Origin: Cristatella mucedo
Lineage: Eukaryota; Bryozoa; Phylactolaemata; Cristatellidae
Length of the DNA: 64,000 nucleotides
NCBI GenBank assembly: GCA_009760855.2
Contig: WPIO01000029.1
Span: forward strand, 4,308,001 to 4,372,000
Direction: 5' to 3'
Made by a program: the position numbers and the translations under genes. How positions within the stretch are numbered: the stretch's first letter is position 1; each line of letters opens with the position of its first letter. Positions 1-64,000 of this stretch are shown here, in pieces. The notes beneath the pieces were generated by a model. It was not told where the DNA came from. It saw nothing but the letters and a program-made list of their open reading frames with translations, and searched no databases.

Positions 1-950
1 TTTGTACCTGAACTTTAAAGGCTGAAAATATTGAGATGCATAGTTCCTTGAAATGTTGAAACCTGAGGTGATGAAAGACATGAATGTAAGCCGGTTAAAG
101 GCTTTTAATTAGTGTAGGGGAATCCTAAGAACCATTCTAGCAGCCTTGCCCCTGAGGTCGCTCTTACATGGAAATCGAAACCACTGCTTCTTCTGCATAT
201 TCAACAGCACGACAGAGTTGCACAAAATTGATTGTGAACACTTTTGTCATTATGTGGTTCAAGTTGGTGGGTCGAGTAAACGGATTTCTGATACTTTGTT
301 CGGAAGGCCGTCGCATACCGTTCACAGGGCTAGCATGCTTGCCCAGTTCCAAGTGATCATAACCATGAAGAGAAAGCTGTCACTATTTTACATTCTTGCT
401 ATCGGTATGCCTTTTTTCTAGTTCATGTCAGCCCTGGTGCTTGTATGGTGCCACTTTGTGATGTCAAAGGTCTGCTTACATGGTTAAGCACCTGCCTATA
501 CGAAACTCTGGGTAGGCATACAAAAGACACCTTCGTGCTGAAGTGCTTCCTTCTCCAATACCCTGGCAGTTTGCAACGGTAAAAATGGCTCATATATTCT
601 TAGTCACTAGGGCGTGAAGTACCCTATGTCCGTGCTGGCTGTGAGCTTTTTAACTAATACGACGTCCACGCCTTATCCCTTTATGTATACCATACTTGAC
701 GTTATTAGACAGACATTTTCGTGTTGAATGTAGACATGGTTTCCACACACTGAGCAATATGGACTCCCTGAAAACGATAGGGCACACCGGTAGGGTTCTT
801 TTGGAATTATGCTGCAGATAGAATCTGCATAGAAGTCGAAAGCCGTCTGTAATACTCTAAGTGATTGCTTTTTTGGACAAAGGTTAGGGCTTCAGTGTCA
901 GTGTACAGGCATTACACTGGTGTGCCTCTGGTGACAGCTAAGGCATTGCT
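1..950. other. Gene-free stretch, left edge
   Basis: No convincing exon was found. The short match around 22-40 (ctgaaaatattgagatg) recurs on the minus strand near 29.69 kb. This hints that the duplicated segment seen at 1.66-2.42 kb once reached here. Otherwise this is intron-like or intergenic sequence. Confidence 0.4.
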
Positions 951-951
951 C

Positions 952-954
<3 letters not shown>

Positions 955-1024
<70 letters not shown>

Positions 1025-1077
1025 ACACACACTCTCTCTCTCTCCCTTCCTTTCTCTCTCTCTCTCTCTCTCTGGCT
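955..1077. repeat. Compound microsatellite (AC)n then (TC)n
   Basis: About 38 units of AC run to roughly 1031, followed by TC-rich units to about 1077. Open frames of Thr-His or Val-Cys repeats across it are artefacts. Confidence 0.97.
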
Positions 1078-1660
1078 ATCTCTTGCACCTCGTCTACAAA
1101 GATAATTGTTTCATATCTACACAATTATTTCTCACAGCAGTTAGTGGCTCCCTGTGATTAGGTTTTTATGTTATTCTGCCTGGTGATGCTGTGCATACTG
1201 CCACTCACCATACTTGCATACTGACCCTGTGCATATCACCCCTAACCATGTTACTCTTGTTGTTTATGAGCTTGCTACCACTAACCACTCGATCGCACTT
1301 CCTTTGCAGCCAATTTAAGGAGCCAACAAAGAAATTAAGATCTCTGAAGGTGCTATACCGAATGTATTATTATTATCATTATTGTATACGGTGCTTTTAA
1401 ACTCAGTTTTCTTGGCGAAAAGGCATCTGCAAACGCCTATCGGTCAATCTATTTTCGCATTTTCCTTTATTTTGTAGCATTTTTTTAGTTAATAGAAGCT
1501 CACATTTCCGTTATGAGCATACAAGTTTTGGACATAGCAGCCTGGCCGTTAAGACCTCATGCATTTACCTTGCAGTTAAGCATGGGAGCAACTGGAGCTC
1601 ACTGGCAGTGCATTGATGATGCGACTTGATTTCTGGGTTTCTCTCTTGCTACCGTTTAAG

Positions 1661-2420
1661 GAACATCCTTTCCAGCCGTTTAGTCAACTTTTCTGTTTTT
1701 ACTGTATTGACCTGACCTTACTAAGTGTACTCATTATAGACCGTGCTCCTAAAGTCACTCATGTTTTATGTGCACTGGTGAAAGCTATCCGGCCTAACAT
1801 CATTGTACTTTGTGGCTTTTAGGTGTGCCTAAAGAAAGGCATATCGACTAGACGTGTGCGTAAAGCAATTTTTTATTTTTTATACTACGAAATTTCTTAA
1901 GCACAAGTGCATAGAATCCCAAAACTAAATATCGTCCTGGGCACTGTAAACTAGGAAGGGGAAGCATATACGCTTACATAAAACAAACTTACTTGTACGC
2001 ATGCTTGCTTTTTGTTAATGCAGTTGCCATGTCTGCACTATGCGATCTATTAGGATAGAAGCAGCACTGAACAGTGAATAGTGCTACAGTTACTCGAGCT
2101 ACTCCAGCCCTCCAAATGTACACGTCTACGTAAATCCTTATTCACGAATTCCAAGTCGACTTAACAGGTATCGTGCTGTAATGCATGCTAATCCAATAAC
2201 TGCTGTTCATGAAGAGTGTAAAGCTTGTGCAGACTTTGCTCTTGTGCTCCAACACTATTTGAAAGCATATCTTTCAGCTTTGCATGTCTTTTGTACTTGC
2301 AGCTTAAACTGCTGTCAATTTGCAAGTGAGGGAGGATGATCGCATAGCAGAGGCCGTTAAGGCATTACACTCTTTGGCCAAGGAGCTAGGAAAGTATGCC
2401 AACTTGCTCTGAGATGTTTG
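1661..2420 (+). pseudogene. Duplicated segment of the kinase gene (linker-exon region), inverted relative to the main copy
   Basis: This plus-strand stretch aligns by eye along its length with the minus strand of 28450 to 27590. That includes sequence I treat as intron and the linker exon that precedes the kinase P-loop. Shared landmarks in order are cctaaagtc, aaatatcgtc, a ttgcagttgcc-like acceptor, gtgctacagtta, ccctccaaatgtaca, gaagagtg and ttttgtacttgcag. Coding and noncoding parts look about equally diverged, as expected for a segmental duplication under no constraint. No P-loop exon follows; an L2-A tail begins downstream instead. Confidence 0.75.
2303..2393 (+). pseudogene. Broken copy of the kinase linker exon
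   Basis: The acceptor ttgtacttgcag and donor gtatgc are kept, and the 91-bp length keeps the phase 1 to phase 2 pattern of the main exon (27606-27816, 211 bp). The 120-bp difference is exactly 40 codons and corresponds to the Ala/Ser/Thr repeat block of the main copy. The frame ends with an IAEAVKALHSLAKELG-like stretch matching IADAVKAKYFLANELG. The first full codon is TAA where the main copy has TCA, so this copy cannot be translated through and is called a pseudo-exon. Confidence 0.75.
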
Positions 2421-2469
2421 AATTAGTCAGTGTCGGTGCGCCTTAATCTCTGCCCTCCCTCTGACTGTT

Positions 2470-2612
2470 ATGCTATCAAGCATGATACTACTCCCCATTC
2501 AATTGCATTTCCCTTTGCAGCAAATGTAAAGCGTCTAGGAAGAGATTGAGTTCTCAGAGGGCGCTTTATCAAGTGCGTTATTATTATTGTTATTACTGTC
2601 ATTTTCAGAAGA
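2470..2612 (+). mobile_element. L2-A LINE, 3' end only
   Basis: It carries the family-specific 3' end: a tttgcagcaaatgtaaagcg block, an agagattgagttctc stem, gggcgctttatcaagtgcg, then (ATT)n-type repeats. No coding part is left. Confidence 0.85.
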
Positions 2613-2640
2613 GCCATCGTGTAGAGTAGAGTTACTAGCT

Positions 2641-2991
2641 TGGTCTATGAAGATATATAAAGAGGCCAAGAAAAGCTGCATTTGAATTACTTCTTCATAT
2701 TGATCATTGATGCGCAATACTTGTAGGCAGCTTTACTATCTTATACCAAAATAAGTCAAATACACCGAGTATATTTATTACCGAAAGAGATTATTCCAAA
2801 ATTGGGCGGTCAGATTCGTTTGAACTGTGGCTAATTTTTAAAGCCGAGAGTGCTTATTCTGATTATTCTGATAAAACTACATTGTGATAAATCTTGTTTT
2901 CTAACTTAGTGGCTCGTTTGTACTCCTTCTTAGCAGAAGTGAGGCCAACAACTGACAATATGGAAATCAGGATTTCCGATAAGATGACCAG
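2641..2991 (-). pseudogene. Decayed paralogue of the membrane-helix exon and its downstream intron
   Basis: Bases 2641-2905 align in the same orientation with 30181-30427 (shared blocks taccgaaag, attattcca/atcattcta and gctaattttt/gattaattttt). The candidate exon 2908-2991 is 84 bp, the same length as the membrane-helix exon 30427-30510. It has an acceptor catttacag and a mostly hydrophobic open frame (LVILSEILISILSVVGL) followed by basic residues. The donor has lost its G (ACT then taagtt), and the open frame is in a different phase from the main copy. It faces away from the adjacent plus-strand linker copy, so an inversion separates the two. Confidence 0.5.
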
Positions 2992-3099
2992 CTGTAAATG
3001 ATTTGAAAACATTGAAGATTTCAGCTATGGTAAGCACCAGCTATCCACCGACTAGGTAAATGCTGCTGCTGCTGCACAGCCCGTTCTTCTAAAGCCTTT

Positions 3100-3690
3100 C
3101 CTACTGAGATAGGACCTGAATTATTATAGGGCTTTGCCAGTGATGCCCAAGACAGATGGGAGGCACTCGAGAAGGACTTGGTAAATTGGCTGTATCAAAA
3201 GCTGCCGAAAGATCAAACAAAACAAGTAAAGTCGCTCTGCCCAACTCTCCATTCCTAAGAAGGTCGTTATACACCCGAAGTAATGCTGAATCGGTGGCAT
3301 GGTTAGCTCTCAAACCAGACTGGAACTTACTAGCTAGGTTTAAAGTTTAGACATAAGCATTCAGTTGGTCCACCAAAACTCGTTCCAGTGTCTCTGATAC
3401 AATGGTGTACCTGTACAATGGCGACTGGGCCGAAGCTGCCTCAGTTCTCTTGGTACAGTATTGCTATCTTGAGTAATGTCCTGGTTACAGCCTTTTTTAA
3501 AGGTGCTGGGATATTTAATAAGGCTAATGACCAATATAGTGCTGGTTATGCATGGCAGCAGCAGATCTATGAATTATAGAAGCAGGACAGCTGGAATTGA
3601 GTCTAGAGTGCTACTTTTCTTTTTTGATTGGGATACAAATTTCAGGATAAGATCATTTGTGGCCTACTTGAATGCAGACTTTGCAGTGCT
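3100..3690 (-). mobile_element. L2-A LINE fragment (RT region), minus strand
   Basis: On the minus strand the frames read pieces of the reverse-transcriptase region, including LLRVYNDLLRN and LVLFDLSAAFDT. They match the better copy at 41.8-44.16 kb. Frames are broken and the 3' part is missing. Confidence 0.8.
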
Positions 3691-3704
3691 GCACGTAATT
3701 AATG

Positions 3705-4500
3705 CAATAATAATAATAAGGCACTTGATAAAGCACCTTCATAGAACTCAATATCTTCCTAGGCACTTTACATTTGCTGCAAATGGAAACGCGATTGAAT
3801 CGTGAGTAATAGCATGCTTGACAAACGACATGAACAACGTGGTTAGGGGTGACATGCACAGGGTCAGCATGTAAATGTCGTTAGCGGCAGCATGCACATT
3901 GTCTGCACGGATAAGCACATGAAGGATGAATCACAGGGATTGACTAAGTACCGTCCTAACTAGGTGTGTTTTTGAGTTCTGTATAAATGTGGTAAAGTCA
4001 GGGGATGTTTTGACGCAAATCGGGAGGAAGTTCCAGGCTTTGTGAGCATACGAACTAAATTCATGGTCTCCAAAGGATTTGAGGTTTGTACGAGGCATTG
4101 TTTGACTGTTGGATTCCGAAAAGCAGGTGGTACGATGCTTGGCTTGGTCGGTAGTAGATCTGAGAGAGGCTGGAGCCAAAGAATAAGGGGACGTAAAAGT
4201 GAGCGGCGAAACCTTGAAGTCATTCCGTTGACTGACTGGTAGCCAGTGCAGGTCTGTGAGAAGTGGTGTGATGTGGCAACTGCGACGTTCACGTCTGACT
4301 AGCCTAGCTGCAGAGTTTTGCACAAGCTGTAATCGCCTGATTGCACATGCCGGTAGGCCAGTAAGCAGCGAATTAAAGAAATCAAGTCGGGATGTCACAA
4401 ATGCATGGACCAATTTAGACGTGATATCCTTATCTAAACAAGCCCGAATTTTTGCAATGTTATGTAATTGGGGTAGAGAATTCCTGTGGAGTTGCTGTTG
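3705..4500 (-). mobile_element. L2-A LINE, 3' half, minus strand
   Basis: A 160-residue minus-strand frame (3931-4413) covers the C-terminal region (FVTSRLDFFNSLLTGLPAC, HITPLLTDLHWLPV). It runs into the L2-A 3' end, terminating in (ATT)n at about 3705. It lies directly against the preceding L2-A fragment. Confidence 0.88.
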
Positions 4501-4548
4501 AAGGAAGTGAGACAGTTTGCTTCTGTACCCAGGCTGGGTTCGGTTGGC

Positions 4549-4618
4549 TGGGACCGGACGGCTATAGTGAGGGTGAGGGTCACTGGCTAGCCCCCGAGGT
4601 CGGACCTACGGCATGGCC
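4549..4618 (+). repeat. 5' LTR remnant of the Ty3 element
   Basis: It matches the first 70 bases of the 3' LTR that begins at about 7529 (tgggaccggacggct ... acggcatggcc) with a few substitutions. The similarity stops abruptly at 4618, at the junction to protease sequence. Confidence 0.85.
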
Positions 4619-4623
4619 ATGAT

Positions 4624-5031
4624 TTGGCTGGACTTCTAGACTCCGGGACCGAAATCTCTTTAGTTGACGCTAAGTATGCTACAGCCTGGGGCTTGAAGTT
4701 GAATAAGTCCACCATGAAGGCCGTCGGGGTGACCGGGGAACCACTGGATATCATAGGCACAGCCAGCGTCCTTATCACTATAGCAAAGTTGGAAAGGAGG
4801 CACGTGGTGCATGTAGCCGAGGGTAGCTCATTTCCAGTGCTACTAGGGACAGACTTTCTTAGGAAACTTCCCCCTCTAACTCTGGACTACAAAGAAGGTG
4901 TAGCGACTATTGGGCCCCATACAATAAACTTACGGAGCAACCGTTCCTGTGACCCACCTGAGATGGATATATGTGTGCCAGAGGACTTAAGTATTCACCT
5001 AGGTGCGAGCAGTTGGTCAGATGTCCTGTGA
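4624..5031 (+). pseudogene. Ty3 aspartic protease fragment
   Basis: A 135-residue frame opens with the retropepsin active site LLDSGTEISLVD and continues with the expected VPVLLGTDFL-type block (FPVLLGTDFLRKL). It starts directly after the LTR fragment without any gag. A second frame (4971-5402) continues the region between protease and RT, which shows a frameshift at about 5030. Confidence 0.8.
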
Positions 5032-5226
5032 CGACTGCAGTAGAGGTTGAATGGCTGTTCGAACCCAACGAAGGGAGGCTGGCAGGGCTGGGTGTGGCTG
5101 CATCTAGGGCCATAGTCGTATCGCTGGGCTGCGTCCCAGTGCGGCTTATTAATACTGGCCACCACCCGGTCCGGCTGAAGCTGAGCACTCACATTGGTAG
5201 GCTGCTTCCAGTTGAGTCCAGTGTAG

Positions 5227-6723
5227 ATGTACAAAACAGGCCAACCACTGAAGTGTGTGGCGTTAGGGAAGTTGCATCGGACGAGTTCCTGCTTAATCTT
5301 TCAGGAATACGTTTCAGCGAGCCATGGACTTTGTACGTTTCAGCGAGCCATGGACTTCTTCATAGCAGGTCTTCAATGGACGACTTGCTTAATTTATATT
5401 GACGACATATTGGTCTTTTCGAGGAGCTTTGAGGAACATCTCGTTTGGCTTGGGGAGGTTCTGGATAGGATGAGGGCAAGTGGTCTCAAGATCAAACCCT
5501 CAAAATGCCACTTCGCCAGAGACGAAGTGTGTTATCTGGGGCATGTACTGTCCCCGGACGGTATATTGCCAGATCCTGAGAATGTTGACAAGATTCTGCA
5601 TTACCCACCACCCAGGGATGTACAAAAGGTCAGGCAGTTCCTTGGACTGGCCTCCTACTATCGCAAGTTTGTGCCAGGGTTTGCAAAAATTGCTGGGCTG
5701 CTAAACAACCTGCTGCGGAAGGGTGGGCGCTTCGTGTGGTCGAGGGAATGCGAGCGTTCCTTCAAGGATCTCCGGGGCAGGCTGTGTGCCAAGCCAATTC
5801 TTAGGTTCCCAGACTTTGCTGCACCCTTTGTTCTTAGTACAGATGTCAGTGGTACTGCTCTAGGAGCCGTTCTCGGGCAGGTGGTGGATGGGAAGGAGCA
5901 TGCCGTGGCCTATTTCAGCCGGATTCTGAACAAGGCTGAACGTAATTACTCTACCGTTGAGCGGGATGCATTAGCCGTCATAGCAGCCGTGTGCCACTTT
6001 CGAGGGTACCTCTATGGCCACCGGTTCTCTGTCCTGACGGATCACCAGCCTTTGGTGTGGGTCCTTAAAGGGAACCACGAATCTCGGCGCTTAGCAAAGT
6101 GGGCCTTGGAGCTACAGGAGTACGATATGGATGTGAAATATCGTTGTGGGAAGGCTAATGCCAATGTAGATGCTCTGTCACGTTTGCAAGAGCCGGCTCC
6201 TGCTGGCTTCGTGGGCACTGTCGTTGCACCCGAGGCTGACCGTGCGTACATAACGAAAATGCAGTTTAACGATTCGTTGCTGCACTACCCAATGGATTCG
6301 TTGCAGGGGAACGACGTACACTGCACACAGGAGCATAGACAATGCGTAAACGATCAACGCTCGTCGTTCGTTCTGCTCCCGAATGGGTGTCTCTATCGTG
6401 CCGTCGCCGGAAGGCGCCGGAAGCAGCTGATGGTACCTGCTGCCGTGCGACTGCATGTCAAGCGGGAGTGCCACGACGGTCTATTCGGAGCACATTTGGG
6501 CACCCAGAATACCCTGAGCCGCGTGCAGGAGCGATATTTCTGGCCAGGCATGGCAGAAGACATCGCGGAGTATGTAAGGACGTGCATCGCATGCCACTCC
6601 AAAGGACATGCATCCCATGCCTCGGCAATGGGCAAAAGTGCCTCTGAAGAGCATCCCAGTGGAACGACCTTGGCAACGAGTCACCATGGACATAGTGAAG
6701 CTGCCACTAACATCGCCAGGTAA
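5227..6723 (+). pseudogene. Ty3 pol: partial RT, RNase H, integrase zinc domain
   Basis: The 498-residue frame holds the RT palm motif YIDDILVFSR, the RT connection (QFLGLASYYRKFVPGF), RNase H (LSTDVSGTALGAVL, YSTVERDALAVI, TDHQPLVWV) and the integrase HHCC domain (HDGLFGAHLG ... CIACHSKG). The RT finger and first palm segments are absent upstream of TFQRAMD. The frame is lost within the integrase at about 6600-6720. Confidence 0.92.
5310..5362 (+). repeat. 27-bp tandem duplication at the RT deletion point
   Basis: The block tacgtttcagcgagccatgg occurs twice, about 27 bp apart. It sits exactly where the N-terminal half of RT is missing and the frame resumes at TFQRAMD. A replication or repair slip at the deletion breakpoint is a simple explanation. 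Confidence 0.7.
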
Positions 6724-7270
6724 CCGGTACATACTAGTGATGACCGACTGCTTCACCAAGTGGCCCAAGGCTAGAGCGATTTCAGACCAGACAGCACTGA
6801 CCTGTGCCAAAGTCTTCATGGAAGAGATTGTCTGCCAGCACGGTGTTTCCGATCAGGTCCTCTCTGACCGTGGGGCCAACTTTATGTCTTGAATGCTCCA
6901 GCGGGTGTGTCGCATGATATCTATCGACCAATTGCACACATCGCCGTATCACCCGCAGACTGATGGGCTAGTAGAGCCCTTTAATGGCACGCTTAAAGAG
7001 ATACTTTCCATGTTTACCAGTAGCAACCAGCGTGATTGGGACATGTGCTGTGCATCGAGAGCCATTAAGAGTGATGGTGCCCTTGGTCTGTTTTGTGTTG
7101 TAGGGGAGGATCATGTTGACTCCAATCATATCGTGCAGCAAGGAGAGTTGGAGATTTGCAGTGAACAAGGTTCATCTGCGAAGCAGTTTGACGGACGAAT
7201 GCTGACACCACGAAAGAGGACATCGACTAGACAGTACGGCACCTGGAGCAGCCACATACGTCTTCCCTGA
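6608..7270 (+). pseudogene. Ty3 integrase core, frame-broken
   Basis: Two frames separated by a TGA at about 6890 carry the three catalytic acidic positions of a DDE integrase: VTMDIV, LSDRGANF and HPQTDGLVEPFN. Beyond GTLKEILSMF the sequence stops resembling integrase. Confidence 0.85.
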
Positions 7271-7528
7271 ACTGGATCTTCTGCGAGAACTTTGTAGCTT
7301 AGTCACTCTTGTATAGCGCAGCGTGATGACTTCTGTAACCTCGACTTGTGCAGACCCGACTTTTGTAACTGTCTTATGTAACCGCAACGTTTTGTAACGG
7401 CGTTTAGGATACGGCTTGTTCGGCAGCCACTACTGAGCATGTTAAAGCCTCTGTGATGGCCGCATGGCTCGACTTGTGGTGGGGCTATAGCAGACACGAG
7501 GACATGTCTCCCCGGAGGCTGACATATG

Positions 7529-8139
7529 TGGGACCGGACGGCTACAGTGAGGGTTAGGGTCACCGGCTAGGCCGGGGTCGGACCTACGGCATGGCCGGAT
7601 GTATGCGGTGACGTGAGGTCACCGGGGCTCTTGGGTACGGGAAGTTGCCAAGGCCTGAGCGGAGCTGGATAGCTCGCTCGTTGTTGACTTGTTTTTATTC
7701 CGCATTCCCCGTGTAGCAAGTTCGTGACCCCCCCCCACCCGTGTGTTGGCGTCTTTCGGCGGAAGCTTACGACTGTGGTAGTTGTCGACTCGGACTAGCC
7801 AGCAGTTACTCAGCAAGCCAGGTTTTGGACGGCGTACGCTCGTACTGTTGGATTCGGAGTCGGTACAACGACAGGACTTCAGAAGCCGACTGACCCCAAC
7901 TAACACGTTTGTTCGCGCTTGCTGTGTCGTCTTGCACCCCCGTAGTGTACTGTGTATAGGACCCTGCCTGTAGACTTGTTTATTTCCCCCGTTGTTGTTG
8001 GCGCATGCGTTATTATAAAGAGGTTTAACCTGACGGCCGCTCGCCTTACCCTAGCTCGGCGACATGGCGAGCGGCAGCGTGGCCGGGGTATGGCGGGGTT
8101 TGGCGGGAATTAGCCTCTGACCCCTGGAACTCAGTTACA
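7529..8139 (+). repeat. 3' LTR of the Ty3 element
   Basis: It starts TGGGACCGG and ends TTACA, so it has TG...CA termini. It is about 611 bp, or 613 if an extra TG is included. A TATA-like ttattataaag lies at about 8010. Bases 7991-8139 recur at 24609-24758. No convincing flanking target duplication was seen, as expected after loss of most of the left LTR. Confidence 0.85.
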
Positions 8140-8420
8140 CTTCTACACGAGGGATTGAGATTGTCTTGTCTATTTTGCTGACCAACAATCTAGAGGAGTT
8201 ATGAGATATATCGCCACAAAGATCACTAGATTATGAGCTAACCTAAAAGTAGCAAAAAAGATTATTGAATTATTAGCACGCTTTCAATCCGATTCGTTAG
8301 AGCAGCATTGTCTACTTAGATAAATTTCTCCTCTTGCCTGCCAAGGACGAGAGATTATCAAGCAGCTCTATACAAGCAGTGCACAGAAAATCTGTGCCTC
8401 ACATAGACAATGCAGCACAT
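8140..8420. other. No feature recognised
   Basis: AT-rich sequence between the Ty3 LTR and the next L2-A copy. It holds no exon-like frame. Confidence 0.4.
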
Positions 8421-10190
8421 AGACTGGCTCAGCTCACACTGAAGTCCTGATCCTACATTGCATTGATCTGCTGTTGCCATGAATTCATAGCTAACATCAC
8501 TAATATGCGATTACCCTCACATCATTTCCCAGCACCTTTAAAGAAGCTGCAGTCTGGCCACTACTCACGAAAACATCACTAGACGAAGGAAACTTTAGCA
8601 GCCACCACTCAGTCTCCCTTCTACTATTCCTATCAAAGACACTGGAACGAGTCGTGGCCACCAGCTGAGCTCATACATTGAAACCCCAAACCTTGCTAGT
8701 TAGTTCCAGTCTGGCTTTAAAGCTAACCACTCCACAGATCCAGCATTGCTTTCAGGTGTACAACGATCTACTTAGGAATGCAGACATGGTGGAGTATCTC
8801 TGATTGTTTTGCTCGATCTTTCGGCACCGTTTGCTATTATTACCAATCACCAAGTCCTTCCCTATAGCCTTCCTACTCGTCTTGGCATCACTGGCACTGC
8901 TCTGAACTGGTTCAGGTCCTCTGTCAGTGGGAGACTCTAGAGTATTTATGTGAATGGACGAAGATCATTCTAGGTACCTCTGAAATATGGGGTACCTCAG
9001 GACTCCGTGCTAGGTCCAGTTCTTTTCACGGTTTATACTGTCGCTCATGCCGATGTTATTGCCTAGCACAATCTAGGCTTTCACTCCTATGCGGATGACA
9101 CTCAGCGGTACCTTTACTTTGATTTCTCCCAGACTTCAAGCACGTCAAATTCTCTAAACTTCCTTGCACCATGAATTGATGACATCCACACGTGGATGGC
9201 AGCAAGCTCTTTCTTAAATTAAATGATGATAAAACCAACTTACTAGTTACGAGCTAACAAAGCTTGTTTAAGGAATTCGAAAGGATGACGCTCAAAATCG
9301 GCTGTGCCAGCATATCTCTGGTTGAATCTGCACAAAATCTAGGTGTCATGTTCCAAAGTAAAGTTCCATCAGACGACTACATCAGCTCCACAATCAAGTC
9401 TGTCTACTTTTAGCTATATAGCATAGCTAAAATTTGGGCTTGTTTAGATAGGAATACCATATCTAAGTTGGTCCGTGCATTTGTGACATCCTGTCTTGAA
9501 TTCTGCAACGCACTGCTTGCTGACCTACCTGCATGTGCAATAAGGCACTTACAGCTGGTGCAAAACGCTGCAGCTAGGCTTGTCTGTCGTGAGCAGCGCA
9601 GTTGACACATCACGCCACTTCTTGCCGACCTGCACTGGCTACCAGTAAAGCAACGGATTTACTTCAAGGTTTTGTCGCTCACTTTTAGGTCCCTTTATTT
9701 TTTGCCTCCTGCCCACCTATCAGATCTGCTCCCTCACCAGGCCAAGCATCGTACGACCAGCTTTTTGGAAACTAACTGTTTATCTATACCTGGTCCAAAC
9801 CTCAAATTCTTTGGAGGCCTTGCATTTAGTTCGTGTGCTCATAAACTCTGGAATTCACTCCCGACCTGAACCCCCACATCCCCTGACTTGACCACATTTA
9901 AAAATAAATTAAAACCTTACCTATCTATGACAGAATTTAGTGGGTCTCTGTGATTTTTTTCTATATGTGCTCATGTGCTTGCTGCCACTAACCACATTTG
10001 TATGCTGACCCTGTTAATGTTACCCTTAACCATGTTAGTCAAGTGGTTTATCATGTATGATACTATAAACCAATCAATCGTGTTTCCCTAGCAGCAAATG
10101 GAAAGTGCCTAGAAAGAGATTGATTTCTCTGAGGGTGCTTTATCTAATGTATCGGTATTATTAGTATTGTTATTATCATTATTGTTATTA
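8420..10190 (+). mobile_element. L2-A LINE, RT to 3' end, heavily mutated
   Basis: It follows the better copy (41.8-44.16 kb) from the region before RT through palm, thumb and C-terminal region to the 3' stem and the ATT-rich tail at about 10190. Stops and frameshifts occur throughout; the only sizeable frame (9672-9869) covers the end. It is an old, dead insertion. Confidence 0.9.
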
Positions 10191-10199
10191 GAATGAATC

Positions 10200-10955
10200 C
10201 CAGAGTGTCCCATACTTCAAAGGCTCACAAAAAGACAGTTGGCCGGTTCAACATGTAGTTTGACATTCTTCAAGCCGCAGGTAGGCGACACCACGCAGCA
10301 CACCGAAGCTGGCTCAAAGTCGTTTATTCACACGGATGCCTCAGTGGGCCAGTACTCGGCTGCCAGCCCGGCGTCCTCGACCTGACTTCCGGACCTTTGG
10401 TGCCAGTTACGTATATAAAGCTGTCATAAACCGCAACAGCCCATAAGCCAACGACAGTGTCATAATCTCAAAATAGCCACACAACAATCATTTGAAATCT
10501 TCTACTGACGTAGGTTATAAAATATTGCAATGCAATACTAGCTATGCTCAGGAAAGATAAAAGGTACTCAAGGACTTCGGACAGGCTTTACCACCCTGCT
10601 AGACCTTGTTGTCATTTGATCTTGAGAGGTGTCCATCTCATCGGCAATACTTTGAGATTGATCTTAAACTGTAGTTATGTAGCTCAGTAGATGTAAGGAA
10701 GTGCTGCATATTTTCTGATGGTGACCTATAGATCGATGTCAATCGGTCGAAGATGCCTTCTTTTCTGCCGGAGTGTGCTGCCATTTGTTGGCTTACCCTG
10801 TAGCATGGCCAGTAACTCATAAGTGCTGCACCAACACAAGCAGGTATGCCGACTGTAGCAGAAACAATGCACCAATGGTGAGTACTCTTATCTTAACGTA
10901 ATCAAGTCCGTTACCATAATGCTGACAAGTCTATTTAAAGCATCGACGGTTAGAT
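10200..10955. other. No gene; possible LTR-like GC-rich patch near 10260-10440
   Basis: A GC-rich patch has a reversed polyadenylation-like tttatt and a tatataaag-like box. A similar arrangement recurs at 12166-12300. No coding sequence is seen and the assignment is weak. Confidence 0.3.
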
Positions 10956-11037
10956 TCAGCAAATGTAAAGCGCCTAGAAAGAGATTAAGTTCTCTGAGGG
11001 CGCTTTATCAAGTGCAATATTATTATTATTATTATTC
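10956..11037 (+). mobile_element. L2-A LINE, 3' tail only
   Basis: About 80 bp of the terminal stem (gcaaatgtaaagcgcctag, agagattaagttctctgagg, gcgctttatcaagtgc) ending in (ATT)n. It is a severely 5'-truncated insertion. Confidence 0.9.
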
Positions 11038-11039
11038 GT

Positions 11040-13130
11040 TCAACAGCAGCCACTGGGCACACCAACGGCTGTGTGGCCTAGACCCGACGCCAGCTTTAAA
11101 TGGCCTCAGCTATAAACTACAAAATAATGGCTCAATCACGATTAATAGCTAACCACAGCAACTCGGCTGGTTTAGCTGTTACGGCTGTTACAGGGCTTTG
11201 TCCTATTCCTAAATTGCATGCAGGAATGTTAGGGTCGGCAGGCCAGCAGACATAAATCAGCCTCGTGGTCCTACCACAGCCACTTAGTTCTATTGCTCAC
11301 AGCTCTAGGACAAAGGCCTTTTTCAGCCGAATAGTTCTGGTGAGCCCTAAAACTAAGCCACCCTGTTCTGTGCCAGAAATGCAACATTGGGGTATTCGTA
11401 CTGGGATCTCCTATTCATTGCTACTTTTAGATTCCCCGGCACCGAACTAACAATGACCAGAGTAAATTGCTCTGCTTAGTTGTTGCATGCAGCAAAATGA
11501 GTTATTACATGCAGGATTTGTAGATAGCCGAATAAAGCCGTTCAGAAATTGTGGCTGTCGCAGGTACAATAATTCGGCGGAGCTCAACGCTCAATAATCA
11601 GCGCTGAGTAGAGAAGACTCAAGCACTCTAAACATGGACGAAATTAGGATCCTAGACGATAATACTTCGAAATCAGCAGGTTGAACGTAAGCAGGCTACA
11701 GGCTGCGTGAGGATCCGGCCTGAGAGTGGAAAAGCCAAGGTTTCGAGCGCCCACCCCAAGCCCCCTTCCGGTTTCGCTTTATTTCGTTCAGCGTGGAGCT
11801 TCACTTTCGAGTTTCGACTAGAACAGCTACTGTTACCATTGTGAAACGGCCCGCAGTTGCTCGCTGTAGGACAGATAGGCAAAAGATCAATCATCAGGAG
11901 TTCTGGCAGGTCTTGCCTTGTATTACATCATCTTTATATACGAAGCCACTGAATCAAGGGGCATCTCTGCGGCATTGTAAAATTCTTTTTATAGAGGTAA
12001 ACTAATTCGATGGCTTAAGTCAGACGGCCGTGGAAGTGCCGTAGCGGCACTCGCTACAGTTTGCAGTGAACAATGAAGACTACGTGCTGCTGGATGCTAA
12101 ACCCAGATCCAGGCTTAGACGTTGGGAGCACCTTACTCAGGGGCTAAGACAAGCGACTGCCCCTGCTGTTTGGTGGTGTCTCCAGCGGAGGCTGTTCCTT
12201 TGGGAGTCTCGCGGAGACACAGCCGGTGAACGTTCGCGGTAAACGAGACTATGCTTTATTCCTCTCAACGGGCACATATATGTAAGCCCAATCAATCGCT
12301 GCTAACGACACGAAATACAATCTGCATTTGAGGCCTGATGCTGAGCTGCTTCAAGGGCTTAACTATTGGCCACAGTTGAGGCATGTGCATTTGTGTCAGG
12401 CGCTTCACTAATTACAGCAGAAGCAACAGGTGCTCACAGCACTGCTTTACCCAAATTTCCTACTGCAACGGGGCTTGGAGTAGGGCACAACATGACGTGG
12501 AAGCTACTAATGTCCATAAGATTTCATGCGATTTTTTTTTTAATTTGAGCCAGCCAATCAGAGCTTCTTGTCAACACGGCGATCCTGGAGCAAAGGAACA
12601 ATTCGCATTCTAGGCCTTCAAAATTGTAGTGGAAGCCACAGTTAACCATAATAATTCGAAACGTGGTCTGCAACAGATTTGACGTTAGCTAAGGGACACA
12701 ACTAATCAACCAGAATCAGAAGAGAATGTGGTGGAGCCAGAGGCCTCATGCGACACCGAGATTGGTTAGGCCGGACTAAGACCATGAAGGGACCTAAAGG
12801 TGAGTTACAGAATCTTGAGGTTGATACACTGCCTGATAAGAACAAAATTGATTCCTTTTGGATTTACTTCGATTCTTGAGTAAGCCCATTCTTTGCTGGC
12901 TGCTGCAAGCAGATGGAACACCCCAAGTTCTTCAGTGGCCATACGATGTAAATGAGCCGATTCTAATTAGTAATATCTCTACTTTTTGAAAATTTTGACG
13001 TTAGCCTGCAATAAAGCAGATTATTGTAAGTATAAGAATCTCAAACGAAAAAGAAAATGATGCGGCAAAGGAACTCAACAATTTTATTCAACTAGGGAAG
13101 TTAAAAACTTTCAAGTGACTAAAGCATATG
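11040..13130. other. Gene-free stretch with an LTR-like patch at about 12166-12300
   Basis: No exon or transposon coding region was recognised. Around 12166-12300, read on the minus strand, a TATA-like run is followed by an AATAAA-type signal, as in an LTR. No second copy or pol gene was found beside it. Confidence 0.3.
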
Positions 13131-13139
13131 TTATAATTA

Positions 13140-14610
13140 GGGAAAGTGGAGATTATCTTAGGGTATGCAACGACCTACTTAGGAATGCAGACATGGGTAG
13201 AGTCTCTGCTTGTTTTGCTCGATCTTTCGGCAGCTTTTGATACTATTGATCACAAAGTTCTTCTAGAGCGCCTCTCATCTCGCCTGGGCATCACTGGCAC
13301 TGCTGTGCAATGGTTCAGGTCCTATCTCAGATGGAGACTCCAGAGTATTGACGTGAATGGACAAAGATCATGCGAGGTACCTCTGAAATATGGGGTACCT
13401 CATGGCTCTGTGCTAGGTCTGGTTCTTTTTACGTTTATACTCTGCCTCTTGCTGATGTGATTGCCAAGCACAATCTAGGCTTTAACTTCTATGCGGAGTA
13501 CACTCAGTTGTACCTTTGCTTTGATACCTCCCAGCCTTCGAGCACCTCAAATTCTCTCAACTTACTTGCTGCATGTATTCATGACATCCGCGCATGGATG
13601 GCAGCAAGTTTTCTAAAACTATACGATGACAAAACTAACTTACTAGTTATGGGCAAACCCAGTGTGTCTGAGAAATCGGAAAGGCTGAAGCAAATTGGCT
13701 CTACCAGCATAACTCCTGTTGTATCAGCTCGAAATCTAGGTGTCATGTTCCAAAGTGACCTCTCGTTAGACGACCGCGGCAGCTTCACAGTCAAATCTGC
13801 CTACTTTCAGCTACATAACATTGCTAAAATTTGGGCTTGTTTAGATAAGGATATCACATTGCTAAAATTCGGGCTTGTTTAGATAAGGATACCACGTCTA
13901 AGTTGGTCCATGCATTCGGGACATCCCGTCTCGACTTCTGCAACTCACTGCTTACTGGCCTACCGGCATGTGCGATTAGGCGATTGCAGCTGGTGCCAAA
14001 CTCTGCAGCTAGGCTTCTCTGTCGTGAGCGTCGCAGTTGCCACATCACACCACTTCTGGCCGACCTGCACTGGCTACCAGTCAAGCAACGGATCGACTTC
14101 AAGGTTTTAGGTCCCTTCATTCTTTGGCTCCAGCCTATTTCTCAGATCTACTCTCCCACATGGCCAAGCATCGTACAACCTGCTTTTCGGAATCCAGCAG
14201 TCTACCGATATCTCACACAAACCTCAAATCCTTTGGAGACCGTGCATTTAGTTCGCATGCTCCTCAAGCCTGGAACTCACTCCCGACTTGTGTCACCAGA
14301 TCCCCTAACTTGACCACATTTAAAAAGAACTCAAAAACACCTATTTATGACAGCATTTAGTAGGTCTCTGTGATTCGTCCTTCATGTGCTTATGTGTGTT
14401 GACACTGTGCATGCTGCCACTAACCACATTTGCATGCTTACCCTGTGCATGTCACCCCTAACCATGTTATTCATATTGTTTATCAGGCATAATATTACTC
14501 TCCATTCAATTGCATTTCCCTTTGCAGCAGATTAAAGTGCCTACAAATAGATTCAGTTTGCCTGAGGGAGTTTTATCAAGTGCATTATTATTATCATTAC
14601 CATTATCTTG
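13140..14610 (+). mobile_element. L2-A LINE, RT to 3' end
   Basis: Two overlapping frames (13146-13460 and 13370-13882) carry LVLLDLSAAFDTIDHKVLLE and the RT catalytic region, here FNFYAEYTQLYLCF. The usual FYADDTQ has become FYAEYTQ, so the catalytic aspartates are lost. A further frame (13903-14313) covers the C-terminal region. An ATT-rich tail ends it at about 14610, roughly 270 bp from the stop codon of the kinase gene on the other strand. Confidence 0.92.
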
Positions 14611-14881
14611 GACACGCCTTTAAAATAGACTGGCATGGTTGCTTCGGTATATTGCTTCAGACCTTCAGTTAAGTAGCACGACGGCATATAAACAAAAATG
14701 AAAAAAGGTCTACTTAATGTAGCTGCAGCCATGAAAAACAAAGAGCTCAGAGCATCTGACGAGATTTGAAGGGCCGAAATTCCGACAAGCCGACAGATTT
14801 TCAAGAGAAGTTAGAACTGGGCGTGGTACAACTCATGAGGTCGCTGCTGTGGTCACATTCGTTGTGCAGAGCTCGAGGTCC

Positions 14882-14908
14882 TTAAGGCCAGGATCTGCGT
14901 TTCATCCT
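14882..14908 (-). CDS. CHK2-like kinase, last coding exon (basic tail)
   Basis: A good acceptor (aatttgttgcag) is followed by nine codons ending in TAA: RMKRRSWP then stop. It joins in phase 0 to the previous exon, which ends PPVK, so the C terminus is a lysine/arginine cluster resembling a nuclear localisation signal. Fly CHK2 (Loki) is remembered to end in a comparable basic cluster after a Glu-Pro-Pro. Such a tail argues for a nuclear kinase and therefore weighs against the receptor model proposed for the upstream exons. Confidence 0.7.
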   Translation of the reverse strand, partial: RMKRRSWP

Positions 14909-15154
14909 CTGCAACAAATTGGGAGTGCCTAATCAGTTTGCAGACGATATGATGCTCCCAGGCATTATTTATGCAGGCGAGCATTGCTGGGGTTCGCTGC
15001 ACCGTCGAGAGGCGATCCGGGCACACATGCACACGCTTTGCTGCATTGCCGTGCCTTCGCACTGCCGCTCGCTGCACACTTTAGTTAGGCGGCGTTCGTG
15101 AGCGTGAGCGGGATCGGCAGGACGGGCAGAGTAGGGGGAGGGGCCGAGACATAC

Positions 15155-15312
15155 CTTGACTGGAGGCTCTTGGCGCTCTGCTTGTGTATGCATGAGTCGG
15201 TGGGCACACTCCCTGGCCTCTCTGTCCTGCAGCCACGGATGCTGGAGACATCCGTCTATCGAGATTCTCTTATTCGGATTAACAGTAAGCAGCTGTTTGA
15301 CGAGGTCCTTAG
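15155..15312 (-). CDS. CHK2-like kinase exon: C-lobe end
   Basis: The 158-bp exon is bounded by acceptor tctcatag and donor gtatgt. It enters in phase 1 (G plus CT gives Ala) and leaves in phase 0. It encodes KDLVKQLLTVNPNKRIS (helices G-H with the conserved Arg) and then LQHPWLQDREA, the HPWL motif that closes CAMK-group catalytic domains, followed by a charged tail. CHK2 proteins have the same order: DLVKKLL, a VDP-type turn, HPWLQD. Phase matches both neighbouring exons. Confidence 0.9.
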
Positions 15313-15474
15313 CTATGAGATCGCACAGTGGGTCAGATCAGTGACGGTCCACAGTGCTGGCAAACACCCGATGCCACTAACGTCAAAGCCAAGCCAACAT
15401 TAGCAGTGCCTCTACTGTCGAGGACCTCGCGCTGGCGATATCGACAACGCAAGCTGACCTGCTCTCCAACTCAC

Positions 15475-15590
15475 CCGAAGCAGATACTTGGTTCCAGTCC
15501 TCTTCAGGAAATACGTAATTTCCGGAAAGAATCTGCCGTTCCAGCTTTAAAGTTTTATGGCCACGGTAAAAAGGCAGTTTACCGGACAAA
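15475..15590 (-). CDS. CHK2-like kinase exon: helix F to G
   Basis: Acceptor tcacttgcag and donor gtgagt bound a 116-bp exon. It enters in phase 2, completing the codon TG-T opened by the 17067-17230 exon, and leaves in phase 1. It encodes LSGKLPFYRGHKTLKLERQI and then the GNYVFPEEDW turn, corresponding to the CHK2 stretch LSGYPPF ... ITSGKYNF ... W. Both splice phases fit, which makes the call strong. Confidence 0.92.
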
Positions 15591-15989
15591 CTGCAAGTGA
15601 AGAGAACAAATAAAAGTGTGAAACGCTTTTACAGCTATTGGGGATTTCACCACTGCACATCTGAGCAGTTGGGTATGGTGAAGCCCACTTTAAGGAATTC
15701 GTCGCTCGGACCTCTTCAAGTATTCTCCTTGCTGGATCATTTGCACAAGCAGGTCAAACTTCAACTGCTTTCTTGATATTTTAAAAAAGACGATATATTT
15801 TTATCTGTCACCTCTATCAAGTCAAACTTTTTTTTATTTTGCAATTGTGACTATCTGATCACAAAATTTAATAATTTTACTAGTTTCTTTCTTGTTTAAT
15901 TGAGGCAAGTAGCAGCAGCTGACCTTCTTTGCTACATAGACAAGCGTTTATAAAGGGCAATTGGAGCGGGGATGAATATCGCATAGCAC

Positions 15990-16350
15990 ATCTAGCGAAG
16001 CCTCTAACTCGTCAGAAACCCTTTGAAAACCGTGTATTTAGTGTTGTGATATCAAAGCCTGAAACTCTCTCCCGACTAAAGTAACAACATCATACCTTAA
16101 CTTGAATCAATTTAGATAGGTAGTGAAAATGGACCTGTTTATAATAGCATTGGCTGGATCCACGGGAATAGCCATTTTTGGGCTGAGGTACGCTAACACT
16201 GTGAATGCTACCACTAAGCATATGTGCAAGTCGAATACTTGGCATGCTGCCACTAACGGTAGGATCATGGAGCCCATACATTAGTTGCAAAGTATAGAAA
16301 GATTAAATTCTCTGAGGGTGATAAATCGTGCATTAATATTACGATAATAA
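15990..16350 (+). mobile_element. L2-A LINE 3' fragment
   Basis: Degenerate C-terminal and 3' sequence (aaccgtgtatttagt, ctctcccgact, aattctctgagggtg) ends at about 16350. There it meets the tail of another copy lying in the opposite direction. Confidence 0.7.
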
Positions 16351-16870
16351 TAATAATAATGCACTTGGAAAATTGCCATAGGATAATTAGTTTCTTTCCT
16401 AGCGGCTTACATTTTCTGCAAAGGAAGCACGATGAAATAGTAAGTGGTAGCATGCTCAATAAACAACAACAATAACATGGTTCATGGTGACATGCGCATA
16501 GTCAGCATGCATGTGTGGTTAGTGGCAGCGTGCACGGTGTCAGCACGCATGAGCACATAAAGGTCGAATCGCATGAACCGACTAAATGCTGTAATGAATA
16601 TGAATAAGGCCGTTTTTAATTTCTTTTTAAATGTGGACAAGTTAGGGGATATCGTCACACAACTCGGAAGTGAGTTACTGACTTTGGGAGCTTACAAACT
16701 ATAGGCTCAGCCCCCAAAGGATTTGAGAAGTGTACGAGTATAGGTAAACAGTTGAATTCCAAACATTGGTTTTTGCAATGCTTAGCCTGGTGAGGCAGTA
16801 GATCTGATAGGTATTCTATTGTTATCATTGTTTTAATATTAACAATATTATTGCAATTACAGACCACCAC
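16345..16870 (-). mobile_element. L2-A LINE 3' fragment, opposite orientation
   Basis: It starts at a shared (ATA)n tail and runs through the reversed 3' stem into C-terminal coding remnants. With the preceding feature it forms a tail-to-tail pair. Confidence 0.75.
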
Positions 16871-17066
16871 TGCATTCCAATCGTTGAAACTTTAGCCTGA
16901 AAACCCATCTTCGTGAGTCAAACACACTAAAGGAGCACGAATGAGTCACATACGGGGACTTTTAAAATCAGTCCTAAGCATTTCTACATAACAGCACTGC
17001 TGCAGCCGCAGCAGAGCACCACATTTTTGCCAAGGCATGACTCTGTGGATATGCCAGCAAGCTCAC

Positions 17067-17230
17067 CAGGCATAAAGTATGACCCCGAGTGACCAACAGT
17101 CCACAGCGACTGTGTATGCTCCAGTGCCCATGTTTCGTAAAACTTCTGGGGCGACGTATTCCAGCGTGCCGCAGAACGATTGAAGTAGGGAACAGCTGTC
17201 AATCTGCTTCGCCAGCCCAAAGTCGGAAAC
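17067..17230 (-). CDS. CHK2-like kinase exon: DFG to helix F
   Basis: The 164-bp exon has acceptor gctgcgttgcag and donor gtgagc, entering in phase 0 and leaving in phase 2. It encodes VSDFGLAKQIDSCSLLQSFC, the activation loop, CGTLEYVAPEVL (the P+1 loop with APE), and VAVDCWSLGVILYA (helix F). CHK2 enzymes have CGTPTYLAPEVL and AVDCWSLGVIL at the same places, and the GTG-YT-AVDCWSLGVIL run is the best single reason for the CHK2 assignment. The DFG aspartate and APE glutamate are intact. Confidence 0.95.
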
Positions 17231-18079
17231 CTGCAACGCAGCATACACAAACACGCACACGTCGAAGCTGAGCTTCTCTAATGAGTTTTGGAGCATGTCA
17301 AGCAGTACGTCGTCGGGAAGAGCACATACCGGCTCGTACTGAACCTCGGCGTACAATACTGCTCCTGGTGTTCTACAGCTTTAACGAAGCTTTAGCTGCT
17401 CTTGAGCAGCGATCGCGAGCCGGCTGCTTCTTTCCACCATTGTACCTTTTTACAAATTCCCGCTTCGACTTGCCAGCAACTGATCAACACAGTAGAACAA
17501 CTTCAGATGCAAAATAAAGCCACTAAAACTCGGCAGCCGCCCTTCCATAAGCTAGACTAACGCCGGTGGTATCGGCAAGCCTGCAAAGTCCTGCAAATCT
17601 TTAGTGCCCCACTCACTGGCTGTCCCAGTCAACGGCCTCACGCTAATAGGGACTAAGGGTTTCACTTAACAGGCTGCAATGCCTTGGGCTTCTGAGAGCA
17701 GCAAGTTACAAAAGTCTGGATGAGACTTCAGAAATGCGTGAACTAGCTCTTCTGTGATGTATGTGCGATATAAGCCCAACACATACAGGTAGTGCATGAT
17801 ATAAGCCCAAGTAGGCTATGATGTAAGCATAAGACCGTGATCCTTCAAGGGGATCACATTATACCTCGGCCAAAACAGGAGCAACGTCTAAATTATCAGT
17901 GTGCACGGAAGCTCTTCTACATAATGATTATACATATATTCAGTGGCACCTATTTGATCTCATTTACGATACAGTGGCATCTCACCATGAATGCGAGCCA
18001 AATCATTAAAGCGATTTTATGAACATACCTTGCAGCTACTGTTACTGGTAGTGCTTCAGGTTTGGTTGGCATTGCTTAC

Positions 18080-18130
18080 CTTAATTAAGGTCGTTATTGA
18101 ATCGGGATTGCAAAGAAGAACGTTTTTGAG
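18080..18130 (-). CDS. CHK2-like kinase exon: catalytic-loop Asn to beta 8
   Basis: A 51-bp exon (17 codons) lies between acceptor aatttcag and donor gtaagc, phase 0 at both ends. It encodes LKNVLLCNPDSITTLIK, matching CHK2 PENVLL ... CLIK just before the DFG strand. The catalytic-loop asparagine is present. The usual Pro-Glu before it is Leu-Lys, so the loop reads HRDIK-LKN rather than HRDLK-PEN. It joins in frame to the exons on both sides. Confidence 0.88.
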
Positions 18131-18450
18131 CTGAAATTATACAAAAATAAGTTGGTCAATCTTCAGTCTCTTCAAAAATATGAAAAATTAGATGCATAAT
18201 TTGACCACACTAAGAAAATGCTCCCTACATATACCCGGCGTGCCTGCATGTGTTCGCATAAGCCGAGTCTGATTGCACTCGAAAAGTTTGATCGAGAAAG
18301 CAGGTTCTCATTTTGGCTACGAACCCAATTTGACAAATTCTTTCACATGCCATGAAATCTATGATTGGTATTTAAACTATGCAAAACTTGTGTCATTGCC
18401 TATTTCAATATTGACATTTTCGCACGTTGCTACTACTGCGAATTGCTTAC

Positions 18451-18489
18451 CTTGATGTCCCTGTGGCATATGTTTCGGGCATGAAGATA
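18451..18489 (-). CDS. CHK2-like kinase exon: HRD catalytic loop
   Basis: A 39-bp exon with acceptor ctgttttag and donor gtaagc encodes exactly 13 residues, YLHARNICHRDIK. This corresponds to the CHK2 YLHENGIIHRDLK. The HRD aspartate and the catalytic-loop lysine are present. Exit phase 0 matches the next exon. Its upstream partner, the hinge and helix D/E part, was not found. Confidence 0.88.
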
Positions 18490-18509
18490 CTAAAACAGAT
18501 AATAAGCTC

Positions 18510-18600
18510 TTTATAGACCAATGCCAGAGTACGGCTAGTGAGTCACACGTGCTGTACTGATACATGCAGGTATGTATGGGCTGGCACGGAATGACAGCAA
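18510..18600 (+). repeat. Short dispersed repeat, one half of an inverted pair
   Basis: The stretch tacggctagtgagtcacacg ... gatacatgcaggtatg resembles the minus strand of about 19530-19640. The two copies are inverted relative to each other and flank the place where kinase exons are missing. Confidence 0.45.
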
Positions 18601-19129
18601 TACAGAGCAACCATACCAGCATAGTTCGGTTGGGGATCAAAGCACTGGCCAATCATAGGCATACGGAACAATAGAGTCAGACAATCAACCCATTTAATGG
18701 CACCTGCGATATCGGTTGGAATTTGGCTTTGCTGTGTCTTTTCATATTGGCACTAGCCAGCATAGCAGATAAATGCCCTACGAACTAGCCTAGAAGCATA
18801 CAAGCTGCTATGTCGTTGTGCAGATAATTTCAATATTTATGGGTCAAGTGAGTCTCTCATTCCCTATCAACGATGTCGATAGTCAACTTGGTAATTCCAA
18901 AATATTTTCTAGATGATGATTACATTTTATATGTTAGCAGTTGCTAAATTATAATGTTTTGTAACCATATACATCATTATTAGGCGGGACGCAGAGCCAT
19001 TATCCAGAGGTGGTGGGTCAGTTTTAATTTAGTCTGCGAAATGAATTTTAACACTGTGTCTAACGTTTTAAAAACGAGGCTCTGTTTGACCATACTTCTC
19101 TACCATAACGAAATGTAGTTGTTACCCTC

Positions 19130-19520
19130 ATGTCATGTAAGAACAATAAATTAGCTGTTCCATTCCTCCGCTTAAAGACCGTTGACAACGAAAGCTTTAA
19201 CTCTGTAAGTCCTAGACTGTGGAACTCGTTTCCACGATTCTTATGCAATGACAATGACTCTCCTGCTTCCGACTGTGGCTTATCCTTTTCGGCGGTCTAA
19301 GCTGCTACTTCAATGCTCCTCAGTACCTCAACTGTTCTCCTGACTCTGCTGTGTTTTCCACTTTCTCATTGTTATGCGCGATGGACCCTGTTGGCTACCG
19401 AATGCTCCGAAAGCCGCTTAAGCTTTGACTGTGCTATACAAAACTCTCCTGCGTAACACCGACATAGTCTTAGTGGCTTTGTTGAGTAACTGACAGAGAT
19501 ACATTACATTACTATATAAA
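19130..19520 (+). mobile_element. LINE-B 3' fragment
   Basis: It matches the end of the LINE at 60.77-63.33 kb: aataaattagctgt-cccattcctccgcttaaagac, ctagactgtggaactcg, then a tail of gagatacattacatt. The fragment sits in the interval where the hinge exon of the kinase would be expected. Confidence 0.88.
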
Positions 19521-19529
19521 GGAATGGGT

Positions 19530-19640
19530 GCTATGGATTGATGCTTTTCTCAGCTACCCCATGCACATGACCATGTATCAATATAGCATGTGCGACTCAC
19601 AAGCCGTACTTGGAATAGGCACCAGCTCTACTAGTATTCT
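19530..19640 (-). repeat. Short dispersed repeat, inverted partner of 18510-18600
   Basis: On the minus strand it reads ccaagtacggcttgtgagtc ... gatacatggtcatgtg, similar to the plus-strand copy at 18.5 kb. Confidence 0.4.
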
Positions 19641-19777
19641 GTCACTTATCCGAAAGAAATAGTATAGTTAAGAGTGTGTGTCCCTACAAACTGTAGCTCA
19701 GAAACCACTACAAAATGTTACCATAAATGCATAAAGGAAATACATACACAGTATTTATGCGTTTCAAGGAGCCTTAC

Positions 19778-19848
19778 CACGATCTCGGCGTTCATTACAT
19801 CTCTTTGCGGCTTTCCCTTGCCGTAGGACACTAGCGTGACTTTAAAAA
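19778..19848 (-). CDS. CHK2-like kinase exon: helix C
   Basis: Open sequence ends at a strong donor (ATCGTG then gtaagg). It contains VSYGKGKPQRDVMNAEIV, which fits CHK2 around its helix-C glutamate (DPALNVETEIEIL) by position and by the conserved Asn-x-Glu-Ile. The acceptor could be at 19849 or 19831. All candidates need phase 1 entry, but the upstream P-loop exon leaves in phase 0, so another small exon probably lies between. This is the weakest of the kinase exons. Confidence 0.6.
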
Positions 19849-19849
19849 C

Positions 19850-22110
19850 TTGTCCAGCCAAACCTAGCAAAACTATTTTTAACAACAGCACTACTGGCAA
19901 AACCATCAGAGTATCAGCCTTTAGCAATGTCAATTTATGTGAAATTAAGTGTATCTACCACAGGATAACAGTTTTTGGCTCACATGCAGAACTTGCACCC
20001 AAAAATGCAACGCAACCTATGTACACATTGTTAAGGTTTAAGTCAGCGAACAGCCGCGTTTGGTGGCTTTCCATGCCGTTGGATTTTTCCCAAACAGGCC
20101 AACCACGTGCAGTGGCTCATAAAACCCTTCGAGCATTACGGGAACCGGCCAACCAGAATGTATGTAGTCCGCCTGTTGGCCCGACACTTCCACTAATCAG
20201 CAAACCGCACCGACAAACCGAAGCAACCCAAAAACCATAAACTTTGTAGATCAGGCCGGCCGCCGTATAACACTTACATGCACGCTCTGATGAGCTATTG
20301 CTCGGTGCTCTATTCCACTCATTGAAGAGTTACTAATTGCAAAGGTGTTAAATTGCTTTGCGGTATTTCGTTCTGAGACTGTGGCATACATTACTGCAGT
20401 CTACTCACTTGAAACACTTTATAAAAAGCTGCCCTGAATCATGCATCAAAGCGACAGCATTGTGAGTAAAAGCTTACTTTGACTGCACACACGATTTGAT
20501 AAAAGATCACTTTCGCCGATCTCTCGTCAAGCCTTGCGATATTCTCAAGACGATCAAATAGATCGCCTCCTTTGACTCTACAAAAGCATGATTTCAGATC
20601 AATTGCACAAGCATGACTGAAAACAGAGCAGGAAATAGCGGATAAAAGCTTTGAAGGTCAGATCACAACTCAAGCAGCATAATCTGGTTAGGTTAAGATG
20701 AGAAAGAAACGCAACTTTTCCATATAACACTAAAAAAGAACTTGATCTCAATCCAGGTGCTACACATGAGCCATAGGGTTCGAGCCCAAGACCTTGGTCG
20801 TCAAATGCATCAACATTAAATATAATTGACCTCCGGTCTATGAAGGCGAGCAGGTTAAATCCTCAGAGAAATGCAGTCTTCGACGTCTTTTGTTAAGCGA
20901 TGAATTGCAAGACACAGACGTCCGATAAGTTTCGAAAGCAATAAATTGGTGCAAATTATATCCCATGCAAGGTTTAGATACCGCCACAGCCTGCGGCTGA
21001 CCTAGCCTGAGTATTGGATATTCGCAGTTGCATCTCTTCCATCCCACTAGGCGATGCACTTTAGATAAGATGACATGCTGAGTTACGATTGACATGCGAA
21101 TTAACCCTGCACAATCCTCAGGCGAAATATTTGCTTCAGACAGTCAGTAGCACACATTCTCTGATTTGCATTGATAGGCAGGTCTACTAAAATCCCATGC
21201 CTGGTCGTGATTTAGCAAACCAATCAATACCATACTTCTAGCTCATTAACATTTTGTACGATCTTCTCTTCAACATATCATATTTTGTATGTCAAAAACC
21301 AACTGAATACAATTATAGAGTGGCATTGCTTGGACTGTACTTACAGCTCTAGAACCACATACAGGACATCTGGTGTATCGATTGCATCTTTAACTTTGAT
21401 GATGCACGGCTAAAATGAGCAACAGTGTAATCATTTTTACATTCATGTGATAGAAGGGCCTCATATATTTTCAGACTACAGGACATGAATTAAACACAAA
21501 ATAGTCAGACGGACCTTAAACCACAAAAAGCAGCAGAAAAACCTCCTGAAGATGTAAAGCACAAAAACGCACGATCAACTGAGCAAAGCAAATGATCTTT
21601 TGGTAAGGGCACTTTACACTGGGCTGACCATCAAGGGTTACTAGCTTTTCTTGCCAGCTGCAGAATTATCTTCCGAAAATAAGTGTTCTTGTGAACATCA
21701 TATACGGAAACTGATACAGCTAAGACTTGTTTAAAGCTTATCTGTTTGCTGTTTGACCGTAGTGCATAGGACTTTACGTGCCTATGGAAATGTAAAAGCT
21801 TATTGCTTCAGCCTGGATCCGCTACGCCGACGGCGGCTGTAAATATGCCACCGACTAGTAACCTTCTTATTAGCTGTGGTTGTGCAAACCCTATTACCTT
21901 TTTGATATCTTCGTTCAAATGCATTTCTAGATGTTCTTGCTGTAGCTAAGGTCCTGAATTATGCAGTAACAAAAGAATAGCACCCTGGAGCCAATGTTGG
22001 CGGTGGGCGAGATGAGAACTAGCACGTTTGGTATTGTTAGCATTGTGTCAAACCACTCAGTGCGTTCTCCCTCAAGTGTTGCTGTGAATCTCTCTAACTT
22101 AGTGGTGACC
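19850..22110. other. Intron-like stretch; SINE head near 20740-20815
   Basis: No exon was recognised. Near 20740-20815 the minus strand reads like a tRNA-derived SINE head, with gttcgagccc followed by aagaccttggtcgtc. Its tail was not identified. Confidence 0.4.
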
Positions 22111-22119
22111 AAACCTGCA

Positions 22120-22250
22120 GTAACTCCAGCAGCTCAACTTAACGCTTGTCTGTGGAATCCTACGGCGAAAGCAAAGCAGCTTGAAAGAGATTGGGTTCTC
22201 TGAGGGTGCGTAATCATGTGTATTATTATTATTATCATTATTATTAATGT
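22120..22250 (+). mobile_element. L2-A LINE, 3' tail
   Basis: The terminal stem (cttgaaagagattgggttctctgaggg, split by mutations) is followed by an (ATT)n-rich tail. No coding part remains. Confidence 0.7.
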
Positions 22251-22959
22251 GCAATAAACAGCTACTAATAATGACCTGGTTTTCGAGGTATCTACCGGCT
22301 CACGTTGACCAAAACCTAGCCAAAATCAGTATATTGTCCCACCATTAACGATGCATCGGCGAATGGTTTCTCCTACTTTTATACTCCTAGATCAATCTAA
22401 ACTTGATGTGGAGCCGCCGTTATTGTAGGCTTACTCTTCAATTTCAAGCCGTTTCCAGTCCCCTTGAAGCAGCCTTTTAATCCTGTTGTTTGGAGTTTAC
22501 CCGACAACAAGCAACCAATGGTGGCTGTCGTACCCCCAAATACCAAGTTTTCTATTATCTCAAATTTCTTTCTTACCTCATTTCGATTCTGTGTGCAAGA
22601 AATCGATCCTTCTTCGTTACGGGGTATTTCAATATTCATTTTTTAACTTAATTAATGCCTTAAGCTGACACATTGTCTCTTGTAGATCATGTGTATTGCC
22701 CTACTCACATTGAGAGACACACACTCGACAAAGTTGTGTCATACAGCTGCACACTAGTATCACCAATTATTTCCACATTCTGCTACCTGACCACGTGCAG
22801 GTCTCATTATGTCTACAATAAATGCCCTCCTCCTTATTGAAGATCACACGTGAATCGCGAACCGTCAACACCCTTGACATCGATGCTGTCCGTGCGATAA
22901 TAATTGTTTCGCTCCTGTTGCTCAATTACCCTTCTGACCTTTCATAATTAGTAGATTAA

Positions 22960-24606
22960 TTCAGCACTAATTAGCTGCCAGGCTCGACGAATTTGCACGT
23001 CTGATTAAGCACACTTATCCCTACGCAGACGGCCTATAGTTTACCACAGATATTAAACTAGGTCTAATAAGAGTCAGTTTTAAGAAGCATACACAAAATC
23101 AGGACTGACTATCCATCGAAAAGTATGGGAGCATTACTGTAGATCGTACCAATCGATCCTGGCAAAGGTCAAGTCTAGCTTCTATCGAAAATATTGTTGA
23201 ATCACATACGCGAAATCCAACAATGCTGACGTCTAGGATCAACAATCTTCTTAACTGCTCCCAGGTTAGCTTCTTACCTAGTGATCCTTGTGATGATCTA
23301 GCTGATTTCTTATGTAGCTCTTTTGTAAAAAAAAAAAAGAAAAACAAGATCAGGGAGCATATATCTAAGGTAGAAGCATTCCCTGGAATCCTGTACCTTA
23401 TTTCCATGCAGCACCTCAATGTCTACACTCAACGAGGGCACTAATAAAGTATTCCTGAAGTTCAAATCCCAATCAAAACAAGACAACTATTCCTCTAGAC
23501 CAGAGTTCGGCAAACTTTTCGGACTACTAGGCCATTTCAGGTGATCAAAAAGATACACTGGGCCAGGAGAAACTACGCCCACTCCGCACTACTGAGAGTG
23601 GGCTTAACGGCTACTACTACTTTTTACTGCGAACCGCACGGAGAAAAATCAGGCACAACAACAGTTAGCTCCCAAATCAAAGCAAAAAGCGGCTGATGGA
23701 CGGCTCGTGCCTCGAAACCTCTTTAGTTTTGATACTCGTAAGTCAAAGTACCTCTACGGTGAAGGGGAAGAAAACCACGACAACTCAGTTAGGCCGGATC
23801 CATCAACAAATAGCTAGGGGCCACTAAGGCGGACGAGAGCACTAGCTAGGCCTGATCTGGCCTAAAGGCCGGAGTTTTCCGACCTTTGCTCCAGACCCTG
23901 TTACCACTGTCCTACTTATACGATGCAATGATCTGCTGCTGCCATGCATAACTAACATCATAAATATGTCATTCGTCTCAGGTCTTGTCCCAGCATTCCC
24001 ACAAAGGCTGTTTTCAGGCCGCTAATCAAGAAAGCAACACGGAACCAAAAGAGCTTGAGCAACTTCTGCTTAGTCTTCATTCTTTCATTCCTATCAAAAC
24101 ACTAGAACGATTCGTGGCAGACTAGTAGTTGCTCATCTATTGAAACTTCAAAGCTAGCTAATTAGTTCAAGTCTGGTTTCAGAGGTAATCACTTCATTCA
24201 GTCGGCATTGTTTTGTGTATATAATGAACTAACTAGGAACGCAGATTTGTTTAGAGTATGTCTATCTGTTTTGCTCGATGATTAGGTAGCTTTTGATGCT
24301 AATCATCGACGAGACCTCCTTGAGTGCCTCTCATCTCACCTGGAATTTATTAGCGCTGCACTGTAATGGTACAGGTCTAAACTCACTGGGAGACTCAAGA
24401 TTATTGATGCCAATGACTAAATATCACCCGGAGAACCTCGGACGTAGGGCTTACCTCAGGGCTCAGCTAATGGTCTGCTCTTTTCACAGTTTATACTCTC
24501 CCTCTTGCCGATGTGATTGCCAAGCACAATCTAGGCTTTCACTTCTTTGCTGATGACACTTAGTAAGACCATTGTTTTGATCCCTCCCAGCCTTCCAGCA
24601 GGTTCA
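22960..24606 (+). mobile_element. L2-A LINE, old and frame-broken, truncated by a nested LTR piece
   Basis: It follows L2-A from the region before RT (tttaccacagatattaaac, gactatccatcg) through RT (gatgtgattgccaagcac, cacttctttgctgatgacact). It is cut at 24606-24609 where a Ty3 LTR fragment begins. Many stops. Confidence 0.85.
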
Positions 24607-24608
24607 AC

Positions 24609-24758
24609 TGTTGTTGTTGGCGCATGCTTTGTTATAAAGAGGTTTACCCTGACGGCCGCTCGTCTTACCCTAGCTCGGCGGCATGGCGAGCGGCAGCGTG
24701 GCCGGATTATGGCGGGGTTTGGCGAGAAATAGCCTCTGACCCCTGGAACTTGGTTACA
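24609..24758 (+). mobile_element. Right end of a Ty3 LTR inside L2-A
   Basis: It matches bases 7991-8139 of the 3' LTR (ttgttggcgcatgc, aaagaggttta, gcatggcgagcggcagcgtg, cctctgacccctggaact) and ends TTACA. Only the right 150 bp is present, so it is a truncated solo LTR. It is younger than the L2-A copy it interrupts. Confidence 0.88.
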
Positions 24759-24759
24759 A

Positions 24760-27200
24760 GCCTGCTAAGGCCTACTCTGCTCTATGGGCTAGGCAGAAAT
24801 ACGTAGGACGAGGACAGAACATGGTCAGCGATGTGAGATATCATAATACTTCCGTAAATTAAATAGTAAAACGTACATTTGTGCTTCATGACTGATTCTG
24901 TGTTGACATAGGTGAGTTGTAATGAGCTTAACCTCTGATGAAAGAGGAAAAAGATTCAGTTTTGCACGCCAACTAAAAATCATTTTTCTATAGCACTACT
25001 ACACAACTTTAGGGAGTTAAAACTCTTTAAAAATTTCATTTGGAGTCATTTAGCCTAGTAAAAATTTGACTATCATTTAAACGCGTTGGAATTTTCATTT
25101 TATTTGGATGCATAAATGCGGTATGCACCTCAACCGTTTAAAACTCGAGGCCTTCCTTTTTTAAATATTAGGACTCGAGTACACCTTGACAGTATGCTGT
25201 AGATCTGCAGCTTCAAAAATCCTCAAACACTTCCTAATATAATTATAATAATAACGTGTTTTATATAGCACCTTCAGAGAAGTCAATCTCTTTCTAGGCA
25301 CTTTTAATTTGCTGGAAAATAAATGTACCAGGCCTAGAAAGAGATTGAGTTCCCTGAGGGCGCTATATCATATATAGTATTTTAAAAAGCTAGCATCAAT
25401 AAGTCAAGCTTCGATAGCTAAGCTTCATGACATAAGTCTCGTGCAAGATATAAACAGCATTGGGCGCAGCAAAAAATCAAAGCATTATTTACATGATCTA
25501 GCTTTTTCATTATTTCTATTTCAGTTGGAATCCGATCGGGCCTCTGCAAAAGGAAAGAATTGATGAGTTCAAAATCACATTTGCATCGATAAGTTAAAAA
25601 ACATTAAACAGGTTGAAACCAAGGTTTGCCTTTATACTAACTAATTGGCAACGAAGGCAAGGTAAACAATGAAACTGGTTTTTATTGATACCTCACTGTA
25701 GGGTCGGCAATGATGCCTAAGTATGTGCATAAAATCAAAATATGTGAACATTAAAAGGGAGGGAAGCCTGTGCATTGGCAGACTTGGTTCGTACTGTACA
25801 AATAAGCATGAGGGACCTATCACCTTAAAGGCAATATCAACTCCAGTTACCTAGAATAATAAAGACATCGCTATAGCTTCATCTATGATAAGAGACAAGC
25901 AGGGCGTGTGAAAGCTGCAAGGTGAAGGATAACAAATTGCACGTAGCCTAACCCACGGCATCAAACTCTGTAATTCCGGACCCTCTAGATCTTTTCATTA
26001 GATCTGCTATATGACATGTCGTTATTCATGCGTTATTCCTTTAAACTAGTTAGAAATACGCTCAAGCGAATAGAAGCAGACAAAACAGATTCCGATTACA
26101 TCAAAACCCCTGTTTTTTTATTGGCATTTTCATACTCTCTTCACATGTTCCCTATGCCTAACTAATTCCCATTTTCCCTGATCAAATTCTTTCAATATTT
26201 TACGTTCTCCATTAAGCCGATTAAATTGAAGACACAGTTGCCACGCGAGTATAACATGCAATGATATCACTGAACATGTGTATGTGCATTCATACTGCAA
26301 ATGAGTAATCCAATTAACGCTATATAATTCTCATATTACCACACGGTGCTTGAGTAGGGCATGCGGGAACAGGTAAAATTCTCTGTGAGCCATTTTTCCA
26401 GCTGAATGTCATACAATTAAAGCTGCACTCTCAAGTTGCCATCAGCTTCTTCTGTTTTTACATAAATTACAGCTACTTTTCGTTCGACCACAAATTGCTG
26501 CTTGATAAATTAACGTAACTGCATTGGATGCTTCTCCAACGTCTCGAGCTCCGAACCTCAACGGCCAGCCGACCACAAAAGCCCGTCGTTGGGTCAGTTG
26601 TACCTTGAGAGCCTACTAGTCCGAGTCCGACCGAAGTAGTTGAAGGAGAACAGTGAACCCTATAACGCACTTGGAGATTCTTTGGGGTCAGGGTCGGTCA
26701 TCATGACCACTAGCATCCCTGTGGTTACCTGCGATTCTTAATATCCTGTCTGCCATGTTGTTGATTTGATCTCCTGATTTGCAACAGCCCACACATTTAC
26801 TTTGAGGCAAATCCGTGTTAGCGTGGATTAGTAACTTGTATTGTCTCTCAGTAGGGAAGCCACAAAAAGCCTCCAAAATCTGACAGTGTGTCCTTACAAT
26901 TGCTCAATTTTCAAATTTACAAAATTAGTCGTAACTTCTTGATCCAAACGAGCTACGTGGACTTCTACTTCGAGAGCAAATGCTAGCAGCAGTTTGAACA
27001 GTTTAATCTCGTAGTTTGTAGTTACTGGATTAAATAGAGCTGACTAAGATGCAGCCGTAGGAACCACCTTTTAGTGGCAGCAATTACTCACAAGGTAGTG
27101 AAAATTCGGCCGCTACTACCTACAAAGCCCTGGAACATGACACAGGCGACTTCAAGGACCATACAATGAAATAACCCAGAAAGAAACCACGTTGTTGCAA
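24760..27200. other. Intron-like stretch with two L2-A tails at 25245-25380
   Basis: At 25245-25320 a reversed L2-A stem and at 25325-25380 a forward one stand back to back. No exon linking the P-loop exon (27215-27302) to the helix-C exon (19778-19848) was identified here, although splice phases call for one. Confidence 0.5.
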
Positions 27201-27214
27201 GTATCTTGCCTTAC

Positions 27215-27302
27215 CCTAGCAGCGCTCTTCTTTATAATTTTTATGGCATACTGGCTGCCCGTTCCTTTAGCGAAAGCCAAACGAACGACACCGCCAGAAC
27301 CT
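27215..27302 (-). CDS. CHK2-like kinase exon: P-loop end and VAIK lysine
   Basis: The 88-bp exon has acceptor tgctcgttgcag and donor gtaagg. It enters in phase 2, completing AG-A (Arg), and leaves in phase 0. Joined to the upstream exon it completes a normal glycine-rich loop, LGRGSGGVVRLAF (GxGxxGxV). It then gives GSQYAIKIIKKSAAR, whose AIK lysine is the ATP-binding residue. Without the upstream exon the loop would look defective, so the junction supports both exons. Confidence 0.92.
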
Positions 27303-27605
27303 CTGCAACGAGCATGGTAGACTCCTGGTACAATGAGGCTAAATAGCCAAGGAATGAAAAAAAAAAGAAAGCCATTAACACAGAGTAGAGACACTACAGC
27401 TAGATCGACGTGATATTGCTAAAATACACACCCGGGACTCACACAAACACACACACGCACACACACACACAATCATAGCTGTTCCTCTATATGGGCAGCC
27501 CTTAGCCGAGAGAAAGTCGCGTCGCATAGCAGCCCGAAGGAGGGCAGTCAGAAGGGCACTCAGACACTGCATAAGTCAAATCTGCTCAGAGCAACGTGGG
27601 CATAC

Positions 27606-27816
27606 CTTCCTAGCTCATTAGCCAGAAAGTATTTTGCCTTGACGGCATCGGCTATGCCATTATCCTGCACTGGCAAATAGGCAGCAGTAGAGGCTGAGAG
27701 TGACAAATCGATCCCAGCAGTAGCAGCTGCATGTAGTGAATCGGCCGCAGTAGAAGCTGCAAGTGATGAATCGACAGCAATAGAAGCTGCAAGTGGCAAA
27801 TTGACCGCAGTTGATG
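27606..27816 (-). CDS. CHK2-like kinase exon: low-complexity linker and start of catalytic domain
   Basis: The 211-bp exon (acceptor cttttgtacttgcag, donor gtatgc; phase 1 to phase 2) begins with four to five imperfect 10-residue Ala/Ser/Thr-rich units such as LAASTAADSL and LSASTAAYLP. It ends VKAKYFLANELG, the first beta strand of the kinase leading into the P-loop. A broken copy at 2303-2393 lacks 120 bp, exactly 40 codons, of the repeat block. The repeats may form a flexible linker; no function for them can be read from sequence. Confidence 0.85.
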
Positions 27817-28449
27817 CTGCAAGTACAAAAGACAAATGGAAAACTTTTTGACAACTGTTTAAATGGTATTGGAGCATGGAACCAAACACAGCAAATGGTG
27901 CCTGCACAAGTTATGCACTCTTCGTGTAGAGCAGTTAATGGATCGGCATACATTGCAGAACGATACCTTTCGAGTCGATAATAAATTCGTAAATCAAGAT
28001 TCAGGTTAACATGTACATTTGGAGGGCAAAGTAGCTCTAGTAACTGTAGCACTATTCACTATTTAGTGCTACTTCTAGCCTAAAAGCCTGCATAATGCAG
28101 ACACGGCAACTGCATGAACAAAATGTCAACACACGCGTGCAGGCATGTTTTTCTTAATTAAATGTAACTGCTTGCCTTCCACAACTTTCACATTGCCTAT
28201 GACGATATTTAAGTTCTGGGATGTGATGCCTTCGGGGGCTTAACAAAGTAGTACAATTGTACATAAACAACTTATAAAGATGCGTGTATTGGTTATACCT
28301 TTCTATTGGTACACCAAAGAGCCACGAAGCCTCAGTGGGTGTTAGGCCCGAGAGCTTTCTCTAGTGGGCATCAAGTATGGGCGACTTTAGGGGCACAGAC
28401 GATAATCAGCAAACTTGGCAAAGTCAGGTCACTTGAACGGAGAAGTGGT

Positions 28450-30180
28450 AGCAATGGACCGCTGGAAATAATGTGCCTAACATAACTAGAATATTTTTCA
28501 GTACTTCACGAAAAACAATGCAGAATAAAGATATTTGTAAAACTGAGGAAACCGTGGATAATCTGTATAAACGATAGCCATACACTTATGTGATTGTCAT
28601 GGAAGAAGAATGTGGTGCTAGCTGGGCTTTAAGATTGTGTTTGCTGTAAACGAGGCAGCGAGTTTAACTTTTGATGTGGTATCGACATAATAATAATGAG
28701 TTTAATATAGCCCCTTCAGAGAATGCAATCTCTTTCTAGGCAGTTAACATTTTCTGCAACATGCAAAGCCTCCACACAATGAATGTGGCATGGAAGCTGG
28801 AAGAAGCAAGAGAGCAAAATTCCTAAAATGGAATGACAGTCCACCTTGAAGCCAAGGTGCCAAGCAGTTGTCGAGACAAGTTTTGAACCTACTGTACTGT
28901 CTTGGCGTATGACCAAAATATTGCAATCTATAAGAAGAAGGTCATTTTAAGCAAGACAAAGGGAGAACAACCCGTTTAAGACTATTTTTGCCACCGTACT
29001 GGCACCTGGACATGAAAGAACAGCCACCGTAGGAGAGCACAAGCAGCTCTTACAATAGCAACAGGAAGTTGAGAATTCCGACTGCACTTTTCAAAGAAGC
29101 AGACAAAGATCAGATTTGATTTTCTTAGAGTTAAGACACTTTATCGACAGTAGGTTGATTACTGCTCTAAGAGAAAGCTGATGAGCTGGCTCTCACGTCA
29201 TTGTGAGGCATGCGTCGGCACTCCCTAAACTACTTCCCCTCACGTCGTCAGCCCTGCTTGGGCACTTCTAGGCCGGAATCGTTTTTTCACCTCTGTAGCA
29301 CATTTTCGCACTGGATTCTTGAGTTAAAGCTTCAATAGTAATGCTTAGACTAAGTTTTTAGTAACCGATATTTGCCTGCCACTGACATGCTAGAATATGG
29401 CTCATGGCAGAAGCAGGGAACACTGGGAAGAAGGTCAACGGAAATCTGGATTGAGGACTTATATTTCTCTTGATACTTGCTTATAGCTGAATCGAGGAAT
29501 TACGGCAAAGGCCAGCGGCTTCTGACCTAGCTGAGTGAAACAAAATCAGCTGATCACTCATTTAGCAATAGTAGTGACAACCCACATCTACCAAGGCACT
29601 GAACCCATCATCAACATGTTGGCAGGGCTGTGAGCATATGCTCTTGTTGAGCGATACAACCCACCAACTCGGACCATTGTTCATCTCAATATTTTCAGCA
29701 TTTATTAAGAACCGGGCCAATGTGTGCAAAGTTGACCCATTTAAAGTAAAGTATGTCTTTATGTAATCTTTAGATAACATGTGTCCTGATTTGTGAGCTG
29801 GAGGTAAAAATTGGTTTGTTAGTGGTCTCTTCCCTCATACGTTATTTCATTGTAGGAGTGAGAAAAACTAATTCGGTAGGACATAAAGACAAGAAGCTTT
29901 CGGCTATAATTAATCAAGTGAATCAAGCTAATGTAACTCATTTCAGGACTTGGTGCTTGTGGTTTGTTTAAGCAAGCAAAATGCCATGTGGCGAACTTAA
30001 TTTGAAACTGATAAATTGAAGCTTAAATTCCCCAATTGTCTGGCCTCTATTTTGTATGTAGGGACAAATTAGTCTACATGGCAAGGCTGATAGAAATAGG
30101 ATCTCCGAATTTAAAGTAGTTAACTCAAAACGTGATGCTTTCATTTTCAGACGAGTAATTGCGTACTGTTGATGGCCTAG
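28450..30180. other. Intron-like stretch
   Basis: No exon is supported. An L2-A tail lies at 28686-28760. A minus-strand frame at 29562-29780 lacks good splice sites and was not accepted. Confidence 0.5.
28686..28760 (-). mobile_element. L2-A LINE, 3' tail, minus strand
   Basis: An ATA/ATT tail followed by the reversed terminal stem (ccccttcagagaatgcaatc, tctttctaggca, ttttctgcaa). Confidence 0.8.
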
Positions 30181-30426
30181 TTTTTTCTAGGGAAGATATA
30201 TATTGAGTCAGCGATAGGCTCTATATGAATGCCTTCATCTACATGCAAAATCGTTTTATTCTGCCTTACTGGCCATGATTCCCGTTATATTTCAAATACA
30301 CATTGTGTACCGAAAGCAATCATTCTAAAATCGGTCGGTTGCCTTCATCCATACTATGATTAATTTTTGCAGTCGAGAATGCTAACAGTCAAAAAGCACG
30401 ACAATAAATCACGTTCTTTGACTTAC

Positions 30427-30510
30427 AGCTGGATCTTTCACGTTCGCAAATTATTTTCATGACATTGTAGATGCCAACGGCAAGCAATGTGGCAATTACG
30501 ATGGCTATAA
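30427..30510 (-). CDS. Candidate membrane-helix exon
   Basis: The 84-bp exon has a good acceptor (tgtcatttcag) and a consensus donor (gtaagt), phase 1 at both ends. Its only open frame encodes IAIVIATLLAVGIYNVMKII and then CERERSS: a hydrophobic helix followed by charged residues, as at a type I membrane/cytoplasm border. Phase 1 exit fits the linker exon of the kinase at 27816, the next recognisable minus-strand exon. A decayed 84-bp counterpart lies at 2908-2991. Whether it is spliced to the kinase is inference; it could belong to another gene. Confidence 0.5.
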
Positions 30511-31079
30511 CTGAAATGACATATGACATATATTATATATACAAACGATTAAAAGGTGAAGACTTTTGCTGTGCTATTCGCAAACTAGACACAGAATAGA
30601 TAAACGCTCATTAGCATGAATGGACTGTAAATCATGTGCTCTTCTATTAAAACAGAGTCTGGTTAGAGCATCAGGTATATTTATTCCAGCAAAGTCTGAA
30701 TCCAATGAGGCCTACAGAACTTCACACTTCAGGTTGTATGCAACTTAAGTTAACAGGATTCAGTGGTTTGGCAATTATCGCCGAGCCATAATATATGGCA
30801 TTGAGACTGCCTTGCCTTCTATATTTAAGCATTATCTTAGTGTAAACATCATGATAAAATTCAATTAAAACACACCAACAATCATCCTTTAGTAGGAGAG
30901 TGGTTCCTATGAAAAATTTTCATTGAGCTGTAAACGATATGGGCCTTAATTTATAAATTCATTATTTGCAACCATTTTTCATATGTCGCGTAAATTAATC
31001 CTTCGTGGGAATTGGTATTCAGGAATATCTCACTCTGACCCTAATCATTAAGAGACAGAGGACATGCTTGACGACTGTA

Positions 31080-31160
31080 ATATTAATATTAATAATAACA
31101 CGTCTGTATAGCACCCTCAGAGAACTTAATCTCTAACCAGGCAGTTTACATAAGCTGTAA
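31080..31160 (-). mobile_element. L2-A LINE, 3' tail, minus strand
   Basis: A (TTA)n-like tail with caccctcagagaacttaatctc, mutated beyond that. Confidence 0.8.
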
Positions 31161-31230
31161 AAAAGCGTAACTAAATAATTAGTGGCAACGCTCTCAATTT
31201 TATCAGGCATAATATTCTTAGATGTGACAT

Positions 31231-32290
31231 AATAATAATAATAACAATTCCCTTGATAAAGCACCCTCAGAGAACTTAATCTCTCTCTAGGCGCTTTACA
31301 TTTGCTGTAAAGTGAAATGCAATTGAATGGTAAGTAAAATCATGCTTGAAAAACAAACGAAATGAATAATATGGTTAGTGTTGACATGCACAGGGTCAGC
31401 ATGCAAATGTGGTTAGTGGCAGCATGCAGTGTCAGCACGCATAAGCACATCAAGGACGAATCACGGGGACCCACTAAATGCCGTCCTAAATAGGTGTGTT
31501 TTTAGGTTCCTTTTAAATGTGGTCAGGTCAGGGGATGTTTTGACGCAGGTCGGCAGGGAGTTCCAGGCTTTGGGAGCATATGAACTAAATGCACGGTCTC
31601 CAAAGGATTTAAGGTTTGTATGAGGTATTTCTAGACTGTTGGATTCCGAAAAGCGGGTGGTACGATGCTTGGCCTGATGGGGTAGTATATCTGACAGATA
31701 GGCTGGAGCCATAGAATGAAGGGACCTAAAAGTGAGCGACAAAACCTTGAAGTCAATCCGTTGCTTGACTGGTAGCCAGTGCAGGTCGGCGAGAAGTGGA
31801 GTAATGTGGCAACTGCGACGCTCATGACAGACAAGCCTAGCTGCAGAGTTTTGCACCAGCTGCAATCGCCTGATCGCACATGCTGGTAGGCCAGTAAGCA
31901 GTGAGTTGCAGAAGTTGAGACGGGATGTCACGAATGCATGGGCCATCTTAGATGTGGTATCTTTATCTAAACAAGCCCGAATTTTAGCAATGTTATGAAG
32001 CTGAAAGTAGGCAGATTTGACTGTGGAGCTGATATGGTCATTTAACGAGAGGTCGCTTTGGAATATGACACCTAGATTTCGAGCTGATTCAACTGGAGAT
32101 ATGCTGGCAGAGCCAATTTTGAGAGTCAGCCTTTCCAATCTCTGGATCACACTGGGTTTGCCCATAACTAGTAAGTTAGTTTTATCATCGTTAAGTTTTA
32201 GAAAATTTGCTGCCATCCATGTGCGGATGTCATTAATGCATGCAGCTAGTGAGTTTAGAGAATTTGAGGTGCTCGAAGGCTGGGACATGC
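31231..32290 (-). mobile_element. L2-A LINE, C-terminal third and 3' end, minus strand
   Basis: A 282-residue frame (31461-32309) is nearly the same as the C-terminal part of the 41.98-43.93 kb copy: NFLKLNDDKTNLLVMGKPSV, NLGVIFQSDLSL, FVTSRLNFCNSLLTGLPAC, CHITPLLADLHWLPVKQRI. It ends with the 3' stem and an (ATT)n tail at 31231. It is a relatively young, 5'-truncated insertion. Confidence 0.95.
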
Positions 32291-32540
32291 ACAAGGTCAA
32301 CCTGTACAACGGTTAGTAGCAGCAGGCACATTGTGAGCATGCATAAGCAAACTACAGGTGAATCGTAAAGATTATTCAAGTTCAATAATAAACAAATTCA
32401 TTTTAAGTTTTGTTTTAAGCAATGCTTTGCAGCTTTAAGTATACAGACTTGACAGTGGACCTGACAAGGTCCCCTAGTGAAAGGTCACTTTTCGTCAGGA
32501 TACCTAGATTACGTCCAGAAGCAACGGGAAATATAAATAA
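32290..32540 (-). mobile_element. L2-A LINE fragment, minus strand
   Basis: A diverged 3' region (catgcacaaggtcaacctg, cattgtgagcatgcataagc) runs into remnants of the SARNLGVIFQSDLSL region around 32440-32530. Confidence 0.65.
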
Positions 32541-32554
32541 CTCTTTACATATCA

Positions 32555-32559
32555 AGTAT

Positions 32560-32607
<48 letters not shown>

Positions 32608-32776
32608 CGTACGTATACAACGTATATATATATATATATATATATATATACAAGCGGAAGTTTTGTTCTGTGATAAGGTTGAGCAGAAAAATGCATTTCT
32701 TGATTTCTGCCATAGCATGTCTGTAATGCTTGCACACCCCCAATGCGCCTACACATACAAATGTATATAAATAAAC

Positions 32777-32827
<51 letters not shown>

Positions 32828-32894
32828 AATACATGCATACACACACACACACACTCATATACACATCAAGTCAAGAGACGATATAATAGGAATG

Positions 32895-32933
<39 letters not shown>

Positions 32934-32935
32934 AC
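32555..32935. repeat. Microsatellite cluster (TA)n, (AC)n, (TA)n
   Basis: TA runs at about 32558-32605 and 32624-32651, an AC run at about 32776-32858 and a TA run at about 32898-32931. Ile-Tyr and Cys-Val reading frames here are artefacts. Confidence 0.95.
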
Positions 32936-33179
32936 AGAGACAGCAAGTCAATGGGTTATTGACAGATAATTTCAAATGTCTGCACCCACTCCCATCAAAC
33001 ACGGTTTTAAACAAGATCACATATAGCTTTCAGAGCAGCCGTGTTCTTGCAGGGAGAGATCCTTTACATGCTAGCTAAAGCTTTCTGCTGTAAAGTCTAT
33101 GTTTAAGAAACTGTGACACGAATTATAATCTACATAGCATCATAAACCTGAGCTTCTTTCAAAAGAGTCTTCATAATGA

Positions 33180-35400
33180 TTCAACACTAGCTGACATGTT
33201 CGGTGAGTTTGCACCTCTGACTAAGAGCATTGTGTGCCATCTCTCAGACGACCTGTGGTTTACCACAGAAATTAAACTAGCTAGGTCTACTAAGCGCAGG
33301 CTGGAAAAAACACACAAAAGATAAGGACTGACTGTCCATCGACAGGCACGCGAGGACTACTTTAGGTAGCACCAATTGATCCTAGTAAGGGCCAAGTGTA
33401 GCTTTTATAAAAATATTGTTGAATCACAAATGCACAATCCAAAAATGCTGATGTCTACGATCAACCATCTCCTCAAACACTCCCCGGTTAGCTCCTTACC
33501 TGGTGACCCCTGCGATGATCTATCTGATTGCTTCTCTAGCTTCCAAGTTCAGAAGACAGACAAGATCAGGGAGTCCATCCCTGCGATGGCAGCATGCCCC
33601 TGGAATTCTGTACCTCGATTCCGTGCAGCACCTCAATGTCTACATTTAAGCATGTCACTAGCTACCTCGTCCTGAAGTTCATATCCCAATCAAAGAAGAC
33701 AACGAGCCCATTGGACCCTATTCCACAGTCTTGCCCCAACGTTGCATTGACCTGCTGCTGCCATGCTTGACTAACACCATTAATATGTCATTAACCTGAG
33801 GTAATGTCCCAGAAACCTTTCAAAAAAGCTGTAGTCAGGCCACTACCCAAGAAAGCGACACTAGACCAAGAGAACTTGAGCAACTGCCGCATAGTCTCCC
33901 TTCTACCATTCCTATCAAAGACGCTGGAACGACCTCAAACCTTGCTAAAAAGTTCCAGTCTAGCTTTAGAGCTAATCACTCCACAGAGTCAGCATTACTT
34001 TCAGGTGTACAATGATCTACTTAGGAATGCAGACATGGGTAGAGTATCTGCTTGTTTAGCTATAGCTTTCGGCAGCTTTTGATACTATCGATCCCCAAGT
34101 CCTTCTGGAGCACCTCTCTACTCGTGTGGGCATCTCTGGTACTGCTCTGCAATGGTTCAGGCTCTATGTCAGTGGGAGACTCCAGAGTATTGATGTGAAT
34201 GAACAAAAGTAATCCGAAGAACCACTGAAATATGGGCTACCTTAGGGCTCCGGCCTTGGTCTCGTTGTTTTCAGGGCCTATACTCATCCACTTGTAGGTG
34301 TGGTTGCCAAGCACAATCTAGGCTTTCACTTCTATGCGGATGCTTTGATCCCTCCCAGCCCTCGAGCACGTCAAATTCTTTCAACTCCCTTGTTGCATGA
34401 ATAGATAACATTCGCCCATTTATGTCAGCAAATTTTCTCAAATTAAAAAATGATAAAACCAACTTACTAGTTATAAGCAAATCAAGTGTGATTATGTAAT
34501 TTAAAGGTTAACGCTCAAAATCGACTCTGCCGGCATATCACCTGTTGAATTTGCACGAAATCTATGTGCCATGTTCTAAAGTGAGCTGTCGTTAGACGAC
34601 CGCATCAGCTCCACGATCAAGTCTGCCTGCTTTCAGCTAGATAAAGTTGCTAAAATTCGGCTTGTTTAGACAAGGATATCACATCTTAGTTGGTCCATGC
34701 ATTTTTGACATCCTGTCATGACTTATGTGACTCACTTCTTGCTGCTCAACCGGCCTGTGCGATCAGGCGATTACAGCTGATGCAAAACTCGGCAGCTATG
34801 CTTGTCTGTCGTGTGAGCCGCATCGCACCACATCGCACCACTTCTCGCTGACCTGCACTGGCTACGAGTCAAGCAACGCATCAACTTCAAGGTTTTGTTG
34901 CTCACTTCTAAGTCTCTTCATTCTTTGCTTCCATCCTATCTCTCAGATCTTCTCCCCACCAGGCTAAGCTTCATAGGACCTGCTTTTTGGAATCTAACTA
35001 TTTATCTCTGCCTCGTACAAACCTAAAATCCGTTGGATGGTGCATTTAGTTCGTATACTCTTAAAGCCTGGAACTCACTCCTGACTTGTGTCAAGACATC
35101 CCTTGACTCGACCACATTTATAAAGAAATTTAAAACGTACCTATATATCACGGCATTTAGTGGGTACCTGTGATTCGACTTGTATGTGCTTATACAGGCT
35201 GACACTGTGCATGTTGTCACTAACCACACTTGTATGCTGACCCGGTGCATGTCACCCCTAAACATGTTATTCTTGATGTTTATTGAGCATGCTATCAGTA
35301 GCCGTTCGATCGTGTTTTCTTTGCAGCAAATGTAAAGTGCCTATACAGAAATTAAGTTCTCTGAGTGTGCTTTATCAAGTGCGTTATTATTAATATTAAT
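33180..35400 (+). mobile_element. L2-A LINE, nearly full ORF2 region but dead
   Basis: It can be followed from before RT (gtttaccacagaaattaaac) through RT and the C-terminal region to the ATT-rich tail at about 35400. Stops, frameshifts and small deletions are frequent; the FYADD block is damaged at about 34330. Confidence 0.9.
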
Positions 35401-35404
35401 ATAC

Positions 35405-35895
35405 TACACTTTACATTGCGCCCGCAAAGAGCTCAAGCTCTTTCTAGGCACTTTACGTTTTCTGCAAATGAAGCACGACAAAGGTAAAGCTAAAAGATCG
35501 ATTTAGAAAACCAGGTGATACGATTCCTAACCTGGTGGGGCAGTAAATCTGATAGGTAGGCTGGAGCCACAGAATGAATCTACTTAAAAGTGATAGGCAG
35601 AACCTTGAAGTCGATGTGTTGCTTGACTGGGAGACAGTGCAGGTTGGCGAGAAGTGGTGTGATATGGCAGCAGTGGTGACGCTCACGACAGACAATACTA
35701 GCTGCAGAGTTTTGCACTCTCTGTAAGCACCTGATGGCACAGGCCGGTAGACCAGCAAGCAGGGAGTTACAGAAGTCAAGACGGGATGTCTTGACTGCGT
35801 TGATCAATTTAGACGTGGTAGCCCTGTGTAGGCAAGCCAGAATTTTAGCAATGTTATGTAGCTGAAAGTAGGCAGACATGACTCTCTTGATTTAG
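35405..35895 (-). mobile_element. L2-A LINE C-terminal fragment, minus strand
   Basis: The frame 35580-35879 encodes SAYFQLHNIAKILACL and the SRLDFCNSLLAGLPACAIR region. Its tail abuts the tail of the preceding plus-strand copy. Confidence 0.85.
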
Positions 35896-36271
35896 CTGTA
35901 GATTAGGTCCCTCTGTTACTGAGAACGGTGCGGAAACGTTTAGTGTAAGTAGACAACGTTCCATGGCATGGCCATTTCATGGGCGCCAATGCAGCCTGCT
36001 TTCATTAGAAACGGGTTATGTTAACCCAGGACATGCACATTCGGATCTGATGATGGCATTTCATCTATGTACCGTTTGCTGACGACGAATCTCATTCTCG
36101 ATTGTCACTGCTAAATATTACAGCTTCGTAATCTATGCAAAGAGTGTCTCTGTTTTGCATAACGAATGGGACCAGCCACTAAGAATAAGAAAGAGCTTCG
36201 GATTTCTATAAATTTTAAAATGCTTACGATTAATCCCATGAACTTGACCTTGGATGTTGGGAAATATTTCC

Positions 36272-36340
36272 CACACGGGACAGCTTCGAAGTGCAGCAGT
36301 TGGGACAAGTTTTCATTAGATAACACGTGGCTTATCAGCA
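36272..36340 (-). CDS. Exon candidate, second of the duplicated pair (block A)
   Basis: It aligns base for base at its start with 44329-44395 (gag acceptor, then TGCTGATAAGCC against TAATGATAGACA). It encodes SHVLSNENLSQLLHFEAVPC, the counterpart of IVLLNENFPQVLHLTC. The donor seen in the other copy (gtaagt) is here gggaaa, so splicing at this point is doubtful. The cysteine of LTC is replaced. It may be a decaying exon. Confidence 0.35.
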
Positions 36341-36421
36341 CTCACTCACATCGATAAGAGAAATGAGCAAGTCAAGCATTGCTGAGCAATAGCTTCTTAG
36401 CTATAGGCATCATTGCAATAC

Positions 36422-36541
36422 CGGTTATTTCCGAGATCGTCCGTCGCCTTTCGGTTTCGCTATCCTTGCCCTCTACAAATACATAATAGTTATGGTTTAA
36501 TTTGTTGTGTTGCATGTTTATGTCATGCCTATGCCTAAAGC
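36422..36541 (-). CDS. Exon candidate, first of the duplicated pair (block A)
   Basis: The 120-bp exon has acceptor attacgtttgcag and donor gtattg, phase 1 at both ends. It encodes RHRHDINMQHNKLNHNYYVF and a charged continuation, the paralogue of the exon 44467-44580. The cysteines and N-glycosylation sequons of that copy are absent here. No family can be named for it alone. Confidence 0.45.
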
Positions 36542-37397
36542 CTGCAAACGTAATTAAGTGTAAGCTTTTACGGCGTATTTCCTGCATTGTAAAGTCGCAC
36601 TATATAAGCATCGTAGAAATAGAATTATTGAACAACATCGTCAAGTTTTGACGCAAAGGAGAATTGTAAGTCTTGGAACCAGCCAGCCGGCTATTGTTTG
36701 GGCGTAAGCTAGCAACAATATTCGCCGATGCTGTTTATTGAATTATCACCTGCAAATTAAGTTATAAAATTAGTGATGAATTATCGATTAAATGAATTGT
36801 GAACTTTAAAAAAAATAATATTTACATTTTTCCTAGTAATTCGCCAAGGCACAGTGGTCAAAAAGGTTCACATCTACGATTGGGGATGGGACCAAGGTCA
36901 CGTCATGAGATGCAAATTTAAATACTTGCTGCTGCTTTTTAAAAGCCAAAATTGCCAACGAACGACTTTAGCATTTGGCAGAGCGATACAGAAAGAAGGC
37001 GTCATTCTGTCACTGCTACAATGCCTGCCACTATATGGTGAGCTTGACAGCTGAGATCGGATTAGAAACGATGGGCTGCCTCTGAATAAATACCGAGTGG
37101 TCGTGAAATAATCACGATAAGCCAGGCTTATCTGCAGCCAGACGTATTATTGCGTTTCAAAATGATTATTGTCATAATTATGACCGGGCGACTAAATGAA
37201 GGCCAAGAGCCTGACCTCATTTGCTTTCTTGGAGAAACGTTCCGCTGGTCGATGAGTAATAGGGCTGAGCACGAGCTCCTGTAAGCCTGGTATCTAGTTG
37301 GCTAAGGCTGACCAGAAAATGTGTACACTGTGAAGATGATTGCCTTGGCGTTAGGAATATTTTCAGCTTCCTTATGTTCATATAGATGGAAATATAT

Positions 37398-37409
37398 TCA
37401 TATATATAT

Positions 37410-37443
<34 letters not shown>

Positions 37444-37445
37444 AC
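37398..37445. repeat. (TA)n microsatellite
   Basis: TA repeats with two TG interruptions, abutting the end of the next feature. Confidence 0.9.
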
Positions 37446-37740
37446 ATTAGTCGGCGGTGGCCTGTCCTGCCGGCAATGAGAGTGCTACCCGGACCTCCCA
37501 GTTCAGCAACAGCGACCACATGGCTTCCGAGTCGGTAACGGCGTCGGAGTTGCAGTACCACCTCAAACTGACTCTTCGAAACTCTTTGAAAGCTGCCTGT
37601 TAGGAGCGTGGGATACCGAGTTCGGCAAGGCTAGCTTCATTGTCTGTCCATCAGCTGTCTAGAACCCCGACCACGAATAGCCTTACCACTGCCGACCGGT
37701 AGCCAGCGGTCAGGAAAGATTAGGCAATGGCTGCATATTT
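37446..37740 (-). mobile_element. R2/NeSL-like LINE, 3' end fragment
   Basis: It shares blocks with 53985-54130, the 3' side of the R2-like remnant: tatatacattag-cggc, ccggacctcc, gttcag, ccactgccgaccg-tagccag, caatgg-tgcat. On the minus strand both copies end in TAATGTATAT next to a simple repeat. Confidence 0.6.
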
Positions 37741-37762
37741 ATGGCTCTTATTCCGGGCCGCC

Positions 37763-38020
<258 letters not shown>

Positions 38021-38433
38021 CATTGTAAATATATACCAAATACTATCTGTCACCTGAAAACAATATTCACGTCGGGCTGATTCAAATCTGAATTGCATTA
38101 TAATAGTCCTGTGTCAGTCGCATTTCCAGAAAAGCACGATCAAAAACAGCTACCAGCAGATAAGGAGATATGCGGTTTTTCTATTATTGATTATGTTGAT
38201 CCACGGTTCTTAATTTAGAGTTCATGGATTTACTGGATATCCTTAAATAAGATTCGTAATCCTTTACTTGCCGACAGAAACTTCACGATTGACGTCGTTC
38301 GCACCAAGAGAACCTAATTTACCCTAGGATGAGAAAAATATCATGGAAATTATGTAACTTGGATGGTATTGAATTAATCTTGGGTGCACAGAAGCAAGCC
38401 TACCACTATCTGGACCGCCTGAGATGGTGCTCT

Positions 38434-38728
38434 TGTAGTCTAAATTGTCGTCGCGAGCGGCACAGCACGCTAGCCAACGAGGAACACCACCAGTTTATTT
38501 CCTCCACACTCACAGCCGGCGGAAGCACCACTCCGCGCCGCAGACGTCGCCCGCTTCTGTCCTCTGCGGTACCGGAACGCTGCGCTCTCATTCGTTGGCG
38601 CCGTTGCCAACGCCTAGCTGCGCTCCGATTGCCTAACCGGTGGCCGGGAGGGCCACCCAGCCTAGTACTGGCAGATAACAACATTTAGGTGCTGTCACCG
38701 ACTGCGGTCTACATAAACAAAAACCACA
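38434..38728. repeat. Left LTR of the chimeric element
   Basis: 295 bp with TG...CA ends (TGTAGTC ... AACCACA). The only AATAAA signal lies on the minus strand (38494-38499), about 60 bp from the minus-strand end, which suggests the original transcription direction is minus, like pol. GCTCT immediately precedes it. Confidence 0.95.
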
Positions 38729-38788
38729 TGCCCGCCTGATCTGGAGGTCAATCTACGGCGCATTCTCCACTTTTTGGCAGCAAGAAGG

Positions 38789-38985
38789 CTAAACAGTAAG
38801 CACGTAGTCCTCATAGCGTGCCGGCGGTCTCAGCCCACATCTTGGTCGTAGGTGAGAGATAACCCGCTCATTCGTGACAATGTCATTGTTGGTGATTATA
38901 TCGTCTACGTATGAGTCAGTGCCTTCGCGCACCTGTGGGTCCATAGAAAGCACCTTATTTAACACGGCGATCATTATTTTAGGCG
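38789..38985 (-). pseudogene. Reverse-transcriptase scrap
   Basis: The minus-strand frame contains SYVDDIITNNDIVTNERVIS, an RT palm YxDD box typical of the pol type seen next to it. It is fused on its 5' side directly to gag zinc-knuckle sequence with protease missing, and ends at the LTR. Confidence 0.8.
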
Positions 38986-38989
38986 CTAT

Positions 38990-39145
38990 AACATGCGCTT
39001 CCCCTTACTAGTTTTTTGGCTGCGCATCGGTGCAACGCTCCGGACATATTGCTGCTAGGTGCGAGTCATCGCCGCATACAAAACACAGCCTTCGCTGCCT
39101 TTGCGACGAACGGCAGTCGCGACTTATGTGCCCTTCCTTTTATCG
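38990..39145 (-). pseudogene. gag zinc-knuckle scrap, inverted copy
   Basis: It is nearly identical to 41068-41223 in reverse orientation. It encodes the second knuckle CFVCGDDSHLAAICP and the end of the first one, with a Cys codon where the plus copy has a stop. On one side it is joined to integrase at a short shared run (AAAGGAAGGGC). Confidence 0.88.
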
Positions 39146-40110
39146 TTCGGTGGTTTCGCTCTACTATACCGTTTCCAGAGGAGCGGTAAGCACAGTGGTA
39201 TATTGGGTGTATCCCCCAACGATCGCAAAGCTGGCGAACAGCGTTCGATCGGAAAGTGGCGGAATTGTCCATTAAGAGCTGCCACGGCGGGCCTTTTTCT
39301 CTGAATATTTCATCCAAGTGTCGGACCACCGAGGTCTCGCTCTCGTCGGGTATACGCCGCCAGATGGAAAACCTGCTGGGGCCGCTATCGACAAGTGTCA
39401 GATATTTGACCCCGTTGAAGAAAGTAACATCAATAGCCAGGCGGCGCTAGTTGGAATCTACGTCCAAATGTCCATGGCTCCAAGACACTGGGGCTGGGTC
39501 CACAGACCGGCAACGCATGCACGATTTAACAACGCGTTCTGCTATCTCCCGCTATACGGAAATGCCGGGGAAGCAGAGTCTGGCCAGGTACAACGTACGG
39601 TCAACCCCTAGGTGATGCGAATCGTGGAACGCTCGCAGGTCTACTTCTTGCGCTGGGGTAGCAGCTGCGAGAATCGAGATTGGCTTAAGCCACGGCTGCG
39701 GTACTCGCGTTAAGTGGTCTGCTTTGTTGTCGGCCGAACGCACCAGTTGTATTCTCACCCGAAGGTCGTACTCCTTAATTACGTCGCGTACTATTGCTGT
39801 CTGCCGTCGAGCCAATGCCTCGTTTAGACCTCGCGTACGGATAGGCTTATCGCCTTCGACAATCGACCGAAGCCACGAGTGCACAGGGGCCGAGTCAGTA
39901 AACAATTCGATCTCTCGCAGGCCCCAGGCCAGGGCTAAATTTAGGCCCTTTATGACAGCCTCTAGTTCGGCCAGATTTATATGCGCCACGTCATCTGGCT
40001 TTCTAAGCCAAGAGGCATCCTCGACTGTCTGCCCTCCAATTCGCAAGCAGGCGCCTATCGCTAAGCTGCTTGCGTCGCACCATACCTTTCCTCTGGCATC
40101 GTCAAGCCTA
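39146..40110 (-). pseudogene. RNase H and integrase of the chimeric element
   Basis: From its 5' end on the minus strand: RNase H (VWCDASSLAIGACLRIGG, HINLAELEAVIKGL, LFTDSAPVHSWL, NKADHLTRVP), integrase HHCC (HHLGVDRTLYLAR ... CMRCRSVD), then the DDE core (RLAIDVTF, LMDNSATF, SGNGIVERNHR). In-frame TAG stops occur at 39552-39554 and 39447-39449. Otherwise the block is well preserved. RT upstream of RNase H is missing; eL34 sequence follows instead. Confidence 0.92.
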
Positions 40111-40114
40111 GATA

Positions 40115-40462
40115 ATGGCTCAACGTTTAACCTTCCGGCGTCGACTGTGCTACAATACCAACTCGGCGGCACGAAAAGTGTCGAAGACCCCAGGCGGCCG
40201 TCTAGTTTACTTGTATAAAAAGAAAGCGGGAAGTGTTCCAAAATTCGGAGACTGCAAAGTGCTGCTGCACGGAATCAAGGCTGCTCGTCCTAAGCAACTT
40301 ATGTCAATGTCAAAGCGGCTGAAGACAGTCACTCGGACATACGGTGGTTCTCAGTGCCACACCTGCGTTAGGACAAGGATAATTCGTGCTTTCCTCATTG
40401 AAGAACAGAAAATCGTTGTCCGAGTGCTGAAGGCTCAGCAGGCTGCTGAAGCTAAGAAGTGA
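40115..40462 (+). CDS. RPL34: Ribosomal protein eL34, intronless retrocopy inside the LTR element
   Basis: An uninterrupted 115-residue frame begins [17 protein letters not shown] and contains [44 protein letters not shown] and [18 protein letters not shown], the full length and order of eL34 of the large ribosomal subunit. It has no introns. It is followed after 5 bp by an AATAAA signal (40468-40473), as in a short ribosomal-protein mRNA. The first of the four zinc-binding cysteines is Phe (VPKFGDC where CGDC or CGQC is usual), so function is doubtful. No poly(A) tract separates it from the gag start 30 bp downstream. It looks like an mRNA-derived insert acquired by the retroelement. Confidence 0.93.
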
Positions 40463-40491
40463 GCGTAAATAAACAAGCTACTTCGGCCGTA

Positions 40492-41210
40492 ATGGAGAAC
40501 GTAAAGTTCAGCCACATCGTCACTCAATTCAATGGCAGCGGAGACTTTGCGGGCTGGGCTGAAAAGTTTGATCTGGTGGCAGAGATTCAAGGTATTGTCG
40601 CTGCCGACCGCCACAAATTCCTGCCCCTTTTTCTAACCGGTGGAGCGTTCGCCGTGTACCAAAGCATCGATGGACAGGCGAAGAAAGACTATACCATCGT
40701 AAAAGAGGCTCTTCTGGCTGCATTTTCGGCGGAAAAATTTAAAGCTTATGAGGAGCTCACAACACGGCGGCTCCAAGCTGGGGAACCAGTGGACGTATAG
40801 GCATTGATTTTGGCCCGGCTGGCCGGATTGGTGAGTGCTGCTGCGAAGGATGACTTGGTAAGATTCGCTTTCGTCACCGGGCTCCCGGAGGACATCCGAA
40901 AGCAGCCACGCGCGGCGTGTGCGCTCAAAAAGATGGCGATGTCTGAGGTCGTTGAGAAGGCTCGAGCGCTTATGAGTTGCCAGGAGCCGAGCTACGCGGC
41001 CGCTGCTGAGGCACTAGGAGCTAGAGGCTCTCGCCCGACTCCACAGAAGCGTTTTTGTTTCTTCTGCAAAAAGGAAGGGCACATAAGTCGCGACTGACGT
41101 TCGTCACAAAGGCAGCGAAGGCTGTGTTTTGTATGCGGCGATGACTCGCACCTAGCAGCAATATGTCCGGAGCGTCGCACCGATGCGCAGCCAAAAAACG
41201 AGTAAGGGGA
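40492..41210 (+). pseudogene. gag with two zinc knuckles
   Basis: A gag-like frame starts MENVKFSHIVTQFNGSGDF and runs to two CCHC knuckles: CFFCKKEGHISRD followed by a stop where the Cys should be, and CFVCGDDSHLAAICP. In-frame stops lie at 40798-40800 (TAG) and 41095-41097 (TGA). The gag start follows the eL34 3' untranslated sequence directly. Confidence 0.88.
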
Positions 41211-41264
41211 AGCGCATGTTATACCACCAGCGAATTCCCCTGCTTGTCAACTCGACTGCCAACA

Positions 41265-41396
41265 ATGAATTTTCTCAACGGTGGTCGTATTATGAAGGCG
41301 CTTCTTGATACTGGCTGCTCTCGGTCGATTGTGACTGAATCTTCGGTACTGCGTGCCACCTCGGCGCAGTCTTATTCGGTTAACGAGCCGAAATAG
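41265..41396 (+). pseudogene. Aspartic protease scrap
   Basis: The frame contains ALLDTGCSRSIVTE, the DTG active site of a retropepsin, and breaks off at the right LTR. Confidence 0.8.
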
Positions 41397-41398
41397 CT

Positions 41399-41693
41399 TG
41401 TAGTCTAAATTGTCGTCGCTAGCGGCACAGCACGCTAGCCAACGAGGAACACCACCAGTTTATTTCCTCCACACTCACAGCCGGCGGAAGCACCACTCCG
41501 CGCCGCAGACGTCGCCCGCTTCTGTCCTCTGCGGTACCGGAACGCTGCGCTCTCATTCGTTGGCGCCGTTGCCAACGCCTAGCTGCGCTCCGATTGCCTA
41601 ACCGGTGGCCGGGAGGGCCACCCAGCCTAGTACTGGCAGATAACAACATTTAGGTGCTGTCACCGACTGCGGTCTACATAAACAAAAACCACA
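41399..41693. repeat. Right LTR of the chimeric element
   Basis: It is the same 295 bp as the left LTR with one substitution noticed (G/T, gtcgcgagc against gtcgctagc), and is followed by GCTCT. Confidence 0.95.
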
Positions 41694-41779
41694 GCTCTAT
41701 TTCCGTTTTCTCATTACATTTTTTCCAAGTGCATTGGCTCGAATCAAGGCATTTCACCTTGGTACCATTTACAGACCAA

Positions 41780-44162
41780 TAATCTCATTATCGATAGTTA
41801 CGGCCTATGGTTTACCGCAGACATTAACCTAGGCAAGTCTACTAAACGAAAGCTTGAAAAAGCATACAAAAGATCCGGACTAACTGTCCATCGACAGGCA
41901 TATGAAGACTGCTGTAGGTCGTATCAATCGATCCTAGCAAAGGCTAAGTCTAGTTTTTATAAAAACATTGTTGAATCACAGATGCACACTCCAAAAATGC
42001 TGATGTCGACAATAAACCATCTCCTCAACCGTTCCCAGGTTAGCTCCTTACCTATTCTCCTTCCAGTCCAAAGGTGCCCTCTGGTTCCCATTGTCTTTCC
42101 AGCTTATACTGCTAATGGCATGTTTACCGAGCACCAGCATCTTCTCTCTAGCAAGCATCTGCTCATTGGCAGCAGCAGCTGCAGCACAGGGGTGAGTGAA
42201 AGAGGCAGTAACACGAACTCGTGTCCCTTCTCTCGATTCTTTGTGCAGAAGATAGACAAGATCAGGGAATCCATCCCTGCGATGACAACCTCCTCACTAG
42301 AATGCTGTTCCTCGGTTCCTGGCTGTGCCTCAATTTCTGCATTTAAGCAGGTCACTAGTGATCTAGTCCTAAAGTTCGTATCTCAATCAAAGAAGACAAC
42401 AAGTTCTCTGGACCCTATTCCCACTGTCCTGCTCCTACGTTGCATTGATCTGCTGCTGCTATGCATAACTAACATAATTAATATGTCATTAGCCTCAGGT
42501 CATGTCTTAGCACCTTTCAAAAAAGCTGTAGTCGGGCCACTTCTCAAGAAAGCTACACTTGACCAAGAGAACTTGTGCAACTACCGCCCAGTTTCCCTTC
42601 TACCGTTCCTATCAAAGACACTCGAACGGGTCGTGGCGGACCAGCTGAACTCGTATATCGGAACCTCACACCTTGCTAGTAAGTTCCAGTCTGGCTTTAG
42701 AGCTAATCACTCCACAGAGTCAGCATTGCTTCGGGTATACAACAACCTACTTAGGAATGCAGACATAGGTAGAGTGTCTCTGCTTGTTTTGCTTGATCTT
42801 TCGGCAGCTTTTGATACCATCAATCACAAAAATCTTCTAGAGCGCCTCTCATCTCGCCTGGGCATCACTGGCACTGCTGTGCAGTGGTTCAGGTTCTATC
42901 TCAGTGGGAGTCTTCAGAGTATTGACGTGAACAGACAAAGATCATCTGAAGTACCTCTGAAATATGGAGTACCTCAGGGCTCAGTGCTAGGTCCGGTTCT
43001 TTTCACGGTTTATACTCTGCCTCTTACTGATGTGACTGCCAAGCACGATCTAGGCTTTCACTTCTATGCGGATGACACTCAGTTGTACCTTTGCTTTGAT
43101 CCCTCCCAGCCTTCGAGCACCTCAAATTCTCTCAACTCACTAGCTGCATGCATTGATGACATCCACACATGGATAGCAGCAAATTTTCTAAAATTTAACG
43201 ATGATAAAACTAACTTACTAGTTATGGGCAAACCCAGTGTGATCCAGAGATTGGAAAGGCTGACTCTCAAAATTGGCTCTGCCAGTATATCTCCAGTTGA
43301 ATCAGCTCGAAATCTAGGTGTCATATTCCAAAGCGACCTCTCGTTAGACGACCATATCAGCTCCACAGTCAAATCAGCCTATTTTCAGCTTCATAACATT
43401 GCTAAAATTAGGGCTTGTTTAGATAAGTATACCACGTCCAAGTTGGTCCATGCATTCGTGACATCTCGTCTCGACTTCTGCAACTCACTGCTTACTGGCC
43501 TACCAGCATGTGCGATCAGGCGATTGCAGCTGGTGCAAAACTTTGTAGCTAGGCTTGTCTGTCGTGAGCGTCGCAGTTGCCACATTACTCCACTTCTCGC
43601 CGACCTGCACTGGCTACCAGTCAAGCAACGGATTGACTTCAAGGTTTTGTCGCTCACTTTTAGGTCCCTTCATTCTATGGCTCCAGCCTATCTGTCAGAT
43701 ATACTACCCCATCAGGCCAAGCATCGTACCACCCGCTTTTCGGAATCCAACAGTCTAGAAATACCTCATACAAACCTTAAATCCTTTGGAGACCGTGCAT
43801 TTAGTTCATATGCTCCCAAAGCCTGGAACTCCCTCCCGACCTGCGTCAGAACATCCCCTGACCTGACCACATTTAAAAGGAACCTAAAAACACACCTATT
43901 TAGGACGGCATTTAGTGGGTCCCCGTGATTCGTCCTTGATGTGCTTATGCGTGCTGACACTGCATGCTGCCACTAACCACATTTGCATGCTGACCCTGTG
44001 CATGTCACCCCTAACCATATTATTCATTTCGTTTGTTTTTCAAGCATGATTTTACTTACCATTCAATTGCATTTCACTTTACAGCAAATGTAAAGCGCCT
44101 AGAGAGAGATTAAGTTCTCTGAGGGCGCTTTATCAAGTGAATTATTATTATTATTATTACTG
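41780..44162 (+). mobile_element. L2-A LINE, best-preserved copy
   Basis: It runs from the region before RT to a clean (ATT)n tail at 44143-44162. The long frame 41982-43928 is uninterrupted, which makes this the youngest L2-A copy with RT in the window. The 5' end (endonuclease) is missing, the usual 5' truncation. Confidence 0.96.
41982..43928 (+). CDS. L2-A reverse transcriptase, 5'-truncated ORF2
   Basis: 648 residues are open. RT blocks in order: LLKKATLDQENLCNYRPVSL, FQSGFRANHSTESALLRV, LLDLSAAFDTINHKNLLERL, GVPQGSVLGPVLF and the catalytic FYADDTQLYLCF, then the L2/CR1-group C-terminal region (SRLDFCNSLLTGLPAC, HITPLLADLHWLPVKQRIDF, AFSSYAPKAWNSLPTC). The endonuclease domain is absent. 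Near residues 25-85 it carries an extra in-frame stretch not seen in other copies (42053-42235). It may be translatable but cannot retrotranspose alone. Confidence 0.93.
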   Translation: MHTPKMLMSTINHLLNRSQVSSLPILLPVQRCPLVPIVFPAYTANGMFTEHQHLLSSKHLLIGSSSCSTGVSERGSNTNSCPFSRFFVQKIDKIRESIPAMTTSSLECCSSVPGCASISAFKQVTSDLVLKFVSQSKKTTSSLDPIPTVLLLRCIDLLLLCITNIINMSLASGHVLAPFKKAVVGPLLKKATLDQENLCNYRPVSLLPFLSKTLERVVADQLNSYIGTSHLASKFQSGFRANHSTESALLRVYNNLLRNADIGRVSLLVLLDLSAAFDTINHKNLLERLSSRLGITGTAVQWFRFYLSGSLQSIDVNRQRSSEVPLKYGVPQGSVLGPVLFTVYTLPLTDVTAKHDLGFHFYADDTQLYLCFDPSQPSSTSNSLNSLAACIDDIHTWIAANFLKFNDDKTNLLVMGKPSVIQRLERLTLKIGSASISPVESARNLGVIFQSDLSLDDHISSTVKSAYFQLHNIAKIRACLDKYTTSKLVHAFVTSRLDFCNSLLTGLPACAIRRLQLVQNFVARLVCRERRSCHITPLLADLHWLPVKQRIDFKVLSLTFRSLHSMAPAYLSDILPHQAKHRTTRFSESNSLEIPHTNLKSFGDRAFSSYAPKAWNSLPTCVRTSPDLTTFKRNLKTHLFRTAFSGSP

Positions 44163-44328
44163 TTAATTGCCAACTACTAGAGCTTCGTAAACTATTCAAA
44201 CGAGCATCTTTTTGCATAATGAATGCAACAAGTTACTAAGGATAAGAAAGAGCTTCGGATGTCAATAAATTTTAAAATGTTTACCATTATTTACATTAAC
44301 ATGAATTTAGATGTTGGTAAATACTTAC

Positions 44329-44395
44329 CACAGGGGACAGGTTAGATGAAGTACTTGTGGGAAGTTTTCATTTAATAACACGATGTCTATCATTA
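44329..44395 (-). CDS. Ectodomain exon candidate (block B, second)
   Basis: The 67-bp exon has acceptor cgttgggag and a consensus donor gtaagt, phase 1 to phase 2. It encodes MIDIVLLNENFPQVLHLTCP. The alternating hydrophobic pattern up to a cysteine suits a beta strand of an Ig-like fold; it could also be read as the last strand of an FHA domain. It lies 72 bp after the preceding exon candidate. Confidence 0.45.
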
Positions 44396-44466
44396 CTCCC
44401 AACGAAAGGAGGAACAAGCATTAATACTGAGCACTAGTTTATTAGCTAAAAACATCCTCTAATTAC

Positions 44467-44580
44467 CTGCCGTAGTCGTCCACATCCCTGTGATATTGCA
44501 ATCTTTGCTCTCTACAAATTCATAATACTTGCGGTTAAAATTCTCATGTGAGATGTTTACGCAATCTTTCTGTCCAAGGC
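44467..44580 (-). CDS. Ectodomain exon candidate (block B, first)
   Basis: The 114-bp exon has a strong acceptor (agttaatttttcag) and donor gtaatt, phase 1 at both ends. It encodes LGQKDCVNISHENFNRKYYE, then FVESKDCNITGMWTTTA: two cysteines and two N-glycosylation sequons (NIS, NIT). Phase joins it to the 47299-47434 exon (giving WSG-LGQ) and to 44329-44395. Alternative reading: a loose FHA match (G-x-KDC-x-I ... NRKYYEF). The sequons favour an extracellular location. Confidence 0.5.
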
Positions 44581-44849
44581 CTGAAAAATTAACTATGTAG
44601 AAGCTTGTATGGTCTGTTTCCGTCAGTGTATAATCTTTCTTTTTAAGAATGATAGAAATTGTAGATGTTGAATTACTGAACAATCTTTATAAAGTATAAA
44701 ATGCGTTTATTTACTGCAGTTATCTTTGAGATTGCTGATAATCACTCCCCGTTCAAAAGCATTTTGCAATGGCTTGCTGGGTTGCGAACGCCTCTATTTA
44801 GAAAATATCCTGGTTTAAATCAAACGGGCAAGCTAACAAATAACTACTG

Positions 44850-45042
44850 TTACTCACCCGGTAAGATTCACATACGAGTCAAATCCAATGGGCTAGTGGA
44901 TGCTTCATTATTCGAGCTTAATGAAGCCTTTGAATGCATCAGCTGCCACGCACCAGACGGTAAAAAGAGCTCACGTCAATTTAGCACTAAATTGGGATTA
45001 TTTGAGTTAAGAAAGTACTCTTACTTTGCACAAGTAGGATGA
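44850..45042 (+). pseudogene. Exon-like sequence on the plus strand resembling 47299-47434
   Basis: The plus-strand frame contains SNGLVDASLFELNEAFECIS and CHAPDGKKSS, similar in spacing to STGLL ... ITCECQAPDGRRNN on the minus strand at 47.3 kb. No good donor follows (ttgggatt where the other has tctggtaagt). A weaker resemblance lies at 36860-36970 in block A. Probably an inverted, non-functional duplicate. Confidence 0.35.
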
Positions 45043-45049
45043 CGGTAGG

Positions 45050-46130
45050 GAAAAACATCCATAACGAGTGAAAAGACTTAGGCTTTTTCATGTGAGTAGA
45101 AGCACTGCGTATCAGGATTTCTTTGCCAGGTTTTTCTACGCTGCGAGCGCTAACCAGAAAAGTTCTTTCTGACTGAGAAAAACAGTGTTTGTTGCCAAGC
45201 GTTCACTTAAGCTCGAAAGATGAAAAATAGAAGTCTACAAAGAAGTCTGTCATTGGCTCGAGTTTCTTTGCGTATTCCTTTTGAGCTGCCAAGTGAATTA
45301 TTTTGAATTTGTTGCTACGACTATGCTTCGCAATTATACTTTTAGCATAAGTGTTTTTTCCAATTGTTTTAAATTAATTTTTACACTTGTACCAGGTAGT
45401 ATGAAATTCATGAATTTTGAGATACTTTTTAGTGTTGCTTTTAAGATTAAATGCTAGGAAAATTCTAACGAAGAAGAAAGTGTAATTCTTTAAATCCTCC
45501 TGATCATTCTTTACATCTCGTTCTACACCTCTAGGATTTCAACATTTATAATTTCATTATTTCTCTGCTTTTCTGAAGCAGCAACCACGTTTTTGCTGTT
45601 CATTGCAAGGAAATTAAGTATTGCCGCAGTACACTACATGAAATCAAGACCCTGATTACGCATGCTGAGTTCCTTAACTTAGTCCAGGAATGAACTGGGT
45701 TATTAGCTAGAGACCCCACTATACACGAATCGTGACCCTTCTTCGAAACCTGCTTATGGAAAGAATGCGTGAATTACTACTTCCAGAAGGCTTCATTTAA
45801 TTCAATTTAGTGCCCACTGTACTATTTTCCGTAAGAATCAATGTCTCAGTTTGCCACTGCAAAGGTGCACGTGTCTGATATCCTGATAGGCCCATGCAAC
45901 CTCCATAAAATGGCTCATGTAGTCTTCAATTATAATGACAACAATAATAGAACAGTTGTGCAGCACTCATGGATAAAAGTGATTTATAAGTTTTGGGAGC
46001 ATTGGAACTAGAAAGATTGCCTCAAAACAGTTCAAGTTTGATTACAGACGTGCGTATACGATTGAATAAAAGAAATTAGTTATAACGATGCGATGCCTGA
46101 TAAAATAGTGATTCGAATTTGTATTCCGAA
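45050..46130. other. No feature recognised
   Basis: AT-rich sequence without convincing exons or transposon motifs. Confidence 0.4.
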
Positions 46131-46765
46131 ACGAGAGAAAAGTGGTGACTAAAAGTGGTGTATTGTACGATTCTTTGCCAGGCGGGGAAATATTGTTGAT
46201 GTGTAGACTACAGCCAGATAATGAAAGGACCTCAAAGTAAGTGACTGAACCTTGAATTAAATGCGTTTATCGATTGAGAGATTGTGCAGGTCAGCCGAGA
46301 ATTGGTGCGGTGTGGCAACTGTGGCACTCACTAAAGATAAACCTTACTGTGGAGTTTTTCGCCAGCTATAAGCACCTGATAGCACAGGCTGATAGACCAG
46401 CAAGCAGTTATTACAGAAGTCGAGACGGGATGTCACCAATGCATAGATCAGTTTTGATGCAGTATGCCTGCCTAAGCAAGCCAAACTTTTAGCAATGTTA
46501 TGCAACTGAAAGAAAGTAGAATTGATTGTGGAGCTTATGTGAGCGTCTTACGAAAGATCACTTTGAAACAGGAAACCCAGAGTACGCGCAGATTCAACAG
46601 GAAATATGCTGGCGGAGCCAATTTTGAGCGTCAATTTCCTAATGCTACTTGATTTGCCCATAACTAGTAAGTTGGTTTTGTCGTAATTCAATTTTAAAAG
46701 GTTTGCTGCCATCCATGTGCAGATGTCACCATTCAAATGGGCCAGAGCATATCGTGCAGACAAAA
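46130..46765 (-). mobile_element. L2-A LINE C-terminal fragment, minus strand
   Basis: Frames include DICTWMAANLLKLNYDKTNL and LLVMGKSSSI. The rest follows the L2-A C-terminal region with frameshifts; no 3' tail was seen. Confidence 0.82.
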
Positions 46766-47298
46766 ATGCATTGTACTTTAAAGAGTATTAGGCTGAAACT
46801 CAAAAAGTGGCCATCATGCAATTATTTAATCTCGAGTGTGCAATACCTCGTAAATATATTGATGAAATATTAAATAATGTCGGTCCAGTGGACCGAGAGC
46901 AACCCGAATACAGATTGCGGTTCCGGTATTAATGCATTAACTGGCAGCCATCTGCTCACCAAGCGGGTATTGCTTCAAACGTGCATTTGTAAAGAAGCTT
47001 TAAAAGAAATTAGGCTATGGTCTCTTTCTCGAAATAGAGAATAGAGCCTATTCATTTTCATACTAAAAACACACTTCCACTCCACAAAGAACACATGCGT
47101 AAGCCGAATCTATTGCACCGTTAACTAATGCTTAAATTAAACAGCAGTATGGAATACTTTTATTTCGACTTACTACAGCTTTAGCGGAAGCATGGGGCTT
47201 TGCAGTTAAGTAACGGTGCTGCAAAGCACTAATGTGGAAGTGAGAATATGGAGTAATTAATATAGCCAGAAACAGCTACCTCCGAAAATCCAACTTAC

Positions 47299-47434
47299 CA
47301 GACCATGTTACGGCGAACGAAATGTTGTTTCTGCGTCCATCAGGCGCTTGGCACTCACATGTAATGGTATCGTTGATGATGCTCCTTGTGGGTTCCTTCA
47401 CTAGCAGACCTGTTGAGCTAGGACTGTATCTTAA
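47299..47434 (-). CDS. Ectodomain exon candidate
   Basis: The 136-bp exon (acceptor atgctttgcag, donor gtaagt; phase 0 to phase 1) encodes 45 residues including KEPTRSIINDTITCECQAPD and NNISFAVTWS. The ITC ... FAVTW spacing is like strands B and C of an Ig-type domain. Two N-glycosylation sequons (NDT, NIS) are present. Entry and exit phases match the candidate exons at 51961-52145 and 44467-44580. Confidence 0.5.
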
Positions 47435-48289
47435 CTGCAAAGCATTACTGTGCCTTTATCGACGGCAATTTCTGATAAACATGCCAGCAGGCTTGAGCCA
47501 CTTAATAGCCAATGAAAGGACAACTGGTCGTGACTGTGCGGTACCTCTTGTGGATAAACTGTGGTGGCGTAAGAGCCTTTGCCTTGCCCAACGCAAGGCA
47601 GCAGAAGAGGGCAGTATTCACTTATTACTAGTTCTTTTATTGTCGTTGGAAGGCAAACGTCTGAAAATAACATTGGTTAACTCCAAAACTTCACTTGGGA
47701 AATTAGAAAATAATACACAAACGCTTAGTACTCAATACTGCTAGGGCTATCACTAGCTCAAAGCACGTTAAGCTTCCGTACAACTTACTTGTACTTTGTT
47801 CTTCCTCTGTGAAGACGAAAATTGTTAAAACATAAATGAGTGAAAACACCGTCTGCAAAAATTAAAGCTCAAAGACTAATCATGGGTGATACGGAATAAC
47901 TATGCACTTTCAACGCCCAGAAAATTCTTGGAAAACAGCGAGCGTTTTAAGCTCGGTTAATGTGTGTGAGTATAAAGTGGAACCAATATTTACTTTGTTG
48001 TAATAACCTTCCAAAGAAGGCAGGCCATGTCTAAACATGTAGCAAATCTACAGGAATGCCACGTGATATAAGGATTCAAACCTAAAGCAAAACCCATAAA
48101 TAGGTAGTTTCAATTAGGGTACGCCTTGGGCTGAAACATTCAGCCGATTCATTAAAACGCAAAGCACACACGCAAATAATTATCTTTTTTTAATTTTGAA
48201 AGAAGTGCTTATTTCTCACAATATTATAATAGCAGCCACTTCAAAAAATGCCAGCTGATTTAACAGCTTCTTTTATGTAGCGGCAGAAG

Positions 48290-48420
48290 AGCCCATAAGG
48301 CTATCACCACAGCTTCAGCGGCAACAAAGGATCGCCCACAGCAGGATTTAAACCCAAGACCTCGGGACTGAGTTCCTGCAAAGCAACCGGCTTACCTAAT
48401 GGGCCATTACGGCTGAAACG
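48290..48420 (-). mobile_element. tRNA-derived SINE head
   Basis: The minus strand reads taagccggttgctttgcagg ... gaggtcttgggtttaaatcc, an A-box-like and B-box-like pair about 40 bp apart, as in tRNA-derived SINEs. The tail is unclear. Confidence 0.5.
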
Positions 48421-48432
48421 TTTACCTGTTTC

Positions 48433-48714
48433 ATGAGCCTTGTGTACGTTCGAGTGAATTTTCCTAGCCGGTGTTTAGTGCTTTACAAAACTGCATACTC
48501 TGTAACTAAGGGCAAGAGGGATGCGCCTTTACAGAGTTTGCCAGAGCAATCGACCTTTCTTCTTGAGTGCTTTGCTCAGGTTAAGAATTATTTGGAACCA
48601 TCTGAATATAGATTGCGTTCTCGTAGGGCCCTAAATAAAAGAGTACAATACAATAATACGCCAGTACAATTTCCAATGTCGCATCAACTTCCAGTGCATC
48701 GGTCCTGTTGGTAA
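48433..48714 (+). other. Unrecognised plus-strand open frame, possible exon
   Basis: The 93-residue frame includes PEQSTFLLECFAQ followed by a donor-like gttaag, resembling an Ig strand ending in Cys. The sequence around EPSEYRLRSR recurs degenerately at about 46900-46930. No family can be named. Confidence 0.25.
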
Positions 48715-49054
48715 TACCAGAAAAATATCGCAGGTTTATTGGCAACAATCATGAGATCTTAGATAATGATCTTCTATCACAAATAAGTTCTATTAGATAA
48801 AACACTGGCATTGAAAATGGTGAACTTGTTCGGACAAATTTTCACTGGGCATGCCACTATGCAAGTTTATCGTAGATACAAAGTCCCTCGCTATCCCCAA
48901 TTTCTTTTGTTAAATTCCTGCAGATGGGCTACGGACACTGGTCCAGATAGCTACTCGAAGCACGCCTAATGTAAACGCTGAGGCAGAAGCACTGGCGCAC
49001 TTTAGTGTGCTGATGATTGTCCAACGCCACACCAATCAAAAAAGCCTTTCGAGT

Positions 49055-49195
49055 TGTCCAGCGCTTAAGGTGCTCGCCCGACCAAGGTCTGACTGAGGTC
49101 GTGGGCTCGAGCCCTAAGGCATATGTGAAGCCCCTGAATAGAGATTAAGTTCTCTTGGGACGCTATGCAGATTAATTGTAATGAATTATTCATTA
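49055..49195 (+). mobile_element. SINE with L2-like tail
   Basis: The tRNA-like head (cttaaggtgctcgcccgacc, aaggtctgactgaggtcgtg, B box gggctcgagccc) is followed by agagattaagttctcttggg and cgctatgcagatt, which copies the L2-A terminal stem. The second copy is at 51645-51775. Confidence 0.75.
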
Positions 49196-49277
49196 TTCGA
49201 GAAGGCCAATCTAGAACTAACGCAGCAACTGTGCTGACTGACCAGGCTTACCTAAGGGTCAAAGCCATTGAAAAAAT

Positions 49278-50075
49278 ATAATAATAATAATAATAATAAT
49301 GCGCTTGATAAAGCACCCACGGAGAACTCAATCTCTTTCTAGGCGCTTTACATTTACTGCAAAGGGAAAGGCGATTGGATGGTGAGTAATATCATGCTTG
49401 ATAAAAAAAACATGAATAACATGGTTAAGGTTGACATGCACAGGGTCAGCATGCAAGTGTGGTTAGTGGCAGCGTGCACAGTGTCAGCACGCATAAGCAC
49501 ATGAAGGACGAATCAGAGGGACCCACTAAATGCTGTCCTAAGTAGGCCAGTTTTCAAGTTCTTTTTAAATGTGGTGAAGTCAGTGGATCTTGTGACACAA
49601 GTCGGGAGTGAGTTCCAGGCTTTAGGAGCATACGAACAGTATACAATCATTTGATGTTTGTACGAGGTATTGGTAAACTGTTGGATTCCGAAAAGCATGT
49701 AGTACGACGCTTGTCCTGGTGGGGGAGTAGATCTGAGAGATAGGCTGGAGCCAAAGAATGAAGTGACCTAAATGTGAGCGACAAAACCTTGAGGTAGTGC
49801 TCAAGTTATCTTGGTCTAGCGTCGCTTTCTTGAGAAGTGGCCTGACTACAGCTTTTTTGAAAGGTGCTGGGACATTACCTGAGGCTAATGACATATTAAT
49901 GATGGTAATTATGCATGGCAGCAGCAGATGAGCAGTACAGTGTGAATAGGGTCCGAAGGACTTGTTGTCTTCTTTGATTGGGATATGAACTTCAAGATGA
50001 GATCACTAGTGATCTGCTTAAAAATGTAGACATTGAGGTGCAGCTAGGAATCGGGGACAGCATTATAGGGGGTGT
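49278..50075 (-). mobile_element. L2-A LINE with internal deletion, minus strand
   Basis: A clean (ATT)n tail at 49278 and 3' stem lead into C-terminal sequence. At about 49800 the sequence jumps to the region before RT (LASGNVPAPFKKAVVRPLLK), so most of RT is deleted. Confidence 0.9.
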
Positions 50076-50084
50076 TGACTGGTT

Positions 50085-50155
50085 GACTGTGAAAGTGTGA
50101 AAAACATGTGACTGTGAAAGTGTGAAAAACGTGTGACTGGTGGACTGTAAAAGTG
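50085..50155 (+). repeat. Short tandem repeat
   Basis: Units of gactgtgaaagtgtgaaaaa are repeated, with a third partial unit reading ggactgtaaaagtgt. Confidence 0.8.
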
Positions 50156-50928
50156 TCATTGTCTAAGTCGTCAACATCAGAACCCGTTAGCAAAGCACAA
50201 GCCGTGAGCTTGATACTTCTAGTATTTTTTACTCTGCTGTTCTAGTTATGATATAATTAAGGAAAACTTATACAATTGTTCAACTTTTTTTCACGTTCAT
50301 TTATATTCTTTTCAAAATACAATTTAGGCTATGTATCACTACAAGCGTTAGCTAAGTTTATTTCAGGTGAAAAACTGTAAAATAAAACAAAACAGTAGGG
50401 GTGAATGAATATTGTATGAGATGCCTGGTATAAGCCGGGAGTACCAAAGAGCACCCTAGATGCACCCTGTATGCTCGTCCTTGAGTCAGTGTCCACTGCA
50501 AACGGCTTGCCCTTAATGAACACACAATGATCTTATAAAAAACATGCAGTGTTTAAGGGCTGCTCGCTAAAGATTGCGGACAGCGCTTGACGTAGAATTT
50601 AATCTATAAGCACACCCATTTGATCCCCAACCTAAACTACAGGATACTTAAAACACGCGGTTGCCAAGACCGCACTCTATGTCCTATCTCTCCACCTTTC
50701 TAAGTTGTTCTGCTGCAATCACTCGGTTCTATGATTCCTTCAAATTTACGTGCCGAGAGTGTGCTTAAAGTCCACACTTCGGCTTATTCGAGAAATAAGC
50801 AACAGGTTTACTAATTTTCTAGGTATTAAGCTCATTTTATTATTATCATTATATATTTAATTTAATTTTTCCGTAACCTGTAGGAGTACATATCATGATT
50901 AAAAACAGTTGAAAACGTAATATTTTAG

Positions 50929-51177
50929 GAATTTGATAGTTTCTATCTCAAAACGTGACCCTAATGATACTAAGTTACAGCTGTTAAAGTTATTAATAAC
51001 GAAATCCAAGTTCCAAGATCTAATATCTAATAAGTCATTCAGTGCCCAGAAATTAATTAACTGTATAAAAACATTTGACACATTAATAATTTCAGATAGC
51101 CTTGCAACGGAATCGGGTTCTATTGTGCTTTTGTTCTATAACCTCTCTGTTTGTGCAAACCAATACCCAAGATAAGC
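50929..51177 (+). other. Unrecognised exon-like frame
   Basis: An acceptor-like aatattttag precedes an 82-codon frame rich in Leu, Lys and Ser, helical in character (KLQLLKLLITKSKFQDLISN, AQKLINCIKTFDTLIISDSL), ending in TAA. No transposon similarity was recognised, and base composition fits a coding exon. The function is unknown. Confidence 0.35.
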
Positions 51178-51644
51178 TTCAAATGTTTAACGTCAAAGGT
51201 ATGGCGTCCTGATTAAAGGAAAGGAATAAATCTATGCATGATGCTCTCTCCTTCTTTTATTTCAAGGCCTGCTTTGCCAAAGCTGGCTTGGCTTGTGAAA
51301 ATTTCCTCCACAATCGCCTATGTAAACACTTTGTTTGGAAGAAAAACTCTTGTTAGCGATATTCTACCTGTCACCACTTTCAGAGAAGAGAACGAGTTTA
51401 CATTTCGCCGCAATAGGTGCTATAAATACCGTTATGTTAGACAAAGTTCTACAGTCTTTTGTTAGAGAGCCTTTTATTTTCCCAAGTCTTATTGCAATCT
51501 TAAACTTCAGTCGGGCTCTTTAGATATGGTTTGCCTCAAAATGAAAACACCTAATTAATAGCCCTTGTAATCTCAACATCAATGGGACCTGAATTATAAG
51601 ACCGATAGTAAATCAAGTGTACTAGAATTCAATAATAACATTGT

Positions 51645-51775
51645 TTGCCCAGTAGTTAAAGTGCTCTCGCTGATCAAGGTCTGGCTAGGGCTCGAGCCCT
51701 GTGGTATATATGAAGCGAATGAATAGAGATTAAGTTCCCTTAGGGCACTATACAAATCAATTACTCTATATTGAA
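51645..51775 (+). mobile_element. SINE with L2-like tail
   Basis: It is the same structure as 49055-49195: a tRNA-like head with aaggtctggctagggctcga and gagccc, then agagattaagttcccttagg and gcactatacaaat. Confidence 0.75.
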
Positions 51776-51960
51776 AACTAAAATGATCACTATGAGAGAC
51801 GAATGACACTTTGCTTTAGCTCAAGGTTTCTAAACTATCAAGTCCCACGGCTAACTGCCGATAGCCACATTTGTTACTGTGATTTGGGAGCGCATCTGTT
51901 CCCATGACTTGAAACTTGGACTGCCACTTGTGTGCCAGCTAACCGCAATATGTCTCTTAC

Positions 51961-52145
51961 ATAAGGAGCGGAGCTCCGTAAAAATTGGCAGTTGAAGCGA
52001 GCTGGACTGTTTTGAACACCACTCGTAGCATTCATTAGAAATTCAGCGAAAATTATTGGTTCACATAATATTGTCATTGGTAGCTGATGTTGAACTTGAG
52101 CTCTTTCGGCTACCACTGGGGCACAGTTACAGTCTGCAGAGCCTG
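51961..52145 (-). CDS. Ectodomain exon candidate, most 5' one recognised
   Basis: The 185-bp exon has a good acceptor (agatttatttcag) and donor gtaaga, phase 1 to phase 0. It encodes GSADCNCAPVVAERAQVQHQ, then LPMTILCEPI and NATSGVQNSPARFNCQF: four cysteines and one N-glycosylation sequon. Phase 0 exit fits the 47299-47434 exon. No signal-peptide exon was identified upstream. No family is named. Confidence 0.4.
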
Positions 52146-52199
52146 CTGAAATAAATCTGCTACAGCTCATACCGTAAGCATACCGGTCGCACAGCATGT

Positions 52200-53985
52200 C
52201 CACATAAAATACCTTGCCGTGTATGAAACTCCACTAGCATGCAACTCTACCAGAGTTAAACACCCGTCTGCAGTTAAATTAGCAGCGATAGTTGAGATGA
52301 GTTTCAGCCCAATGCCGGGCGTACAGAAGAAATGATATTTTGAAATTCTGCTATTTAACTGCTAGCCATACCCGGCGAAAAACTAGCCTTCTACTAAACC
52401 ACCCTTACTTTTGGAACAAGCGTTGCCAAGAAAGTGCTCACACACTCATCTTGCTCATTTTCACAGCCCCTGAAAGAACGTACCCGTAAATGGCATGGGA
52501 TCGTGACTGGGCTCTCCTTTATAAAGAGCTTGCTTAAAAAGAAGTGAATGCTTCAGAGGGCAGTCTCACTTTGACATGCCGCATAAGCCAGTGAATCGTA
52601 CTTACCAAATTCATCAGTGTTCTCATTATGGCTGAATCGGTGCTATCTTTTGGCGTACAAGGACTCACAAACCTGGGATCAAGGAGCCCTCTTCTTTCCA
52701 TTTATACCAGCTGCGCCCCCTCTTTGAAGTGAGTTCGCAAGACAGATGTCAGCGGTCTCACGTCTGGAGTCAGGATAGACATGCCAAAGTCCGAAGTACG
52801 CAAGAAGGAACTCCACTAACGTTAGCTGCCTGGGGTGAGGTGGTAAAGTGGGTAGTGAAAATATCCATTCAAGTGTGGTGCCTGGGCTGAAGAAACTCTC
52901 CGGAAGTGCTTACAGCTGCTGCCGTCTGTCTCCCTGTCGGAAGTGCAAGTGCTTAGTGCCAGTGAAATATGAAGAGCATTGAAACTGAAATCCTTGCTCT
53001 AATGAAGTTCTGGCTATTGCCTGCGCTCCCAGCGGTCATCCTTTGTGAAAAGCCGCAGTTATTGTTAACTGTGCCTTGCCATATGCCCAGTTGCTGGCAT
53101 GCAACGCTAACGTGGCAGACACCTCTCTGGCCTCCCCCTGCTCCCGTCTACTCGTTCTCAGCAGAATAAAAGTTATTCCCTCCCTTTCCCTCCCGGTGCC
53201 TACCAGTACCCACTATGCTACGCCAGACGCTCGCCACATTTGATGGAACCTTAAAATGCTGCCGTCACCTTCACATGGCACTGCCTACAGCTCGGCGATT
53301 GTGATTGTATCTATGCCCAGGGTCAGCAAGGTTCTGTTTGGTGACACGGCACATTCAGCCTTTCACAAGACTCCATCCAATGTCAATCTAACGCATGAGC
53401 CATCTTCCTCAGCCGAGTAGCATCACACACGGGACCGTTCAGCACGGGCTCACTCACAAATTGGGCAGAGCAAGTACTAGCTCTGCCACCACTGCTGCTG
53501 TCATTGTCTGCACACGGTTCTGCCTTCATCTCGACGATTGTGATTATGTCTATGCCCGAGGTCAGCATTGTACTTTGCACAGTATGACCTGCAAGCCTTT
53601 CAGTGACCATTACCTTCCCAAATTGAATCCAATAATAAAGACTAGGCCCTTCAACAGCCAGTGACATGAGGCCAGTGCTGATCTTGACTATTCAGACCAT
53701 GCAAGCAAGTTGTTATGGCATCAGTTAGAAGCCTGAGCAAGCTACCGGCATATTAAAACAGTGCAAGTAATGGCACTCGGTCAACTCCGGGTAGGGTTGA
53801 GTTCAATCAGAACAGCACAAAACTTGCTGCCGGACCTCCAGGCATGGAAAGACTTATTTGAATAATCTCTTGCTCGAATGCAGGGATTTCATTTTCCAGC
53901 ATTTGTATACATGTATATGTGTGTGTGTGTGTGTGAGTATGTGAAGATTTATTGAAATGTTTAACTTGCAATATATACATTAGCC
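52200..53985. other. No gene recognised; local direct repeat
   Basis: Two related stretches at about 53295-53340 and 53528-53575 share cgattgtgattgtatctatgcc-like sequence and gtcagca. A short (TG)n lies at about 53918-53935. Nothing else is supported. Confidence 0.4.
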
Positions 53986-56650
53986 GGCAGTGCCCTACCA
54001 CGCCGGGTTCGCTAGTGCGACCGGACCTCCAGGTTCAGAAACAGGGACCACATCATGATCTTAAAGGGCCTCACCACTGCCGACCGATAGCCAGTGACCA
54101 TGAAGGACCTGCCAATGGATGCATACTCATGTCTTGCTCTTCACAGTCACCATCAGAGCATTCTCGTTGCCACCGAACAGCATCGTCACATCAACGATTC
54201 GCATATCGCTACAGTCGTCTATCACAAGGTCCAGCTTAAGAGCCGGATCACCGGCAAGGGGCAGGCACGGCCGGCCGACATGCAATTGACTGAGGTGGCC
54301 AAAAGAGGTCCAACTAGGTGACACAGAACCAGGTTGTGTCGGACGGTGATTACGGGCCAGGTTGTGTCGGACCGTGATCGCATGCAGTATCTGCCGGCAG
54401 TGGCTCAGCTCGTTGCAAACTATCTCGGCCTCCGTGAGGCAAAGGCAACAGCCAATAACGGTCCCGGAGGATGCCTGACTCCTAGCAGCAGCCACTGAAT
54501 ACACCTCCAGGCAAGTTTGGTACATGAACCGCCTAGCCGGCTGACGGCCTTGACCAATAATCAGGACGTGATGAATCTGGGTGGTGAATCTGTCTGTGGC
54601 CAGGTAGTGGCTGATCCTCTTCTGTGCAGTCTGGGCTGTCAAAGATCTGCCCTCCACGAGCCTGGCGAACGCCTGAAATTTCTCGATAACCACTCACGGG
54701 ACGAGCCAGTGCTTGATTCTGTCAGGGTCAGTGAACACTGCCAGCACGTCAGGACCAGCCAGCCAGAGGCTGGAGGAGAGTCGCTCGAGGCACTCACTGG
54801 CATCCGACCACAGCAAGATTGGGCCGGTGGCCCGGTGGCCAGGGCCGAAGGCAGCTCAGCTTAGGCACTGCAAACACTCCTCGTTGGACAACTGCCTGCC
54901 ATCTAAGCTGGCAACAGGCTCTATCGACTCGGTAGCAGACGAACAAGTCGGGCGAGCACAGCGCACGACATGCTTGTGCAGGCAGTAGGATTGAGGCGTT
55001 CTCCCCCAAAAGGATAGAGCCAAGGCCTCCAGCAGTGTGATGATCGAACAGGAAATTCGCCGACACAAAGTCCAGCAGACAGCAGGCGAAGCTCAATCAG
55101 AGCCTTTTCGGCTGTCTGAAGGGCATTTCAGGCACCAGCTGTGCTTGATAAAGGCACCGAGCCGTGGCAGCAGGAAAGTGTGCACAACAGATGACTGAAG
55201 ATGCCCGGCTCCATCGCCAGATAGGTGGCTGCCGGCGCCGGCAGTCGTATGAAACGCCACCGGGGTCTTGTCGCCTACCCGAAGCTCCAGGAGCAAGCTG
55301 GCTTAAAGGCGCTCCATGAGCCTTCAAACTCTCATCCACTCCAGCCTGCCGAAGCATACCGAGCAGGAAGACATGTAGGATGCTGCCGAAGGTATTCTAT
55401 GGGTCGAGGAAGACCAAGTATACCACACCAGCACCCAGCCGATCTCTCGCCTTGTCGAAAGCGGTCACCACGAGGGGTGGCTGCTCAAGGCAGCCCTCTA
55501 CACCCGGAACAAACCCATTTTGCTGCTGTGATAGCAGCCGAGAGCCACTTGCGAACTTGCAAGGCCTCGCGGGCAGGTTTCCAGAAAGCAGGCTGGATAG
55601 CATGGTCAGAGCGTAATGGGGTTGAAATTACCCTGCATGCTTGGGTCACCCTTCTTGGGGATGTGGATCTTGAGAACCATTTTCTACGGGCAAGAGACAT
55701 GCCCAAAATTTAGGCAGCCACTAAGGATGCACACAATGAGACTGCACCCAATGGTCGACTAAGCACAAATGACCGTATTCCAGGCGATAGTGGAGGCATC
55801 AGACTAGACTGCTAAGCCAGGTGAGAAGGTATGGTCAGTGTAAGTCCAGTGTGCAGACGGTCATTGTCAGCATATGCCTCATGACATGGCTTTTGACTCG
55901 GCCTCCCATTGGGAGCAGCAGACAACTAGGTCACTGGTAAAGTACATCAGCTCTAGCAGTAGGATCTTGCTTATGGCCTTGGTGTGGATTGGACACAGAG
56001 AGGCTTTGCAGATGTGAGGCTCACCTCGAGTTCCATGACCGCAGACCGCCGGATACAGAGCCATTCGGTTGACAAGGCAGAGGCTAGGGACGAGCAAGGC
56101 TAGCATAATGCCCTCGCTAGCGATCCTTGGCCGAGCCTCGGGCAAACGGCAGCCAGTCCTTCCTAAGGAAAGGACAGAGGCCACGATGCCAAGCCAGTCG
56201 TTCGCTGGCACGATGCCTTGTATACGGATATCCATAGCTCGACGAACTCACCAGGCAAAGGTGGAGCGTTCGAGGGAACAGATTACAGGTGTCCCATAGG
56301 CTGAGGTACAGATATAACGGTGAGGCAGAGGGCGATTGCACCACGGTAGGGTCAGGAGTCGCAGATGGGGTTGAAGGTAGAGCAATGCATGAAGCTGTCA
56401 TCGACGGCCATCCAAGACCCGCTCATGTACGTCGGTTAATTGAACTTGTGCCTTTGGTTCGGCTTGCACAATTCTAAATTAATTAAGTAGGAAGCATACA
56501 TCCTGTTGGCATCGGCAGCTTTCTTAGCCAAAGCAGAGGTCGCCCTGTGAGCTGCACGGCTGTTGCCGCTTGGCTTAGGGGCAGCAGAAGCTGGTCGAGT
56601 TGCCTAGCTTTTGCAGCCAAGACAGGGGCTGTATCAGAGAAGTGACCCTT
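53985..56650 (-). mobile_element. R2/NeSL-like LINE remnant, minus strand
   Basis: On the minus strand, RT pieces occur at about 55360-55600 (QQNGFVPGVEGCLEQPPLVV, TAFDKARDRLGAGVVYLVFL). The C-terminal endonuclease-like region follows at 54127-54320 (LDLVIDDCSDMRIVDVTMLF). The PDxVV ... VVDVTxPFE pattern with QxGF-x-EGC in RT suggests the R2/NeSL group with a restriction-like endonuclease. Frames are badly broken. The 3' end reads TAATGTATAT. Confidence 0.65.
56402..56487 (+). repeat. Direct repeat, copy 1
   Basis: ggccatccaagacccgctca ... aattctaaattaattaag; copy 2 lies at 57402-57484. The pair flanks an L2-A fragment. Confidence 0.85.
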
Positions 56651-56679
56651 AGAGGTCCTCGGTTAGGGGAAAGCCTCTG

Positions 56680-57255
56680 AACCTATCTGGGCCTTTCATT
56701 AGACGACCACATCGACTCCACAGCCAGTTCTGCCTAGTTTCTGCTAATAGCATTGCTGAAATTCTGGATTGCTTAGACAGAATAGAAAAAGAAACCACAT
56801 CTAATTGGATCTATGCATTTGTCACAACGTATCTCGACTTCTGTAACTCACTGCTTTCTGGCCTATTGACCAGTACAGTGGGGGGGGGGTAAAGCGAACA
56901 AAAAACTCTGCGGCTGGGCATATCTGTCGTGAATGTTGCAGTTGCCACATCACACTCCTTCTCTCTGACCAGCACTGGCTCCCAGTCAAGCAATACATCA
57001 ACTTCAAGGCTCTATCAATTACTTTTAGGTCCCTTCATTCTTTGGCTCTAGCCTACCTATCAGATTTACTCCCCCACCAGGCTAAGCATCACACCACCGG
57101 CTTTTTTCAATCTAATCATTTATCAATACCTTGTCCGAACCTCAAATCCTTTGGAGACAGCTCCTTTACTTTGCATCCTTCCGCAGCCTGGACTTCTCTT
57201 CCTACTTGCGTCACAAAATTCTCTGACTTGGCCATGCCAAAAAAAAACTAAAAAC
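56680..57255 (+). mobile_element. L2-A LINE C-terminal fragment
   Basis: Degenerate frames correspond to the VIFQSDLSLDDHI through NSLPTCVT region, ending in a short A run at about 57250 instead of the usual 3' end. Confidence 0.82.
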
Positions 57256-57401
57256 GTAGTCGCAAGCTGCTTGCGAGAGGCACAGAAATTTTTTCATTGC
57301 AGACCCAAGTACAGCGTTAGCAGCACAAGTAAATTGCACTAGGCGTTGCGGTAAAACTAAGAGCTAGCCGGCCCACCTTCCCCGCGATGGAATCCGACTC
57401 G

Positions 57402-57484
57402 GCCATCCAAGACCCACTCGTGTACGTCGGTTAATTGAACTTGCGCCTTTGGTTAGGCTTGCGAAATTCTAAATTAATTAAGGA
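57402..57484 (+). repeat. Direct repeat, copy 2
   Basis: About 90 percent similar by eye to 56402-56487. Confidence 0.85.
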
Positions 57485-57601
57485 GGAAGCATAGCTGTTC
57501 ATTCCGATTATAATGAAACTAAGAATGCAAAGAAATGATATCACACGGAGTTCGCTGTAGCCACGGTTAGAACAAAAAGTCGACTAGTCGCTGCGTCGAA
57601 G

Positions 57602-58201
57602 ATGGTAAACAGTAAGCAGCCATACCATTCCGTTTCCATTGCGTTACAATTACGTCCCACAGCCTTTTATGCTTTGTATACGGTGTGCAGATCTGGGAAA
57701 TTATATCTGTACCAAGTCAGCATAATTTGCAAAGCTGAACAAGGGTACTGCAAAATTGTAGCACTTCCCGAAGCTGGCCATATGGGCGTGTCATCGCCGT
57801 CACGTGGTTCCGCCCCCCCAGCCGACGTTCCGTCTGCCCAACTAGCTCGCTCCTTGCCGGCACGTGACGCGTTTCTCACCGCGAAATTGGCTTTTCGCCT
57901 GCGCATCGGCCTGTGCGCACCCTATCCACTCTCTTCTCTCTTTACACCGCGCGCTCCGGAGCAGCACGCACTACGGCTGCTATCAGTATGCAAGCTCGCT
58001 CGCTTATGTTGCCTGTATGCGATACAATACAGTCATTGTCGACCATGCAACAACTCGCTTGTAGGGGGCTTTGCTCTTCGTCGCGCGCCCACGAGCCCCT
58101 ACAGCCCCTTTACCCCGGTAAAAACCCTTCTAAGCCGATTTGTCTTGAAACGCATACGGTGCCTAAGGTTTTTCTTTCAAATTTGGCAGGGTGTCGCTTA
58201 A
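57602..58201 (+). other. GC-rich, CpG-containing patch with a 199-codon frame
   Basis: The frame (MVNSKQPYHSVSIALQLRPT at its start) has no recognisable domain. Its middle is unusually GC-rich for this window (cacgtgacgcg, cctgcgcatcggcc). It could be a promoter-like or transposon-terminal region rather than a protein; I would not call it a gene. Confidence 0.25.
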
Positions 58202-58204
58202 CGA

Positions 58205-59200
58205 CCGTTTTTATTGCCTTGGCCATTTGCAATGGACTGCAACGAATTCAGATCAGGCGTACATCCGCCGGGCCGTGATAGCCCTTCAGGTAATAAGATC
58301 GTTCTTCACGATCGAGGTAGCGGGTTAGAATTCAGTAGAGGGCGATTCTTTATTGCCAACTGCAAGCGACGGGGATAGCCATTAACGCTCTTCTACCACT
58401 ATACCATCATGGTTGTTGTGTAAATACTCACTGTGTTGTTTGATATAGAAGTTATTATAAGAAGTCCATAAAGTTTGAGATTTTTGTTCAGAACTGCATT
58501 TCTGCATAAGTTAACTGCTTCATTCAATGTAAAAAGAGAATAAACTCAATAATTTGCATTTCTAAATTCGAATTGAAACGCATATGGCATAATTAATATT
58601 TGATTCATAAAATACAAATAAAAAAGTAGAATTTATTCTGAATGACATACGTAGTAACACTACTTATTATTGCATAGGAATTTTTCTTTCTAAAGTTTAA
58701 ATTCATATAAATATCTTTGACAAACTCTTGTAATTATCATGAATATTAAATAATATGAAACAATAGGCTTGCTATATGTGGTTGGAGCAATTCCATTTAA
58801 GAAAACCATTTTGCTAAATTATCAATGCTGCAGTGTTTTTTGTTGTTTCAGTGGTCACTGTTTTGCAATGCCCACCACCAGAATTACAAATGATGGAACT
58901 AACAAGACATCCTTCTCAAGCTGACTGATTGTACTGCCAGCCTCTAACCTTAGCAAAACTATGAAGTTACCCTTATTGCGAAAGACTTTGTCAATCTTAT
59001 CTATCATCACAAAGAGCAGAACGCGGTGTTGAAAAAGTGCTGAGGTAACAGTGCAGCAATTTCTCGACGCTTGGGAGAAAGCCGGTATCCGAACTTCCTA
59101 CCCAAATGATATAGTTTAACGTGTTCGGAAAATCCACAACGAACGGTAAGGGCAGAAGAAGTCCGGGAAACGCGAAAAGATTACTTAAATAAAAAATAGG
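58205..59200. other. No gene recognised
   Basis: AT-rich sequence. A SINE-like patch with cacgatcgaggtagcgggtt and agaattc lies near 58300-58340. Confidence 0.35.
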
Positions 59201-59794
59201 TGACATTCTTGAAAGTTTGCACCGAATTTAATAACGCTGACCAGAATGCACAAGCACTGATCAAGATCCAAAGGATTGGGCCTTTTTGATTGCCAGCGCG
59301 GCTGCAGAAAGAGTTACATGGCAAGAGTTGATAAAATTATGAAGCGGAAAGTGAAATAAAAGGAAAGTAAGAGAGAAAGGAGGAAGCTCGTCGTACAAAA
59401 TCAAAAAACGACATTGATGCTCTAACCAGCAAGTTTTATTTATCGTTGAGCAGTAGCACTGAGACACGTGATAACTATCCAGCTAGTGTGGATGAGCCAG
59501 TTGTTTGCAAAAGCTTAAAAGAGCAACCATCTTCATTTAAACCAAGTAAAAGCACTTTTATCATAAAACATGTGTCGGAAAGTTTTGGGTCAAATTAACT
59601 TAACAGGCAGAGAAGCTTCTCATCTGCTGGGTGCTACAGCTGACGTTCATGGCCATTACATAAAGGAGTTGCCACTCCGTCGCAGCTCTATTCGTTGGGC
59701 CAGCATTCCATATCGGGAGGAGCTGGCAGTAGACCTGAGAAATAAATGCACTCCCAGTTCAGCGTTAGTTGTTCACTGGGACAGAAAGTTGTTA

Positions 59795-59877
59795 TAATAA
59801 TAATAATAATGCACTTGATAAAGCGCCCTCAGAGAACTCAATCTCTTCCTAGGCACTTTACATTTGCTGCAAAGGGT
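59795..59877 (-). mobile_element. L2-A LINE, 3' tail inserted in the transposase
   Basis: An (ATA)n tail plus gcacttgataaagcgccctc and agagaactcaatctcttcct. The transposase frame stops at HWDRKLL and resumes at LDITGKEK exactly across this 83-bp insert. Confidence 0.92.
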
Positions 59878-60229
59878 TGCTTGATATCACTGGGAAAGAG
59901 AAGGTTTATAGACCTCCTGTTGTTGTAACCGGTTTTAAAACAGAACAGCTACTTGGCGCTCCAAACATTACTCCCGGAACCGGAGAAGCACAGGCAGCCA
60001 CTGTAGCACGATGTATCGATGATTGGAATGCTCGTGAAATTATAAGAGGTTTATGTTTGGACACAGCTGCCACCAACACGGGTGCATGCAGTAGGATACA
60101 AAAACCTCTCGACCGTGAAATTTTACACCTAGCATGTAGGCAGCACGTCGTGGAATTTGTAGCTGAGAAGGTCTTTGCTGCAATTAGAATAGCTAGTTCC
60201 ACAGGTCCAGGTATTCTATAATTTCAAAG

Positions 60230-60335
60230 ATTCCAAGAGCAGTGTAATCTGATCGATCAAAGCTTAACGACCACATAGTCTCTTTGGCTTTGTGGAGTTA
60301 CAGCCGGAGATACATTACATTGCTTGCATTAAAGC
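60230..60335 (+). mobile_element. LINE-B, 3' tail
   Basis: aaagcttaacgaccacatag, ttgtggagttacagccggag and atacattacatt match the ends at 19440-19520 and 63260-63320. Confidence 0.8.
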
Positions 60336-60767
60336 AGCTTCCAGAGAGCAGCATCAGATGTTGTTGAGACTACTGATTTTAAAACTTGGATAATTCCTTT
60401 TATTGAGGCAGGCGTTGAAATCTACCAACCCCGAGATTATTACAAACGAACTAGCAATCGTCATTCTAGGTGAAATTCCATGATGTGATGTTTATTTCAC
60501 AGCACCTGGAGCTTTGCATCAGGCACTTTCGATGGTCAGGATCCTTTATTCATTCAAATTGTCAATTTTAAGGTCTCGGTTCAAACTAAAAAGCAGCCGA
60601 AGAAATGGGAGTTCTTCAATTTCCCTTGTTTGCCTGTGACGTTTACGTTAATGCATGGTCGAAGGCCCCTCGTTCAGTTACTGTGCTTGCTAATGATTTT
60701 TGTTTGCTACATCAATTGCCTGAACAAAGGAGTCATGCCATTAGACATGCTACAACAGCCAGGTCCG

Positions 60768-63330
60768 CTCATTTCTTGACTGTCTGGAGAATCTTGGTTT
60801 GGCCCAACACGTTAATCATAGCACCCACGTCGGTGGCCACATTCTAGATCCCGTGATCACTAAGGATGTCCTCCCCACTGACTTTGTGGTGTGCCCACTG
60901 ACCCTCTCAGATCATTGTTCGGTCTCGTTTACTGTTCCTGCTCCCTCGTACGTGCAGGGCAATGTCGAATTTGCCTAACGACGTAACTTACAAAGCATTG
61001 ACATGGACAAGTTTTTGAAATCTGTTTGCGATGCAGGCCTTCTTAATCTGCATTCAGACTCGACCGGCAGCCTCGATACCCTCACTGATGCGATGAACAT
61101 GACACTCAGGAGTGCTCTTGACAAGCATGCTCCCGTTCGCTCTATCCGTGTTCAAAGTCGTCGAGATTGCTTTCAATTTACAAAAAAACTCCTTAAGATG
61201 CGCCGTGTTAAGCGCAGGCTGGAACGTCGTTTCAAGAAATCGGGGTCTGAGGCAGACCTAGTCAATTTTAAAGACTTCCTTCGAGTTTACACCCGAAAGC
61301 TTAAAAAAGTCAGGGCTTCTTTTTTCATTAGAAAACTAAATTCCTGCCAGTCGGACACTAAACAGATTTATAAGACAGTAAACCATTTACTGGCAAATGC
61401 TGTGAGGTCTGACTCCCCAGATATTAAGGGCTCAGCCGAAAGGTTTTCAGCCTTCTTTTCTGAAAAAATTGTGCACATTCGTGTCTCTATTAAGCCCCAT
61501 CCGACCAAAGCAATCGCCGTTCCTCAACCTGTGACCTTTCTTAAGAGGTTCTCTGATTTTTCTGCCTGTGATGTGGCTGCCTTAATAAGGTCTAGCAAAA
61601 AGAGCTCGTCTCCTGAAGACCCTATACCTTCATCTCTGTGGTCTTCACTTGCAGAACAACTTAGCCCTGCCATAACCAAGATTTTTAATGCTTCTTTGGG
61701 AAAAGAGGTCGTCCCCAAGTCCTTCAAATCGGCAATCGTTAGACCTATTCTTAAAAAGCCTGGATTAGACACAGAGGTCCTAGCAAACTATCGTCCAGTT
61801 TCCCTTCTTCCGTTCTTATCAAAGATTCTTGAAAAAATTGTTGCTAAGCAGCTAGTTGAACATATTGAAAATAATGGAATGTCAGAAACATTTCAATCAG
61901 GTTTCAAAAGGCAGCACTTTACTGAAACTGCTCTCCTCCGTGTTAACAATGACATTCTACGTGGCAACGACGACGGGAATGTCACTGCCCTAGCTCTGCT
62001 AGATCTGGCTGCTGCCTTCGACACCATTGATCACGAAGTTCTGCTTGAACGATTGAGAACAACGATCGGTCTGGCAGACGAAGCACTGGCGTGGTTTAAA
62101 TCATACTTGTCTGATCGTGTTCAATCCGTGTCGTGTGGGGGTCAGGTCTCAGACATGAGAAGGGTCACCTGTGGAGTCCCTCAAGGGTCTGTACTTGGTC
62201 CCTTGCTGTTCTCCATTTATACGCAACCTCTGGGGAAAGTGATTAAGGCCCATGGAATAGGATATCACTTCTATGCTGACGATACTCAGGTATATTTGTC
62301 ATTTGAACCGTCGGAATCTGCTGCAGCAACCGAGAAACTGAATGCTTGCCTTGCCGATATTTGATCGTGGATGTCGGAAAACTTCCTGAAATTAAATGAC
62401 GATAAAACCGAACTGCTTCTCAAAGGACACCCTAAGCGTGTTGCTGGATCAAAAGGCTTTGCTGTTCTAATAGGTGATGCTATTGTGCGACCTTCACCAC
62501 GTGCTCGTAATCTAGGTGTCGTGTTCGACAGCTGCCTCAATTTCAAAAGCTTCATTCAGAAGACTGCCTCTACAGCTAGCCATCACATCCGATCCCTATC
62601 CAAGATTAGAAGCTGTCTCCCACAGTGGCTTGTAATCAATTTAACTAGCTCTTTAGTTCTGTCTCGGCTTGATTATTGTAATTCCCTTTTGGCTGGGCTA
62701 CCAAAGAAAGCTATTATGCCACTACAGCAGACTTTGAATATGGCTGCAAGGCTGGTCTTCAATTCCCAGCGGTTTGAGAACGTGTCACCTCTGCTGAAAG
62801 AGCTAGGATGGTTGCCGGTTGAGCAAAGGATACAGAGCAAAGTTCTTACGCTGACCCACAAGGCCCGCCACGGCTTGGCTCCTTCGTACCTAGCTGAACT
62901 GCTGCATCAGTTTTAGCCTCTTCGCGCCCTCAGGTCCTGTGTGGACAATAAATTAGCTGTCCCATTCCTCCGCTTAAAGACAGTTGGCGACAGAAGCTTT
63001 AGCTCAGCAGGTCCTAGACTGTGGAACTCGCTTCCACAATTCTTACGCAACGACATCTACTCTCCAACTGCCGATTATGGCACATCTTTTTCAGCGGTCC
63101 TGAACTGCTACTTCTATGCTACTCACTACCTCAACTGCTCTCCTAACTCTGCTATGCTTCCCACTTTCTCTTTGTTGCGTGAGACGAAGTCTGCTGGCTA
63201 CCGAATGCGTACCGAAAGCCGCTTAGGTTGTGAGTGGGCTATACAAAACTCTCCTGCGTAATACCCACATGGTCTTTATGACTTTGTAGAGTTACTGACG
63301 GAGATACAGCTGCAGCTGCAGCTCTTTACC
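60768..63330 (+). mobile_element. LINE-B (L2/CR1-group), 5'-truncated
   Basis: It begins in the end of an APE-type endonuclease (ENLGLAQHVNHSTHVGGHIL, LSDHCSVSF). It continues through RT to the C-terminal region and a 3' end with gagttactgacggagatac. It splits the transposase at HAIRHATTA. Nucleotide sequence and 3' end differ from L2-A. Confidence 0.92.
61003..62916 (+). pseudogene. LINE-B reverse transcriptase, two stops
   Basis: In one frame: LEKIVAKQLVEHIENNGMSE, LALLDLAAAFDTIDHEVLLE, GVPQGSVLGPLLFSIYTQPL, the catalytic YHFYADDTQVYLSF, then SRLDYCNSLLAGLPKKAIMP and LGWLPVEQRI. A TGA at 62362-62364 (in LADI-stop-SWM) and a TAG at 62914-62916 interrupt an otherwise intact frame. Endonuclease is almost entirely missing. 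Confidence 0.92.
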
Positions 63331-63339
63331 ACCATCTGT

Positions 63340-63760
63340 GATATTTAAGAAAAATCACTAACGGCTTAGCTTCCTTTGATCCACAAATTGATTTCAGCGA
63401 AAAACATACAATGATCAGCATCATGCAAGGTGTACACACTGGATCAGATCATCCACCACAAAGACTTTACTCTAAATTTGTCAATGCTTCACAGCCACTT
63501 CTCGCATTTATAAACTCCACCGCCAGGAATTTCTTTGAGATCCTGCAGCTGAGTTATGCGTTTCTGAAGTTATCGCCAGAGAAGTGTAAAGAAAACGCTG
63601 ACTACGTTGATTCAGAACAAATCGTGTTGGCTCCAACCCATGCAGGATTACAACTCACTGTTAACAAAAAAGTCAAACACAGTACATCTTGCAGGATGTC
63701 CAGGAAATCGCCACAGATCGCTGACAATAAAAGAAATAAGGGAAACTAGTTGTTAGTTTG
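63340..63760 (+). pseudogene. Transposase remnant, C-terminal part
   Basis: The frame carries LYSKFVNASQPLLAFINSTA, RNFFEILQLSYAFLKLSPEK and NADYVDSEQIV, the expected end of the same ORF as 59200-60767. It lies directly beyond the LINE-B insertion, with intermediate parts lost. Confidence 0.6.
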
Positions 63761-63784
63761 CTAGAACAAATTTTAATTAAATCT

Positions 63785-63897
63785 AGGCTAAGTATCGGTC
63801 GAACAATTACCGATTTGAAAGACTTTGGAACAATCCCGTTATTCAGACAAGCATTAGGATTTTGACTTACGGCTTGACTAAGTTTGTCTGCCAGCAA
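63785..63897 (-). mobile_element. LINE-B RT scrap, minus strand
   Basis: The minus frame LADKLSQAVSQNPNACLNNG then IVPKSFKSVIVRPIL matches LAEQLSPAITKIFNAS ... VVPKSFKSAIVRPIL of the main LINE-B copy. Confidence 0.75.
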
Positions 63898-64000
63898 AGA
63901 ATGTAGTGGGCATGAGATTGGGTTACTCGGGAGACGAGCTCTTTCTCAAGACTTTATTCAGGTAGCCACTTCGTAAGCACAAGCGCTGCCTCTCGGCACG

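Follow-up and report, generated by a model that had tools for sequence, protein, structure and literature searches.

A young LTR retrotransposon insertion in Cristatella mucedo holds a processed eL34 mRNA copy, very probably captured by template switching

How does a complete, intronless ribosomal protein gene come to lie between the long terminal repeats (LTRs) of a retrotransposon, with part of the element turned around beside it? The question is raised by positions 38434-41693 of a 64,000-nt stretch of contig WPIO01000029.1 from Cristatella mucedo (the whole stretch is called the window hereafter), which constitute one entire LTR insertion. The insertion is bounded by two LTRs of 295 bp each, with TG...CA termini, that differ at 1 of 295 sites (LTR position 22 in the plus-strand reading), and both copies of a 5-bp target duplication, GCTCT, are intact outside them, so that sequence comparison agrees with the original prediction on these points. 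The prediction also held that the chimera was inserted as a single unit, and this is borne out since there is one target duplication and the outer LTRs are nearly identical; the combination is used as a criterion for one reverse-transcription/integration event in the available text of a study of Triticeae (PMC1950507). The insertion is young, and other LTRs of the family are at most 98% identical to those of the chimera among the 40 matches scored of 667 candidates in the 572-Mb assembly. Scanning the window against Rfam (at gathering scores) and for tRNAs gave no matches. The parts of the insertion are listed below by coordinates, strand and nature.

38429-38433, no strand: left target-site duplication GCTCT (sequence)
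38434-38728, minus: 3' LTR (LTR pair comparison)
38729-38854, minus: pol C-terminus, 3' untranslated part and PPT-like tract (family alignments; tract as in full-length copies)
38845-38988, minus: 144-nt RT fragment around YVDD, sense (full-length copy alignment; tblastn)
38982-39141, minus: second copy of the gag zinc knuckle, sense (96% inverted repeat; full-length copy alignment)
39129-40096, minus: RNase H and integrase part of pol, sense (96.6-97.6% to L067-L069; tblastn)
40085-40477, plus: processed eL34 mRNA copy (393 nt, 6 differences from the spliced parent at C110:1493377-1495486)
40478-41389, plus: inverted leader, gag (ATG at 40492) and start of protease (96.3-96.6% to L067-L069; tblastn with P0130 and P0129)
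41387-41398, minus: 12-nt leader with putative primer-binding site AGCTATTTCGGC (exact complement of tRNA-Phe nt 1-12)
41399-41693, minus (sense strand): 5' LTR (LTR pair comparison; AATAAA on the minus strand only)
41694-41698, no strand: right target-site duplication GCTCT (sequence)

The sense strand of the LTRs is the minus strand, because AATAAA was found in the LTR on this strand only (LTR position 229) and a PPT-like tract, AGGCGGGCA, adjoins the LTR at 38729 in the same arrangement as in three full-length copies; the C-terminus of pol is also placed beside this LTR as in those copies. By its position next to the 3' LTR, the tract would serve as the PPT. It follows from this polarity that pol is forward and that eL34, gag and protease are inverted. 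The original prediction had described an inverted pol and a forward gag; the two pieces do lie on opposite strands, both in tblastn with 24 related proteins and in the alignment to the three full-length copies of the same genome, but their orientation relative to the LTRs is the reverse of that proposed. The gag block, antisense to the LTRs, shows similarity to the element from 40473, the first 5 nt being common to eL34. A 160-nt piece of gag is present twice, with its second copy within the pol part, and 4 sites between the joints distinguish one zinc-knuckle copy from the other. Two in-frame stop codons interrupt the chimera's gag frame ahead of its presumed natural end, and two others lie in the integrase part.

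The eL34 segment is a copy of a spliced mRNA. As predicted, a complete intronless frame with its own AATAAA lies inside the LTRs: the frame at 40115-40462 comprises 115 codons plus a stop (Pfam Ribosomal_L34e, E 3.3e-38), the AATAAA is at 40468-40473, and similarity to the parent ends 4 nt beyond it. An eL34 query of the assembly returned four candidates, all scored, that account for the copy and for one parent gene (four exon matches) at 1493377-1495486 of contig C110. The parent has five exons, the first being a 22-nt 5'UTR exon with a TOP-like start, CCTTTCC, and the copy corresponds to its spliced form, starting at the putative cap site, with the two 5'UTR exons joined, and ending shortly beyond AATAAA. 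The cap site of the parental mRNA would lie at the 5' end of the copy, to judge from the TOP-like start. A resident single-exon eL34 gene merely flanked by LTR pieces is excluded, because the parent is a five-exon gene on C110 and the copy is spliced. There is no poly(A) tail at 40477/40478 and no target duplication of the copy's own, both ends joining element sequence directly. Neither a second processed eL34 copy nor another LTR-eL34 combination was found in the assembly (four eL34 candidates, all scored).

Copy and parent differ at six of 393 nt. Five of these differences are synonymous, four of them within 22 nt, and the sixth changes Cys44 to Phe. The probability of at least five synonymous changes in six is 0.007 for a neutral synonymous share of 0.27, and therefore most of the differences probably represent another allele of the parent rather than decay. 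Cys44, which we take to be a zinc ligand, is nearly invariant (at least 90%) in an alignment (A1) of the copy with 37 of the best 120 of 605 relatives; among those best 120, the closest eL34 proteins are from nemerteans, molluscs and brachiopods. An old age for the copy, considered for the loss of Cys44 and the distance from known eL34 proteins, was rejected because the copy is one residue apart from its parent.

Three full-length relatives of the element, about 4.2 kb each (L067, L068 and L069), occur in the same genome. The LTRs of L067 show zero differences and its target duplication is GCAGC (CCGAT in L069), and the family has therefore been active recently. The relatives of pol among public proteins have the order protease-RT-RNase H-integrase, and P0130 is of the gag-PR-RT-RNaseH-IN type, the order in which the pieces of the chimera map onto L067-L069. 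By domain order, TG...CA LTRs, the 5-bp duplication and the PPT-like tract beside the 3' LTR, the element can be classed as a Ty3/Gypsy-order LTR retrotransposon. Identity of the internal pieces to the full-length copies is 92-99% with no one best donor, so no single donor is identified; this 1-8% divergence, together with the four differences between the zinc knuckles, implies that two or more donor molecules, or else earlier rounds, were involved. Hypermutation was rejected, as the gag of the chimera carries 12 private changes in 898 nt, of mixed spectrum, and 29 other copies range from 4 to 25 (gag query, 40 scored of 111 candidates in the assembly). No further captured host gene could be named in the family: the interiors of L070, L071 and L106 are gag-like, and that of L107 has a weak match to one gag-like interior only. 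A search of viral contigs for relatives of pol or eL34 found none.

The original prediction correctly placed eL34 between pol and gag, but the chimera has six joints and not two; they are numbered J1-J6 along the LTR sense strand. At J1, the LTR with its 12-nt leader passes into antisense protease with an exact overlap of 3 nt. J2 joins the inverted gag leader to the eL34 3'UTR at ACAAG (5 nt exact), a stretch made up of the final three nucleotides of U5 and the two that open the leader. At J3 the eL34 5' end, GCCAGAGGAAAGG, meets pol, GCCAGCGGACAGG, with 11 of 13 nt matching and 3 nt exact at the joint. Integrase passes into the zinc knuckle at J4 (8 nt exact), the zinc knuckle into RT at J5 (7 nt exact) and RT into the pol C-terminus at J6 (1 nt exact, imperfect 6/7). 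The exact overlaps sum to 27 nt, with P about 3e-9 under a model of independent random joints chosen post hoc. Sequence of the LTR element adjoins the retrocopy at either end, with a short overlap at each joint. J2 and J3 both involve eL34, for which no second processed copy was found among the four candidates scored. A 220-nt query across J5 and J6 was spanned only in the window, the other 40 of 41 rows ending at the joints or close by (40 scored of 200 candidates), and a 121-nt query across J1 was likewise spanned only in the window among 40 rows (40 scored of 243 candidates).

Taken as a spliced copy with no poly(A), short overlaps and insertion as a single unit, these observations support the pick-up of a host mRNA by template switching that the original prediction had proposed, and the eL34 mRNA was very probably captured in this way in an LTR retrotransposon particle. 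In the LTR-mediated retrocopy model, as given in the available text, a co-packaged mRNA is joined at short similarities (PMC5408686). A particle of the Ty3/Gypsy-order element would have packaged eL34 mRNA alongside element RNA, and the growing DNA strand would have switched template at short shared sequences. Plus-strand strong-stop DNA, consisting of the LTR and the 12-nt primer copy, would have reached the primer end and re-primed in the protease region of element RNA (J1), followed by antisense copying of protease, gag and leader up to the U5/primer-site border. From there it may have jumped at ACAAG into the eL34 3'UTR (J2), copied the mRNA to about its cap and jumped at the 11/13 match onto minus-strand pol DNA (J3), where RNase H and integrase would have been copied. 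Successive jumps to the zinc knuckle, RT and the pol C-terminus (J4, J5 and J6) would have been followed by synthesis through the PPT and the second LTR, and integrase would have inserted the product. On such a path the polymerase must leave a DNA template for RNA once, at J1, and go over from RNA to minus-strand DNA once, at J3. J2 then falls at the U5/primer-site border, from which the template RNA would be expected to be already removed; hydrolysis of R and U5 by RNase H during reverse transcription is described in the available part of a published account (PMC5371799). This order and path should be regarded as tentative, with confidence falling a little short of even. That all the jumps took place in a single round of reverse transcription is somewhat favoured, the four differences between the zinc knuckles speaking against it in that a second donor molecule or a previous round would be needed to explain them.

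The same four differences also speak for the strongest alternative, in which eL34 was captured by template switching onto an already rearranged donor element and the last round added eL34 only. The donor would have held the gag-knuckle duplication, the RT deletion and perhaps the inversion, and the two zinc-knuckle copies do differ as if they had come from different molecules or rounds. However, J1, J5 and J6 were seen only in the window among the scored matches, and J1, J4, J5 and J6 were absent from all 67 other loci (0/67), some of which do not cover those regions. For J4 this test is weak because few of the 67 loci reach the integrase side (6 matches in one comparison). A donor rearranged beforehand therefore appears unlikely, if still worth consideration.

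A processed eL34 pseudogene made by a LINE, which landed in the LTR element or later recombined into it, is very improbable. LINE reverse-transcriptase frames are present in the window, but eL34 has neither poly(A) nor a target duplication around it, its ends share 5 nt (J2) and 11/13 nt (J3) with the element, and its 3' joint falls inside the 5-nt stretch across the border between U5 and primer site in the element. An assembly artefact joining eL34 cDNA-like sequence with retrotransposon reads has a slighter chance still: neither an empty nor an alternative allele turned up when the assembly was searched with the joined flanks (40 scored of 956 candidates), which would suit an artefact, but the same search gave no second match to the left flank plus the first ~100 nt of the right flank, the insertion lies within a 4.67-Mb contig, and the target duplication is perfect and the LTRs near-identical.

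That the eL34 copy is a functional retrogene, expressed and kept by selection, has just as little to recommend it: the frame is open and five of the six differences from the parent are synonymous, but the insertion is of recent date and allelic variation of the parent would explain the excess of synonymous changes at least equally well, and the sole replacement strikes a Cys nearly invariant in alignment A1 in a copy that is antisense to the LTR and devoid of parental promoter sequence. A functional retrogene would be expected to keep its conserved Cys residues, and here Cys44 has become Phe. The copy starts at the inferred mRNA start. Its antisense position relative to the LTR transcript, the missing parental promoter sequence and the loss of a conserved Cys make it most likely an inert pseudogene, whose frame is still open because the insertion is young. 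The chimera itself was likely mobilised in trans, as proposed at the outset; with a putative primer site and a PPT present, it could in principle be mobilised in this way.

The leader at J1 deserves separate description. The 12 nt that follow the LTR, AGCTATTTCGGC, match the complement of tRNA-Phe nt 1-12 at every position, so that the complementarity is to the 5' end of the tRNA and not to its 3' end. The site shows no complementarity to the 3' end of the tRNA and no TGG start, the comparison being with tRNA-Phe only. The 26-nt start of this tRNA occurs at 11 genomic sites, 10 of them exact, and the two that were examined were called tRNA-Phe(GAA). Among 29 gag-bearing copies, the match is 12/12 nt in 10, 11 in 15, 10 in 3 and 9 in 1. 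Leader position 6 is C in 14 of the 29, which leaves it unpaired with the tRNA and counts against priming by tRNA-Phe. In the chimera, this position is T in the 5' leader and C in the inverted leader, as expected if the former was copied from the tRNA and the latter from element RNA, although a T-type donor would do as well. Full-length copies have a 16-nt leader, of which the chimera retains the first 12 nt, so that the alternative of no primer site after the 5' LTR was rejected. Self-priming by the element's own LTR was rejected as well, the complement of the 12-nt site being absent from the LTR.

The break at J1 lies exactly after leader nucleotide 12. A pattern search found 92 leader sites in the assembly; of 20 selected from outside the scored gag matches, five run on into the gag start and 15 turn to other sequence directly after nt 12. 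Since nt 1-12 are prescribed by the search pattern, only the divergence beyond them is informative. For 12 nt to match by chance the 5' end of any one of some 50 tRNAs, the probability would be about 3e-6, a post hoc figure for which tRNA-Phe alone was compared. It is conceivable, though somewhat doubtful, that the family primes from the 5'-terminal 12 nt of a tRNA-Phe cut after nt 12, and that J1 is the run-off/re-priming scar that opened the jumps leading to eL34. Tf1 self-primes through cleavage of annealed RNA, and by analogy such cleavage would be one possible source of a 3' end after tRNA nt 12. A literature search for primer sites matching a tRNA 5' end found no precedent, and printed cases may exist. 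The priming of Copia by a half-tRNA and the tRNA-independent priming of Tf1, as treated in the available text (PMC5371799), are alike in departing from the usual tRNA 3' end, but the present family differs in having 12 nt complementary to the very 5' end of tRNA-Phe. This unusual putative primer site is a side result.

An animal study by Tan et al., cited in PMC8232201, reportedly dealt with the retroposition of host mRNA by LTR elements. The chimera resembles the products described in the available text of the retrocopy model (PMC5408686) in being spliced and without poly(A), in its element flanks, overlaps at the joints, LTRs and duplication. It differs in its two changes of polarity, in several extra jumps within element sequence and in that a near-complete mRNA was copied, whereas the host mRNAs that LTR elements reverse-transcribe are said there to be often copied in part, frequently to a limited extent (PMC5408686). 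Maize Bs1 is likewise an LTR element with pieces of processed host genes, but as far as the accessible text describes it, it carries partial segments of three genes, and the present chimera one near-complete antisense mRNA, found once (PMC13317346). The template-switch insertions of Triticeae share the single target duplication and the highly similar outer LTRs; those covered in the available text consist of two fused elements with a third, internal LTR, unlike the host mRNA and inverted blocks seen here (PMC1950507).

The hallmarks of LTR retrocopies decay fast, according to the available text of one report (PMC4838847). At this locus, the parent gene, sister elements, LTRs, duplication and six joints are all available, which allows the route of the reverse transcriptase to be followed nucleotide by nucleotide, including the arrival at the inferred mRNA cap and the departure from the primer site. 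The eL34 chimera is a particularly complete instance of known LTR-mediated retroposition, in which the individual jumps are unusually clear; the process is known in outline, and the case in C. mucedo is a variant of it.

The 12 nt adjoining the LTR of the chimera, a putative primer site, are the complement of tRNA-Phe nt 1-12, the end paired being the 5' end of the tRNA and not its 3' end. This leader is found at:

41387-41398, in the chimera
L067-L069, three full-length copies of its family
92 leader sites, for which the search pattern itself fixed these 12 nt

Among 29 gag-bearing copies, the full 12-nt match was present in 10; at leader position 6, 15 of the 29 carry T and the other 14 carry C. 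Pairs of LTR-leader ends in opposite orientation point towards each other with about 0.3-0.45 kb between them; they may represent inverted-LTR products, either nested or aberrant:

G000 C199:4410387-4410835, facing pair
G000 C442:8071968-8072268, facing pair

Four of the six differences between the eL34 copy and its parent gene are clustered within 22 nt (40183-40204); all four are synonymous, and the cluster possibly reflects a diverged parental allele. Several LINE-like reverse-transcriptase frames also lie in the window (41982-43928 and elsewhere), one of them (648 codons) matching RVT_1.

Immediately 5' of the presumed gag stop, at about 41190-41206, lies an A AAA AAC heptamer, which we take to be a -1 frameshift motif; the protease frame is -1 relative to gag, and the family likely uses such a frameshift between the two. 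Two short elements have LTRs as in this family:

C122:920119-922391, L070
C8:1396377-1398778, L071

These elements (1.7-1.8 kb) comprise an LTR, a single diverged gag-like frame with an Ala/Val-rich tail, in which no zinc knuckle was seen by eye, then a pol C-terminus and an LTR. They are a gag-only non-autonomous companion.
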